A DNA stretch of 41,433 nt from a virus: IMG/VR virus record IMGVR_UViG_3300017732_000018, positions 1 through 41,433 of that record; one strand, given 5' to 3'. This document shows positions 1 through 41,433 of the stretch, piece by piece. Made by a program: the position numbers and the translations under genes. The notes under the pieces were generated by a model. It had not been told where the DNA came from and ran no database searches. It saw only the letters and a program-made list of their open reading frames with translations. Within the stretch, counting starts at the first letter, position 1. The number at the start of each line of letters is the position of its first letter.

Positions 1-1
1 G

Positions 2-2137
2 TATGCCAACACAACAGGCACAAACAATGTGGCGTTGGGTCAAAATGCATTAGATGCAACTACAACTGGAGGGTCTAATGTAGCGGTTGGTCATGATGCG
101 CTTACTGCCAACACCACCGCATCTAACAACACGGCTGTTGGGTATCGGGCAAGCTATAGCAGTACAACAGGTAATGATAATGTCACTATTGGCATGGACT
201 CTTTTTACAATGGCACGACAGGTAGTGATAACGTTTTAATAGGCCATAGGGCAGGTTACAATCATTCTTCTGGTTCTAGTAATGTTGGCGTAGGTTATGA
301 TGCCTTGCTCCAAAACACTACCGCAGACAACAACACAGCGGTTGGGTATGAGGCAGGGTATAGTAATACTACTGGTGCTGTAACTGCTGTAGGGTATAAG
401 GCAGGGAATGCTAATACAACGGCTGTTGGTAATGTTTTAATGGGAGAACTAGCAGGTACAGCTTTAACCACTGGTAATAACAACACTGCTTTCGGATCAC
501 AGGCACTTAGCACTGCTACAACTGCAATATTTAATGTGGCTGTAGGGCATGACGCATTAAGATATAACACTGGCAATTATAACACAGCGGTGGGTGGGGA
601 TGCTTTAGTTACAAACACTAGCGGAGCAGACAATACAGCGGTTGGAACGGCTGCGCTTTACGCTAATACAACAGGTGCTAACAACGTATCGATGGGATCG
701 GGTTCTTTGCGTAACAACACCACAGCATCCAGTAACACTGCTGTTGGTTATCAAGCTGCTTATAGTAATACGACTGCATCAGATAACACGGCTATGGGTG
801 AATTTGCTTCCTATTCTACTACTACAGGTATTCGCAATGCTTCTTTTGGCTCTGCGGCTTTGTATGCAAATACAACTGGAGTTGACAATACGGCAATCGG
901 CACAAATGCTCTGTATGCTAACACTACCGCAAGTAACAATACAGCGGTTGGAATGAACGCACTAATAGCTAACACCACTGGTTCAGAAAACTTAGCGGTT
1001 GGCTATAAGGCAGGAGAATCAATTACGACAGGCACTCGCAACTCAGCTTTGGGCGCAATGGCCTTGAACGTCTTAACGACTGGAATTGGCAACGTAGCCA
1101 TAGGGTATCAAGCTATTCAACGAGCAACCACAGGTTCAGATAACATCGGTATTGGGTCGGACAGTTCAAGCTCTAATGGTGCTTTAGAAAACTTAACAAC
1201 AGGAATCCAAAACGTTTCGGTAGGTGGAAATTCAGGTGTTAGTTTAACAACAGGTGAAAAAAACACATTTATTGGTCATACGGCAGGGAATGTACTTACA
1301 ACAGGTTTAAGAAACACATTGGTAGGTCATAATGCAGGTTTAGCACTTGCCACATCTAACAGCGATAATGTTTTTGTGGGTCAAGGTTCGGGTGGTTCTA
1401 TAACCACAGGAGATGCCAATGTTATAATTGGGCGGTATAGTGGTAATGCAGGCGGCCTAGACATCCGCACCTCAAGCAACAACATCGTGCTAAGTGATGG
1501 GGATGGTAATCCTAGGGTTGTTGTAGATAGCAGTGGTACAATGCTTGTGGGTCGCACATCATCAGGAGCCACTGGAAATGGTCATTCTATTAGGGGCGGT
1601 GATAGTGCCATTTTTAGTAGAGATTCTTCTGGTGAAACGATGGTAGTTTGTCGGAATGACAGCACAGGAGATATAATCAGGTTTAAAAGAAATAATGTCA
1701 TTTGCGGAGAAATCGTAAATACTGGATCAACTAGTGTTGCTTACAATACTTCTTCAGATTATCGCCTTAAAGAAAATGTTACAGATGTTACGGATGGCAT
1801 TACAAGAGTAAAACAATTAGCACCCAAACGCTTTAACTTTATTGCCGATGGAACGGACAGAATAGTAGATGGCTTTTTAGCACATGAAGCCGCCACAGTT
1901 GTTCCCGAAGCCGTAACTGGCACTAAAGATGAGCTAGAAGTTTGGAAATATGACGAGGATTTACCAGAGGGTGTTTCTGTCGGTGACAACAAGCTAGACA
2001 ATGATGGTAATACAATCCCAAAATATCAAGGCATTGACCAAGCCAAACTTGTGCCATTGCTTACTGCCGCACTTCAAGAAGCAATAGCTAAAATCGAAAC
2101 CCTAGAGGCAAAAGTAACTGCCCTAGAAAACGCATAA
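2..2137 (+). CDS. Tail fibre with beta-repeat shaft and C-terminal S74 chaperone domain (5' truncated)
   Basis: The reading frame is open to the left window edge, so the N-terminus that attaches to the tail is missing. About 480 residues consist of a degenerate 20-26-residue repeat of the type ANTTGxxNTAVGxxAL, typical of trimeric beta-structured fibres. A short spacer follows. The last ~120 residues carry the intramolecular chaperone signature SDYRLKENV (near nucleotide 1755), then a region ending in a coiled-coil tail (EAIAKIETLEAKVTALENA). In the peptidase S74 family this domain trimerises the fibre and then cleaves itself off at the serine of the S-D-x-R-L-K-E motif; the serine and lysine are present here. 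The likely role is host receptor binding. The shaft repeats have unusually regular codon-level repetition, which can promote length variation by recombination. Two small genes follow directly. Confidence 0.9.
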   Translation, partial: YANTTGTNNVALGQNALDATTTGGSNVAVGHDALTANTTASNNTAVGYRASYSSTTGNDNVTIGMDSFYNGTTGSDNVLIGHRAGYNHSSGSSNVGVGYDALLQNTTADNNTAVGYEAGYSNTTGAVTAVGYKAGNANTTAVGNVLMGELAGTALTTGNNNTAFGSQALSTATTAIFNVAVGHDALRYNTGNYNTAVGGDALVTNTSGADNTAVGTAALYANTTGANNVSMGSGSLRNNTTASSNTAVGYQAAYSNTTASDNTAMGEFASYSTTTGIRNASFGSAALYANTTGVDNTAIGTNALYANTTASNNTAVGMNALIANTTGSENLAVGYKAGESITTGTRNSALGAMALNVLTTGIGNVAIGYQAIQRATTGSDNIGIGSDSSSSNGALENLTTGIQNVSVGGNSGVSLTTGEKNTFIGHTAGNVLTTGLRNTLVGHNAGLALATSNSDNVFVGQGSGGSITTGDANVIIGRYSGNAGGLDIRTSSNNIVLSDGDGNPRVVVDSSGTMLVGRTSSGATGNGHSIRGGDSAIFSRDSSGETMVVCRNDSTGDIIRFKRNNVICGEIVNTGSTSVAYNTSSDYRLKENVTDVTDGITRVKQLAPKRFNFIADGTDRIVDGFLAHEAATVVPEAVTGTKDELEVWKYDEDLPEGVSVGDNKLDNDGNTIPKYQGIDQAKLVPLLTAALQEAIAKIETLEAKVTALENA

Positions 2138-2163
2138 CCAGTTAGACAGAAAAGGAGATAAAA

Positions 2164-2385
2164 ATGTCTGATGAAATAACTAAAGAAGAAATCGCACAAC
2201 ACTACACAGCGATGGGTCACTCTGTTGATCTGCTAGAGGCAGGGCAGCCAGATGACATGGAAGATGCCGATTGGACTGACACAGTGTCACGAAATGTCGA
2301 GCATCTGCAACTCATGGTAGCCAAGGACTTCTGGACTTCAGAAGACATGACTGCCGCAAACGCTGCGATTGCAGCAAATACTTAA
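2164..2385 (+). CDS. Small conserved phage protein downstream of tail fibre
   Basis: This 73-aa acidic protein starts 26 nt after the fibre stop, with AAAGGAG just before the ATG. It has no cysteines, signal peptide or membrane segment. The pattern EITKEEIAQHYTAMGHSVDL followed by NVEHLQLMVAKDFW looks like a family I associate with S74 fibre genes in marine phages, where its function is unknown. Its position suggests a fibre accessory or assembly role, but that is inference from position only. Confidence 0.75.
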   Translation: MSDEITKEEIAQHYTAMGHSVDLLEAGQPDDMEDADWTDTVSRNVEHLQLMVAKDFWTSEDMTAANAAIAANT

Positions 2386-2403
2386 CTAAGGAAGGAGACT
2401 AAC

Positions 2404-2637
2404 ATGGGAAAAAAAGAAAAGACCCCCATAACAGTCAACGATAAAGAATATGTTGTTGAAGACATGACTGACAAACAAAAGGCATTCTTGAACCATGTGA
2501 ATGATCTAGGGCGTAAAATGGACAGCGCCCGATTCAATTTGGATCAACTTGCCATAGGACGTGAGAAGTTTGTTGAACTTCTTGCTGATGCTTTGGAGAA
2601 CCCAGAGAAAGTTGAAGAGTCTGAAACTGTAAACTAG
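2404..2637 (+). CDS. Small phage protein, DUF6447-like
   Basis: This 77-aa soluble protein has a clear AAGGAG ribosome-binding site. It starts with a short beta-prone segment (ITVNDKEYVVEDMT) followed by a long helix with the pattern LxxLGRKMDSARFNLDQLAIGREKF. This arrangement resembles the DUF6447 family of small phage proteins. It is co-transcribed with the fibre genes. The function is unknown; a structural accessory role is plausible. Confidence 0.7.
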   Translation: MGKKEKTPITVNDKEYVVEDMTDKQKAFLNHVNDLGRKMDSARFNLDQLAIGREKFVELLADALENPEKVEESETVN

Positions 2638-2646
2638 GAGTAACGA

Positions 2647-4770
2647 ATGCCCCTGACTAAACTCCAATTCCGTCCTGGGATTAATAAGGAAACTACCTCG
2701 TACTCTAACGAGGGTGGGTGGTTTGATATGGATAAGGTCAGGTTTCGTTACGGCTTTCCTGAAAAAGTAGGTGGTTGGGAAAAAACCTCTTCTACCTACT
2801 TTTTAGGAACATGTCGTGCTTTACACCCTTGGGTTTCTCTAGCGGGGGATCGATTTATAGGAGTAGGCACTCATCTTAAATATTATATTAATGAGGGTGG
2901 TGCGTATCAGGATGTAACTCCGATTAGACTTACGACCTCTGCCGGAGATGTAACGTTTAATGCTAGTGCAAATACTCTGTCGGCTTCTGTGGCAATTGGA
3001 GATACTTCTCTTGCTCTGACAAGTTCTTCAGGATTTCCCAGTGCAGGGGTTATTAAAATAAATAGTGAAATTATTCGTTATGCCAGTATCTCTGGAAATA
3101 GTCTTTTAGGTTTAGAGCGTGGGTTTGACAGCACTACAGAAGCAGCGCACTCTTCTTCTGCGGCTGTAACATGCGCAACTTTAACTGTAACAGACACAGC
3201 ACATGGTTGTGAGAACAATGACTTTGTTACCTTTTCAGGGACAGCAACTCTTGGTGATCAAATTACCGCTAATGTTTTAAACCAAGAGTATCAAATATCT
3301 TCCATTGTAAGTGATAACAGTTATTTAATCGAAGCCCGTGAAGTTGCTTCATTAAACTCAGTCACCACACCTGATGGGTACGATCCAACATATGTTTTCG
3401 CTACAACTTCCGACTCTGGAAACGGAGGTTCGTCTGTAGTAGGTGCGTACCAAATCAATACTGGGTTAGACACCACCCTTGGTGGTTCAGGATGGGGCGC
3501 AGGAACATGGGCCAGAGGTACTTGGGGAAGTGGGGCATCCATTTCTACTGCGGTAGATTCTCTTCGTATTTGGTCGCATGATAACTTTGGGGAAGATTTA
3601 CTTATAAATGTAAGAGATGGCGGCATATATTACTGGGACAAAAGCGCCAATGCGGGAGTTACGTTTGGTCGGGCTGTAGAGCTTTCAAGTTTAGGTGGAG
3701 CAAACACAACTCCAACTATCGCAAAAAAGGTTTTAGTTTCGGATCGGGACAGACATATTATCGCGTTTGGTTGTGATTCTGAGGATAATATTGGAACACA
3801 AGACCCCTTGTTAATTAGGTTTTCTAGTCAAGAATCTTTAACTGACTGGGCTTCTACTGCTACTAATACAGCGGGAGACTTGCGCATTGGCTCTGGCTCT
3901 GAGATTGTGACAGCCGTTGAAACAAGGCAACAAGTCCTTGTATTTACCGATGTGTCGCTCCATGCCATGCAGTTTTTGGGGCCACCATTTACATTTGGTA
4001 TTAATACTCTGTCAGAAAACATAACAATAGCGGGTCCACTTGCTGCTATTGCCATTGAGGACAATGTGTTTTGGATGGGGGCAGAAGAGTTTTATGTTTA
4101 TGGCGGTGCAGTTCAGCGTCTACCCTGTTCAGTAAGAGATTATGTATTTAGTGATATAAACTCAGACCAAATAGAAAAAGTTACAGCATCTACGAACACT
4201 GCTTTTTCTGAGATATGGTGGTTTTATCCTTCTTCTTCTAGCACTGAAAATGACCGTTATGTGGTTTATAATTACGAACAACAAATTTGGTACTATGGAA
4301 CACTAGCCCGTACTTGTTGGCTAGATAGAGGCGTGGAAACTTTTCCTATTGCTGCTTCTACGGATCATGCCTTGTATTATCACGAGTTAGGCACGGATGA
4401 CGGAAGTACGATTCCGGCCTCTGGTATTACTGCGTTTATTGAAAGCAGTCAGATGGACATAGGAGATGGGGATCAGTTCGTTTTCTTGAGACGACTAATA
4501 CCTGATATGACGTTTAGAGATAGTACAAATCAAACCCCTCAAGCGACAATGACTTTGAAAGCAAGGAATTATCCTGGTGGTGCGTACCTACAGACTAATA
4601 GTAAAACTGTAGAAAAAACAGCATCTGTTCCTGTAGAACAATTTACAGACCAAGTTAATGTAAGGCTTCGAGGGAGATCTTTTGCTTTTAAAATAGAAAC
4701 TACTGACACAGGTATTGCTTGGAGGTTAGGTTCTCCTCGTGTGGAAATACAGTCTGACGGGATGCGTTAA
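2647..4770 (+). CDS. Large virion structural protein (gp10-like / tail protein candidate)
   Basis: This 707-aa protein begins MPLTKLQFRPGINKETTSYS and continues with a segment on KVRFRYGFPEKVGGWEK. I associate this start with a virion protein of marine podoviruses annotated as tail or packaged-DNA-stabilisation (P22 gp10-like) protein. An insert around residues 95-230 is rich in small residues and contains an immunoglobulin-like or carbohydrate-binding-like stretch (ASVAIGDTSLALTSSSGFPS). The remainder is rich in aromatic beta strands (WWFYPSSS, YNYEQQIWYYGTLAR), as in a beta-propeller. Its stop codon shares one base with the next start. Assignment as a structural tail protein is fairly safe; the exact homology to gp10 is an inference from fold-like features. 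Confidence 0.7.
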   Translation: MPLTKLQFRPGINKETTSYSNEGGWFDMDKVRFRYGFPEKVGGWEKTSSTYFLGTCRALHPWVSLAGDRFIGVGTHLKYYINEGGAYQDVTPIRLTTSAGDVTFNASANTLSASVAIGDTSLALTSSSGFPSAGVIKINSEIIRYASISGNSLLGLERGFDSTTEAAHSSSAAVTCATLTVTDTAHGCENNDFVTFSGTATLGDQITANVLNQEYQISSIVSDNSYLIEAREVASLNSVTTPDGYDPTYVFATTSDSGNGGSSVVGAYQINTGLDTTLGGSGWGAGTWARGTWGSGASISTAVDSLRIWSHDNFGEDLLINVRDGGIYYWDKSANAGVTFGRAVELSSLGGANTTPTIAKKVLVSDRDRHIIAFGCDSEDNIGTQDPLLIRFSSQESLTDWASTATNTAGDLRIGSGSEIVTAVETRQQVLVFTDVSLHAMQFLGPPFTFGINTLSENITIAGPLAAIAIEDNVFWMGAEEFYVYGGAVQRLPCSVRDYVFSDINSDQIEKVTASTNTAFSEIWWFYPSSSSTENDRYVVYNYEQQIWYYGTLARTCWLDRGVETFPIAASTDHALYYHELGTDDGSTIPASGITAFIESSQMDIGDGDQFVFLRRLIPDMTFRDSTNQTPQATMTLKARNYPGGAYLQTNSKTVEKTASVPVEQFTDQVNVRLRGRSFAFKIETTDTGIAWRLGSPRVEIQSDGMR

Positions 4771-5066
4771 TGTCAAGAAATCTTGTTCTTCCTTTCTTTC
4801 CAGTTGCACCTAAAGAGTATGACCAACAGTATTTTGCAGAAATCGTTAGAGCTTTTTCTGTGTATCTTGAACAGATGCAAAACCCTGGAGAGGGACGTAA
4901 TACATTCTCTGTGTTTACTAATTTACAAACGGACGATAGCGGATTAGAACCTGGGGCTATCTTTAACCATGATGGGTATGTTAGAGTTCCTTTAACCCAT
5001 TCACCATATGTCCGAGGTTCTCAGTCCACGGGTCAAGTAGGAACAGTTACAGTGAGTATATCATGA
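4770..5066 (+). CDS. Conserved small virion-associated protein
   Basis: This 98-aa protein begins at the last base of the upstream stop (TAATG). The segment QQYFAEIVRAFSVYLEQMQN followed by PGEGRNTFSVFTNLQTDDSG is a conserved-looking pattern that I recall from marine phages in the same position. The C-terminus is a short beta-rich tail. The function is unknown; the tight coupling to the upstream structural gene suggests a tail or connector accessory protein. Confidence 0.7.
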   Translation: MSRNLVLPFFPVAPKEYDQQYFAEIVRAFSVYLEQMQNPGEGRNTFSVFTNLQTDDSGLEPGAIFNHDGYVRVPLTHSPYVRGSQSTGQVGTVTVSIS

Positions 5067-5290
5067 CAGATACAATTATTATAATGAGCGATGGTTCTAA
5101 GTGGAAACCTTCAACAAGTTCTGATACAGTACATTGTGTAAACTGTAATAACGCAGTGGACACACCAGAAGAAGTTTCAAGTTACCCGGAGGGTAAGTGT
5201 CCAGATTGTGGACAGAATTGGACGGGATCGGAGAAACGTAGTACAATGATAACTGTAACGGCTCCACAAGCTATATCAGGAGAAACATGA
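5063..5290 (+). CDS. Small zinc-ribbon protein
   Basis: This 75-aa protein overlaps the previous gene by ATGA. It contains two CxxC knuckles, CVNC near residue 25 and CPDC near residue 47, the spacing expected of a zinc ribbon. The C-terminal third is threonine-rich and lacks obvious motifs. It may be a structural adaptor or a nucleic-acid-binding protein packaged with the internal proteins; the sequence does not decide this. Confidence 0.7.
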   Translation: MTDTIIIMSDGSKWKPSTSSDTVHCVNCNNAVDTPEEVSSYPEGKCPDCGQNWTGSEKRSTMITVTAPQAISGET

Positions 5291-6051
5291 TGGGTTTATT
5301 ATCTGCAATCGGTGGTTTAGTTGGACTCGCATATGGTGGTCCGTTAGGCGCGGCCCTTGGTTCTGGGATCGGAACCCTTGCATCTGGTGGTGATATAGGG
5401 GACGCATTGAAGTCTGGAATCATGGGATACGGGATTGGTTCTCTACCTGGGGTTTCTGGTTTAGCAGCAAAAGGGGCAGGCGCATTAGGAATGCAGGGTC
5501 TCGCAGGTCAGTATGCAGCACAACAAACCGCACAACAAGCGGCCCTTGGAAAGATTGCTCCTGGTTTGATGAAAGCTACCGCCCCGATTGGAGACGCTAT
5601 TTCTAAAATTGGAACAGGTATAACAGCAGGGGCAGGCGGGGCTCCTACAGCATCTTCTACTGTAGGCTCGGGATTGTTCGGTGGTGGCATGATGGACAAC
5701 TTAATCCTAGCGGGATTGATTCAAGCAGGAGAGCCTAAACCAGTACCGTTAACACCATTGCAACAGAGACAAAGAGATACAGGGGAAAGAGCTCCTAATT
5801 ATCAAGGTATTGCTGCTGCGGACACACGATTCATGAATGTTGGTGGAATGATTGCAGGACCGGGTACAGGCAAGAGCGATTCTATTCCCGCAGCGATTTA
5901 TCAAAACGGTGGCAGGGTCCAAGAAGCACGGCTCTCGGACGGAGAGTTTGTTATGACGGCTGATGCGGTCAAAGGTGCAGGGGGCGGCAATCGAGCAAAG
6001 GGGGCCGCTGAGATGTACAAGATGATGAATAGGTTTGAGAGGAGCGCCTAA
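5287..6051 (+). CDS. Gly/Ala-rich virion assembly protein
   Basis: This 254-aa protein has an N-terminal half very rich in Gly and Ala with membrane-active-looking stretches (LLSAIGGLVGLAYGGPLGAA), compatible with a protein that is ejected or interacts with membranes. The C-terminal part has the conserved pattern GPGTGKSDSIPA, then ARLSDGEFVMTADAVKGAG, then MYKMMNRFER, which I recognise from marine phage virion proteins. The GTGKS string is not a P-loop in context because the surrounding beta-strand and helix pattern is missing. It overlaps the upstream gene by ATGA and the next by one base. Confidence 0.7.
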   Translation: MMGLLSAIGGLVGLAYGGPLGAALGSGIGTLASGGDIGDALKSGIMGYGIGSLPGVSGLAAKGAGALGMQGLAGQYAAQQTAQQAALGKIAPGLMKATAPIGDAISKIGTGITAGAGGAPTASSTVGSGLFGGGMMDNLILAGLIQAGEPKPVPLTPLQQRQRDTGERAPNYQGIAAADTRFMNVGGMIAGPGTGKSDSIPAAIYQNGGRVQEARLSDGEFVMTADAVKGAGGGNRAKGAAEMYKMMNRFERSA

Positions 6052-7292
6052 TGGCAGACGTAATCACTCAACAGCAAATGCAATTGCTCCCGGAGTATCA
6101 GGAGCGATACCTAAAAGACCTTCTTGCTAACGTATATCGCACGGAACAGATTCCTGCTTTAGACGAAGAAGGGAACACGATTCCTGTTTTGGATGATGCA
6201 GGTAATCCCAAGCTTAATGAAGACGGTACTCCTGTTCTTCAGATGCAGTCAGTCCCTCGAGGGATTGCATCTATGTCCCCGCTCCTTGGACAACCTCAGT
6301 TTGATGACGATGGGAACCCTGTCTATCAAAGAGATCAATCAGGAAACCTGATCCTTGATGCTCGTGGTCAACCAATGCAAGAAGTTAAAGGTGGCGTTCC
6401 TCGACCTGATGTTATGCCTCTTACTCCTGCACAGCAGCAGGCTATAAAACTAGGGATAGAAGGTATAGGCGCATACGCTCCTTTAATGGAGGAAGCAAAG
6501 GGCGCATATGAATCTGGTGTTGGTACACTTGAGGATACGTTGGGTCGATATGATCCTCAAGGACAGATTGTTTATGGCTACGATGGCAAGCCTATTATGG
6601 ACGTTGATCCAGAGACGGGCGCATCTACAGAACGTAGGGTCGGTGGGTACAAAGACTTTTACGATCCTTTTGTTGAAGAGGTAATTGATGTAACTCAAGC
6701 AGATATCCAACGTGCAGGCGACATAAATAAAATCGGAGAGAGGGCAAGAGCCGTTGGTGCAGGAGCCTTTGGTGGATCTCGACAGGCTGTAGCAGAACAA
6801 GAGTTACAAAGAGGAATTGAGCAACAGAAAGCCAGAACAGGAGCACAGCTACGATCTGCTGCATTTACTGGTGCACAGCAGCAAGCTCAATCTGCGTTCG
6901 AGAATCAGATGAAACGCGGTCAGTCAGGAGCACAGGTCTTCCAAGGGTTGGGAACTGCACAGGCAGGACTTGGTCAGTTAGCCCAGAGCCTTGGGTATCA
7001 AGACGTACAGAACCTGATGAATGTCGGTGGCATTGAGCAACAGCAAAGACAAGCTGAGTATGATGTGCAACGGCAAGCGGGAATAGAAAGCGCATATGAG
7101 CCTTTCCAACGATTTAGCTACATGGGGGACATCTTCCGTGGAGTACCATCTACACAGCAGACACTGACTATGGGATCTGCTCCACAACAGAATGTATTAG
7201 GAAGCACCATTGGTACAGCCATGGGTCTTGGTTCATATCAGCAACAATATGGCGGAGGGCAATCGATCCTCGGTAGCATGTTAAACAGGTAG
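6051..7292 (+). CDS. Putative internal virion / DNA ejection protein
   Basis: This 413-aa protein is Gln-rich and largely helical. Residues ~35-105 contain several short DDxGNPV-like repeats (DEEGNTIPV, DDAGNPKL, NEDGTPVL, DDDGNPVY) of a beta-arc type. After residue ~190 the segment DFYDPFVEEVIDVTQADIQR leads to a long amphipathic Ala/Gln helix with RAVGAGAFGGSRQAV. The C-terminus is Gly/Gln-rich. Position between structural genes and a giant helical protein, and composition, suggest an internal core or ejection protein. There is no catalytic motif that I can identify. Confidence 0.6.
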   Translation: MADVITQQQMQLLPEYQERYLKDLLANVYRTEQIPALDEEGNTIPVLDDAGNPKLNEDGTPVLQMQSVPRGIASMSPLLGQPQFDDDGNPVYQRDQSGNLILDARGQPMQEVKGGVPRPDVMPLTPAQQQAIKLGIEGIGAYAPLMEEAKGAYESGVGTLEDTLGRYDPQGQIVYGYDGKPIMDVDPETGASTERRVGGYKDFYDPFVEEVIDVTQADIQRAGDINKIGERARAVGAGAFGGSRQAVAEQELQRGIEQQKARTGAQLRSAAFTGAQQQAQSAFENQMKRGQSGAQVFQGLGTAQAGLGQLAQSLGYQDVQNLMNVGGIEQQQRQAEYDVQRQAGIESAYEPFQRFSYMGDIFRGVPSTQQTLTMGSAPQQNVLGSTIGTAMGLGSYQQQYGGGQSILGSMLNR

Positions 7293-7298
7293 GTGATC

Positions 7299-8483
7299 AT
7301 GAGAAGCGAAGTCAATAACAGAAGGTTGTTTAAAAAAGCCACCCAAGCACGAGATAAACTACGTGAAATGGGCGGTATTGCAACGATGCCACAACCTCAA
7401 GTTATGGATCAAGCACCCAGACAACCTATGGCAGGCGGTATTATGGCCTCCTCTCCTGAGTTGATGCAAGCCTCTGCACTGCCACGTCCTGTTGTTCTTC
7501 CAAGAAGCAATCAACCTGCACCTATGCAAATGCCCATGGCCCAAGGTCAGGCACCCCTGCTCCCACCATCACAGCCCATCCCTAATATTGCAGGGATACA
7601 ACAGATGAATCGGCCCATGGCCCAAGCACCTCGGCCCATGGCTAAACCCATGGCTCAGAAGCCTCCTGTTAAAAAACTTAAAGACGGTGGTCCTCCTATG
7701 GCAGGTAGCTATCAAGGGACACCTGTAATAGATTTTTCTAAAGCTTTTAAGTTTGGACAAAAGGCTGTGACTACAGAGGGAGCAGCAGAACTCGGGATTC
7801 AGCCAGATTTAGCGGCTCTTACGAAAAAAGATTTAGAGGGCAAGCCCGAAGATGTTTCTAAAGAAATAATTGAGTCGGAGCTTCCTGAAGAACAGAAGAC
7901 AGGGGACACAAAGAAAGATCTTATAGCTGCTGCTACAACCCTTGGTATAGAAAGTGTTCCCGCAGAAGCTGAGATAGATGAGATAAACAAAGCTATTGCA
8001 GGAGCGAAACTAGGTGCTGCCTTAGCAGGGAACTACGTCAATCCAAACACAGGACAGGCAATCAGGCCGACAGCAGGGGCACGTATATCGTCCGCAGTAG
8101 CAGATAGTTTGATGGTTTCTCGTGATACCGAAACACGTAGGGCGAAACAAGAAGCAGATTTAGCAAAGGCTAATATTGCAGCTAACTCTAAGACAACAAA
8201 ACTACCACCAAACTTAGATACACTTGTTAAAATCTTTGCAAAAAGAGCAGAGACCGAAGATATGTCTAAAGTTGCTGAAAACTTTAATGAACAGTATGGG
8301 GACAACACAGGTACTCAAATACTACAGTTTTTAAAAAGCGGTAGCTTTGATGCTCCTACAGGTGGTGGAGACAACGAGAAACCCAAGTCTCCTACCTACC
8401 CTCCTGGGACTATTATCAATCAAGGAGGAAATAAATTTCGTGCTGATGACAATGGAGTTCCTCAGTTAATAAAAGGAGAGTAA
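7299..8483 (+). CDS. Pro/Met-rich putative internal virion protein
   Basis: This 394-aa product begins at the ATG at 7299; a GTG at 7293 directly after the upstream stop is a less likely alternative. Residues ~25-130 are low-complexity, rich in Pro, Met, Gln and Ala (repeated RPMAxP and PMAQ segments). The C-terminal two thirds are acidic and helical, ending in a short beta motif PPGTIINQGGNKFRAD. No enzyme signature is visible. It sits directly upstream of the 1470-aa protein, suggesting they act together in the virion. Confidence 0.6.
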   Translation: MRSEVNNRRLFKKATQARDKLREMGGIATMPQPQVMDQAPRQPMAGGIMASSPELMQASALPRPVVLPRSNQPAPMQMPMAQGQAPLLPPSQPIPNIAGIQQMNRPMAQAPRPMAKPMAQKPPVKKLKDGGPPMAGSYQGTPVIDFSKAFKFGQKAVTTEGAAELGIQPDLAALTKKDLEGKPEDVSKEIIESELPEEQKTGDTKKDLIAAATTLGIESVPAEAEIDEINKAIAGAKLGAALAGNYVNPNTGQAIRPTAGARISSAVADSLMVSRDTETRRAKQEADLAKANIAANSKTTKLPPNLDTLVKIFAKRAETEDMSKVAENFNEQYGDNTGTQILQFLKSGSFDAPTGGGDNEKPKSPTYPPGTIINQGGNKFRADDNGVPQLIKGE

Positions 8484-8484
8484 C

Positions 8485-11400
8485 ATGGCTGACAAACAAC
8501 CAGTGTTTGATCCAAATGCTCCCTTTGAAGTCACTCTTCCTGATGAACCAGAAGAAAAAGGATCTTATCTCTCTGGGGATCAAGGACTTGTGCCTGATGT
8601 AGCAGAAGATATAGGCAAAGGTATATATTCTGGCGTCATATCTGTTCCACAAGGAATCTTGGAACTTGGTGCAATCGGAATAGACGGCGTTTTAAATACT
8701 AATACTGCGTCTGCTGTTACTGACGCCTTTGAATACATTAAACCAGAAATGGGTACAGCAGGAGACGTGACCGAAGATCTTGTAGCCTTTGGCGTAGGGT
8801 TCGTACCCGTCGTTGGATGGCTTGGTCGAGCAGGGCAAGCAGCAAAAGCTGTAAAGGCAGGTAAGACATTATCAAAAGCAGGAAGAACAAAATTTGGCAG
8901 GTCAGCGATAGATTTTGGATCGTCAAAGGTTGGTCAGACTCTTGTGGGTTCTCGTCCTGGGATGATTGGCTCAACTGCTGTAGGGGCATTGGGTTATAGT
9001 ACAGCAGTTGCTAGTGATGGTCGAACAACCCTATCTGATAACTTTGAGATTTTCCCTGATGCCTTAGAGACAGAAGAAGATGCAGGTCTAACGGGTCGTC
9101 AAGAAGCAGCGCGTAGGTTTCGTAACAAGCTCCGTTCTGGTGTAGAAGATATGTTTTTAAGTGGTACGGTTGACACCGCTCTTACTGTTGGAGGAGCAGG
9201 AATACGAGCCGTTGGTAGAACTGAGACAGGAGCGAAAGCAGCACGGGTCGTTAGCCAAGCTCCTAGTAGGGTCGCAGAAGGTATGGCTAAAGGTTTCGAT
9301 GCTATTGGCATGGGCGCAGTTAATGACAAGGCCAAAGGTGCAAGAGACTTGTTTCGAGAATACTTTACAGCGTCTGGTGGAGCAGATGTTAAACTGTATG
9401 AAACAGTTCAAGATGCTCGTGCCGTAGCTGACATGTCAGAACGTATGGGCGTAAAAGCAGCAGAGGACTTTGATAAAGCAAGCAAGAAGTTTTTGAAAGC
9501 CTCAAAGCTAAAAGATAAAACTCCCGTAGACGCACAGAAGGTACAAGCAGCACTTAACAAGTTTCTCTTGGGCAACCGCAAAGAGCTTGAAGCGATTGGT
9601 TCTGAGCAGATGATAAAGGCTGCGGACTCTATGATCGATGTTCGTGCTAATCTTCACGATGATATGATCAGGCAACTGCAAACAGAAATTGGAACTGACG
9701 CTAACGGTAAACTACTTACTCCTGATACCCCTGCAAAACAGAAAGCTGCTAAAGCACTAGAAGAGATGTTGCAGAATCAAAAGAATGAGGTTGGTTACTT
9801 ACGTCGTCAGTTCAATCAATACATCAATCCGATAAACTTTTACAAAGGGCTAGATCTTTCTTCCAAAGAGTTTGACGAAGCGGTTGATGAAGTTGCAAAC
9901 CTTATACCTATTCCAGAGGGAGGAGATATTACCAACCTTCGGGCGTTAGCCAAAGAAAGAGTTTTAGACACATTAGGTTTGTACACGACAACAGGTGTCT
10001 CTCCAGAAGTTGTGTTAAAGGACAAAATAAAACAAGTTACCAGAGAAGCCAAAGGAGGTAAAACAGGTCTTGTTGCAAGAGATCGTCCTGTTTTAACTGC
10101 CATGGATGATCTGTTTATAGCTCGTGAACCTTTAGTTGATAAGAGTCCTAAACTCCGAAAATTGAAAGGAGTGATGACAGATCCAATCGAGGTATACAAA
10201 AAAACCATATCCGATATGGCTCAAGCAAATGCAGCAGCCGATATGTATCGGGGGATGATTGATCAAGGTCTTGCTGTGGATGCAGTTGAGGGAATGAAAC
10301 GTTTAAATCAAGGGGGTCGCCCTGCAATCATAGACCTGCCTGATCCACTTCGTATGACGGATGACCAATACCAGAAAGCCATGGAGCCTTTTAGGGAGAT
10401 TGTCAGACAACGAGGCACACCAGGAACAGAAATATTAGACGATGCAGGAAACGTAAAATATACAACAAACGCTGCGGAAGATTTATTGGAACAATACCGT
10501 GCAGATCTAATAAACTTAAAAGGATACAAAGCTCTTGGAGATAGTCGGGACATCCAACATGTATTTGGTGGTGCCTATGGTGATTTGACAGGGAGATTGG
10601 TTTCTCCAGAAACATATGGTGCTATTACTGCTCCGTTGAAGTTTGGAAGCAATACTGTGTTGGGTGAGGCCGCAGGGATATTGTCTCAACTTCGTTCTTT
10701 GTCTCAGAAGATGACAATCGTACCAAATCCTGGAGCACAGGTTAGAAACATTGCAGGTAACTTTTTGATGCTTGGGGCCAATGCTAATTTAGGTCGGCAA
10801 ACAGATTTCAGTGACATGTTTAAGGTTCTTACTGCTAGTGTTGCAGACCTCGATGAAGCAGGACTCACTCGTTTAGCAAAGAAGATATCTTTGTCTGGTG
10901 TTGAGGACACCAGTTTAGTTGTTCGAGCGTTAAGAGAATTTGGAAAAGCAGGAGAAGATCTCACAAGCAATACCATGAAGGTTGCTAAGACCATTGATGT
11001 ATGGACGGATAAGATTCCCTTCATGCAGACTTTTGAAAAAGTATACGGTGAGTCAGACACCTTCTTCAAGGGTCTTGCTCTTCTTGGAGAAGAGAAAAAA
11101 ATCTTAAACGCATTCAAAGCAGCAAAGTTAGATCCTAGTGATGATCGTATTTACCAGGCGTTAATGGATGCAGGTCTTGCGAAACGATACAAAAGTGCAG
11201 TCACGGAGTTTGGAGATGCGTCCTCAGACCTACTGCCCTACGAGGTTATGGCAGCAGACGCGGTAAAAGACACGATGCCAATATATCCTCGTATTGGTAA
11301 AGCAGTAAGAGCATTGGATGTTTTTCCTTTAATTGGTAACTTTACCTCTTTTGCCTCAGAAAACATTCGTAACTCTGCTAATATTTTAGGTCGTGGATTA

Positions 11401-12897
11401 AAAGAAATGTCTTTTACAATCCCGCCAGAACTTAGACGAGAGATAGGAGAAGAAGCAGCCTCCGCATTTGAAAGACAGATAAGAGGTGAGGGTGCACAAC
11501 GATTGATGTCTTACACATCAGTGGCAACCATCGGTCCTTCTCAAGCAGTAAAAGCTTCCATGTATGCGACTGGTACAACACAAGAACAATACGATGCCAT
11601 GAAGAGTCAGTTGCCTCGTTACATGGACGGACATCAGTTAATCATGTTGTCCAATGATCAAAAAGGTAAGATGGACTACATCGATTTAAGTTATGTAAGT
11701 CCTTACGCTTTTGTTCTTGATCCTGCGAGAGCAGCCTTAGAAATATATGGGCGAGAGGGAAAACTAGACAAGAGTCAGATCGAACGCATTGGGTCAGGAG
11801 CCTTACGTGGATTGACTATGTTTGCAGAACCGTTTGGCGAGGAGTCTTTGATTTACGAAAGACTTAGAGATGTACTTCCCTCCAAAGATGCTCCACTTCT
11901 ATCCATTGTTGGTCGTGGTGGTAAAACACAAGATGGTGTGCCTGTGTATAACAGTACCGATTCTATTGGAGATAAAATTGATAAGGCTACGGGCCATTTA
12001 TTAAACGGTATTATACCTGCATACGCTCAATTAATTGGTGAAGTTGACAGACCTTTTTCTGTGACCACACCACGAGAAATACTCAACCAAGGTCGTGTGC
12101 TTCGATCAATCACAGGTGCACCTGGGGGTCGAGGAGAAGAGTACAAACCTTTTAAAGAAGGAGCACGTTTAGTCACGGGTTTTACACCTATGACCTTGGA
12201 CATTCGTAATGATTTTGCGTTCGCAGGAAAAGCTTATACGCCCCGTCGTACAGAAACAAAAAGTGCTGCTCAAAGAGACATGAAAAAAGGCAACCTCACA
12301 ATGGGGGATATGCTTACTTCTTGGGACACTTATCTAGACAACTTATATCGTGAGCAAAGTAATCTGTATCAAGACATCGAAGCTGCTAGAAAGTTAATGC
12401 CCGGATTAAGTAAGTCCAGACAAGACACAATAATTCGTCAGAATTTAACAAAGGGTGCAAAGTTAGGTAAGGCGGAAGCTAATGCTATAATGAACGGTGA
12501 GTTCTGGCCCACGGACGCAAGTAAAGAGTTGTGGAAAGATCTTATTGCTGCAAGAAAGGCAGAGGGCCGCACGTTCGTAACAGACATGTCTGACTTTTCT
12601 CCTTTTAACCAACGGTCAAGGGACCGTAGGCGACAGTCTTTGTCTCTTGATTCCCCAGATGAAGCACCTCGGGCTACGGTTCCTATTGTACCTACATTTG
12701 ATCCTTCTCAACCGTTTACGATTGAACCCCCCTCTCCCGTTCCGTCAGTGGCACCAACTTTTAATCCGTCGATGCCTTTCACAATAGAAACTCCTGCGGC
12801 TCCACCTGTTTCCGCTCCTTCGGCTCAAGTAGATCCCACACTTCTAGGTGGGGATCCCGCAACACAAGCTCTGGCTAAGTCTCTAGGAAGAGTATAG
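8485..12897 (+). CDS. Giant internal virion protein (1470 aa)
   Basis: A strong AAAGGAG site precedes the ATG and the gene starts two bases after the upstream stop. The N-terminal 130 residues contain Gly/Ala-rich hydrophobic segments (LVAFGVGFVPVVGWLG). The bulk is a long series of amphipathic helices, as in podoviral ejection proteins and large polyvalent proteins. The motif FDPNAPFEV near the N-terminus recurs twice at the C-terminus (FDPSQPFTIE and FNPSMPFTIE) inside a Pro-rich tail. I see no lysozyme or protease active site. It is the last gene of the rightward block, and its 3' end overlaps the oppositely oriented zinc-ribbon gene by 15 nt. A role in genome ejection is inferred from size, context and composition. 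Confidence 0.65.
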   Translation: MADKQPVFDPNAPFEVTLPDEPEEKGSYLSGDQGLVPDVAEDIGKGIYSGVISVPQGILELGAIGIDGVLNTNTASAVTDAFEYIKPEMGTAGDVTEDLVAFGVGFVPVVGWLGRAGQAAKAVKAGKTLSKAGRTKFGRSAIDFGSSKVGQTLVGSRPGMIGSTAVGALGYSTAVASDGRTTLSDNFEIFPDALETEEDAGLTGRQEAARRFRNKLRSGVEDMFLSGTVDTALTVGGAGIRAVGRTETGAKAARVVSQAPSRVAEGMAKGFDAIGMGAVNDKAKGARDLFREYFTASGGADVKLYETVQDARAVADMSERMGVKAAEDFDKASKKFLKASKLKDKTPVDAQKVQAALNKFLLGNRKELEAIGSEQMIKAADSMIDVRANLHDDMIRQLQTEIGTDANGKLLTPDTPAKQKAAKALEEMLQNQKNEVGYLRRQFNQYINPINFYKGLDLSSKEFDEAVDEVANLIPIPEGGDITNLRALAKERVLDTLGLYTTTGVSPEVVLKDKIKQVTREAKGGKTGLVARDRPVLTAMDDLFIAREPLVDKSPKLRKLKGVMTDPIEVYKKTISDMAQANAAADMYRGMIDQGLAVDAVEGMKRLNQGGRPAIIDLPDPLRMTDDQYQKAMEPFREIVRQRGTPGTEILDDAGNVKYTTNAAEDLLEQYRADLINLKGYKALGDSRDIQHVFGGAYGDLTGRLVSPETYGAITAPLKFGSNTVLGEAAGILSQLRSLSQKMTIVPNPGAQVRNIAGNFLMLGANANLGRQTDFSDMFKVLTASVADLDEAGLTRLAKKISLSGVEDTSLVVRALREFGKAGEDLTSNTMKVAKTIDVWTDKIPFMQTFEKVYGESDTFFKGLALLGEEKKILNAFKAAKLDPSDDRIYQALMDAGLAKRYKSAVTEFGDASSDLLPYEVMAADAVKDTMPIYPRIGKAVRALDVFPLIGNFTSFASENIRNSANILGRGLKEMSFTIPPELRREIGEEAASAFERQIRGEGAQRLMSYTSVATIGPSQAVKASMYATGTTQEQYDAMKSQLPRYMDGHQLIMLSNDQKGKMDYIDLSYVSPYAFVLDPARAALEIYGREGKLDKSQIERIGSGALRGLTMFAEPFGEESLIYERLRDVLPSKDAPLLSIVGRGGKTQDGVPVYNSTDSIGDKIDKATGHLLNGIIPAYAQLIGEVDRPFSVTTPREILNQGRVLRSITGAPGGRGEEYKPFKEGARLVTGFTPMTLDIRNDFAFAGKAYTPRRTETKSAAQRDMKKGNLTMGDMLTSWDTYLDNLYREQSNLYQDIEAARKLMPGLSKSRQDTIIRQNLTKGAKLGKAEANAIMNGEFWPTDASKELWKDLIAARKAEGRTFVTDMSDFSPFNQRSRDRRRQSLSLDSPDEAPRATVPIVPTFDPSQPFTIEPPSPVPSVAPTFNPSMPFTIETPAAPPVSAPSAQVDPTLLGGDPATQALAKSLGRV

Positions 12898-13047
12898 ATC
12901 TTCTTCTTGCTTCGGATAATAAACTAAAACAAGAGACTTACAGTCTGGACAAGAGAGATTTGTTTCCATGATGTATTCTTCTGAGTAATCATCACAGTCA
13001 TTATCTCCTCCCCATATCAAGGGAGCTTCACAGTGCCAACAATTCAT
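12883..13047 (-). CDS. 54-aa zinc-ribbon protein at the end of the replication operon
   Basis: The protein begins MNCWHCEAPLIWGGDNDCDD and has a second CPDC knuckle near residue 33, giving a CxxC...CxxC zinc ribbon. I recall very similar small proteins in many marine phages. It overlaps the DNA polymerase stop by ATGA, so it is translationally coupled to it. Its own stop overlaps the end of the convergent giant virion gene by 15 nt. The function is unknown; placement after the polymerase suggests a DNA or protein-binding accessory. Confidence 0.85.
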   Translation of the reverse strand: MNCWHCEAPLIWGGDNDCDDYSEEYIMETNLSCPDCKSLVLVYYPKQEEDLYSS

Positions 13048-14969
13048 CCTTTGATACCTCCCCAGTCATCAGCGTACTCTTCGTCTACTTTAGAGGGGAC
13101 TTTCAAGACATCCGACAACCCGCTTTCCATTATGTCCTTGATGCGTCGTGCTTGATCGTCGCCCTCTACTGAGAAGCATAACTCATCGTGCACCGTGAGC
13201 AAAGGAATTAAGCCCTCCTTATAGCAATCGAGCATAGCTTTCTTGGTCTGGTCGGCTGCTGAACCTTGGATCAGTTTGTTTAACGCCTTGTAAGTAAACG
13301 CTCTTTTCAGTCGATTGACACCGCCATACTTTTTATTCGCCTCTTCTAACGTCAACGGTTGGTTGTAACCAAAACCTTTTGGCTCCCACTTATCAAACCG
13401 ACACACCCTTCCAAGCAGTGTTCGTATCTGACCAAACTCCTCGGCTCTTTGACTAGCAACCTTTGCCAGTTGTCGAACGAACGGAACCTTTTGCTCGTGC
13501 GTTGTCAGTAGCATTGCTGCTTCGTTCTCAGAGATCCCTAGCTGCGCGGCTAGTTTACCTTTGCCCATGCCATACATAATCCCAAGGTTTACCACTTTGG
13601 CCTCCTTACGATTGATCCCTGCAATGTCTGCTACCATCTGGTGCAGATCAACATCTCCTTTGTGATACTCCTCGACAATCGTATCGACAATCGGGTGCCG
13701 CATAGCATCAGGCATAGACGAAGCAAAGTGCACCAAGAGCCTTGGTTCTTGGCTCGAGTAATCAAATGATCCCCACTTGGTCCCTTCTTCTGGCAAGAAC
13801 AGCCCACGAATCATGGTCTTGATGTCTGGGTCTCGTGCAGGAATCTGCTGTAGGTTCGGGTTCGAGGATGAAAACCTTCCTGTGACCGTACCGCCATCGT
13901 CATTCCGCAACTGGTGAAACTCTGTATAGATGCGTCCCTTGTGTTCATGCCTAAGTATCGACTCCACAAACGTACCACTGGCTTTGTCAAACTCGCGCAG
14001 CTTCACGATCATCTGTGCTACTTCATGTGGATGTGCACTAAGATACTGCTTAGTAAAAGAGGGCACAGGTTTCTCTGACTCTGTCATGGGGTAGCTAAGA
14101 TCCAAAGCTTCAAACACTTTCGCTACAGATGCACTGGCCCATGGTTCTAGGTCCACACTGGTACGACGTTTGATCTCGTCCTTCAGTTCTTGGACCTTGA
14201 TCCCTAGCTCCTTCTTCACACGATCCGCTTTGTCCAAATCCACACGGACTCCGTTGCTCCGCATTTTAACCATAAGAGGTATCAGGCTAGTCTCCAGATT
14301 AAAGATGTGGTGAAGATCCTGTTCGTTGATTGCACTCTTCATACGATCCCACAATCGTAACGTTAACGAAGCGTCCTGTTCTGCGTAGTCACCCACATAT
14401 TTTGCAGGTAGCCGCCACATCTCACCCTTTGGATCAACTCCCCAGTCTTTGGCTGCTGCACGTAAGACTCTCTCGCTCTTGCGTTCTCCTACATAATCCT
14501 TGCCCAAGTTGTTCAAGCTATACGAAAACCTGTTCTCGTCCACGAGAGGCGCGGCTATCATCGTATCGATGATTGGACCTTGGACCTCGATCCCTTCTGC
14601 CAATAACCAACCGACATCATACGTGGCGTTGTGGAATAGCTTACTGACATTCGGTGTAGCCATCTGTTTCTTGAGCCACTTGAGAGTAAACTTCGGGTCC
14701 ATGTTCTGCCCATGCTCATGGCGAATAGGAAAGTACCAAGTCTGATCCCCCGCAGCGACTGCAATCCCCACGATAAAACCATCCTTGCGAGGCCATCCTG
14801 GGCCCATGCTCATGAGGTTCGGGTCTCTTGTCTCCAAGTCTACAGCAATCGTTTTGTATTGCGTTAGGTCTGGGTAATCCGCAGGACAACTCCAATCTGG
14901 TTCGGGATTGTCCATCTCCATGCGTTCCAAGAACGCTATTGTTTTTTTGTCTGCTCTACTTCTTGCCAT
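13044..14969 (-). CDS. polA: Family A DNA polymerase with 3'-5' exonuclease domain, Leu762 type
   Basis: This 641-aa replicative polymerase has no 5' nuclease domain. The proofreading domain shows ExoI DLET (residues 44-47), ExoII N114-D118 and ExoIII Y195-D199. The polymerase domain shows motif A FDYSSQEPR (catalytic D403), motif B RKEAK...NLGIMYG (R454, K458, Y466) and motif C VHDE (D595). The position equivalent to E. coli Pol I Phe762 is Leu (L462; codon at 13584-13586), a substitution known from environmental phage surveys to affect fidelity and speed. It is coupled to small genes on both sides by overlaps and lies with helicase, primase and an SSB-like gene in one leftward operon. Confidence 0.97.
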   Translation of the reverse strand: MARSRADKKTIAFLERMEMDNPEPDWSCPADYPDLTQYKTIAVDLETRDPNLMSMGPGWPRKDGFIVGIAVAAGDQTWYFPIRHEHGQNMDPKFTLKWLKKQMATPNVSKLFHNATYDVGWLLAEGIEVQGPIIDTMIAAPLVDENRFSYSLNNLGKDYVGERKSERVLRAAAKDWGVDPKGEMWRLPAKYVGDYAEQDASLTLRLWDRMKSAINEQDLHHIFNLETSLIPLMVKMRSNGVRVDLDKADRVKKELGIKVQELKDEIKRRTSVDLEPWASASVAKVFEALDLSYPMTESEKPVPSFTKQYLSAHPHEVAQMIVKLREFDKASGTFVESILRHEHKGRIYTEFHQLRNDDGGTVTGRFSSSNPNLQQIPARDPDIKTMIRGLFLPEEGTKWGSFDYSSQEPRLLVHFASSMPDAMRHPIVDTIVEEYHKGDVDLHQMVADIAGINRKEAKVVNLGIMYGMGKGKLAAQLGISENEAAMLLTTHEQKVPFVRQLAKVASQRAEEFGQIRTLLGRVCRFDKWEPKGFGYNQPLTLEEANKKYGGVNRLKRAFTYKALNKLIQGSAADQTKKAMLDCYKEGLIPLLTVHDELCFSVEGDDQARRIKDIMESGLSDVLKVPSKVDEEYADDWGGIKG

Positions 14970-15103
14970 CTAACATGCTCCGCTAGTTCTGCGATTAGTG
15001 CTGTGAAATGATCTGGATGGATCTTGGCTATTACCTCGCCATTCTCCCAGACATACAGCCCATCGTCTCTTACTGCCCAATAAAAATCCCACCTAGAACT
15101 CAT
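14936..15103 (-). CDS. 55-aa protein between helicase and polymerase genes
   Basis: This small ORF (MSSRWDFYWAVRDDGLYVWE at the N-terminus) overlaps the helicase end by 11 nt and the polymerase start by 34 nt, a spacing typical of a real coupled gene. It is Trp-rich near the N-terminus, with no membrane segment or cysteine. I do not recognise a family. Its place between two replication enzymes makes a replication accessory role possible. Confidence 0.65.
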   Translation of the reverse strand: MSSRWDFYWAVRDDGLYVWENGEVIAKIHPDHFTALIAELAEHVRWQEVEQTKKQ

Positions 15104-16634
15104 ACTTATATCTCCCCGGTGGGTCGATAATATGTAGGCTTTGTTTTGATCTTGTTATCCCTACATACATACAACGGTGCTCGTCATCAGGAGTCTTCGT
15201 ATTACTAAGATCACAGATCGGAGGTACAGAAGTATATACCGCACAGTTGTCATCTTCTCCACCTTTCATACTGTGAAAGGTTGATAATTTAATACGAGGC
15301 TTTGAGGTAACGTCCTCACCCCTGCGGACCAACGCTTCTATATACAATCTTTCTTCGTCTCCGAACCTTGCAACATCGAACGCATCTCGTCCCTTCTCTG
15401 CCACCATACCATACTGATCTATGAGATCATCCCATGTCAGACACGCATCAGGTGCAGCAGCATCGAGGAGCTTTGCAGACCCATGCTTTACAACCTTGTC
15501 ATCTCCACGTTTCTTGACGTGCTTGTACAGTTCTCGAACCAAACCTATCTCGACACCCTCACCACCCTGTAGCCTGTTCCATACTTCCATAGCCTGTGCA
15601 GCCTTTTGGTTCACACTGCTGTGGCCCTTGAAAGAATACAGGTATCCTTGTTCTTGCAAACGATCTCCCCACAATCGAACCAAGTTGTTTGTTCGAGCCA
15701 TCAAGGTCCATGAACCTCGCTCTAAGTCCAGTTCATCTGGATGGTAGTGCCAACCTATCTCTCCCTCTTCCTCTGTCGGATGGAAGATCTTTTCTCTACG
15801 GAGCCCGATACGCTTGACGACATCCTGTGATAACGTGTGGACTTTCTGTGGCATACGAAAGCTCTGGGAAAGAACACGAACATTGCTCGAGCACTCTAAG
15901 AAGTATCTAATGTCTACGCCTGTCCATCTGTGTATAGCCTGATCATCATCCCCTGCGATAATCACACGATCCGCATTGGGTGCAATCATCCTGACCATCT
16001 CCCACTGCAATGGTGTGAGGTCTTGTGCCTCGTCGATAATCAAGAGCTCTAGATGTGGAGGGTTGCCAGATTGTATGTACACCTCGATCTGATCCACGAA
16101 ATCAATCTTATTCATCTTTGACTTGTATAAAGCGAACTCCTTCTGAACTCGTCGCAAGATGTTAAAGTCCTTGCTCCAGTCTTCTGTCTCATTAAACTCT
16201 GTCTCGACTGGGATCATGCGATACCTCGCTCGATCAATCATACGGATGTAAGCGTCTCCCTTTTGGAACTCCTGTTCTGGAGGAAGCAAAACACCATCGT
16301 CAGGATTAACACGACTAGCTCCAGAGAACGTCATGCCCACCTCTCTACCAAGAACGCCCCAGTCTTCAGAGGCCATCATGTCCTCGGAACTTGCTCCTAT
16401 ACCGTTGAAGCCCCACGAGTGTAGAGTACGAAACCATGGCAGTTGCTTCTGGTCTAATCCAAACTGTGAGCAGGCTCGTTCTATAGCCTCATGGATAGCC
16501 TTTTTGGTAAAGGACACATAACCAATGCGGTCAGGCGCTATCCCCTTTGCAAGAGCTTCCTCGACCTCCTTAATCAAGGTGTAGGTCTTGCCTGTTCCCG
16601 GTGGACCAAAGATTAATTCGGAATTAGGAATCAT
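15093..16634 (-). CDS. UvrD/PcrA-like superfamily 1 helicase
   Basis: With the start at 16634 the product has 513 aa. Motif I is GPPGTGKT (residues 10-17), motif Ia includes YVSFTKKA, motif II is DEAQD (near 201-205), motif III is GDDDQAIHRWTG, and the C-terminal motifs appear as LSTFHSMKGGE and CMYVGITRSKQ. This is a full set for an ATP-dependent SF1A helicase, shorter than cellular UvrD (about 720 aa), so the insertion subdomains are reduced. It should unwind DNA for the PolA enzyme. An alternative start 27 nt upstream would add nine basic residues; I prefer 16634 because motif I then sits at the usual distance from the N-terminus. Confidence 0.93.
   Translation of the reverse strand: MIPNSELIFGPPGTGKTYTLIKEVEEALAKGIAPDRIGYVSFTKKAIHEAIERACSQFGLDQKQLPWFRTLHSWGFNGIGASSEDMMASEDWGVLGREVGMTFSGASRVNPDDGVLLPPEQEFQKGDAYIRMIDRARYRMIPVETEFNETEDWSKDFNILRRVQKEFALYKSKMNKIDFVDQIEVYIQSGNPPHLELLIIDEAQDLTPLQWEMVRMIAPNADRVIIAGDDDQAIHRWTGVDIRYFLECSSNVRVLSQSFRMPQKVHTLSQDVVKRIGLRREKIFHPTEEEGEIGWHYHPDELDLERGSWTLMARTNNLVRLWGDRLQEQGYLYSFKGHSSVNQKAAQAMEVWNRLQGGEGVEIGLVRELYKHVKKRGDDKVVKHGSAKLLDAAAPDACLTWDDLIDQYGMVAEKGRDAFDVARFGDEERLYIEALVRRGEDVTSKPRIKLSTFHSMKGGEDDNCAVYTSVPPICDLSNTKTPDDEHRCMYVGITRSKQSLHIIDPPGRYKYEF
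15320..15334 (+). repeat. Dispersed GC-rich element copy (GGACCAACG form)
   Basis: CCCTGCGGACCAACG lies inside the helicase gene, which is on the other strand, and encodes part of ALVRRG there. Confidence 0.8.
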
Positions 16635-16857
16635 CTTTTTGCACACCCTTCGGACGAGCATGGAGCCAGTTCAATACGTCAGTCTCATACCAACGAACTG
16701 CACTACGCTTACCGTCTTCTTGTCCCAGAACCACAGGTTCGGGAAACTTCCCCTCATCGACCCACCTATAGACAGTGGCTCTCGAGATACTCAATAAAGA
16801 ACAAACTTCTTTGAGCCTCATTAACTGCGGATTATCCGCATCAGAATGGGATATCAT
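16624..16857 (-). CDS. AlpA/MerR-like helix-turn-helix protein
   Basis: This 77-aa protein contains LKEVCSLLSISRATVYRWVD followed by GKFPEPVVLG and a WYETDVLNWL tail, the pattern of the AlpA / excisionase-like winged HTH family. AAAGGAG lies 6 nt before the ATG, inside the end of the primase gene. It overlaps both neighbours. Proteins of this type act as transcription regulators or excisionases; with no integrase in the window, a regulatory or replication-accessory role fits better. Confidence 0.9.
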   Translation of the reverse strand: MISHSDADNPQLMRLKEVCSLLSISRATVYRWVDEGKFPEPVVLGQEDGKRSAVRWYETDVLNWLHARPKGVQKDDS

Positions 16858-18379
16858 ATTTTTCTCCTTTGATATCGATATCTACGTCTAAGTTTTCAAA
16901 CACAGGAACCCACCAGACCCTCGTGGTGCTACGTTTACCATCTTCTTTGGTGTAGTTGAGTTTCCCATGACACTCCTGCCCCTCGTTCAAACGCTGAATG
17001 TGCTCTTGTATTCTCCCAGTTGTAAAGTGAGTGAAATCATTGTTGCGTAAGAACTTCTCCAATGCATCGATACGAAACATTGTCTTCCCCTTGTCCGTCC
17101 ATGGCTTACCAGACAGAACTTCTTCTGGTGCCACGGCCCTGATGTGGCTTGTGCAGAATTTACGCAGCAGGTTTTGGAACTGCCCTGCCCTTGTAAGCTC
17201 TGGTGCTACTTCCTGTTTCGTTGCTGTGTTTAACATGCTGTTGATTAACTGTTGCCAGTCCATACGCTTCGGAACTGGAGGCATCATATCCAACTGCTCC
17301 ATACATGCCTTTTGCCACAGCGTAGGGTTTTGTAGTTGATCCGTTGAAAGCGTTAGGCTTTTCCCTTCCACGCTCATAAAATAAAGTCTGGGTTCGGAGA
17401 GCATGATAGTAATACCGCTTATCTGTGCTTGATCCTCAGTGCTCGAACCTATGCCAAACTTCTGCATCTTACACTTAGCCTTGTTGCAGTAGTCCCTCAA
17501 AGGAGTTTGATTGCACTGGTAGAAGTAGCCATCCTTTTTCTTCAGCGACTTCTGTTGATCGACAATCTCCTTCGATCCCAACGGTGGATCACAGAGCAGC
17601 CTGTTGTATTCTTCATGGTGCTCCTCCCAATCGTCAGGCCATTTGTTCTTACAGTACACACCTATGTTAAACATAAGAATGTTTCGATTGTCTGTAATCT
17701 TGCCCATGGATGCGAGGATCTGCAAACAAACAGGACCATCCTCAAAGTATTCTCGAGACCCACTGAAATCTATTTCTTGAACAGTAGCCATCGAAACTTT
17801 AATCTTCTCCGCCAGATCCAAGAACTCTTCTACCTCGAGAGCTTCCATCTTCTCATTGTACGCATATCTAGTAGGCATCTCAGATTTAAAATATGGAATG
17901 TTAATCCCATTGCCCACTTCCCCATCCTTGTCGTTTATTATCTCCTGTGCAGGAAACAATTCTCCTGATCCGCTGAAGCCCAACGCTGACCGCATCTCTG
18001 TCAAAGATTCTCGAACCAAGGCACAGGATTCCCAGTCTTGCAGAAACAAATACAAATGTGCACCGCCTGACTTGGATCGACAATGGACAAGCGGTAACTT
18101 CAACCTGCGTATGTTAGCCTGTAAGGACTTGTGGTCTAGGTCATACACATCGATATCAATCACACCAAACTTACAGACATTTCCAGAAGCAATAGGCACG
18201 ATACCTACACCACTGTCTCCATCTAGATGTTGCTGCACTATGTTCTCTGTGACCTGACCATGCACAGTTCTATACTCTGCTTCAGTCTTGCCCTTGTGAC
18301 CTCTGCCCTTGACCATAGTAACAAGATATCCTGCACTCGATCCCTCGAACACTGACATCATTCTTGTAGCTACTGACAT
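16841..18379 (-). CDS. Archaeo-eukaryotic type (AEP) primase, TOTE-like
   Basis: This 512-aa protein has the AEP catalytic pair in FGVIDIDVYD (D75, D77) and the following HCRSKSGGAHLYLF segment (residue ~99 on), which matches the sxH-like and basic motifs of TOTE-type primases. A cysteine-containing segment follows around residues 285-310 (FYQCNQTPLRDYCNKAKCKM), likely a zinc-binding element. The C-terminal third has no recognised motif and ends in KYDIPF, similar to an SSB tip. It makes primers for the PolA enzyme. A separate terminator separates it from the upstream SSB-like gene, so it may be transcribed partly from its own promoter or by read-through. Confidence 0.88.
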   Translation of the reverse strand: MSVATRMMSVFEGSSAGYLVTMVKGRGHKGKTEAEYRTVHGQVTENIVQQHLDGDSGVGIVPIASGNVCKFGVIDIDVYDLDHKSLQANIRRLKLPLVHCRSKSGGAHLYLFLQDWESCALVRESLTEMRSALGFSGSGELFPAQEIINDKDGEVGNGINIPYFKSEMPTRYAYNEKMEALEVEEFLDLAEKIKVSMATVQEIDFSGSREYFEDGPVCLQILASMGKITDNRNILMFNIGVYCKNKWPDDWEEHHEEYNRLLCDPPLGSKEIVDQQKSLKKKDGYFYQCNQTPLRDYCNKAKCKMQKFGIGSSTEDQAQISGITIMLSEPRLYFMSVEGKSLTLSTDQLQNPTLWQKACMEQLDMMPPVPKRMDWQQLINSMLNTATKQEVAPELTRAGQFQNLLRKFCTSHIRAVAPEEVLSGKPWTDKGKTMFRIDALEKFLRNNDFTHFTTGRIQEHIQRLNEGQECHGKLNYTKEDGKRSTTRVWWVPVFENLDVDIDIKGEKYDIPF

Positions 18380-18394
18380 TATAAACTCCCAATC

Positions 18395-18431
18395 AAAAAA
18401 AGGGTGGCGATAATAGGAGTAACCGCCACCC
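18395..18431 (-). terminator. Rho-independent terminator between SSB-like gene and primase
   Basis: Read on the minus strand, GGGTGGCG and CGCCACCC form a perfect 8-bp stem around a 14-nt loop and are followed by seven Ts. It lies just after the SSB-like gene stop and before the primase ribosome-binding site, so it probably reduces expression of primase, helicase and polymerase relative to the SSB-like pair. Confidence 0.85.
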
Positions 18432-18440
18432 TCATGTTAC

Positions 18441-19238
18441 TTAAAACGGTATGTCGTTGTCTTGATCATGCGAGGATTGGGACTCGTTATGATCTGGATC
18501 TTTTACCGCTTTGACTTCACCCGCCGCGACACTGTCACGAAAGGCTTTGGCTTCAAGCAACACATCTCTGTTATCAAGTAGACCTACCTTTGCAATCTGG
18601 TAGTTGGCCCACGTACCTTGGTCATTGCTTTCCTCAGTAGTTGTTAACTTCCAAGAGGTGGCAAACACAGGAGGAGTAATAAGCTTCTCCGTCTTGGGAT
18701 GCGGTATCTTCTGCATAGCAATCTGTGTCTTCCATCTACGGCTGACCTTGAGTTGCGTGGACTTCATGTCCACAACAACTGGTTGAAACGAACCATCAGA
18801 ACTAAGCAGCAGACAATAGTGTTGGTCAGACTTAACCAACTCATTACCTGTTGGCAGTATCTCCTTTGAACCCTGTCGCTCTGCTCGTGTAAGCATTGGA
18901 TCGTTGGCTGCAATCTCGCCACGAAACCCACCGCCTTGTTCACGAGGGATGAACTCGAGATACTTTGTAGTCTGGAAACAAGGGACGAGAGTAACGCCCT
19001 CTTCTCCTTCAAAGTATTCGTTCGTTACCGTATTGTACATGTCACCAGAAGAGATACCTTCGATATGCTCTGGTTTCTTTTTGTTAAGCTGTGGCGACAA
19101 TGCCTGTGCGATACGCAAGAACGGTATTTGCATTTCACTACTGTCAAATACTGCACCCTCCCCTGCGAAATCTAAGATATCATCCATTACGTTTGTGCTT
19201 ACTTCCACACCTTTTGCTTTTGCAACTGCGTTAGCCAT
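18441..19238 (-). CDS. SSB-like single-stranded DNA-binding protein candidate
   Basis: This 265-aa protein ends in an acidic, flexible tail HDQDNDIPF, nearly identical to the protein-interaction tip of bacterial SSB (DDDIPF). The core is mixed beta-rich and contains VVVDMKSTQLKVSRRWKT. I do not see a classical OB-fold signature by eye. Abundant phage SSB analogues with unrelated cores but this tip are known. The strong terminator directly downstream fits an abundant protein. It shares TAATG with the upstream gene. Confidence 0.7.
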   Translation of the reverse strand: MANAVAKAKGVEVSTNVMDDILDFAGEGAVFDSSEMQIPFLRIAQALSPQLNKKKPEHIEGISSGDMYNTVTNEYFEGEEGVTLVPCFQTTKYLEFIPREQGGGFRGEIAANDPMLTRAERQGSKEILPTGNELVKSDQHYCLLLSSDGSFQPVVVDMKSTQLKVSRRWKTQIAMQKIPHPKTEKLITPPVFATSWKLTTTEESNDQGTWANYQIAKVGLLDNRDVLLEAKAFRDSVAAGEVKAVKDPDHNESQSSHDQDNDIPF

Positions 19239-19798
19239 TATGCTTTCCTCCGAATTTGTGCTGCGTTTGCGATAAATGCCCCGAACATATCGAGATCGAT
19301 TGGTTTACCATCTGTCACACGTTCTTTTATAAACGCCTTGAGTGTCGATGGATGAACATGTGTCTTGGTCTTTGGATCAAAGCCACGGTCTTTCAACATG
19401 CCAACTACATCTCCTGCCATGTTGTCTTCGCCTTTGCCAAACGAACAAGTGACATCGTTCTTTATGATGTCGTCCAATCCTTTATCACGCAACCATGCGA
19501 AAGCTTCTTCCTTGCGATCCTGTGGGATAGAAGCATGGACCATCATCTTACGCTCGACGGTCAATCCGTCTACGTCTATCCGTTCCATACCCATCTCATC
19601 CATAAGAGCAGGGATATTCTCAATGGAAAGCTTGTGCTTCTCAGCCTTTAAACTTTTCATATGAGTTTCCGCATCCTCGATTTGCTTCTCGATGTTGCGG
19701 AGTGAGCGAACAAGATCACTTAATTGTTTTCCTGTGCCGCTATCGACTTTGGTAAGTGCCTCACCATCATCGAAGTAGTCTTCAAATAAATCACTCAT
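19238..19798 (-). CDS. Conserved replication-module protein with coiled coil
   Basis: This 186-aa protein starts the leftward replication operon. An acidic N-terminus is followed by a coiled coil (RSLRNIEKQIEDAETHMKSL), a compact domain with the segment IDVDGLTVERKM, and an alpha/beta C-terminus with HPSTLKAFIKERV. I recall similar proteins beside SSB-like genes in phages; function unknown. The gene is coupled to the SSB-like gene by TAATG, suggesting the two act together. Confidence 0.75.
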   Translation of the reverse strand: MSDLFEDYFDDGEALTKVDSGTGKQLSDLVRSLRNIEKQIEDAETHMKSLKAEKHKLSIENIPALMDEMGMERIDVDGLTVERKMMVHASIPQDRKEEAFAWLRDKGLDDIIKNDVTCSFGKGEDNMAGDVVGMLKDRGFDPKTKTHVHPSTLKAFIKERVTDGKPIDLDMFGAFIANAAQIRRKA

Positions 19799-19871
19799 AA
19801 GTTTTTTTCCTCTTCAGGGTTGAATTATGAACCACCATGGTCCACATATAAGACTATATAAGGAGCGTGAG
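19799..19871. promoter_or_regulatory. Divergent promoter region of replication and SNF2 operons
   Basis: This 73-bp gap separates two divergently transcribed operons and must hold regulatory sequence for at least one of them unless transcripts overlap. It contains a perfect 8-bp palindrome ACCATGGT, a TTGAAT and a TATAAG in the rightward direction, but their spacing (about 21 nt) is too wide for a normal sigma70 promoter. AAGGAG at 19860-19865 decides the start of the SNF2 gene. Confidence 0.4.
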
Positions 19872-21335
19872 ATGAATTACAAGTATAAATTTAAAACAAA
19901 ACCATATAAACATCAAAATACTGCTTTGGACTTAGCGGGACAAAGACCGTCGTTTGGTTTTTTTATGGAGATGGGAACAGGTAAATCGAAAGTACTGATT
20001 GATAACATGGGTATGCTTTACGCAGCCGGACTGATTAATTTTGCTCTGATCATTGCACCAAAAGGTGTGTATCGAAACTGGGTAGCCAAAGAAATACCAG
20101 AGCATATGTCAGGTGATGTACCGCATCGAGTGATTCGGTGGGTCAGTGGACCCAACAAGAAACAACAGGAGGAGATGCGCTCCGTGAAAGACAAGTTCGA
20201 TGGGCTTACCATCTTTGTCATGAACGTCGAAGCTTTCTCTACATTAAAAGGTAAACAAGGAGGCGAGTGGTTGGGTCGTGCATTTGGGGCCAATGGCCTG
20301 ATTGCTATCGATGAAGCAACCACTATAAAAAATAATACAGCCAAACGCACAAAGAATTTATGCAAAATATCTCAAGTTTTCAAGTTCAAAAGGTTGTTGA
20401 CTGGGTCTCCGATAACAAAAAGTCCGCTCGATATATATGCACAGGCAGATTTCTTACAGCACGGTATTCTAGGATACGATTCCTATTACGCTTTTCAAAA
20501 CAGATACGCAGTCATGTTCAAACAAAAGATGGGAGCCAAGTCTTTTAATCAGATCGTTGGCTATCGAAACATCGAGGAGCTCACGAAAAAGATCGACGGG
20601 TTCAGCTATCGAGTGCTCAAAAAAGAATGCCTCGATCTCCCAGAAAAAGTTTACTCTGTTCGATACGTCGAGATGACCAAAGAACAGAAAGCCATGTACG
20701 AATCGATCCGAAAACATGCACTCGTCATGCTCGAGGATGGAGAAATGACCACGGCCCCTGCTGTAATCACACAGCTTCTGCGTATGCAGCAGATATTATC
20801 AGGGCATCTGAAGACAGACGATGGAGAGATGGTAACGTTTCCCTCCCTGCGGACCAACGCCCTTAAAGATATTCTCGAGGAGCACGATGGCAAAGCCATA
20901 ATATGGAGCCGCTTCCGTCACGACATCAAAACAATCACAGATATGTTAAACAAAGAGTTCGGAGAAGGATCCGCTGCTGCTTACTTCGGAGATACATCCG
21001 ACGATGTCAGACAATCAATCATCGAGAACTTTCAAGACCCGTCCTCGAACCTTCGGTTCTTTGTCGGCAACCCTGCAACCGCAGGCTATGGTCTAACATT
21101 GACCGAAGCAAACCTCGTGGTGTACTATGCGAATGACTTTAACCTCGAAACTCGGATCCAGTCTGAGGATCGAGCCCACAGGATTGGACAAAAGAGTAAC
21201 GTGACATACATCGATCTTATAACTGATGGCACTATCGACGAGAAGATCGTGCGATCCTTGCAAGCAAAGATCGAGTTAGGTGCAAAGGTTCTTGGTGAGG
21301 AAGTAAAACAATGGCTGACTTTGACCCCAAAATAA
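19872..21335 (+). CDS. SNF2-type superfamily 2 helicase / translocase
   Basis: The 487-aa product starts at the ATG preceded by AAGGAG; the in-frame ATG 45 nt upstream lacks such a site. Motif I is MGTGKS (near 34-39), motif II is DEAT (147-150, a DEAH-box variant), motif III is LLTGSPI, and the C-terminal RecA-like domain has FFVGNPATAGYGLTLTEAN and HRIGQKSN...GTIDEKIV, the typical SNF2/SWI2 end. Such phage enzymes translocate on double-stranded DNA and are implicated in replication or recombination. It faces away from the replication operon. Confidence 0.95.
   Translation: MNYKYKFKTKPYKHQNTALDLAGQRPSFGFFMEMGTGKSKVLIDNMGMLYAAGLINFALIIAPKGVYRNWVAKEIPEHMSGDVPHRVIRWVSGPNKKQQEEMRSVKDKFDGLTIFVMNVEAFSTLKGKQGGEWLGRAFGANGLIAIDEATTIKNNTAKRTKNLCKISQVFKFKRLLTGSPITKSPLDIYAQADFLQHGILGYDSYYAFQNRYAVMFKQKMGAKSFNQIVGYRNIEELTKKIDGFSYRVLKKECLDLPEKVYSVRYVEMTKEQKAMYESIRKHALVMLEDGEMTTAPAVITQLLRMQQILSGHLKTDDGEMVTFPSLRTNALKDILEEHDGKAIIWSRFRHDIKTITDMLNKEFGEGSAAAYFGDTSDDVRQSIIENFQDPSSNLRFFVGNPATAGYGLTLTEANLVVYYANDFNLETRIQSEDRAHRIGQKSNVTYIDLITDGTIDEKIVRSLQAKIELGAKVLGEEVKQWLTLTPK
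20845..20859 (+). repeat. Dispersed GC-rich element copy (GGACCAACG form)
   Basis: CCCTGCGGACCAACG, identical to the copy at 15320, lies inside the SNF2 gene on the coding strand (SLRTNA). Confidence 0.8.
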
Positions 21336-21526
21336 CTAAGCTGCTCGAGGAAAGATGTGTTGGATACGCATCTGAGAAAACAGCAGCAAAAGAAATAGCA
21401 GAGATAACCGGGCTTAACCTGGATGTCGCCAGGGCTTTCTCCAGGGGATGGTCTGCCCTGCGGCCCCACGAAGTCAGGGGATACAGAAAAGATATCCCTA
21501 GAAAAAAGTTGACCAAAAATAAATAA
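21311..21526 (+). CDS. Small basic protein downstream of SNF2 helicase
   Basis: This 71-aa protein overlaps the SNF2 gene by 25 nt. The segment TAAKEIAEITGLNLDVARAF could form a helix-turn-helix, and the C-terminus is strongly basic (RKDIPRKKLTKNK), so nucleic-acid binding is plausible. The family is not recognised. Its coding sequence contains one copy of the dispersed CCTGCGGCCCCACG element, and a strong terminator follows. Confidence 0.65.
   Translation: MADFDPKITKLLEERCVGYASEKTAAKEIAEITGLNLDVARAFSRGWSALRPHEVRGYRKDIPRKKLTKNK
21455..21470 (+). repeat. Dispersed GC-rich element copy (GGCCCCACG form)
   Basis: GCCCTGCGGCCCCACG inside the small gene after SNF2 (ALRPH). Identical 16-mers are at 28447 and 28490. 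Confidence 0.85.
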
Positions 21527-21595
21527 TTATTAAACTGATTGTACCTGTAGTGGATTATGCTCCATATATATCCACTTGATGCCTCGGTAAACTAA

Positions 21596-21623
21596 GGGGA
21601 CCAAAACTGGTCCCCATTTTTTT
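21596..21623 (+). terminator. Strong Rho-independent terminator
   Basis: GGGGACCA and TGGTCCCC form a perfect 8-bp stem with a 4-nt loop, followed by A and seven Ts. It ends the SNF2 transcript and lies at the convergent junction with the leftward accessory operon. On the minus strand the hairpin is the same but the T tract is poor, so leftward termination would be weaker. The 70 bp before it hold no gene that I can see. Confidence 0.92.
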
Positions 21624-21810
21624 AGATCTTAACTCCGTTCATTCTAAGCTTAGAAACAAACTCTTTTAATTCCTCTCGAGCATAAAACAAATCTTGTTGT
21701 ACGTTAGGTCGAGCATCATATCGGTATCGTTCTGTCTCGAGGTTATCCACCTGTTGTTTTAGAAAACGGTATTCAAACTTATGTGCAGGGCTTAACGATT
21801 CATCCCCCAT
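21622..21810 (-). CDS. Small coiled-coil protein, last gene of the accessory operon
   Basis: This 62-aa protein is helical throughout (FEYRFLKQQVDNLETERYRY) with heptad-like leucines. Its start overlaps the upstream gene by 11 nt. The family is not recognised. Confidence 0.65.
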   Translation of the reverse strand: MGDESLSPAHKFEYRFLKQQVDNLETERYRYDARPNVQQDLFYAREELKEFVSKLRMNGVKI

Positions 21811-21955
21811 TGTCTACGTTCTCCTCTTGATGTTCTTTTTCCCAAGGAGGTTGGGACAGGCTTACATCTTCCTTGTTTATGTTAGCCATCCGACGTTTGT
21901 ATCCCATCCATTCCTTCTCTGCCTCAGTCCACTTCTTATTTGTTCTGTCTTTCAT
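21800..21955 (-). CDS. 51-aa basic/acidic small protein
   Basis: The N-terminus MKDRTNKKWTEAEKEWMGYK is highly charged and helical; the C-terminus is acidic. The gene is supported by an ATGA overlap with the upstream gene and an 11-nt overlap with the downstream one. No family is recognised. Confidence 0.6.
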   Translation of the reverse strand: MKDRTNKKWTEAEKEWMGYKRRMANINKEDVSLSQPPWEKEHQEENVDNGG

Positions 21956-22164
21956 GGTCTCACCTTTGGTTTAACAAGTTTGTTGGACGCAACCTGAGTG
22001 CCCTTGCAATGTATCAACACCGAATCATGTTGGTTTTCCATGATGGCATACATAGCCTCCTTATTGTAACTACAAGCATCGTAACTCGGAAACAAAATAT
22101 TGTGCGTTGTTTGTTCGCCTTGAACAAAATAAGTTAGTACCATGAAGGTGAAGTATTTAATCAT
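21952..22164 (-). CDS. Small putative exported protein
   Basis: The 70-aa product begins MIKYFTFMVLTYFVQG, a short hydrophobic segment after one lysine that looks like a signal peptide or membrane anchor. The rest is soluble with two cysteines (DACSYNKEA and LIHCKG), possibly a disulphide in the periplasm. ATGA overlaps link it to both neighbours. An exclusion or envelope role is only a guess. Confidence 0.7.
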   Translation of the reverse strand: MIKYFTFMVLTYFVQGEQTTHNILFPSYDACSYNKEAMYAIMENQHDSVLIHCKGTQVASNKLVKPKVRP

Positions 22165-22382
22165 TCCAATCCTATCCTTTCCTCAAATATCATTACGTCA
22201 GTACTCCCGCACTTAACGCATGGTTGAGTTTTTGTTTCTTCTAATTGATCCAGTGACATTGGATATCGAGCCGGACTCCACATCCATCCACATAAACCAC
22301 AGTGCAAGTTAAGTTGACTTACTCGCCTCTCGCCCTGCGGCCTCACGCCTAAGAACTTTGCAGCTATCGGACCACCTCCCAT
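22161..22382 (-). CDS. Small zinc-ribbon protein
   Basis: This 73-aa protein has two zinc knuckles, CGLC near residue 28 and CVKC near residue 55. It overlaps the upstream winged-helix gene by 19 nt and the downstream gene by ATGA. Its sequence includes one copy of the dispersed CTGCGGCCTCACG element on the opposite strand. The function is unknown; the two genes might form a DNA-binding pair. Confidence 0.7.
   Translation of the reverse strand: MGGGPIAAKFLGVRPQGERRVSQLNLHCGLCGWMWSPARYPMSLDQLEETKTQPCVKCGSTDVMIFEERIGLE
22332..22347 (+). repeat. Dispersed GC-rich element copy (GGCCTCACG form)
   Basis: GCCCTGCGGCCTCACG inside a minus-strand zinc-ribbon gene; one base differs from the main form. 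Confidence 0.75.
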
Positions 22383-22606
22383 ACGCCCTCGGCCCCTGCA
22401 TCTACATTCGTATCACGAATTAATCCTTTGTTATGCAGTGCCGATAGTTGTGGTCGAATGATCGAGAGCTTTATACCCATGCGATCCGATAGCTGTCTCG
22501 CGGTCCCCTGACCTCGCTCCAACTCACCAAGGATTTGTTCCTTGCGTGTCAGCTTCTGATTAGTTTGCTGCTTATTAGTTAATCGTTTCCAAAACTCCTT
22601 GATCAT
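22364..22606 (-). CDS. Winged-helix DNA-binding protein downstream of tas
   Basis: This 80-aa protein contains RKEQILGELERGQGTARQLS followed by LSIIRPQLSALHNKGLIRDT, a standard winged helix-turn-helix arrangement (MarR/ArsR-like) with a C-terminal wing ending in VWEVVR. Its ribosome-binding site AAAGGAG and start lie inside the last 32 nt of the tas gene, so its expression is coupled to tas. It may regulate the operon or the TIGR-Tas locus; that is inference from position. Confidence 0.8.
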   Translation of the reverse strand: MIKEFWKRLTNKQQTNQKLTRKEQILGELERGQGTARQLSDRMGIKLSIIRPQLSALHNKGLIRDTNVDAGAEGVWEVVR

Positions 22607-23312
22607 CAGATACTCCTTTCCATTCTATGTATAGATCTTTAATCAATCGCTTAGTCATGTATCGCAGTGCCCTGTTGTGAGCATGTCCATCCGTCTCAAC
22701 TCTCTCACGCTCCATGAGCTTTCGAGTGTCATAAACTTTTCTATATGGACCTGCTTTTTCTTCTTTGCCTTGAGCTTTCAACAAGCTGTCTCCGATTGTC
22801 CAGAATACAGCGTGTCTTGAGGGATTGTAGCCATGCAGTATAGCCATGTCTTTGTTAGAGTGTTTGCGTTGACGCTCACCCTCAACCACGGCAAGACCTG
22901 CACGTTTGTAAATACCATCAAGTTCCTTATCATAGGCCATGAAATCGCCTATCTCTCCGACAGTGGCTGCAAGACCAAGATGCCCGAAACCTTTTACTTT
23001 GTCTACAAAAGTCGAAACAGGTAACGTCTTGGCATAGTTAGCTAATTGTTTTTCAAGACGCTTACGCTCTTGCAGTATTGGCTTACGTGCCTCGAACAAC
23101 GCATTGAACTGAGAGTATTCAAGCAACGTAGATTGACCAGTGCTTAGTTCTTTATAGAACTTGTCTCCTTCTTTCTTGTCACCGTCTCGTAGGGAACGGC
23201 ACATGGCTTTGATTTGCAACACCAGTTTGGTGTCGGCTCGTACCATGTTCTGGCGGTCACGCCAGTAGTAGTTTATTTGTGCTATAGTCGGGTCTTCATA
23301 TCTTGTATCCAT
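22575..23312 (-). CDS. tasA: TIGR-associated protein, TasA-like (Nop / IS110 C-terminal type RNA-binding protein)
   Basis: This 245-aa protein starts at the ATG at 23312, seven nt after AAGGAG; the open frame upstream runs through the repeat array and is not a credible N-terminus. Residues ~10-98 are helical and probably coiled-coil. Residues 102-128 (VDKVKGFGHLGLAATVGEIG) are a helix-hairpin-helix of the kind in the C-terminal (Transposase_20) part of IS110 transposases. The segments YNPSRHAVFWTIGDSLLK (162-179) and AHNRALRYMTKRLIKDLYIE (211-230) match the later helices of that domain. No N-terminal DEDD/RuvC domain and no HNH domain is present, so this is a binding protein rather than a nuclease. 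In TIGR-Tas systems the Nop-related domain binds 36-nt guide RNAs and, with them, target DNA. The adjoining array makes this assignment strong; without it, a decayed IS110 transposase would be the alternative. Confidence 0.85.
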   Translation of the reverse strand: MDTRYEDPTIAQINYYWRDRQNMVRADTKLVLQIKAMCRSLRDGDKKEGDKFYKELSTGQSTLLEYSQFNALFEARKPILQERKRLEKQLANYAKTLPVSTFVDKVKGFGHLGLAATVGEIGDFMAYDKELDGIYKRAGLAVVEGERQRKHSNKDMAILHGYNPSRHAVFWTIGDSLLKAQGKEEKAGPYRKVYDTRKLMERERVETDGHAHNRALRYMTKRLIKDLYIEWKGVSDDQGVLETIN

Positions 23313-23337
23313 ATTGGATCTCCTTGGTTGAGAGGCG
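23313..23337 (-). promoter_or_regulatory. Terminal half-edge repeat fused to the tas ribosome-binding site
   Basis: The last edge repeat is only a 5' half (CGCCTCTC at 23337-23330). Its CCTCTC can pair with GAGAGG of the previous edge repeat to enclose unit 10. AAGGAG (23325-23320) follows 4 nt later, then the tas ATG. TCTC in the half-edge could instead pair with GAGA of the ribosome-binding site, so guide processing and tas translation could be mutually linked. The regulatory idea is inference. Confidence 0.6.
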
Positions 23338-23369
23338 TGTGATCCTTGACATTTCTGCGAGTGATGTTT
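23338..23369 (-). repeat. TIGR unit 10 (last, next to tas)
   Basis: Spacer A AAACATCACT, loop repeat CGCAGAAATGTC (one G-U pair in the loop stem), spacer B AAGGATCACA. The edge repeats around it are diverged, yet the stem GAGAGG/CCTCTC is preserved by paired changes. Confidence 0.84.
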
Positions 23370-23394
23370 GACCTCTCGTGAATAAGTGGGAGCG

Positions 23395-23426
23395 ATCATA
23401 GATGGGCATTGCTGCGTGGTAACAAA
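23395..23426 (-). repeat. TIGR unit 9
   Basis: Spacer A TTTGTTACCA, loop repeat CGCAGCAATGCC, spacer B CATCTATGAT. Enclosed by GGGAGC and GCTCCC. Confidence 0.88.
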
Positions 23427-23453
23427 GGCTCCCGTAAACTGGTGGGGAGGATG

Positions 23454-23485
23454 GGCCTCGTCTGGCATTGCTGCGATCTACTGGT
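23454..23485 (-). repeat. TIGR unit 8
   Basis: Spacer A ACCAGTAGAT, loop repeat CGCAGCAATGCC (GCAA tetraloop), spacer B AGACGAGGCC. Enclosed by GGGGAGG and CCTCCCC, 7 bp perfect. Confidence 0.88.
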
Positions 23486-23510
23486 GTCCCTCCCCTAACT
23501 GGTGGAGGCG

Positions 23511-23542
23511 GTGTCGGTGTGACACTCTTGTGGCGGATTTTT
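23511..23542 (-). repeat. TIGR unit 7 (covarying stem)
   Basis: Spacer A AAAAATCCGC, loop repeat CACAAGAGTGTC, spacer B ACACCGACAC. The enclosing stem is GGAGGC/GCCTCC instead of the usual GGGAGC/GCTCCC: both arms changed together. Loop stem ACA/TGT is also compensated. Confidence 0.86.
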
Positions 23543-23571
23543 GGCCTCCGTAAAACTAATCGGGAAGGGCA

Positions 23572-23603
23572 ATTCGGCATTGGCATTTCTGCGTGCATAG
23601 TCT
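23572..23603 (-). repeat. TIGR unit 6
   Basis: Spacer A AGACTATGCA, loop repeat CGCAGAAATGCC, spacer B AATGCCGAAT. Enclosed by GGGGAGGG and CCCTTCCC (one G-U pair). Confidence 0.88.
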
Positions 23604-23628
23604 GACCCTCCCCTAACTGGTGGGAGCG

Positions 23629-23660
23629 CACTAAGTGTGACATTGCTGTGCCATGACTTT
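23629..23660 (-). repeat. TIGR unit 5
   Basis: Spacer A AAAGTCATGG, loop repeat CACAGCAATGTC, spacer B ACACTTAGTG. The loop stem changes from GCA/TGC to ACA/TGT, a compensated change, with GCAA tetraloop. Enclosed by GGGAGC and GCTCCC. Confidence 0.88.
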
Positions 23661-23688
23661 GGCTCCCGTAAACTAATCGAGGAGGGTG

Positions 23689-23720
23689 TGCACAGGATGG
23701 CACCTCTGAGACGGATTTGT
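23689..23720 (-). repeat. TIGR unit 4 (divergent loop repeat)
   Basis: Spacer A ACAAATCCGT, loop repeat CTCAGAGGTGCC, spacer B ATCCTGTGCA. The loop repeat has lost one stem pair and the GNRA loop. Enclosing stem AGGGT/ACCCT is perfect for 5 bp and imperfect beyond. Spacer A is 8/10 identical to spacer 7A. Confidence 0.82.
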
Positions 23721-23745
23721 GACCCTTCCCTAACTGGTGGGAGCG

Positions 23746-23777
23746 GTCCTCCATAGGCATTACTGCGCAGTCATGAC
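23746..23777 (-). repeat. TIGR unit 3
   Basis: Spacer A GTCATGACTG, loop repeat CGCAGTAATGCC (GTAA tetraloop), spacer B TATGGAGGAC. Enclosed by TGGGAGC and GCTCCCA. Confidence 0.9.
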
Positions 23778-23805
23778 GGCTCCCATAAACTGATCGGGAA
23801 GGGTG

Positions 23806-23837
23806 CGTTTCTACGGGCATTTCTGCGGATATGCAAA
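23806..23837 (-). repeat. TIGR unit 2
   Basis: Spacer A TTTGCATATC, loop repeat CGCAGAAATGCC (GAAA tetraloop), spacer B CGTAGAAACG. Enclosed by GGGAGGGT and ACCCTTCCC, nine pairs counting one G-U. Confidence 0.9.
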
Positions 23838-23862
23838 GACCCTCCCCTAACTGGTGGGAGCG

Positions 23863-23894
23863 ATCTTCGTATGGCATCTCTGCGCTGACACGCT
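23863..23894 (-). repeat. TIGR unit 1
   Basis: Spacer A AGCGTGTCAG, loop repeat CGCAGAGATGCC (GAGA tetraloop), spacer B ATACGAAGAT. Enclosed by TGGGAGC (from a half edge repeat that starts the array) and GCTCCCA. Confidence 0.88.
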
Positions 23895-23909
23895 GGCTCC
23901 CATGACTAA

Positions 23910-24422
23910 TCATTTGTTCAATATCTCCTCGTAAGCTTGCTCCACCTCTACTGGTGTCCAAACATCCTTGACCACTGCATCGTCTTTTTTAAGACGCTTC
24001 TGTATCGAGGACCAAAAACTCTGTTGGTGCGTATGATGCTGCGCCCTAGACTTCTCAAACGATATAGCCTTATCCAAGTCCTGACGAGTTGCCTCCCCAA
24101 GCTTCACACCTGTCTCAGGCAACCTGAGTGTCTCAAACAAATCTTTCGCATACGTCTTCATCGTATTCTTACGCGATACATTCGGTGTCGATTTCTCTCC
24201 CTTGCTCAGAACGTGCTTCTTGAACAAATGACGATCCAACGTAGGACGAACGACTGTGTCCCAATGTGCGATCTTCTCCAAGTATCGAGCCGTTGCTTCC
24301 GTCCGCAACGCTTCATCTGTCTTGAGCATCTCAAGATACCTGTCCTTGGCTTCGGTTGCATTGGCAGCATCTGCCCACGCTCTCTCCACCGCTAAACGTA
24401 CTAAACTAATTCTCTGGTTCAT
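23910..24422 (-). CDS. Unknown helical protein directly upstream of the TIGR array
   Basis: This 170-aa charged, helical protein begins MNQRISLVRLAVERAWADAA. It has a basic middle (HLFKKHVLSKGEKS, NVSRKNTMKTYAKDL) and an acidic C-terminus. Its stop codon is the first base of the array's opening half edge repeat, so gene and array are on one transcript. No signal peptide, membrane segment or enzyme motif is visible, and I do not recognise the family. It may be an ordinary accessory-operon gene or a partner of the TIGR-Tas system. Confidence 0.75.
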   Translation of the reverse strand: MNQRISLVRLAVERAWADAANATEAKDRYLEMLKTDEALRTEATARYLEKIAHWDTVVRPTLDRHLFKKHVLSKGEKSTPNVSRKNTMKTYAKDLFETLRLPETGVKLGEATRQDLDKAISFEKSRAQHHTHQQSFWSSIQKRLKKDDAVVKDVWTPVEVEQAYEEILNK

Positions 24423-24609
24423 TACTCACCTCCTTTAATTTTACTGGTTCACTATAGATGTCAGCTATTTCGACATCCTCTTCTCTCGCACCCACAAGGA
24501 GCGAGAACTCTCTTCGAGCCTCTTTGATTGCATCCTCTAAACTAGAGGCTTGCTCAACTGTAATGCTCCTGCTGACCATGCCCTCGCACACTATCTCATA
24601 TGTCTTCAC
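24406..24609 (-). CDS. Small accessory protein
   Basis: This 67-aa protein has an N-terminal beta segment (TYEIVCEGMVSRSITVEQAS) and a helix (LEDAIKEARREF), a short alpha/beta pattern seen in small ferredoxin-like phage proteins. It overlaps the next gene by 17 nt. No family assigned. Confidence 0.65.
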   Translation of the reverse strand: MKTYEIVCEGMVSRSITVEQASSLEDAIKEARREFSLLVGAREEDVEIADIYSEPVKLKEVSNEPEN

Positions 24610-24793
24610 CGATTATCTCCTTGTAATCGATGCGTACATTTACGCCCAAGTTGTAGATACATTCGCGTTTGAACTCTTCCAAAGCTTTGTGCATATACTT
24701 CATATCTGCAATCTCTGGTTTTTTAGGATCATGTAAGTTTATGATGTCCTCAATCCTGTCGATCACATAGTGCATACATACCCTGTTATCCAT
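24596..24793 (-). CDS. Small accessory protein
   Basis: This 65-aa mostly helical protein has two cysteines (VCMHYV and ECIYNL). It overlaps both neighbours by 8-14 nt. No family is recognised. Confidence 0.6.
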   Translation of the reverse strand: MDNRVCMHYVIDRIEDIINLHDPKKPEIADMKYMHKALEEFKRECIYNLGVNVRIDYKEIIGEDI

Positions 24794-25049
24794 CCTTCGA
24801 TCCCTTCAAGTCTGCAATCGAGAACGTAAGTTCTCCCTTCTTCTCCAAGTGCTCGGCCTCGTTTGCTGCATCCGAAAGTGCCTCCGTCAATAAATACAAT
24901 AAGTCCAAGTCCTCATTCTTAATCCGCATCTGCTCCATCTCAGGCATGTGGCATTTAACCCTGTGCTCCCCATCCTTGTATACAATGCAAACAGAATTAA
25001 TCGCCCTCTTCAAATCTCTCCTGTTTACAATCCTTCCTTCTTCCGTCAT
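24786..25049 (-). CDS. Small accessory protein
   Basis: The start at 25049 (MTEEGRIVNRRDLKRAINSV) shares a base with the upstream stop (TAATG), so I prefer it over an in-frame ATG 33 nt upstream. The 87-aa product has a long helical C-terminal half (LLYLLTEALSDAANEAEHLE). Function unknown. Confidence 0.65.
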   Translation of the reverse strand: MTEEGRIVNRRDLKRAINSVCIVYKDGEHRVKCHMPEMEQMRIKNEDLDLLYLLTEALSDAANEAEHLEKKGELTFSIADLKGSKDG

Positions 25050-25285
25050 TATTCTTCCTCCATAAATCCAGTGCCACCGCACTCCTCACAGTCCACACGT
25101 TTAGTATCCAGATATCCAACGTCCCTGTCAAAGTTTTGTGGTCGAACAAACTCCGCCTCAACCCATCCAACTCCGTCACAGTCTTCACATACCTCGGCCC
25201 TCGGACCTTGGTGCTTGTTGTAAAATACCTTGTCGAATATCTCGCTCAACATAATCTCTATCGGATCAACGCTAGGCATCTTCAT
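25049..25285 (-). CDS. Small protein with DnaJ-like zinc-finger repeats
   Basis: With the start at 25285 the product has 78 aa. It contains CEDCDGVGW and CEECGGTGF, two copies of CxxCxGxG, the repeat of the DnaJ central zinc domain. DnaJ has four copies; two can build one zinc site. No J domain is present. Starts at 25279 or further upstream are possible. The function may be protein or nucleic-acid binding. Confidence 0.78.
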   Translation of the reverse strand: MKMPSVDPIEIMLSEIFDKVFYNKHQGPRAEVCEDCDGVGWVEAEFVRPQNFDRDVGYLDTKRVDCEECGGTGFMEEE

Positions 25286-25499
25286 GTTCATCCTCCCCAG
25301 TAAAATCACAGGTGATTGTCATCTCCATTCCCCAGTTGTCAGAGGGGGTAAGAGTAAAAGCCATTTTATCAGCAGCCTCCCAACACATGGCAACAAAAGC
25401 CTCAGTGGTGGTAAACCCTTCACTATCAGACGGAACAGTTAACTCTCCCAAAGGAACTTTGTTCTCGTCCCAAAGTTTAATCTTCGCTTCAAGCATCAA
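25272..25499 (-). CDS. Small acidic protein
   Basis: This 75-aa protein reads as alternating beta strands and one helix (FVAMCWEAADKMAF), with an acidic end GEDEHEDA. It overlaps the Api92-like gene by ATGA. No family recognised. Confidence 0.65.
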   Translation of the reverse strand: MMLEAKIKLWDENKVPLGELTVPSDSEGFTTTEAFVAMCWEAADKMAFTLTPSDNWGMEMTITCDFTGEDEHEDA

Positions 25500-25984
25500 G
25501 CTTCCTCCTCGTCTTCACATTCCTCATCCTCTGGCTCCCAACTATGGTTCTTGCCATTGGCGTACATGCCCTCGAACTGACCGCACTCATCCTGATAGTC
25601 AGCTTTTACCTCAACACCCAAAGCAACCAACTTATTCCACACGTTCAACGGTGGCCCCCATGCAGTCCAACAATTGAAATTAAACCATGCAGTGCAATCC
25701 ATATCGTATTCGTGATCCCCATCCGTCTCGAGATCGCCATGCACATCAACCTCACAAACATCCCATTTGGTATCCCAATTATCGTACCTCCAATCATACC
25801 ACTGCGGACTACTGGTCTCGAAACCATACTTGTTGCTCGTAATATCTGGCGCAGCCCACAACTCAAATGGCATAGGTACAACCACATCACAGAAACGACC
25901 ATTCTCTTTTAACTCTGCATATAATTGTCGGACCAGTTTGCTCGGCCCCTTGATAGATACTTGTTGATAGCAATGATTAGGCAT
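25496..25984 (-). CDS. Api92-like / YubB-type ferredoxin-like domain protein
   Basis: The 162-aa product begins MPNHCYQQVSIKGPSKLVRQ and contains WDTKWDVCEV and FNCWTAWGPPLNVWNKL. The sequence MPNxCxxxVxIxG, NWxTKWD and TAWxPP is the signature of the Api92-like ferredoxin-like (DUF1281, YubB) family found on plasmids and phages. The exact role is unknown; it is believed to be a small domain of the anti-restriction or maintenance gene set. The C-terminus is an acidic tail (EPEDEECEDEEEA). Confidence 0.85.
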   Translation of the reverse strand: MPNHCYQQVSIKGPSKLVRQLYAELKENGRFCDVVVPMPFELWAAPDITSNKYGFETSSPQWYDWRYDNWDTKWDVCEVDVHGDLETDGDHEYDMDCTAWFNFNCWTAWGPPLNVWNKLVALGVEVKADYQDECGQFEGMYANGKNHSWEPEDEECEDEEEA

Positions 25985-26351
25985 TTAATTCATCCTCCAT
26001 GTCATAAATTCTTGTTACAATTGAGCTCAATGCGCCCCCTAAATATTCCTTCGGACAGTTCAACACTACATCTTTCACATCATATCGATTAAGTGCTGCG
26101 GCCTCACGAACTTCCCTGTTTCCCGAACAACTCTGTCCATGTGTCTCGGGCTTCTCGCCTTCTAATTCATTCTTCTTGATCAAGTCAGGGATGTTACTTG
26201 GCACACCTCCAACACTCTTGTTATTCAGAAAAGATAAAAGGTTTGATTTGTCAGTAGGTACATCGACCTCGCTCCAGTCCTTCCCGAACTCACGCTTCGC
26301 ATCTGCTTGCGTCCCGACCCACGAACCTTGGTTGTTTGTGTATAATCTCAT
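25977..26351 (-). CDS. Conserved phage hypothetical protein
   Basis: This 124-aa protein starts MRLYTNNQGSWVGTQADAKR, continues with DWSEVDVPTDKSNLLSFLN, and has a disordered middle and a C-terminal helix. The N-terminal pattern is one I recall from marine phages without known function. It overlaps the next gene by 8 nt. Confidence 0.7.
   Translation of the reverse strand: MRLYTNNQGSWVGTQADAKREFGKDWSEVDVPTDKSNLLSFLNNKSVGGVPSNIPDLIKKNELEGEKPETHGQSCSGNREVREAAALNRYDVKDVVLNCPKEYLGGALSSIVTRIYDMEDELNA
26095..26108 (+). repeat. Dispersed GC-rich element copy (GGCCTCACG form)
   Basis: GCTGCGGCCTCACG inside a minus-strand accessory gene in yet another reading frame (REAAA). Confidence 0.7.
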
Positions 26352-26360
26352 GATCCCTCC

Positions 26361-26687
26361 TCACTCGACAAAATGTAAATTAAAAGAATAATACGGCTCA
26401 ACATACCAATCAGGATTGTCGATAACATCAGAGGCACGGATAGCCCATTCAAACGGCCCTCCCTCTAGGCTTACGCACCAGTACTTTCCATAGCCTCTGT
26501 CATCTTGCTGCTCTGGTGTCCAAATGTGACACTCAGTCTTAGGGTCCATCCCTATGTCCTCGCACCACTTACATAGCGCCTTGTGCAAAGACTTTGCCGC
26601 CCCTGCCTTGGTCTTGTATGCCTTGGGATCCCAGTCCAAAACCATCGATCCCTCCTCCCAACAATTTATAATAAGTTTCTTACCCAT
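26361..26687 (-). CDS. Conserved small protein
   Basis: This 108-aa protein has a helix with basic residues near residues 25-45 (KTKAGAAKSLHKALCKWCED) and aromatic-rich strands later (WCVSLEGGPFEWAIRASD). Function unknown. It overlaps the upstream gene by 8 nt; a 9-nt gap precedes the next gene. Confidence 0.65.
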   Translation of the reverse strand: MGKKLIINCWEEGSMVLDWDPKAYKTKAGAAKSLHKALCKWCEDIGMDPKTECHIWTPEQQDDRGYGKYWCVSLEGGPFEWAIRASDVIDNPDWYVEPYYSFNLHFVE

Positions 26688-26883
26688 CTCGATTATGTAT
26701 CTCCTCTACTGTGTCATAAGCCAACTTAGTCGCATCCTCGCCATTCCACTCAACCTCCATGTCAGTAGAACCAAAGTCCGCATCATACCTCACCATCTCC
26801 TCTATTGCCTCGACAAACGAACCTTGGTCCTCGATCAAGAATGGCTCCATGCCGCTGTCAGTTTCAAACCATCCCTCAAGCAT
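26680..26883 (-). CDS. Small acidic protein
   Basis: This 67-aa protein is acidic and helical (FVEAIEEMVRYDADFGSTDM). It overlaps both neighbours by 8 nt. No family is recognised. Confidence 0.6.
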   Translation of the reverse strand: MLEGWFETDSGMEPFLIEDQGSFVEAIEEMVRYDADFGSTDMEVEWNGEDATKLAYDTVEEIHNRDG

Positions 26884-27199
26884 CTTCTAGCTCCTCCTCA
26901 TCAATGATCCCATCAAGACAAGCCAATGCAGAAGTCACCAAACAAGCATACGCAAGACGGCAAGCAATAGCTCCAAACGTATCGCCCTTTTGTGAGATGC
27001 CTCCTATGTCATCCAGATAATCCTCGCCACAAGTAGTGTCGTTAGCAGCACAGAAATCTATCGCCTTGCCATAGTAGATCGATAGCTCATGTCCGTCGCA
27101 CGTATCATGAATGAAATCGATTGCCGCATCTCGGTCCTTGGTTTCTTGCCACGCCTCGTCTGCGATCTCGTAAGCTTCTTCTGATAAACTGTAAGACAT
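26876..27199 (-). CDS. First gene of the accessory operon
   Basis: The ATG at 27199 lies 7 nt after AAGGAG, so I choose it over the TTG two codons earlier. The 107-aa acidic product has several cysteines (DTCDGH, DFCAAN, TTCGED, IACRLAYACLV). Its hydrophobic segment RLAYACLVTSALACLDG could be a buried helix. Being first, it would carry the operon promoter upstream. Confidence 0.65.
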   Translation of the reverse strand: MSYSLSEEAYEIADEAWQETKDRDAAIDFIHDTCDGHELSIYYGKAIDFCAANDTTCGEDYLDDIGGISQKGDTFGAIACRLAYACLVTSALACLDGIIDEEELEDA

Positions 27200-27205
27200 T
27201 CTCAA

Positions 27206-27586
27206 TCTCCTTATGTTGTCTCATATAGTACCATATAATATCATCTGTCATTATTACAAGAGGTGGAGCAAAAATAATTTAATTTTCTTTAGTAGGGGAT
27301 TTGCCCCCTCTTATGTTTTTTTATTTTTTTAAAAACACGTTTTGACCGTACTCAACGTACTCAATCCTGAAAAAGCATTTAAAAACAAAAGGATAACCCT
27401 ATTGGACACCGTACTCAGTGATGTACTCAGAGTACACTTGACCGTAATCAATTGCTCTAATTGCCTCGATCAAGCCATCAATAAAAATAAAAAAATAACT
27501 TTTTGCAGTGTTAGGGGGTGTTTTCCCTTTATAGACAAATCAAAATTAATCGGTGTATGTTCGTAAAAAACACAGGAGAATATTGT
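27206..27586. promoter_or_regulatory. Divergent regulatory region with GTACTCA repeats upstream of terS
   Basis: No gene is visible here. The leftward side holds A/T-rich sequence with a possible weak promoter near 27215-27245. The rightward side holds four copies of GTACTCA (27348-27354, 27357-27363, 27411-27417, 27423-27429). The last one forms the palindrome GTACTCAGAGTAC (27423-27435). TTGACCGTA occurs twice (27342 and ~27439). This could be an operator, a TerS binding / packaging site, or both. AGGAG at 27574-27578 sets the terS start. Confidence 0.6.
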
Positions 27587-28159
27587 ATGCCAAGTATTAA
27601 GGCAGGGGTCGAAGACAAGCATGACCGGAAAATAACAAGTAGGCAGATGAGTTTTGCAAGATACGTTGTTGAGGGGATATACAGCAACGTTGAGTGCGCT
27701 CGTAAGGCAGGGTTCAAGTCTGATCTGGCTGTCGAACACGCTTCACGTTTGCTCAATGGGAGAGACTATCCGCACGTTGTTGAGTACATCAATGAATTGC
27801 GAGAGGAACGAGAAAGACGGTACGGAGTTACAACTATCGGTCAACTTGAAAGACTGTATGAGTTATCGAAGGGAGCCGAAGACGCAGGGCATTTCTCAGC
27901 AGCAATTAACGCGGAGAAAATACGTTCTGCCTTGGGTGGTTTGACCATCGATAGGAGAGAGACGATCAATACAATCGATCAACTATCGAGAGATGAAATA
28001 ACATCACGACTAGCAGCATTACAGAAACAATACCCTCAAGCATTTCAGATCGAGGCAGAGTACAAGGATATTACACCAGATGAGCAAGGGACCAGAGGCG
28101 AACTTTTGGAACTCGATACGCAAGAACCTACCGAAGAAGTGGTTCGCAACGCGGATTGA
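27587..28159 (+). CDS. terS: Terminase small subunit
   Basis: The ATG at 27587 has AGGAG 8 nt upstream; earlier in-frame ATGs lie in the repeat-rich leader. The 190-aa product begins with basic residues, then ITSRQMSFARYVVEGIYSNV and ARKAGF, the Terminase_2-like N-terminal helix-turn-helix that binds the packaging site. A coiled middle (YINELREERERRYG, LERLYELSKGAED) would form the oligomer ring, and the C-terminus is acidic. TerL is 7 kb away, an unusual but not unique separation. Confidence 0.85.
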   Translation: MPSIKAGVEDKHDRKITSRQMSFARYVVEGIYSNVECARKAGFKSDLAVEHASRLLNGRDYPHVVEYINELREERERRYGVTTIGQLERLYELSKGAEDAGHFSAAINAEKIRSALGGLTIDRRETINTIDQLSRDEITSRLAALQKQYPQAFQIEAEYKDITPDEQGTRGELLELDTQEPTEEVVRNAD

Positions 28160-28559
28160 AAACAAGCACGGAGGAGGCATACCAGACCTTCACATCGTTG
28201 CTGATGGCGTTCCTTTTTGGTGTGAGTTGAAGACAACCAAAAGCAATAAACCAAAACTATCTCCTCATCAAATCTCTTGGAATATGGCATATTGGGCTCG
28301 AGGTGGGGCAAATTTTTACTTAGTAAAGTGCCTCTCTACAAGAGACATACTTTTGTTTGAGGGTAACCAAGGACCGAGTTTAGCGGAGCATGGGATCAAG
28401 GGAACGGAGGGCCATAGGTTCAAGGATCTTGGGTCGTTGTTTGAAGCCCTGCGGCCCCACGCGGCGCGTATCTTGAAGCTCGAGCCAAGCCCTGCGGCCC
28501 CACGCGGCGGTTTTTCTAAACGAGCGACGAGGAACGAGGAGCGAGCTACTATAAACTGA
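28080..28559 (+). CDS. VRR-NUC domain nuclease
   Basis: The 159-aa product begins MSKGPEANFWNSIRKNLPKK. The PD-(D/E)XK core is visible as GGGIPDLHIV (D36) and FWCELKTTK (E49, K51), followed by a Q-containing helix SPHQISWNMAYW. VRR-NUC proteins cleave branched DNA and could resolve replication forks before packaging. The gene overlaps terS by 80 nt. The C-terminus contains two copies of a GC-rich repeat in different frames, so this tail is probably not conserved. Confidence 0.88.
   Translation: MSKGPEANFWNSIRKNLPKKWFATRIENKHGGGIPDLHIVADGVPFWCELKTTKSNKPKLSPHQISWNMAYWARGGANFYLVKCLSTRDILLFEGNQGPSLAEHGIKGTEGHRFKDLGSLFEALRPHAARILKLEPSPAAPRGGFSKRATRNEERATIN
28445..28509 (+). repeat. Two copies of a 22-nt GC-rich direct repeat
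   Basis: The 22 nt from 28445 to 28466 are identical to 28488-28509; both contain GCCCTGCGGCCCCACG. They fall in different reading frames of the nuclease tail, so selection on protein does not explain them. Related 14-16-mers occur elsewhere in the window. Confidence 0.9.
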
Positions 28560-28650
28560 GTCGCTTGCGACACTATTCTTTTACCGCGTCATTACGCGGA
28601 ATGCGATTCGCCATAGCGAACGCACATTATGATAGTAGTGAAGTAGGGAG
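28560..28650. other. Cluster of short perfect hairpins between convergent operons
   Basis: GTCGC TT GCGAC (28560-28571), CCGCG TCATTA CGCGG (28584-28599) and TGCG-A-TTCGC CATA GCGAACGCA (28602-28624, one bulged A) follow each other, then GGGAGC CGAA GCCCCC near 28647. No T tract follows. This may be a transcription barrier, an RNA 3'-end structure, or recombination palindromes. Confidence 0.7.
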
Positions 28651-28666
28651 CCGAAGCCCCCTCTCC

Positions 28667-28840
28667 TTAATTTGTACACACTCCTTCCTCTATCAACCTA
28701 GCTGCCATTCGACCAAAGGTTCCCTGTAACTGCCACACCAGACCGTTATCGATTAGGTGTTGCCATGCTGAGATGTACTCGTGTTCTTCAAGATCCTCGT
28801 ACATCCCTTCGACGATATCTACTGCTTTCATGTTGTCCAT
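28667..28840 (-). CDS. Conserved 57-aa phage protein (DUF7417-like)
   Basis: The product contains AVDIVEGMYEDLEEHEYISA followed by WQHLIDNGLVWQLQGTFGR and ends AARLIEEGVCTN. This pattern is widespread in marine phages; the function is unknown. Start TAATG overlaps the upstream stop. It is the last gene of its operon. Confidence 0.85.
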   Translation of the reverse strand: MDNMKAVDIVEGMYEDLEEHEYISAWQHLIDNGLVWQLQGTFGRMAARLIEEGVCTN

Positions 28841-29178
28841 TATCTAGCCTCCATTCCTTTCAAGTCGCTAATATAAAAGTGCTCTTCATCTCCTATGGGC
28901 ATCATCTTTTCTGCACCGAGCACGAGATACTGTTCTCCTTTCCGTTGTGCCACGCCCCATCGTCCGTACCCAAAGGTTGATAAGATACCGTTGATACGAT
29001 CTCTGGTGGTTACGGTGGGCCAACCTGCCAAGCGGAAGCCAATGTCGCCATCGAGTGTGCGCCATGCGATACAGTTGTCATGTAGCCAAACGATCTCGCC
29101 GTTGGTTCTGGTACGAGCAGCCGAAGCGGGTCGTCTGTTGTAAAAAGCCTTTGCGATTTTATGTGTCTCTTGTCTCAT
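28840..29178 (-). CDS. Small conserved protein
   Basis: This 112-aa protein begins MRQETHKIAKAFYNRRPASA; the second of two adjacent ATGs has the better distance from AGGAGG. The N-terminus is basic. The middle (GEIVWLHDNCIAWRTLDGDI) is beta-rich, with a short Gly-rich segment YGRWGVAQRKG. No family recognised with certainty. Confidence 0.7.
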   Translation of the reverse strand: MRQETHKIAKAFYNRRPASAARTRTNGEIVWLHDNCIAWRTLDGDIGFRLAGWPTVTTRDRINGILSTFGYGRWGVAQRKGEQYLVLGAEKMMPIGDEEHFYISDLKGMEAR

Positions 29179-29308
29179 CATGTTCCTCCTCGAACTCTGT
29201 GATTGCTTCTTCCTTCGTGTATCCGATGTACCGACGGGTAACTAAGTACCCGCCGATTGTTTCATAGATCACGATCATCCCACTGTGGGGTACGATCTCG
29301 ACAACCAT
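29159..29308 (-). CDS. 49-aa small protein
   Basis: It begins MVVEIVPHSGMIVIYETIGG and ends in a charged helix (EEAITEFEEEHDETRDT). Start overlaps the upstream stop as TAATG and the 3' end overlaps the next gene by 20-23 nt. The pattern of strands followed by a helix is a small alpha/beta domain. Function unknown. Confidence 0.65.
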   Translation of the reverse strand: MVVEIVPHSGMIVIYETIGGYLVTRRYIGYTKEEAITEFEEEHDETRDT

Positions 29309-29661
29309 TACTTGATGTCGAAGCCGACGGTGATATCTTTTAGTACGTCGGTGACTCGTTCTTTGAACTTGCTGTCATCCTCCTCCTTTTCTTCTATATG
29401 GTCGTCAATCATGGTGCCGATCTCGTAAGAGTGATCGTGGATATCGAACTCATAGTAGTCACTGAAGTCAAAGTTGAGCCGCATCCAGTCCGTGATCTGC
29501 TCGTCGATATCCGCACTGTTGCCGATATCGTCCGAGTGTTCCTCAATCATTTGCCTCATCCTTTCCTTGAGGCGTGGTTCGATAAGAGCCATGATTACAT
29601 CTGCAACCTTGAGCAGTTGGTCTTCGTTGTGCATTGGTGAACGTTCGATAATGTCAGTCAT
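29308..29661 (-). CDS. Acidic small protein
   Basis: This 117-aa protein is strongly acidic and helical (KVADVIMALIEPRLKERMRQ, ending VTDVLKDITVGFDIK). An acidic middle with alternating D/E (DDHIEEKEEDDS) could mimic nucleic acid. It overlaps the TTG-start gene upstream by 8 nt. Function unknown. Confidence 0.65.
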   Translation of the reverse strand: MTDIIERSPMHNEDQLLKVADVIMALIEPRLKERMRQMIEEHSDDIGNSADIDEQITDWMRLNFDFSDYYEFDIHDHSYEIGTMIDDHIEEKEEDDSKFKERVTDVLKDITVGFDIK

Positions 29662-29815
29662 TTGATTTCTCCTCTGTTGACTGTTTGACTGCTAGGTTGA
29701 AACCCCTAGCAGCCGCTTCGCGTAGTCGTGGTCGATCACTCTCCTTGTGTCGAGTGATCCACGTTCGCAACTCATCCCAAGACTTGGGTATTGGAAATGT
29801 TTTGATATACTTCAA
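29654..29815 (-). CDS. 53-aa protein with TTG start
   Basis: The TTG at 29815-29813 overlaps the upstream stop as TTGA, and AGGAGG lies just before it. The product (KYIKTFPIPKSWDELRTWIT then ARGFNLAVKQ) is a helical basic protein. Without an ATG it would be missed by ATG-only gene finding. No family is recognised. Confidence 0.6.
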   Translation of the reverse strand: MKYIKTFPIPKSWDELRTWITRHKESDRPRLREAAARGFNLAVKQSTEEKSND

Positions 29816-30063
29816 GAAGCCTCCTTTACTTCTGGGTAAGTGATCACGTCGTCCGTATATGTTGAACGATTCTCAACACGGCTCAGGCTCTCTTGAATCA
29901 TGACCCGTCGCCCTGTGATCAGTTGGCTCAACAACTTACGATCTGCTGAGTATTCACTATGTGGACCAGTCTTCATGATAGCCTGGATACAGATATCAAG
30001 ATCCTCTTGTGTGAAATCGAATTGACCTGTGATCTGGGTGTTAGTGTAAGATAATTTAGCCAT
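29812..30063 (-). CDS. First gene of the second leftward operon
   Basis: The ATG at 30063 follows AAAAGGAG by 7 nt. The 83-aa product contains GQFDFTQEDLDICIQAIMKT and SADRKLLSQLITGRRVMIQE, a helical protein. Function unknown. It faces the palindrome-rich intergenic region. Confidence 0.7.
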   Translation of the reverse strand: MAKLSYTNTQITGQFDFTQEDLDICIQAIMKTGPHSEYSADRKLLSQLITGRRVMIQESLSRVENRSTYTDDVITYPEVKEAS

Positions 30064-30412
30064 GGTGGGCTCCTTTTTGAACACGCTCGACGGAATTGTC
30101 GTTCGATGTGTCAAGTTACTAGCGGATCAAAGGATCGTGCCGTCGGTGCTCTTGCATCGTCGGGAATCGTCAAGGAAGTTTAGTGAAGCGGCGGTTTACG
30201 TCACGTCATCGGTTCTGGATGTGCACGTCACTTTGCACTTTCTAGCAAAGTGTACGTCACGTACAGGTTCGCATGATGTTTCGTAATCCGTAAACTTTCG
30301 ACCCCTTCTTCAGGGGTTGACGACACATCCTTTGATAACGCCATGCGGCTTGAGCACCATCCGTACGGCTATTTTGTTGTGTGTGTAGCAACAGGCGCAC
30401 GTACACGGACTG

Positions 30413-30491
30413 AACAATCTCTTAGAGGCTCCGCTCGTTCCTAAAAAAGGCTGACTGCTATTCAGACTTTTTTCGAGTGGAGAAGATTGTT
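30413..30491. other. Nested long stem structure
   Basis: Three nested stems share one axis: AACAATCT (30413-30420) with AGATTGTT (30484-30491); CTCCGCTCG with CGAGTGGAG (30429-30437 with 30474-30482, one G-U pair); and AAAAAAG-G-CTGA with TCAG-A-CTTTTTT around a 7-nt loop (30443-30473, one mismatch). The A/T tracts of the inner stem give a terminator-like element in both directions. The whole could be a structured RNA or an origin hairpin. Confidence 0.75.
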
Positions 30492-30932
30492 TGCCGTGGA
30501 CAGCGCAAGGATCCGGGTGCACCACCACTCTCAAACATCGATCCAACGGATGTTTCCGTTGGTCCATTTTCTGTTGGGATACAGACACGGGCCGAAGGAC
30601 CGTTGCGATAGCCGAGGAACGAGGGAACGATACTCACCCGTAAGGGCCGAGACTACTACAGGCTCGGTTCATGAGTAGCGCGGTCATCGCCATAAAGCAT
30701 TTGTTCCCACCAAAAAATAAAAGGTTGAGACCTAAATTTTTCTAGATAATCCTAGACACCCCGGAGGTATAGAAACAGCTTACCCAGGACATAGGACCGA
30801 GATTGCAATACACCTTTGTAAATTACAGGCAATAGGGGTTACTGTGGCGAAAGCGGTATGACATTTTGTACGGACCGAGACCCCCACACCCCCTTATTTG
30901 TGGTACGTCTCCTGTGTGTGCGCCCTATAATG

Positions 30933-30961
30933 TTGGTTTTGTAAAATCATTCGTGTATAAT
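30933..30961 (+). promoter_or_regulatory. Sigma70-like promoter of the late operon
   Basis: TTGGTT (30933-30938), 17 nt, TATAAT (30956-30961). The expected start is about 15-20 nt before the ribosome-binding site of the HNH-like gene at 30990. The -10 box is perfect and the spacing ideal, so it should be read by host RNA polymerase. Confidence 0.7.
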
Positions 30962-30989
30962 ACCGTTTAAGAACAGAAGGAGAACATCC

Positions 30990-31244
30990 ATGGCCCGAGA
31001 TTATAGGTCCGAGTACGACAACTACCATTCGTCCCCGAAGCAGAAGAAGAACCGAGCAGCGAGGAACGCGGCCCGTGCAGCTATGGTTAAGAGGAAAAGG
31101 GTCAAGAAGGGTGATGGGAAGGACGTGACGCATAAGGATGGTAATCCGAGGAATAACGGGGAGGGCAATTTGGGTGTATTGTCTAGGAGCAAGAACCGCA
31201 GTTTCAAACGGACGAAGAGGGCGAAGAAGGCTCAAATTCACTGA
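30990..31244 (+). CDS. Small basic HNH-like protein
   Basis: The 84-aa product begins MARDYRSEYDNYHSSPKQKK, is very basic, and has VTHKDGNPRNNGEGNLGV, which resembles the HNH nuclease core (H-x-DGN-x(2)-NN-x(3)-NL). The last His of the HNH motif is not evident at its usual place (SRSKNRSFKRTK follows), so catalysis is doubtful. It is preceded by AAGGAG. Similar proteins are common near terminase genes in marine phages, where HNH proteins assist packaging. This one may be DNA-binding only. Confidence 0.75.
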   Translation: MARDYRSEYDNYHSSPKQKKNRAARNAARAAMVKRKRVKKGDGKDVTHKDGNPRNNGEGNLGVLSRSKNRSFKRTKRAKKAQIH

Positions 31245-31315
31245 AAAAAAATTGCGGGTGTATTTTCATTTGAGTTTATTGTAAAGTAGCTTTAATTTTA
31301 TTAAGGAGGTAACTG

Positions 31316-31591
31316 ATGTCGTCGCAACCAGAACGAGCAAAAAAGAATAAGAAGATGTTATCCGCTGTGAAAAGTTATCTTAAAGTAGATGATGACGGAA
31401 ATGTTTTTATGAAAAAACCTGTTGGTAGTTTTAAAGAGGGGAAGCAACTACCTATGGTAGGGATAAAAGGTGCTTCGTTAATATCTACTGATCCAAGGTC
31501 TAATATGTCTTGGCAAAAAGAAAACACCAAGGTTGTTGAGAAAGTGTATAACGCAATTCAGCGAAGCGGTCTCGGAAACAACAAAAAGTAA
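31316..31591 (+). CDS. Small protein upstream of the giant late protein
   Basis: The 91-aa product has an excellent AAGGAGG site. It contains a basic N-terminus, LKVDDDGNVFMKKPVGSFKE and a C-terminal helix. No family recognised. Its position in the late operon suggests a virion or assembly role. Confidence 0.65.
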   Translation: MSSQPERAKKNKKMLSAVKSYLKVDDDGNVFMKKPVGSFKEGKQLPMVGIKGASLISTDPRSNMSWQKENTKVVEKVYNAIQRSGLGNNKK

Positions 31592-31610
31592 TAACAACGG
31601 AGCGTGGGCT

Positions 31611-34600
31611 ATGAGTTTTTTTGGGTTTTCGGACGAGCAGCTTTCTGAATTAGCGGCATTGAACGCTGAAAAGGCGGCGGCGGGTGAGCCGATGGTTACG
31701 CTTTTGGATGTGATAGCGGACGATACTATTTTGCAAAGCGGTGGGCTTTCGGCGGAAATGGAAGCGCAAAATAACGAATTAGCGGCGTTTTATGACGCGG
31801 CTGCGGGATTAGCGGAGGAGGATCGTTTTACTGGTCAGGATACTACTGATATTATTCGGGATTTGGTTCAAGAGAACATAGATGCGGGTGGCACTCCTAA
31901 TGTTGTTGACTTGATAGAGACGTATATTGACGATCAGGCTAACGCGACGGTTGAGCTTTCGGGTGGCGAATTAGATCTGAGCGATTTAGCTGATTACGGA
32001 CAGGGTAGTTCTCCTGTTTTGGCACCTGACGGAAAGGGAGTTATTAGGGGTGGGAACTATATTTCTTTAGATCCTACTAAAAGTAGTATGTCGGGTTCTG
32101 AGGTTAACGAATTAAAAGCTCAAGCTACTCGAAACACGGACCTTTTACTAGCAGATCAACTACTTAAAGAAGAAGGTATTCCTATTGCTGAGACTTTGGG
32201 ATTGAAGATGCCTGGAGACGAGAATTTTGACGGGGAGGACCGGGAGCGTATACAGGAAGCGGAGTTTGCTGCGGCGAACCTTGTATCTCAATTCACGGAC
32301 ATTGATCAATATAGGTATGAGCAGAAACAAAACGAAGGTCCAGACCCTGTGCCGATTACTGGTGGTGTTGGTTCGATTCAACAGGATGCGAACGGAAACT
32401 GGTTTGCTGTAACAGACAGAAACACTAGAGATTACAGCATTGATCCGAAGGACAACAGCCAAGGACCGACGTTCGGTGGGAATGTATCGAAAAACGTTGA
32501 GAAGACTTTTGCTGAAGAGGTAGCTGCGGCGGGTGGGTCTTCTGATTACACAGGTAGTATTAAGGATATATTCAAGGACACGGATGTAGATTCGTTGGGT
32601 TATGATCCTGTTACTGGGACGTATAGTACGCCTGTTGTTACGGAGCCTGTTGAAACAGATATCGCCCAACCTGGGGATTTGGACCTTGATGACGATATCA
32701 GCATTGATCCAGTAAGTGAACTTGCTCAGAAGTATGTGGATGCGGGACTGGATGACATGTCTGGTTTGGATTTACTTGCTGAAGAGACGGGTACAGAGAC
32801 AGGTTTTACGCCTACGGGTTACACATTTGAAGCTGTGGAGGATTTTGAAAAGGATCAGGATAAGTTTAGACTTATCAGTGATGTCTATGATAACGATGAC
32901 TATGCCAAGATGTTAGAGGATGACAGTGATACTTACAATGAACTGACACCTGAAGGTAAAGCGGCGCTTGATGCGAAGGTCGTGGACCTTGCTACTTCTG
33001 TTCTTGATGATTTAGATTCTGAAGTTGGGCAGACTACGACAGAGGATGCAATAGAGGCTCTTAAAGCCAGGATTGGTTCTCCCTATGATACGAATGTGAG
33101 CGCAGCGGAAGTAGCGGCAACTCTTGGGTTGATTCAAGGTACACCGATTACGTCTAATGAGCTTGATGCGTTGATGCCTGAGTATGATTTCTTCAAGCCT
33201 GATGCGGGGACACAGCTTCTTTTGGAGGGGTCGGGTGCTCTGACAAGTAAGATGATAGGGAATTTAATTAGCGCAGCGGGAGATGTGGTTGGTAGCGAGT
33301 TAGTTTCTGAAGCAGGAGAGGATTTACGTGCACAGGGAGACCTGGCTAAATTTAAGGTAATAGAGAACCTAACAGAGTATGCTCCTGAGACATTAGACGC
33401 ATTGAACAGACCGATCATGGGGGATGATGGTTTTGATTTAGATGCTCTTGCAGCAAAAGCTTACTTTTCATCGACTCCTACTATATTGGGTTTGGCGGGT
33501 ATTCCGTTTGGAACAACAGCAGCGTTGGTTACAGGTGGTATCATGACAGCGGCTGAAGTTGGAACCGAGGCTAGGGATGACACATACAATACCGCTATAG
33601 AGATGGGATACTCTGAAGCAGAGGCTGAAACTCTTAGCAGGTCGGCCTCCATAACGGCAAGTGCAATTGGTTTACCGATTGGTGCGATAAGTAACGTGCT
33701 GTTCTCTACAATACTTCCTGGATCTGGTGCAGGGTCTATTGCAACAGTAGCGGGTAACATGGTTGAGGAAGCGGTAACTGAAGGATATGTTGAGCAGAAT
33801 GCTGCGGCTTTTGCAGTGGATCAACAACTTGGCACTGATAAGTTTGGTAAAGCATATAGTATAGATGAAGGAATCGTGGGTTCTCTTATTGGTGGTGGTG
33901 TTACGTTAGCCACAATCAACAACGCTATAAACAAGGCTATTGAGTCGCCTACTCCAACGGGTGGTGAAACTTCTACGGGTGGACCAAGTGCCACGGATCT
34001 TGCAACTGCGTCTGAGATACTGAACTCTGGTGGTGATGTTTCGATAGTCACGGACAGTAACGGTAATTTAATTATCACGGACACGAGTAGTGGTCAGAGT
34101 GTAAATGTAGGCTCTGTTATTTCTTCTTCGGTTCCGATTAGTGGTTCGGAGACCACGACTGCTGATTTAACGGCTGCGGAACAGGCAGTGGCGTCTGGAT
34201 CTTCGGCTGTGACCATAAACTCCACGGGTGCAGGAATAACTTTTACAAATAACAAGACAGGTTTTACTGCGGTTATTTCTCCTGGTAGTGACATGTCTAA
34301 TACTACGGACGTAATTACTGCGGTTGAGAACAATGATTCTACGGCTGTTACGAATGCGGGTGCTTCTATTTCTTCAGGGACGGATGGAACAGGAATCACG
34401 AGTCTTGTATCTACACCTGGAGCGTATAACAGTAACACGCTCTACAGTAGGGACGGATTAATTTACGTTGGAGACCCATCGAGTGGAGTCCTTGCTAACG
34501 GAACTATTGAAGGGACCACCTATGCGGAGGGTCAAGTTGTTGGAACAGCAGGATCAGATGCCACAACAACTACGACAGCAGGGTCAGATGCCACAGCAAC

Positions 34601-35336
34601 TACGACTACGACAAATACAAACTCTACCGAAACTATTTCAACGAGTGACACTGAAATAACAACTTCTGTGGATGCAAACGGAAATACCACGGTCACAACA
34701 ACTAATACCAATACGGGTGTTACTGAGACTACCACGGTTCCTGCGAATACTAACACGACCATCTCGAGTGGGGTTACGGAGATAACAGTAAATGCTACCA
34801 ACACGGGGACCACTACTACGGCTGTAACAAATACTGGGACCAATGTACCCGCAGCGGTAACTGAGACTGCCACTAATGTACCCGCAGCGGTAACAAATAC
34901 CACGGACGTTGGAACTCTTACAACGTTCACAGAAGAAGACGACGATTTTACATCAGATACTACGTTCACGCCTACAACAGAGTTTACACCTGAAGGTGAT
35001 GATGACGAAGTACCGCCTGTTGGTGAGCAAGCACCGGGATACACGTCTGGAATAGCGGGATTATCTGGAGCGAGACCTACGGTTGCGCCGTATTATCAGC
35101 CACAGCAAACAGGTCAATATTCTTTCTACGTGCCACAACCGGGAGTGGATCAAACAGTTCCTGCGGGACCAGTTATGTCAGATCCAACGTCTTACTTGGC
35201 ACCTACGGCGAATCCGCAGTATGGGTATGGATACATTGCTCCGAATGCGGAGCTTGAGTATTTGAGAAGACTAGCCGAGATTCAAGGCACGGGGGCCGAG
35301 AAGTTACCTTCTGAAAACCTGATGGATGGCTCATGA
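31611..35336 (+). CDS. Giant Ser/Thr-rich protein upstream of TerL (1241 aa)
   Basis: The ATG at 31611 follows GGAG by 8 nt; the frame is open further upstream but without a good site. The N-terminal 580 residues are acidic and helical. Residues ~620-770 are hydrophobic and Gly/Ala-rich (LGLAGIPFGTTAALVTGGIM and IGAISNVLFSTILPGSGAGS), with membrane-interacting potential. Residues ~820-1150 are Ser/Thr-rich low complexity with repeats (e.g. NVPAAVTxT). The C-terminus is Pro/Gln/Tyr-rich. The shape suggests a virion or membrane-interacting protein. No catalytic motif is visible and the family is not recognised. The stop overlaps TerL by ATGA. Confidence 0.7.
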   Translation: MSFFGFSDEQLSELAALNAEKAAAGEPMVTLLDVIADDTILQSGGLSAEMEAQNNELAAFYDAAAGLAEEDRFTGQDTTDIIRDLVQENIDAGGTPNVVDLIETYIDDQANATVELSGGELDLSDLADYGQGSSPVLAPDGKGVIRGGNYISLDPTKSSMSGSEVNELKAQATRNTDLLLADQLLKEEGIPIAETLGLKMPGDENFDGEDRERIQEAEFAAANLVSQFTDIDQYRYEQKQNEGPDPVPITGGVGSIQQDANGNWFAVTDRNTRDYSIDPKDNSQGPTFGGNVSKNVEKTFAEEVAAAGGSSDYTGSIKDIFKDTDVDSLGYDPVTGTYSTPVVTEPVETDIAQPGDLDLDDDISIDPVSELAQKYVDAGLDDMSGLDLLAEETGTETGFTPTGYTFEAVEDFEKDQDKFRLISDVYDNDDYAKMLEDDSDTYNELTPEGKAALDAKVVDLATSVLDDLDSEVGQTTTEDAIEALKARIGSPYDTNVSAAEVAATLGLIQGTPITSNELDALMPEYDFFKPDAGTQLLLEGSGALTSKMIGNLISAAGDVVGSELVSEAGEDLRAQGDLAKFKVIENLTEYAPETLDALNRPIMGDDGFDLDALAAKAYFSSTPTILGLAGIPFGTTAALVTGGIMTAAEVGTEARDDTYNTAIEMGYSEAEAETLSRSASITASAIGLPIGAISNVLFSTILPGSGAGSIATVAGNMVEEAVTEGYVEQNAAAFAVDQQLGTDKFGKAYSIDEGIVGSLIGGGVTLATINNAINKAIESPTPTGGETSTGGPSATDLATASEILNSGGDVSIVTDSNGNLIITDTSSGQSVNVGSVISSSVPISGSETTTADLTAAEQAVASGSSAVTINSTGAGITFTNNKTGFTAVISPGSDMSNTTDVITAVENNDSTAVTNAGASISSGTDGTGITSLVSTPGAYNSNTLYSRDGLIYVGDPSSGVLANGTIEGTTYAEGQVVGTAGSDATTTTTAGSDATATTTTTNTNSTETISTSDTEITTSVDANGNTTVTTTNTNTGVTETTTVPANTNTTISSGVTEITVNATNTGTTTTAVTNTGTNVPAAVTETATNVPAAVTNTTDVGTLTTFTEEDDDFTSDTTFTPTTEFTPEGDDDEVPPVGEQAPGYTSGIAGLSGARPTVAPYYQPQQTGQYSFYVPQPGVDQTVPAGPVMSDPTSYLAPTANPQYGYGYIAPNAELEYLRRLAEIQGTGAEKLPSENLMDGS

Positions 35337-36796
35337 ATCTACAAACACTTCCTGAAGAAGCGTTAAAAGAAATCTTAGCACTGACTGAGGCTAAGAAAAC
35401 ATTAGATTTGAGGGAAAAAGCGCAAGATTATTTCATGCCCTTTGCGCATCATGTGTATGAGAACTTTATTGAGGGCAGGCACCATCGAGTTATTGCGGAA
35501 AAGCTTGAGCAAGTGGCGCAGGGTAAGTTAAAGCGGTTGATTATTAACATGCCACCTCGTCATTCTAAGTCTGAGTTTGCTAGTTTTCTGATGCCTGCTT
35601 GGTTTTTGGGTAGAAACCCTAAGTTAAAGATTATTCAGGCTACTCACAATACTGAGTTAGCTGTTCGTTTTGGTAGAAAAGTGAGGGACTTGATCGATGA
35701 TCCGGCTTATAAAGAGATTTTTCCGAATACTCACCTTAAAGAAGACAACAAAGGTGCAGGTAAGTGGGGTACAGACAAAGGCGGAGAGTACTTCGCGGCG
35801 GGGGTAGGTGCTGCGGTAACTGGTCGTGGTGCGGATTTGTTTGTTATTGACGATCCACACTCGGAACAAGACGCTATGAGCGAGAGCGCATTCGACAATG
35901 CGTATGAATGGTACACTTCTGGACCTCGTCAGAGGCTTCAACCGGGTGGTGCGATCATAATTGTTATGACAAGGTGGGGAAAAAAGGACTTGACAGGCCG
36001 TTTGATGGCTGCACAGGGCGGTGATGTCATGGCGGATCAGTGGGAAGTGGTGGAATTTCCTGCAATTCTACCATCAGATGACCCATTATGGCCTGAGTTC
36101 TGGGAAAAAGACGCACTATTGTCTATTAAAGCGTCGTTACCTGTAGGAAAATGGAATGCACAGTGGCAACAAACGCCAACTACGTCCGAATCGGCCATAG
36201 TTAAGAGAGAATGGTGGCAATCTTGGGAAAAAGAGGCTATTCCTCCTATCAAATACATTATTCAGTCGTATGATACGGCGTTTTCCAAGAAAGAATCAGC
36301 GGATTACAGTGCGATTACGACTTGGGGGGTGTTTGAACCAGACGAAGGTGGGGCAGATAACTTAATTCTTATGGATGCACGGCGAGGTCGTTGGAATTTC
36401 CCAGAATTAAAAGAGATTGCTTATGACGAGCACGAATATTGGGAGCCTGACATGGTGATTGTGGAGGCAAAAGCTACGGGTACACCCTTAATTGACGAGT
36501 TACGTTTACGTGGGATACCTGCTTTGGGCTTCTCTCCGGGCAAAGGAAAAGATAAAATAACTAGAATGCACATGGTTGCGCCGTTGTTTGAAGCGGGTGT
36601 AGTATGGGCACCAAGTGATAAAAAGTTTGCAGATGAGGTAATTGAAGAGGTAGTGTCATTTCCTAATGGCGATCATGATGACTTTTGTGATAGCATGACA
36701 CTAGCATTAATGCGTTTTCGTCAGGGTGGTTTTATTTCCTTACACGGCGAGAACGAAGAAATTGACGAGTATCGTCCTAGACGGGAGTATTACTAA
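35333..36796 (+). CDS. terL: Terminase large subunit
   Basis: The 487-aa product has the ATPase Walker A PPRHSKS (74-80), Walker B LFVIDDPHSE (near 169-178), motif III VMTRW, and the nuclease motifs QSYDTAFSK (near 310), VEAKATGTPLID and HDDFCDSM. It is a complete packaging motor. ATGA links it to the giant protein upstream and TAATG to the portal. Confidence 0.97.
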   Translation: MNLQTLPEEALKEILALTEAKKTLDLREKAQDYFMPFAHHVYENFIEGRHHRVIAEKLEQVAQGKLKRLIINMPPRHSKSEFASFLMPAWFLGRNPKLKIIQATHNTELAVRFGRKVRDLIDDPAYKEIFPNTHLKEDNKGAGKWGTDKGGEYFAAGVGAAVTGRGADLFVIDDPHSEQDAMSESAFDNAYEWYTSGPRQRLQPGGAIIIVMTRWGKKDLTGRLMAAQGGDVMADQWEVVEFPAILPSDDPLWPEFWEKDALLSIKASLPVGKWNAQWQQTPTTSESAIVKREWWQSWEKEAIPPIKYIIQSYDTAFSKKESADYSAITTWGVFEPDEGGADNLILMDARRGRWNFPELKEIAYDEHEYWEPDMVIVEAKATGTPLIDELRLRGIPALGFSPGKGKDKITRMHMVAPLFEAGVVWAPSDKKFADEVIEEVVSFPNGDHDDFCDSMTLALMRFRQGGFISLHGENEEIDEYRPRREYY

Positions 36797-39270
36797 TGGC
36801 ATTGCCACCACTTGTAGATTCAGGGATTAGACCCGAAGACATGGCAGCAGACGCAACGTCTGTTGATGTATCTGTGCCACAGCCCCAAGACTTTACTGGT
36901 GGGGCGGAAGTTATAAACGATGGACAGGGCGGAGCAATAGTGCAAAGCTTGGCAGATATAATAGCAGCAGAGGAAGCTGCTATACCTGAACCCAATCACA
37001 CAGACAATTTAGCGGAGTTTTTAGATGAAGCGTATCTTGGAGAAATCTCGTCGGATCTTAGGGGCTCCTATGAGGATGATATGGAGTCTCGTTCTGAGTG
37101 GGAAGAGACTTATACAAAAGGTTTGGATCAGCTTGGTGTCAAGTATGAAGAGCGTAGTCAGCCGTTTGAAGGGGCTTCTGGGGTCACGCACCCGTTAATT
37201 TCAGAAAGCGTAACTCAGTTTCAGGCGCAGGCATACAAAGAGATGTTACCTGCGGGTGGTCCTGTTCAGACACAAGTTCTTGGTTTGCAGGATGCAGCCC
37301 GTGAGGAACAGGCTTCTCGTGTGAAAGATTTTATGAACTACCAGATTACAGAGGTCATGGAAGAGTTTGACCCTGATATGGATCAGTTGTTGTTTTATTT
37401 ACCGTTGTCTGGTTCTTGTTTTAAGAAGGTTTATTTCGACGAAGCGAAACAAAGACCTGTTTCTAAGTTTGTTCCTGCACAGGATTTAGTAGTATCTTAC
37501 GCAGCTTCTGATTTACAGACGGCTGCACGGGTTACACATGTTCTGCGTATAGATGCAAATGAAGTTCGTAAAATGCAGATTGCAGGATTCTACAGGGACG
37601 TAGAGTTAAGTAAGAATGATGATGAAGAAAACGAAGTAAGACAGAAGATTGATGAGATACAAGGCACTTCTCGTGGATATACAGACGATGTGTTTACGAT
37701 ACTGGAGATGCATGTGGACTTAGACCTTGAAGGGTTCGAGGACATAGCTCCAGACGGAGAACCCACAGGTATAGCTCTGCCATACATTGTTACGATAGAC
37801 GAGGGATCAGGAAAGGTTCTTGCGGTTCGACGTAACTTTGAGGAGGGTGCTGATCTAGCAAGGAAGCAACAATATTTTGTTCACTACAAGTTTATGCCAG
37901 GTCTAGGCTTTTATGGCTTTGGTCTGATCCACATGATTGGTGGTCTTGGTCGTGCGGCAACGAGTATCCTTCGACAGTTAATCGATGCGGGTACACTTGC
38001 TAACCTCCCGGCAGGATTCAAGGCCAGAGGCGTGAGGGTTCGTAATGATGACGAGCCTTTACAGCCGGGTGAGTGGCGGGACATTGATGCACCTGGGGGC
38101 AACATAAGGGACGCACTTATACCGCTTCCGTACAAGGAACCTTCGGGTACACTCGCACAGCTTCTAGGATCCCTCATAGATAACGGAAGACGATTTGTGT
38201 CACTGGCAGATCAACAAACGTCTAACATGAATCAGGAGGCTCCTGTGGGCACTACAGTGGCCTTGTTGGAACGTGGCATGAAAGTTATGTCTGCTATCCA
38301 CAAGCGTCTCCACTACGCTCAGAAGAACGAGTTCCGTATACTAGCTAGGATCTTTAGAGATAATCTACCGCAGGAATATCCGTATGATGTGGCAGGAGGG
38401 GACCGTAAAGTTATGGCCTCTGACTTTGATGGTCGTGTTGATGTGGTTCCTGTTAGTGATCCAAATATCTTTTCTATGGCACAAAGGGTAACATTGGCAC
38501 AGACGCAGCTACAGCTTGCTCAGTCTAATCCACAAGTACACAACCTACACGCAGCGTTTCGTCGTATGTATCAGGCTCTGGAGGTTCAAAACATTGACGA
38601 GATACTACCTCCTCCACCACAGCCACAGCCATTAGACCCTCTTATTGAGAATGCTCGCGCCTTGACTGGGGAGTTATTGATGGCCTTTGACGGTCAGGAT
38701 CATGACGCTCATATCGAACTTCATGTCATGTTTATTAAGACTCCTATTGTTATGACCTCTCCACAAGTCATGGGGATATTGATGGGACATATTCAAGAAC
38801 ACATATCTAAGAAAGCTCGTGAGATGGTTGTAACGGAGATCCAAGGACTTATTTCTCAGGTCCAACTTATGGCTCAGTCTGGTGCACTTGAGCCACAGGC
38901 TGCACAACAACAGATCATGGAAGTTCAGCAACAAATGCAAAATCCAGAGGAGCTAGAGAAAGCAGTAGCTCTACAGGAGATGCAGTTGATGAACGAGCTT
39001 ATGCCGAAGATTACGCCACAAGGAGAGGATCCAATGAAAGATCCACTTGTACAGATCAGAATGCAGGAACTTGGTGTAAAACAACAAGATATGCAGCGTA
39101 AGGCTTTGGACGATGCAGCGCAAATCGATCTAGAGATGCAAAAGATGCAACAACGAGCTACCACTGATGCGGCTAGGATTGAAAGCATAGAAGATATAGC
39201 GGATCAGAGAAACGATACTAATCGTGAACGTATTGAAGTTCAGCGTCAAAAGATGCAACGAGGTGGCTAA
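36796..39270 (+). CDS. Portal protein
   Basis: The 824-aa product sits directly after TerL. Conserved-looking portal segments include SRSEWEETYTKGLDQLGVKY, FYGFGLIHMIGGLGRAATSI and TTVALLERGMKVMSAIHKRL. The C-terminal ~150 residues are a Gln/Met-rich coiled coil (EVQQQMQNPEELEKAVALQE) that could form the barrel. Size fits a podoviral portal (about 700-820 aa). It forms the dodecameric entry ring for DNA. Confidence 0.92.
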   Translation: MALPPLVDSGIRPEDMAADATSVDVSVPQPQDFTGGAEVINDGQGGAIVQSLADIIAAEEAAIPEPNHTDNLAEFLDEAYLGEISSDLRGSYEDDMESRSEWEETYTKGLDQLGVKYEERSQPFEGASGVTHPLISESVTQFQAQAYKEMLPAGGPVQTQVLGLQDAAREEQASRVKDFMNYQITEVMEEFDPDMDQLLFYLPLSGSCFKKVYFDEAKQRPVSKFVPAQDLVVSYAASDLQTAARVTHVLRIDANEVRKMQIAGFYRDVELSKNDDEENEVRQKIDEIQGTSRGYTDDVFTILEMHVDLDLEGFEDIAPDGEPTGIALPYIVTIDEGSGKVLAVRRNFEEGADLARKQQYFVHYKFMPGLGFYGFGLIHMIGGLGRAATSILRQLIDAGTLANLPAGFKARGVRVRNDDEPLQPGEWRDIDAPGGNIRDALIPLPYKEPSGTLAQLLGSLIDNGRRFVSLADQQTSNMNQEAPVGTTVALLERGMKVMSAIHKRLHYAQKNEFRILARIFRDNLPQEYPYDVAGGDRKVMASDFDGRVDVVPVSDPNIFSMAQRVTLAQTQLQLAQSNPQVHNLHAAFRRMYQALEVQNIDEILPPPPQPQPLDPLIENARALTGELLMAFDGQDHDAHIELHVMFIKTPIVMTSPQVMGILMGHIQEHISKKAREMVVTEIQGLISQVQLMAQSGALEPQAAQQQIMEVQQQMQNPEELEKAVALQEMQLMNELMPKITPQGEDPMKDPLVQIRMQELGVKQQDMQRKALDDAAQIDLEMQKMQQRATTDAARIESIEDIADQRNDTNRERIEVQRQKMQRGG

Positions 39271-39746
39271 TGGACCCCGTCAGTTGTGTCATGATGGCGA
39301 CAGGGGCGTTTAAAGGGCTGAAATCCGCCATCGCCGCAGGAAAAGATCTTCAAGACATGACGGGTCAACTGTCTAATTGGGGTAAGGCTTTCTCTGATTT
39401 TACGAACATTGAAGAACGTGAGAAGAATCCTCCGTTTTGGAAAAAGACGTTTAAGGGCTCTGACGAAGAGACGGCCCTAGAAATCTTTGCTAATAAGAAA
39501 AAAATGGAGCAGATGAGGGCAGAGATCAAAGATCATATCTCTTGGAACTACGGGCCGAGTGCTTGGAAAGAAGTCTTGGCGATAGAGGCAAGGATGCGTA
39601 AGCAAAGAAAAGATGAGCTTTATCGTAAGCAGGAGCAAGTTGATGCGGCTATTAACTTTGCTATTGGTGCTTTTATCTTTGTGATAAGTGGTGGATTATT
39701 ATTTATTGCTTTTTATTTTTTAGGGAAATGGCAGGGGCGTTGGTAG
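39270..39746 (+). CDS. Small protein with a C-terminal membrane segment
   Basis: This 158-aa protein starts at the last base of the portal stop. A long charged helical region is followed by a membrane helix near the C-terminus (FAIGAFIFVISGGLLFIAFY). I recall similar proteins next to portal genes in marine phages; function unknown. A tail or lysis-associated membrane protein is possible. Confidence 0.75.
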   Translation: MDPVSCVMMATGAFKGLKSAIAAGKDLQDMTGQLSNWGKAFSDFTNIEEREKNPPFWKKTFKGSDEETALEIFANKKKMEQMRAEIKDHISWNYGPSAWKEVLAIEARMRKQRKDELYRKQEQVDAAINFAIGAFIFVISGGLLFIAFYFLGKWQGRW

Positions 39747-39923
39747 ATGTGGGTATTATTATGGATTCAATTAACAACTAGCGCAGCTAACGGTAATGAA
39801 TTTCAACATTATCATATTGACAGCTTCACTAAAAAAGAAGTGTGCGAAATAGCCAAAGATGAAGCTAAAGTTCTTGTAACAAACGACAACTCAAAAATAG
39901 TCTGTATTCAAATAGAGTTGTGA
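39747..39923 (+). CDS. 58-aa small exported protein candidate
   Basis: The ATG immediately follows the previous stop. The N-terminus MWVLLWIQLTTSAANG looks like a short signal peptide; two cysteines (VCEIAKDEAK, IVCIQIEL) could form a disulphide. It overlaps the next GTG start. Function unknown. Confidence 0.7.
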   Translation: MWVLLWIQLTTSAANGNEFQHYHIDSFTKKEVCEIAKDEAKVLVTNDNSKIVCIQIEL

Positions 39924-40033
39924 TACTTAGAGAATTTCGAGGAAAATACATAATATATGACAAATCGGGGAAAGTTGTTATAATTACACGGGAAAAAAGA
40001 ATAGCAATTGCGTATGCGAGGGCAAAGAGATGA
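39920..40033 (+). CDS. 37-aa basic protein with GTG start
   Basis: A GTG at 39920 overlaps the previous stop as GTGA, and the ORF ends in ATGA with the next start, so it is fitted exactly between two genes. The product (ILREFRGKYIIYDKSGKVVI) is a short beta-hairpin followed by a basic helix. It is easily missed by length cut-offs. Confidence 0.6.
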   Translation: MILREFRGKYIIYDKSGKVVIITREKRIAIAYARAKR

Positions 40034-40377
40034 CAGAGTTTGATAAAGTAGATACAAATAACAACGGTGTAATAGAACGTGCTGAGTGGAATAAAATAGC
40101 CTTAGAAGACCGTCGATTAGAAATGATTGATCGTGATCTCAAGCGTAATGCAGAGCGACGTTTTACAGGCTTTGCTCTTATGGGAATGTTAATCTACCCA
40201 TTTATCATCTTGCTTGCTTCAGTACTTGGATTTGACAAAGCGGCAAGTTTAATAACAGATATAGCAAGTGTATATGTCATAGCGGCCTCTGGAGTGGTCG
40301 CAGCTTTTATGGGATTTAATGCTTACAGTGCAAAGGCCGAGAGCAAGAAGACCAGTATACAGATGGAGGAAAATTAA
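40030..40377 (+). CDS. EF-hand containing membrane protein
   Basis: This 115-aa protein has a canonical EF-hand loop DTNNNGVIERAE near the N-terminus (D1, N3, N5, G6, I8, E12), then a basic linker and two membrane helices (FALMGMLIYPFIILLASVLG and IASVYVIAASGVVAAFMGFN). A calcium-binding cytoplasmic part on a membrane protein in a lysis cassette suggests calcium-sensitive lysis control; this is inference. Only one EF loop is visible, whereas EF-hands usually work in pairs. Confidence 0.85.
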   Translation: MTEFDKVDTNNNGVIERAEWNKIALEDRRLEMIDRDLKRNAERRFTGFALMGMLIYPFIILLASVLGFDKAASLITDIASVYVIAASGVVAAFMGFNAYSAKAESKKTSIQMEEN

Positions 40378-40757
40378 TGTTACAGTCTATAATTGGACCG
40401 ATAGCGGGTTTAGCAGGAAGTTGGCTTGATGCTAAAACGCAGGCTCAGACGGCGAATGCTAAACTAAAACTTACTGAGGCCGAAGCCAAAGCTAAGATAA
40501 TGCTCAGTAAAGAAACAAGTGTTGCAGATTGGGAACGCATTATGGCGCAAGGCTCTCAATCGAGTTGGAAGGACGAGTGGTTCGTTATTGTCCTGTCTAT
40601 CCCACTTGTTTTGGCGTTTGTTCCAGGCACTGAGGGTTGGGTAGATAGCGGTTTTGAGCAGCTTTCCAAAGCGCCGGACTGGTATTTTTATAGCTTGGGT
40701 ATAGCAATCTCTGCATCGTTTGGTGTCAGAGGCGTACAGAAATTCTTTAAGAGGTAG
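40377..40757 (+). CDS. Putative holin (GTA-holin 3TM-like)
   Basis: This 126-aa protein has an N-terminal helix IGPIAGLAGSWLDAKTQAQT, then an amphipathic region, a strong membrane segment (WFVIVLSIPLVLAFVPG) and a second one (YFYSLGIAISASFGVRGVQK). The order and the SSWKDEWFVI segment resemble the family of three-TM holins linked to gene-transfer release. It would pierce the inner membrane to release the endolysin. Confidence 0.75.
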   Translation: MLQSIIGPIAGLAGSWLDAKTQAQTANAKLKLTEAEAKAKIMLSKETSVADWERIMAQGSQSSWKDEWFVIVLSIPLVLAFVPGTEGWVDSGFEQLSKAPDWYFYSLGIAISASFGVRGVQKFFKR

Positions 40758-40759
40758 TG

Positions 40760-40963
40760 ATGAAGTATATAAAAGACATTGTGGTATTAGTACTTGCCGT
40801 AGGGCTTATGGGAATACTAGGACTGATTATCTATGATGAGTTTGCTATGGCGAATGAACATGGTGGTGAATTAGATGAAAACATAATCGGCTTACTTCAA
40901 ATGAGCATGACAGGCGTAATCGGCGTCGTAGGTGGCTATGTAGGTGGGAAGTCTAATGGCTGA
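40760..40963 (+). CDS. Small two-helix membrane protein
   Basis: The ATG at 40760 is preferred to the GTG at 40757. The 67-aa product has two membrane helices (IVVLVLAVGLMGILGLIIYD and MSMTGVIGVVGGYVGGKSNG) separated by an acidic loop. It could be a second holin or an anti-holin. The C-terminus is glycine-rich. Confidence 0.75.
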   Translation: MKYIKDIVVLVLAVGLMGILGLIIYDEFAMANEHGGELDENIIGLLQMSMTGVIGVVGGYVGGKSNG

Positions 40964-41225
40964 TATGAAAATACCCGTAGCTCTGGTTTTTGCTATGGCA
41001 GTGCAATTAGTTGGTTTGGTGTGGTATATTAGCAACATCGTTCACGACATAGAACATCTTCAAGGCCAAGTGTCCGCGCAACAAGATATTATTAATTTGT
41101 TGAATGATGATGTAAATGATCTTTGGGTATTCTGTACTTTTACTGAAAACAAATGGGCAGAAGCCTACATAGACGATATGGTGTATGAACGTGTTTGTGG
41201 AACAAAAGAGGTTGTACAACAATGA
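40956..41225 (+). CDS. Small membrane-anchored protein, spanin-like position
   Basis: Start at 40956 (MADMKIPVALVFAMAVQLVG) overlaps the previous gene by 8 nt. One N-terminal membrane helix is followed by a periplasmic coiled coil (EHLQGQVSAQQDIINLLNDD) and cysteines (VFCTFTENK, VCGTKE). This layout fits an inner-membrane spanin, but no outer spanin is visible, so the call is tentative. Confidence 0.6.
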   Translation: MADMKIPVALVFAMAVQLVGLVWYISNIVHDIEHLQGQVSAQQDIINLLNDDVNDLWVFCTFTENKWAEAYIDDMVYERVCGTKEVVQQ

Positions 41226-41344
41226 CTTTAAGTAAAAATAAAAAAGCTACTGTAAAGAAAGTTATAAAGGGTTTGAGCAAAGCCTCAAAGACTCATGCTA
41301 ATCAAGCTAAAAAACTAAAGAAAGTTTTGAAAGGTAAGAAGTAA
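41222..41344 (+). CDS. 40-aa very basic protein
   Basis: The product begins MTLSKNKKATVKKVIKGLSK and is about 40% lysine. ATGA and TAATG overlaps on either side show it is coupled to its neighbours. A similar small basic protein occurs at this place in marine phages I recall; function unknown, possibly DNA or membrane binding. Confidence 0.7.
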   Translation: MTLSKNKKATVKKVIKGLSKASKTHANQAKKLKKVLKGKK

Positions 41345-41433
41345 TGAGTGAAGCACTAAAGACATTACAGGAAAAGATAGGATCTTCACCTGACGGTGCG
41401 TTTGGTCCCAATACTGCAAAGAAGATTTGTGAC
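41344..41433 (+). CDS. Endolysin, N-terminal part (3' truncated)
   Basis: The visible 30 residues (MSEALKTLQEKIGSSPDGAF, then GPNTAKKICD) match the N-terminus of the PG-binding_1 repeat, found in phage lysins. The catalytic part lies beyond the window. It is positioned after the holin, as expected. Confidence 0.8.
   Translation, partial: MSEALKTLQEKIGSSPDGAFGPNTAKKICD

Follow-up and report, generated by a model that had tools for sequence, protein, structure and literature searches.

The intergenic spacer of an uncultured tailed phage contains an extensive fold on its + strand whose parts, named here arm D, module A and module B, are preserved by compensatory changes, and module B is the same element as one carried by the conjugative plasmid F and by Microviridae. 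We propose with moderate confidence that the nested stem described below is an arm of a folded single-stranded-DNA (ssDNA) initiation region of the Frpo or ssi type, from which leftward primer or RNA synthesis would start toward the early replication genes.

Genomic context of the folded spacer

The window, i.e. the whole stretch of 41,433 nucleotides that was analysed (IMG/VR record IMGVR_UViG_3300017732_000018), is a 41.4-kb virus contig whose terminase is 58.7-61.2% identical to the terminases of pelagiphage HTVC027P and phage 023Pt_psg01; the host of the stem is an uncultured tailed phage. A spacer without genes separates a leftward gene starting at 30063 from a rightward gene starting at 30990 (Table 1). 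The leftward operon encodes PolA, a UvrD-type helicase and an AEP-type primase, and the terminase and portal are among the rightward genes. The first-pass annotation had placed the stem in a gene-free region, which agrees with these divergent genes and with the lack of support for the sole listed ORF across the stem (30310-30588, minus strand, 92 aa, GTG start).

The promoter of the rightward genes scores under the cut-off of the promoter scan, and its block is kept across the phage family, including loci that lack the folded region, with the pattern present in 38 IMG/VR stretches. No sigma70-type promoter was seen by the duplex promoter scan on the minus strand of 30064-30700, and a tRNA search found none near the spacer. 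Anti-defence genes were sought in the leftward operon: PADLOC reported none in 7 proteins and Pfam no such family in 10. Just past the spacer, a small basic 84-aa gene (30990-31241) has a weak HNH-type match and relatives in 190 IMG/VR stretches. At the far left of the window, a 702-aa protein (29-2137) combines NTAVGY-type repeats with a SDYRLKENV-type C-terminal part and, judged by eye, resembles a trimeric adhesin head with an intramolecular chaperone.

Table 1. Positions in the window of the folded elements and of the flanking genes and promoter
Feature	Position	Strand	Basis
Nested stems of 8, 9 and 12 bp (inner part of arm D)	30413..30491	+	Letters; RNA and DNA folds
Whole arm D	30393..30511	+	Folds and compensatory changes (8 and 4 sequences)
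Module A: H-type pseudoknot and two hairpins	30529..30613	+	Covariation, 17 sequences
Module B: three-way junction	30619..30681	+	Covariance model, 58-element alignment
5' domain: single long folded arm with ACACGC / TGTGTGT closure	30080..30385	+	Fold; swapped in relatives
3' part of spacer, conserved in close relatives	30690..30905	+	Relatives' alignments
Leftward gene nearest the spacer (83 aa), without a family	29815..30063	-	ORF list, family searches
Archaeo-eukaryotic-type primase, leftward operon	16844..18379	-	PF22548; phrog_21866 primase
Sigma70-like promoter TTGGTT-17-TATAAT for rightward genes, outside the fold	30939..30967	+	Conserved in relatives

The nested stem is the inner part of a conserved arm

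Reading of the letters gives exactly the pairing first noted: an outer stem of 8 bp (AACAATCT at 30413-30420 with AGATTGTT at 30484-30491), a middle stem of 9 bp with one G-T pair (CTCCGCTCG at 30429-30437 with CGAGTGGAG at 30474-30482) and an inner stem of 12 bp with one mismatch (AAAAAAGGCTGA at 30443-30454 with TCAGACTTTTTT at 30462-30473). All three stems are held by the minimum-energy fold with RNA parameters (z -3.73) as well as with DNA parameters (z -6.55), and in both cases 0 of 200 shuffles was as good. When the contig was scanned with DNA parameters in 207 windows of 200 nt, with 40 shuffles each, 30401-30600 came out first (z -4.73), with 30201-30400 in fourth place. The opinion that such a stem is too extensive for chance is thus well founded. 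Its extent had been underestimated: the stem is real, and it continues outward through helix P-a and a GCGC clamp to the limits of arm D, itself one arm of a gene-free region of about 620 nt (roughly 30080-30700) that is dense with folds.

Arm D comprises the GCGC clamp, helix P-a, an ACTGA internal loop, helix P-b, an AGAGG loop, helix P-c and an apical arm; the AGAGG loop is conserved and the apical arm is variable. The covariation in relatives that had been proposed as a check is present in both sets of sequences. In helix P-c, all 64 cells from eight sequences are paired, with 7 double-change cells against 2.1 in shuffles that ignore the kinship of the sequences. Over the whole arm, the four closest sequences, which amount to two pairs of near relatives, are paired in 98.1% of 108 cells, with 14 double-change cells against 6.6 in shuffles of the same kind. 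In slid controls, pairing fell to 33-57% for P-c and to 27-47% for arm D in the four sequences. Six of eight sequences keep the G-T pair of arm D. Only the 83% relative shares the A6/T6 apical stem, and the apical arms of other relatives differ.

Module A is built on a CCAACGG/CCGTTGG pseudoknot with covarying loop pairing. Among 17 sequences, 95.6% of cells are paired and 39 carry double changes, against 14.2 in shuffles that again take no account of kinship; the pseudoknot strand pairs in 86.3% of cells, with two-sided changes at all three counted pairs, and slid controls brought pairing down to 25-41%. So far, neither arm D nor module A has been seen outside the phage group of the window, the plasmid matches listed covering module B only. 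For arm D, a role in a start region would be argued from its location, with the gene start on one side and module B on the other as for the A/T-tract nested stem of plasmid F, and not from homology.

The spacer is assembled from interchangeable domains

Folded as RNA, 30080-30915 (836 nt; 20 shuffles per strand) has a z of -7.64 on the + strand and -3.91 on the - strand; folded as DNA, 30080-30700 has z values of -11.0 and -8.34 for the two strands (20 shuffles each). Folding of 30801-31000 is not unusual. The + strand gave the better fold in 12/12 relatives with arm D and in most spacers (22/26 with RNA and 23/26 with DNA parameters); coding controls favour the + strand in 24/24 cases, so that fold energy is uninformative on the strand and its use as strand evidence was dropped.

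Relatives in IMG/VR hold parts of the spacer in differing combinations. Long matches of about 82-83% are present in L085 and L005, while L082 is 98.7% identical from 30619 rightward only, with other folded sequence on the left, and the matches of L083 and L084 start only at about 30533. Motif maps, drawn for 73 of 80 loci, reveal several mutually exclusive 5' domains before the same 3' part. In the spacers of L082, L085 and L125, stem tips carry a repeated, small hairpin whose loop is of the GAGCCACTGCAC type and which resembles a mobile mini-hairpin; an example lies on the minus strand of L082 around 3177-4050. The divergent spacer of HTVC027P (12177-12724) is strongly folded (z -5.16/-4.32) without module B, and may hold another kind of folded region.

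Module B has the features of a stable DNA fold

The alignment of module B was made from 75 elements, reduced to 57 by removal of near-duplicates, plus that of the window. In these 58 elements, 97.5% of 754 cells are paired, both sides vary in 7 of 13 pairs, and double-change cells number 103 against 32 in shuffles. G-U pairs occupy 3 of 735 paired cells; structural RNAs usually have many more. Apical loops are of the type C-GNA-G (41/58) or C-GNNA-G (15/58), with two others, and the single GNRA loop among them is the GTAA of the window's own B. GNNA loops are a rule of stable DNA hairpins. A passage in PMC6479982, citing Yoshizawa 1997, describes GNA triloops as extraordinarily stable DNA minihairpins. 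The loops and the near-absence of G-U pairs in B form the pattern of stable DNA hairpins and speak against RNA.

The covariance model recovers B in the window with 47.4 bits (E 1.4e-9), a match partly built in, as are those of other members, the window's B being a row of the model alignment. It also matches pWW0, plasmids of E. albertii and K. pneumoniae, and two Microviridae. In the phage family of the window, for which 80 loci were searched, B is on the + strand in 29/29 positive loci, as a single copy at a fixed place; it is missing from the other 51, many of which are incomplete or lack the region. A second B on the opposite strand of the window was represented by weak matches only (7.4 bits at best). 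The model gave 0 matches in L064, a relative with arm D, and did not find B in the whole records of HTVC027P, HTVC023P, 023Pt_psg01, DSL-LC04 and ColIb-P9. Since the last is a plasmid with known ssDNA promoters, that function can do without B. In the titles and abstract openings covered by our literature search, there was no description of module B or of tailed phages with Frpo-like regions, and the words noncoding, non-coding, intergenic and ncRNA are absent from two pelagiphage papers.

Module B is shared with conjugative plasmids, Microviridae and other tailed phages

A pattern search for B matched 11 bacterial contigs, and a composite query matched 62 plasmid records. With L107:1930-2330 as query, 3264 plasmid records were matched and, among the matches listed, the alignment lies in B only; the F copy of B matched 4216 plasmid records out of 72556, and 3259 of these are called conjugative. 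The 61-position model of B (R1) places the copies outside annotated genes in most of the plasmid matches listed. Plasmid F has two copies (71.5 and 66.4 bits), both on the minus strand, in two blocks that are 89% identical over 559 nt and end just before ssb (58643) and an ORF at 64032. The minus strand leads away from oriT into the leading region, and from the gene layout, with that region left of traM, and from what is known of F transfer, we take it to be the one transferred 5' first. According to passages in PMC9849209, ssbF is preceded by Frpo2 and ygeA/ygeB by Frpo1; the two are 92% identical, and both are ssDNA promoters required for early expression. Sites like Frpo are reported across leading regions in PMC11541004. 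By their place and identity, the two F blocks are probably the Frpo1 and Frpo2 regions.

Plasmid regions with several copies of B have them in the same direction (F 2/2, pWW0 3/3, E. albertii 3/3, and two clusters of 2 in K. pneumoniae). In bacterial mobile elements B lies upstream of anti-restriction genes: at eight bacterial or plasmid loci, a count that leaves out L211, L212, L215, L219 and L225, its leftward neighbour is ArdC (2), ArdA (2), DUF2958, a DNA methylase, ParD or ParA (1 each). Gene strands around B were also tallied (71 places, the left gene on - in 45 and on + in 26) and dropped, spurious ORFs making the count too noisy.

Searches by blastn with the L142 and L103 regions matched non-coding stretches of two Microviridae, and a further IMG/VR scan for B returned 87 stretches. 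B is located between genes, on the genome (coding) strand, in all three Microviridae-type genomes (KT264808, MH572438 and L272). A terminator and a promoter read by eye around B in MH572438 were unsupported by the scan.

Copies of B less than 700 nt apart in other tailed phages, some members being weak matches (E up to 0.001), are arranged as (-)(+) in 23/26 cases, (+)(-) in 2 and (+)(+) in 1. In L235, copies at 4350-4434 (-) and 4687-4769 (+) frame one small ORF, an HNH endonuclease; in Sphingopyxis phage VSN-002 (L307), copies in the 8566 region (-) and at 9001-9073 (+) lie around a small ORF of no assigned function. Such pairs possibly correspond to two start sites on opposite strands, or else to a mobile cassette with B ends. 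A telomere had been considered for VSN-002 on account of its 'telomere resolvase' label and was rejected: PF16684 occurs in 0/32 records, no long palindrome was found, and the labelled protein (L307 9498-10613, MZ127829) belongs to the phage integrase family by Pfam.

A putative ssDNA start region

The ssDNA reading is founded on the presence of B on the transferred strand of F, on the genome strand of Microviridae and on the + strand in all positive loci of the window's family, together with its neighbouring genes in bacteria and plasmids, its few G-U pairs and its GNA loops. The strong DNA fold of the region, the lack of a sigma70-type promoter for leftward transcription in the duplex scan, and the replication genes of the leftward operon also favour it. 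During entry, replication or strand displacement, the + strand of 30080-30700 would be exposed as a single strand and would fold into a chain of domains, namely the 5' arm, arm D, pseudoknot A and three-way junction B. The folded strand could then act as template for host RNA polymerase or primase, and the RNA would run leftward into the early replication operon as primer, transcript or both, the 83-aa gene being the first that it would meet. The primase of the leftward operon is a candidate partner of the folded region. Strand exposure in this phage, the start of RNA in the region and the enzyme are what we infer, as is the participation of arm D, which might instead be a spacer or a protein-binding arm. 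An ssDNA phase is not known for this tailed phage, which counts against the ssDNA reading, and no Frpo-type -35/-10 boxes were found in the stems with a duplex promoter scan. Further points against it are the variable apical arm and kept G-T pair of arm D, the confinement of arm D and module A, so far, to this phage group, the lack of B in some relatives with arm D and in ColIb-P9, and the dissimilarity of B to the G4 origin. Among the roles offered by the first-pass annotation, the origin hairpin is the closest guess: a module is indeed shared with the single-strand initiation or ssDNA-promoter regions of plasmids and with ssDNA phages.

Our findings suggest that unrelated mobile elements share a way of starting copying or reading from one DNA strand. 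A bolder view, which we find conceivable and would put forward only tentatively, is that B is a general 'start here' ssDNA signal in conjugative plasmids and ssDNA phages as well as in several tailed dsDNA phage groups, and that in the window's family a B-centred array of interchangeable ssDNA domains launches the early operon before or during duplex copying. To our knowledge, such launch from one strand is known in no tailed phage of this kind. If the ssDNA reading is right, the same folded DNA element would serve conjugative plasmids, Microviridae and tailed phages, and looking for the partner that binds it (RNA polymerase, host PriA or DnaG, phage primase) would become a general rather than a plasmid-specific task. 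A direct test for single-strand promoters in tailed phages would also be at hand.

Alternative explanations

A large structured non-coding RNA, already among the first suggestions made for the stem, was our working view until B was found in plasmids and Microviridae, and has since been demoted to a rival that we regard as rather unlikely. It would be transcribed from the + strand over about 600-830 nt, its 3' half conserved and its 5' domains exchangeable, in the manner of GOLLD and ROOL. The extensive covarying fold with its pseudoknot, the RNA z of -7.64 over 836 nt and the G-U pair conserved in helix P-c all suit such a molecule, and so does the division into variable 5' and conserved 3' parts, which a passage in PMC12286853 reports for GOLLD. 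However, Rfam covariance-model searches found no family match, the window having none at the gathering score, eight relatives none at E<=1, and one chance match appearing at E 3.6; nor is there a tRNA nearby. B itself, nearly without G-U pairs and with GNA rather than GNRA loops, argues against an RNA. It also occurs in phages with ssDNA genomes and, in plasmids, on the strand that is transferred, and a stronger z was obtained with DNA than with RNA parameters, both for the arm and for the region (the latter compared over stretches of different length).

The exchange of whole 5' domains between near-identical relatives (L082) and the (-)(+) pairs of B around one small ORF, e.g. an HNH endonuclease, in 23/26 cases from other tailed phages would also be explained if B, and perhaps the whole cluster, were the end or recombination site of a small mobile cassette, recognised as folded ssDNA like attC or IS ends, the domain swapping being a trace of its mobility. 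We consider this improbable, since plasmid copies within one region share their direction, the window's family has a single B at a fixed place, and no recombinase was linked to B. Still less probable is a double-stranded origin, or a region bound by a regulator, with the inverted repeats working as cruciforms or as pairs of protein sites: the position between divergent operons and next to replication genes would be appropriate, but double changes preserve pairing while the sequence varies, loops are conserved and not arms alone, and the pseudoknot of module A requires a single strand. As for the two-way terminator once proposed for the stem, the A6/T6 tracts of the inner stem recall one, yet these tracts are not conserved, the flanking genes diverge and leave no convergent genes to serve, and the scan finds no intrinsic terminator, i.e. 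GC stem followed by a T run, there; we give this explanation almost no credit.

Comparison with known systems

The window resembles the ornate RNAs GOLLD and ROOL in its phage location, size class and combination of a conserved 3' part with a variable 5' part, and differs from them by its DNA-like loops, the few G-U pairs in B, and the lack of an Rfam match or tRNA cluster. With ssi sites and complementary-strand origins, the ssDNA start region proposed here shares the principle of a folded site on a single strand, B being located on the Microviridae genome strand between genes; the complementary-strand origin of phage G4 has no resemblance to B, either in a model search of its record (L305) or when its letters were read. 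RSF1010 carries ssiA and ssiB, which the opposite-strand B pairs of other tailed phages may recall.

A close parallel is with Frpo1 and Frpo2 of the F leading region. The window differs in belonging to a tailed phage with dsDNA, in which no strand is transferred; counterparts of its arm D and module A were not seen in F, nor were -35/-10 boxes identified. The orientation would be equivalent, the + strand of the window being folded and the genes running leftward on the - strand. In each of the two, early genes are preceded by a long folded spacer on what is, or in the window would be, the template strand, and the folded region of the window is stable as an ssDNA fold with DNA parameters. Module B is present in both F blocks and in the window, and the order of elements on that strand is similar, with a gene start, a nested stem with A/T tracts and then B.
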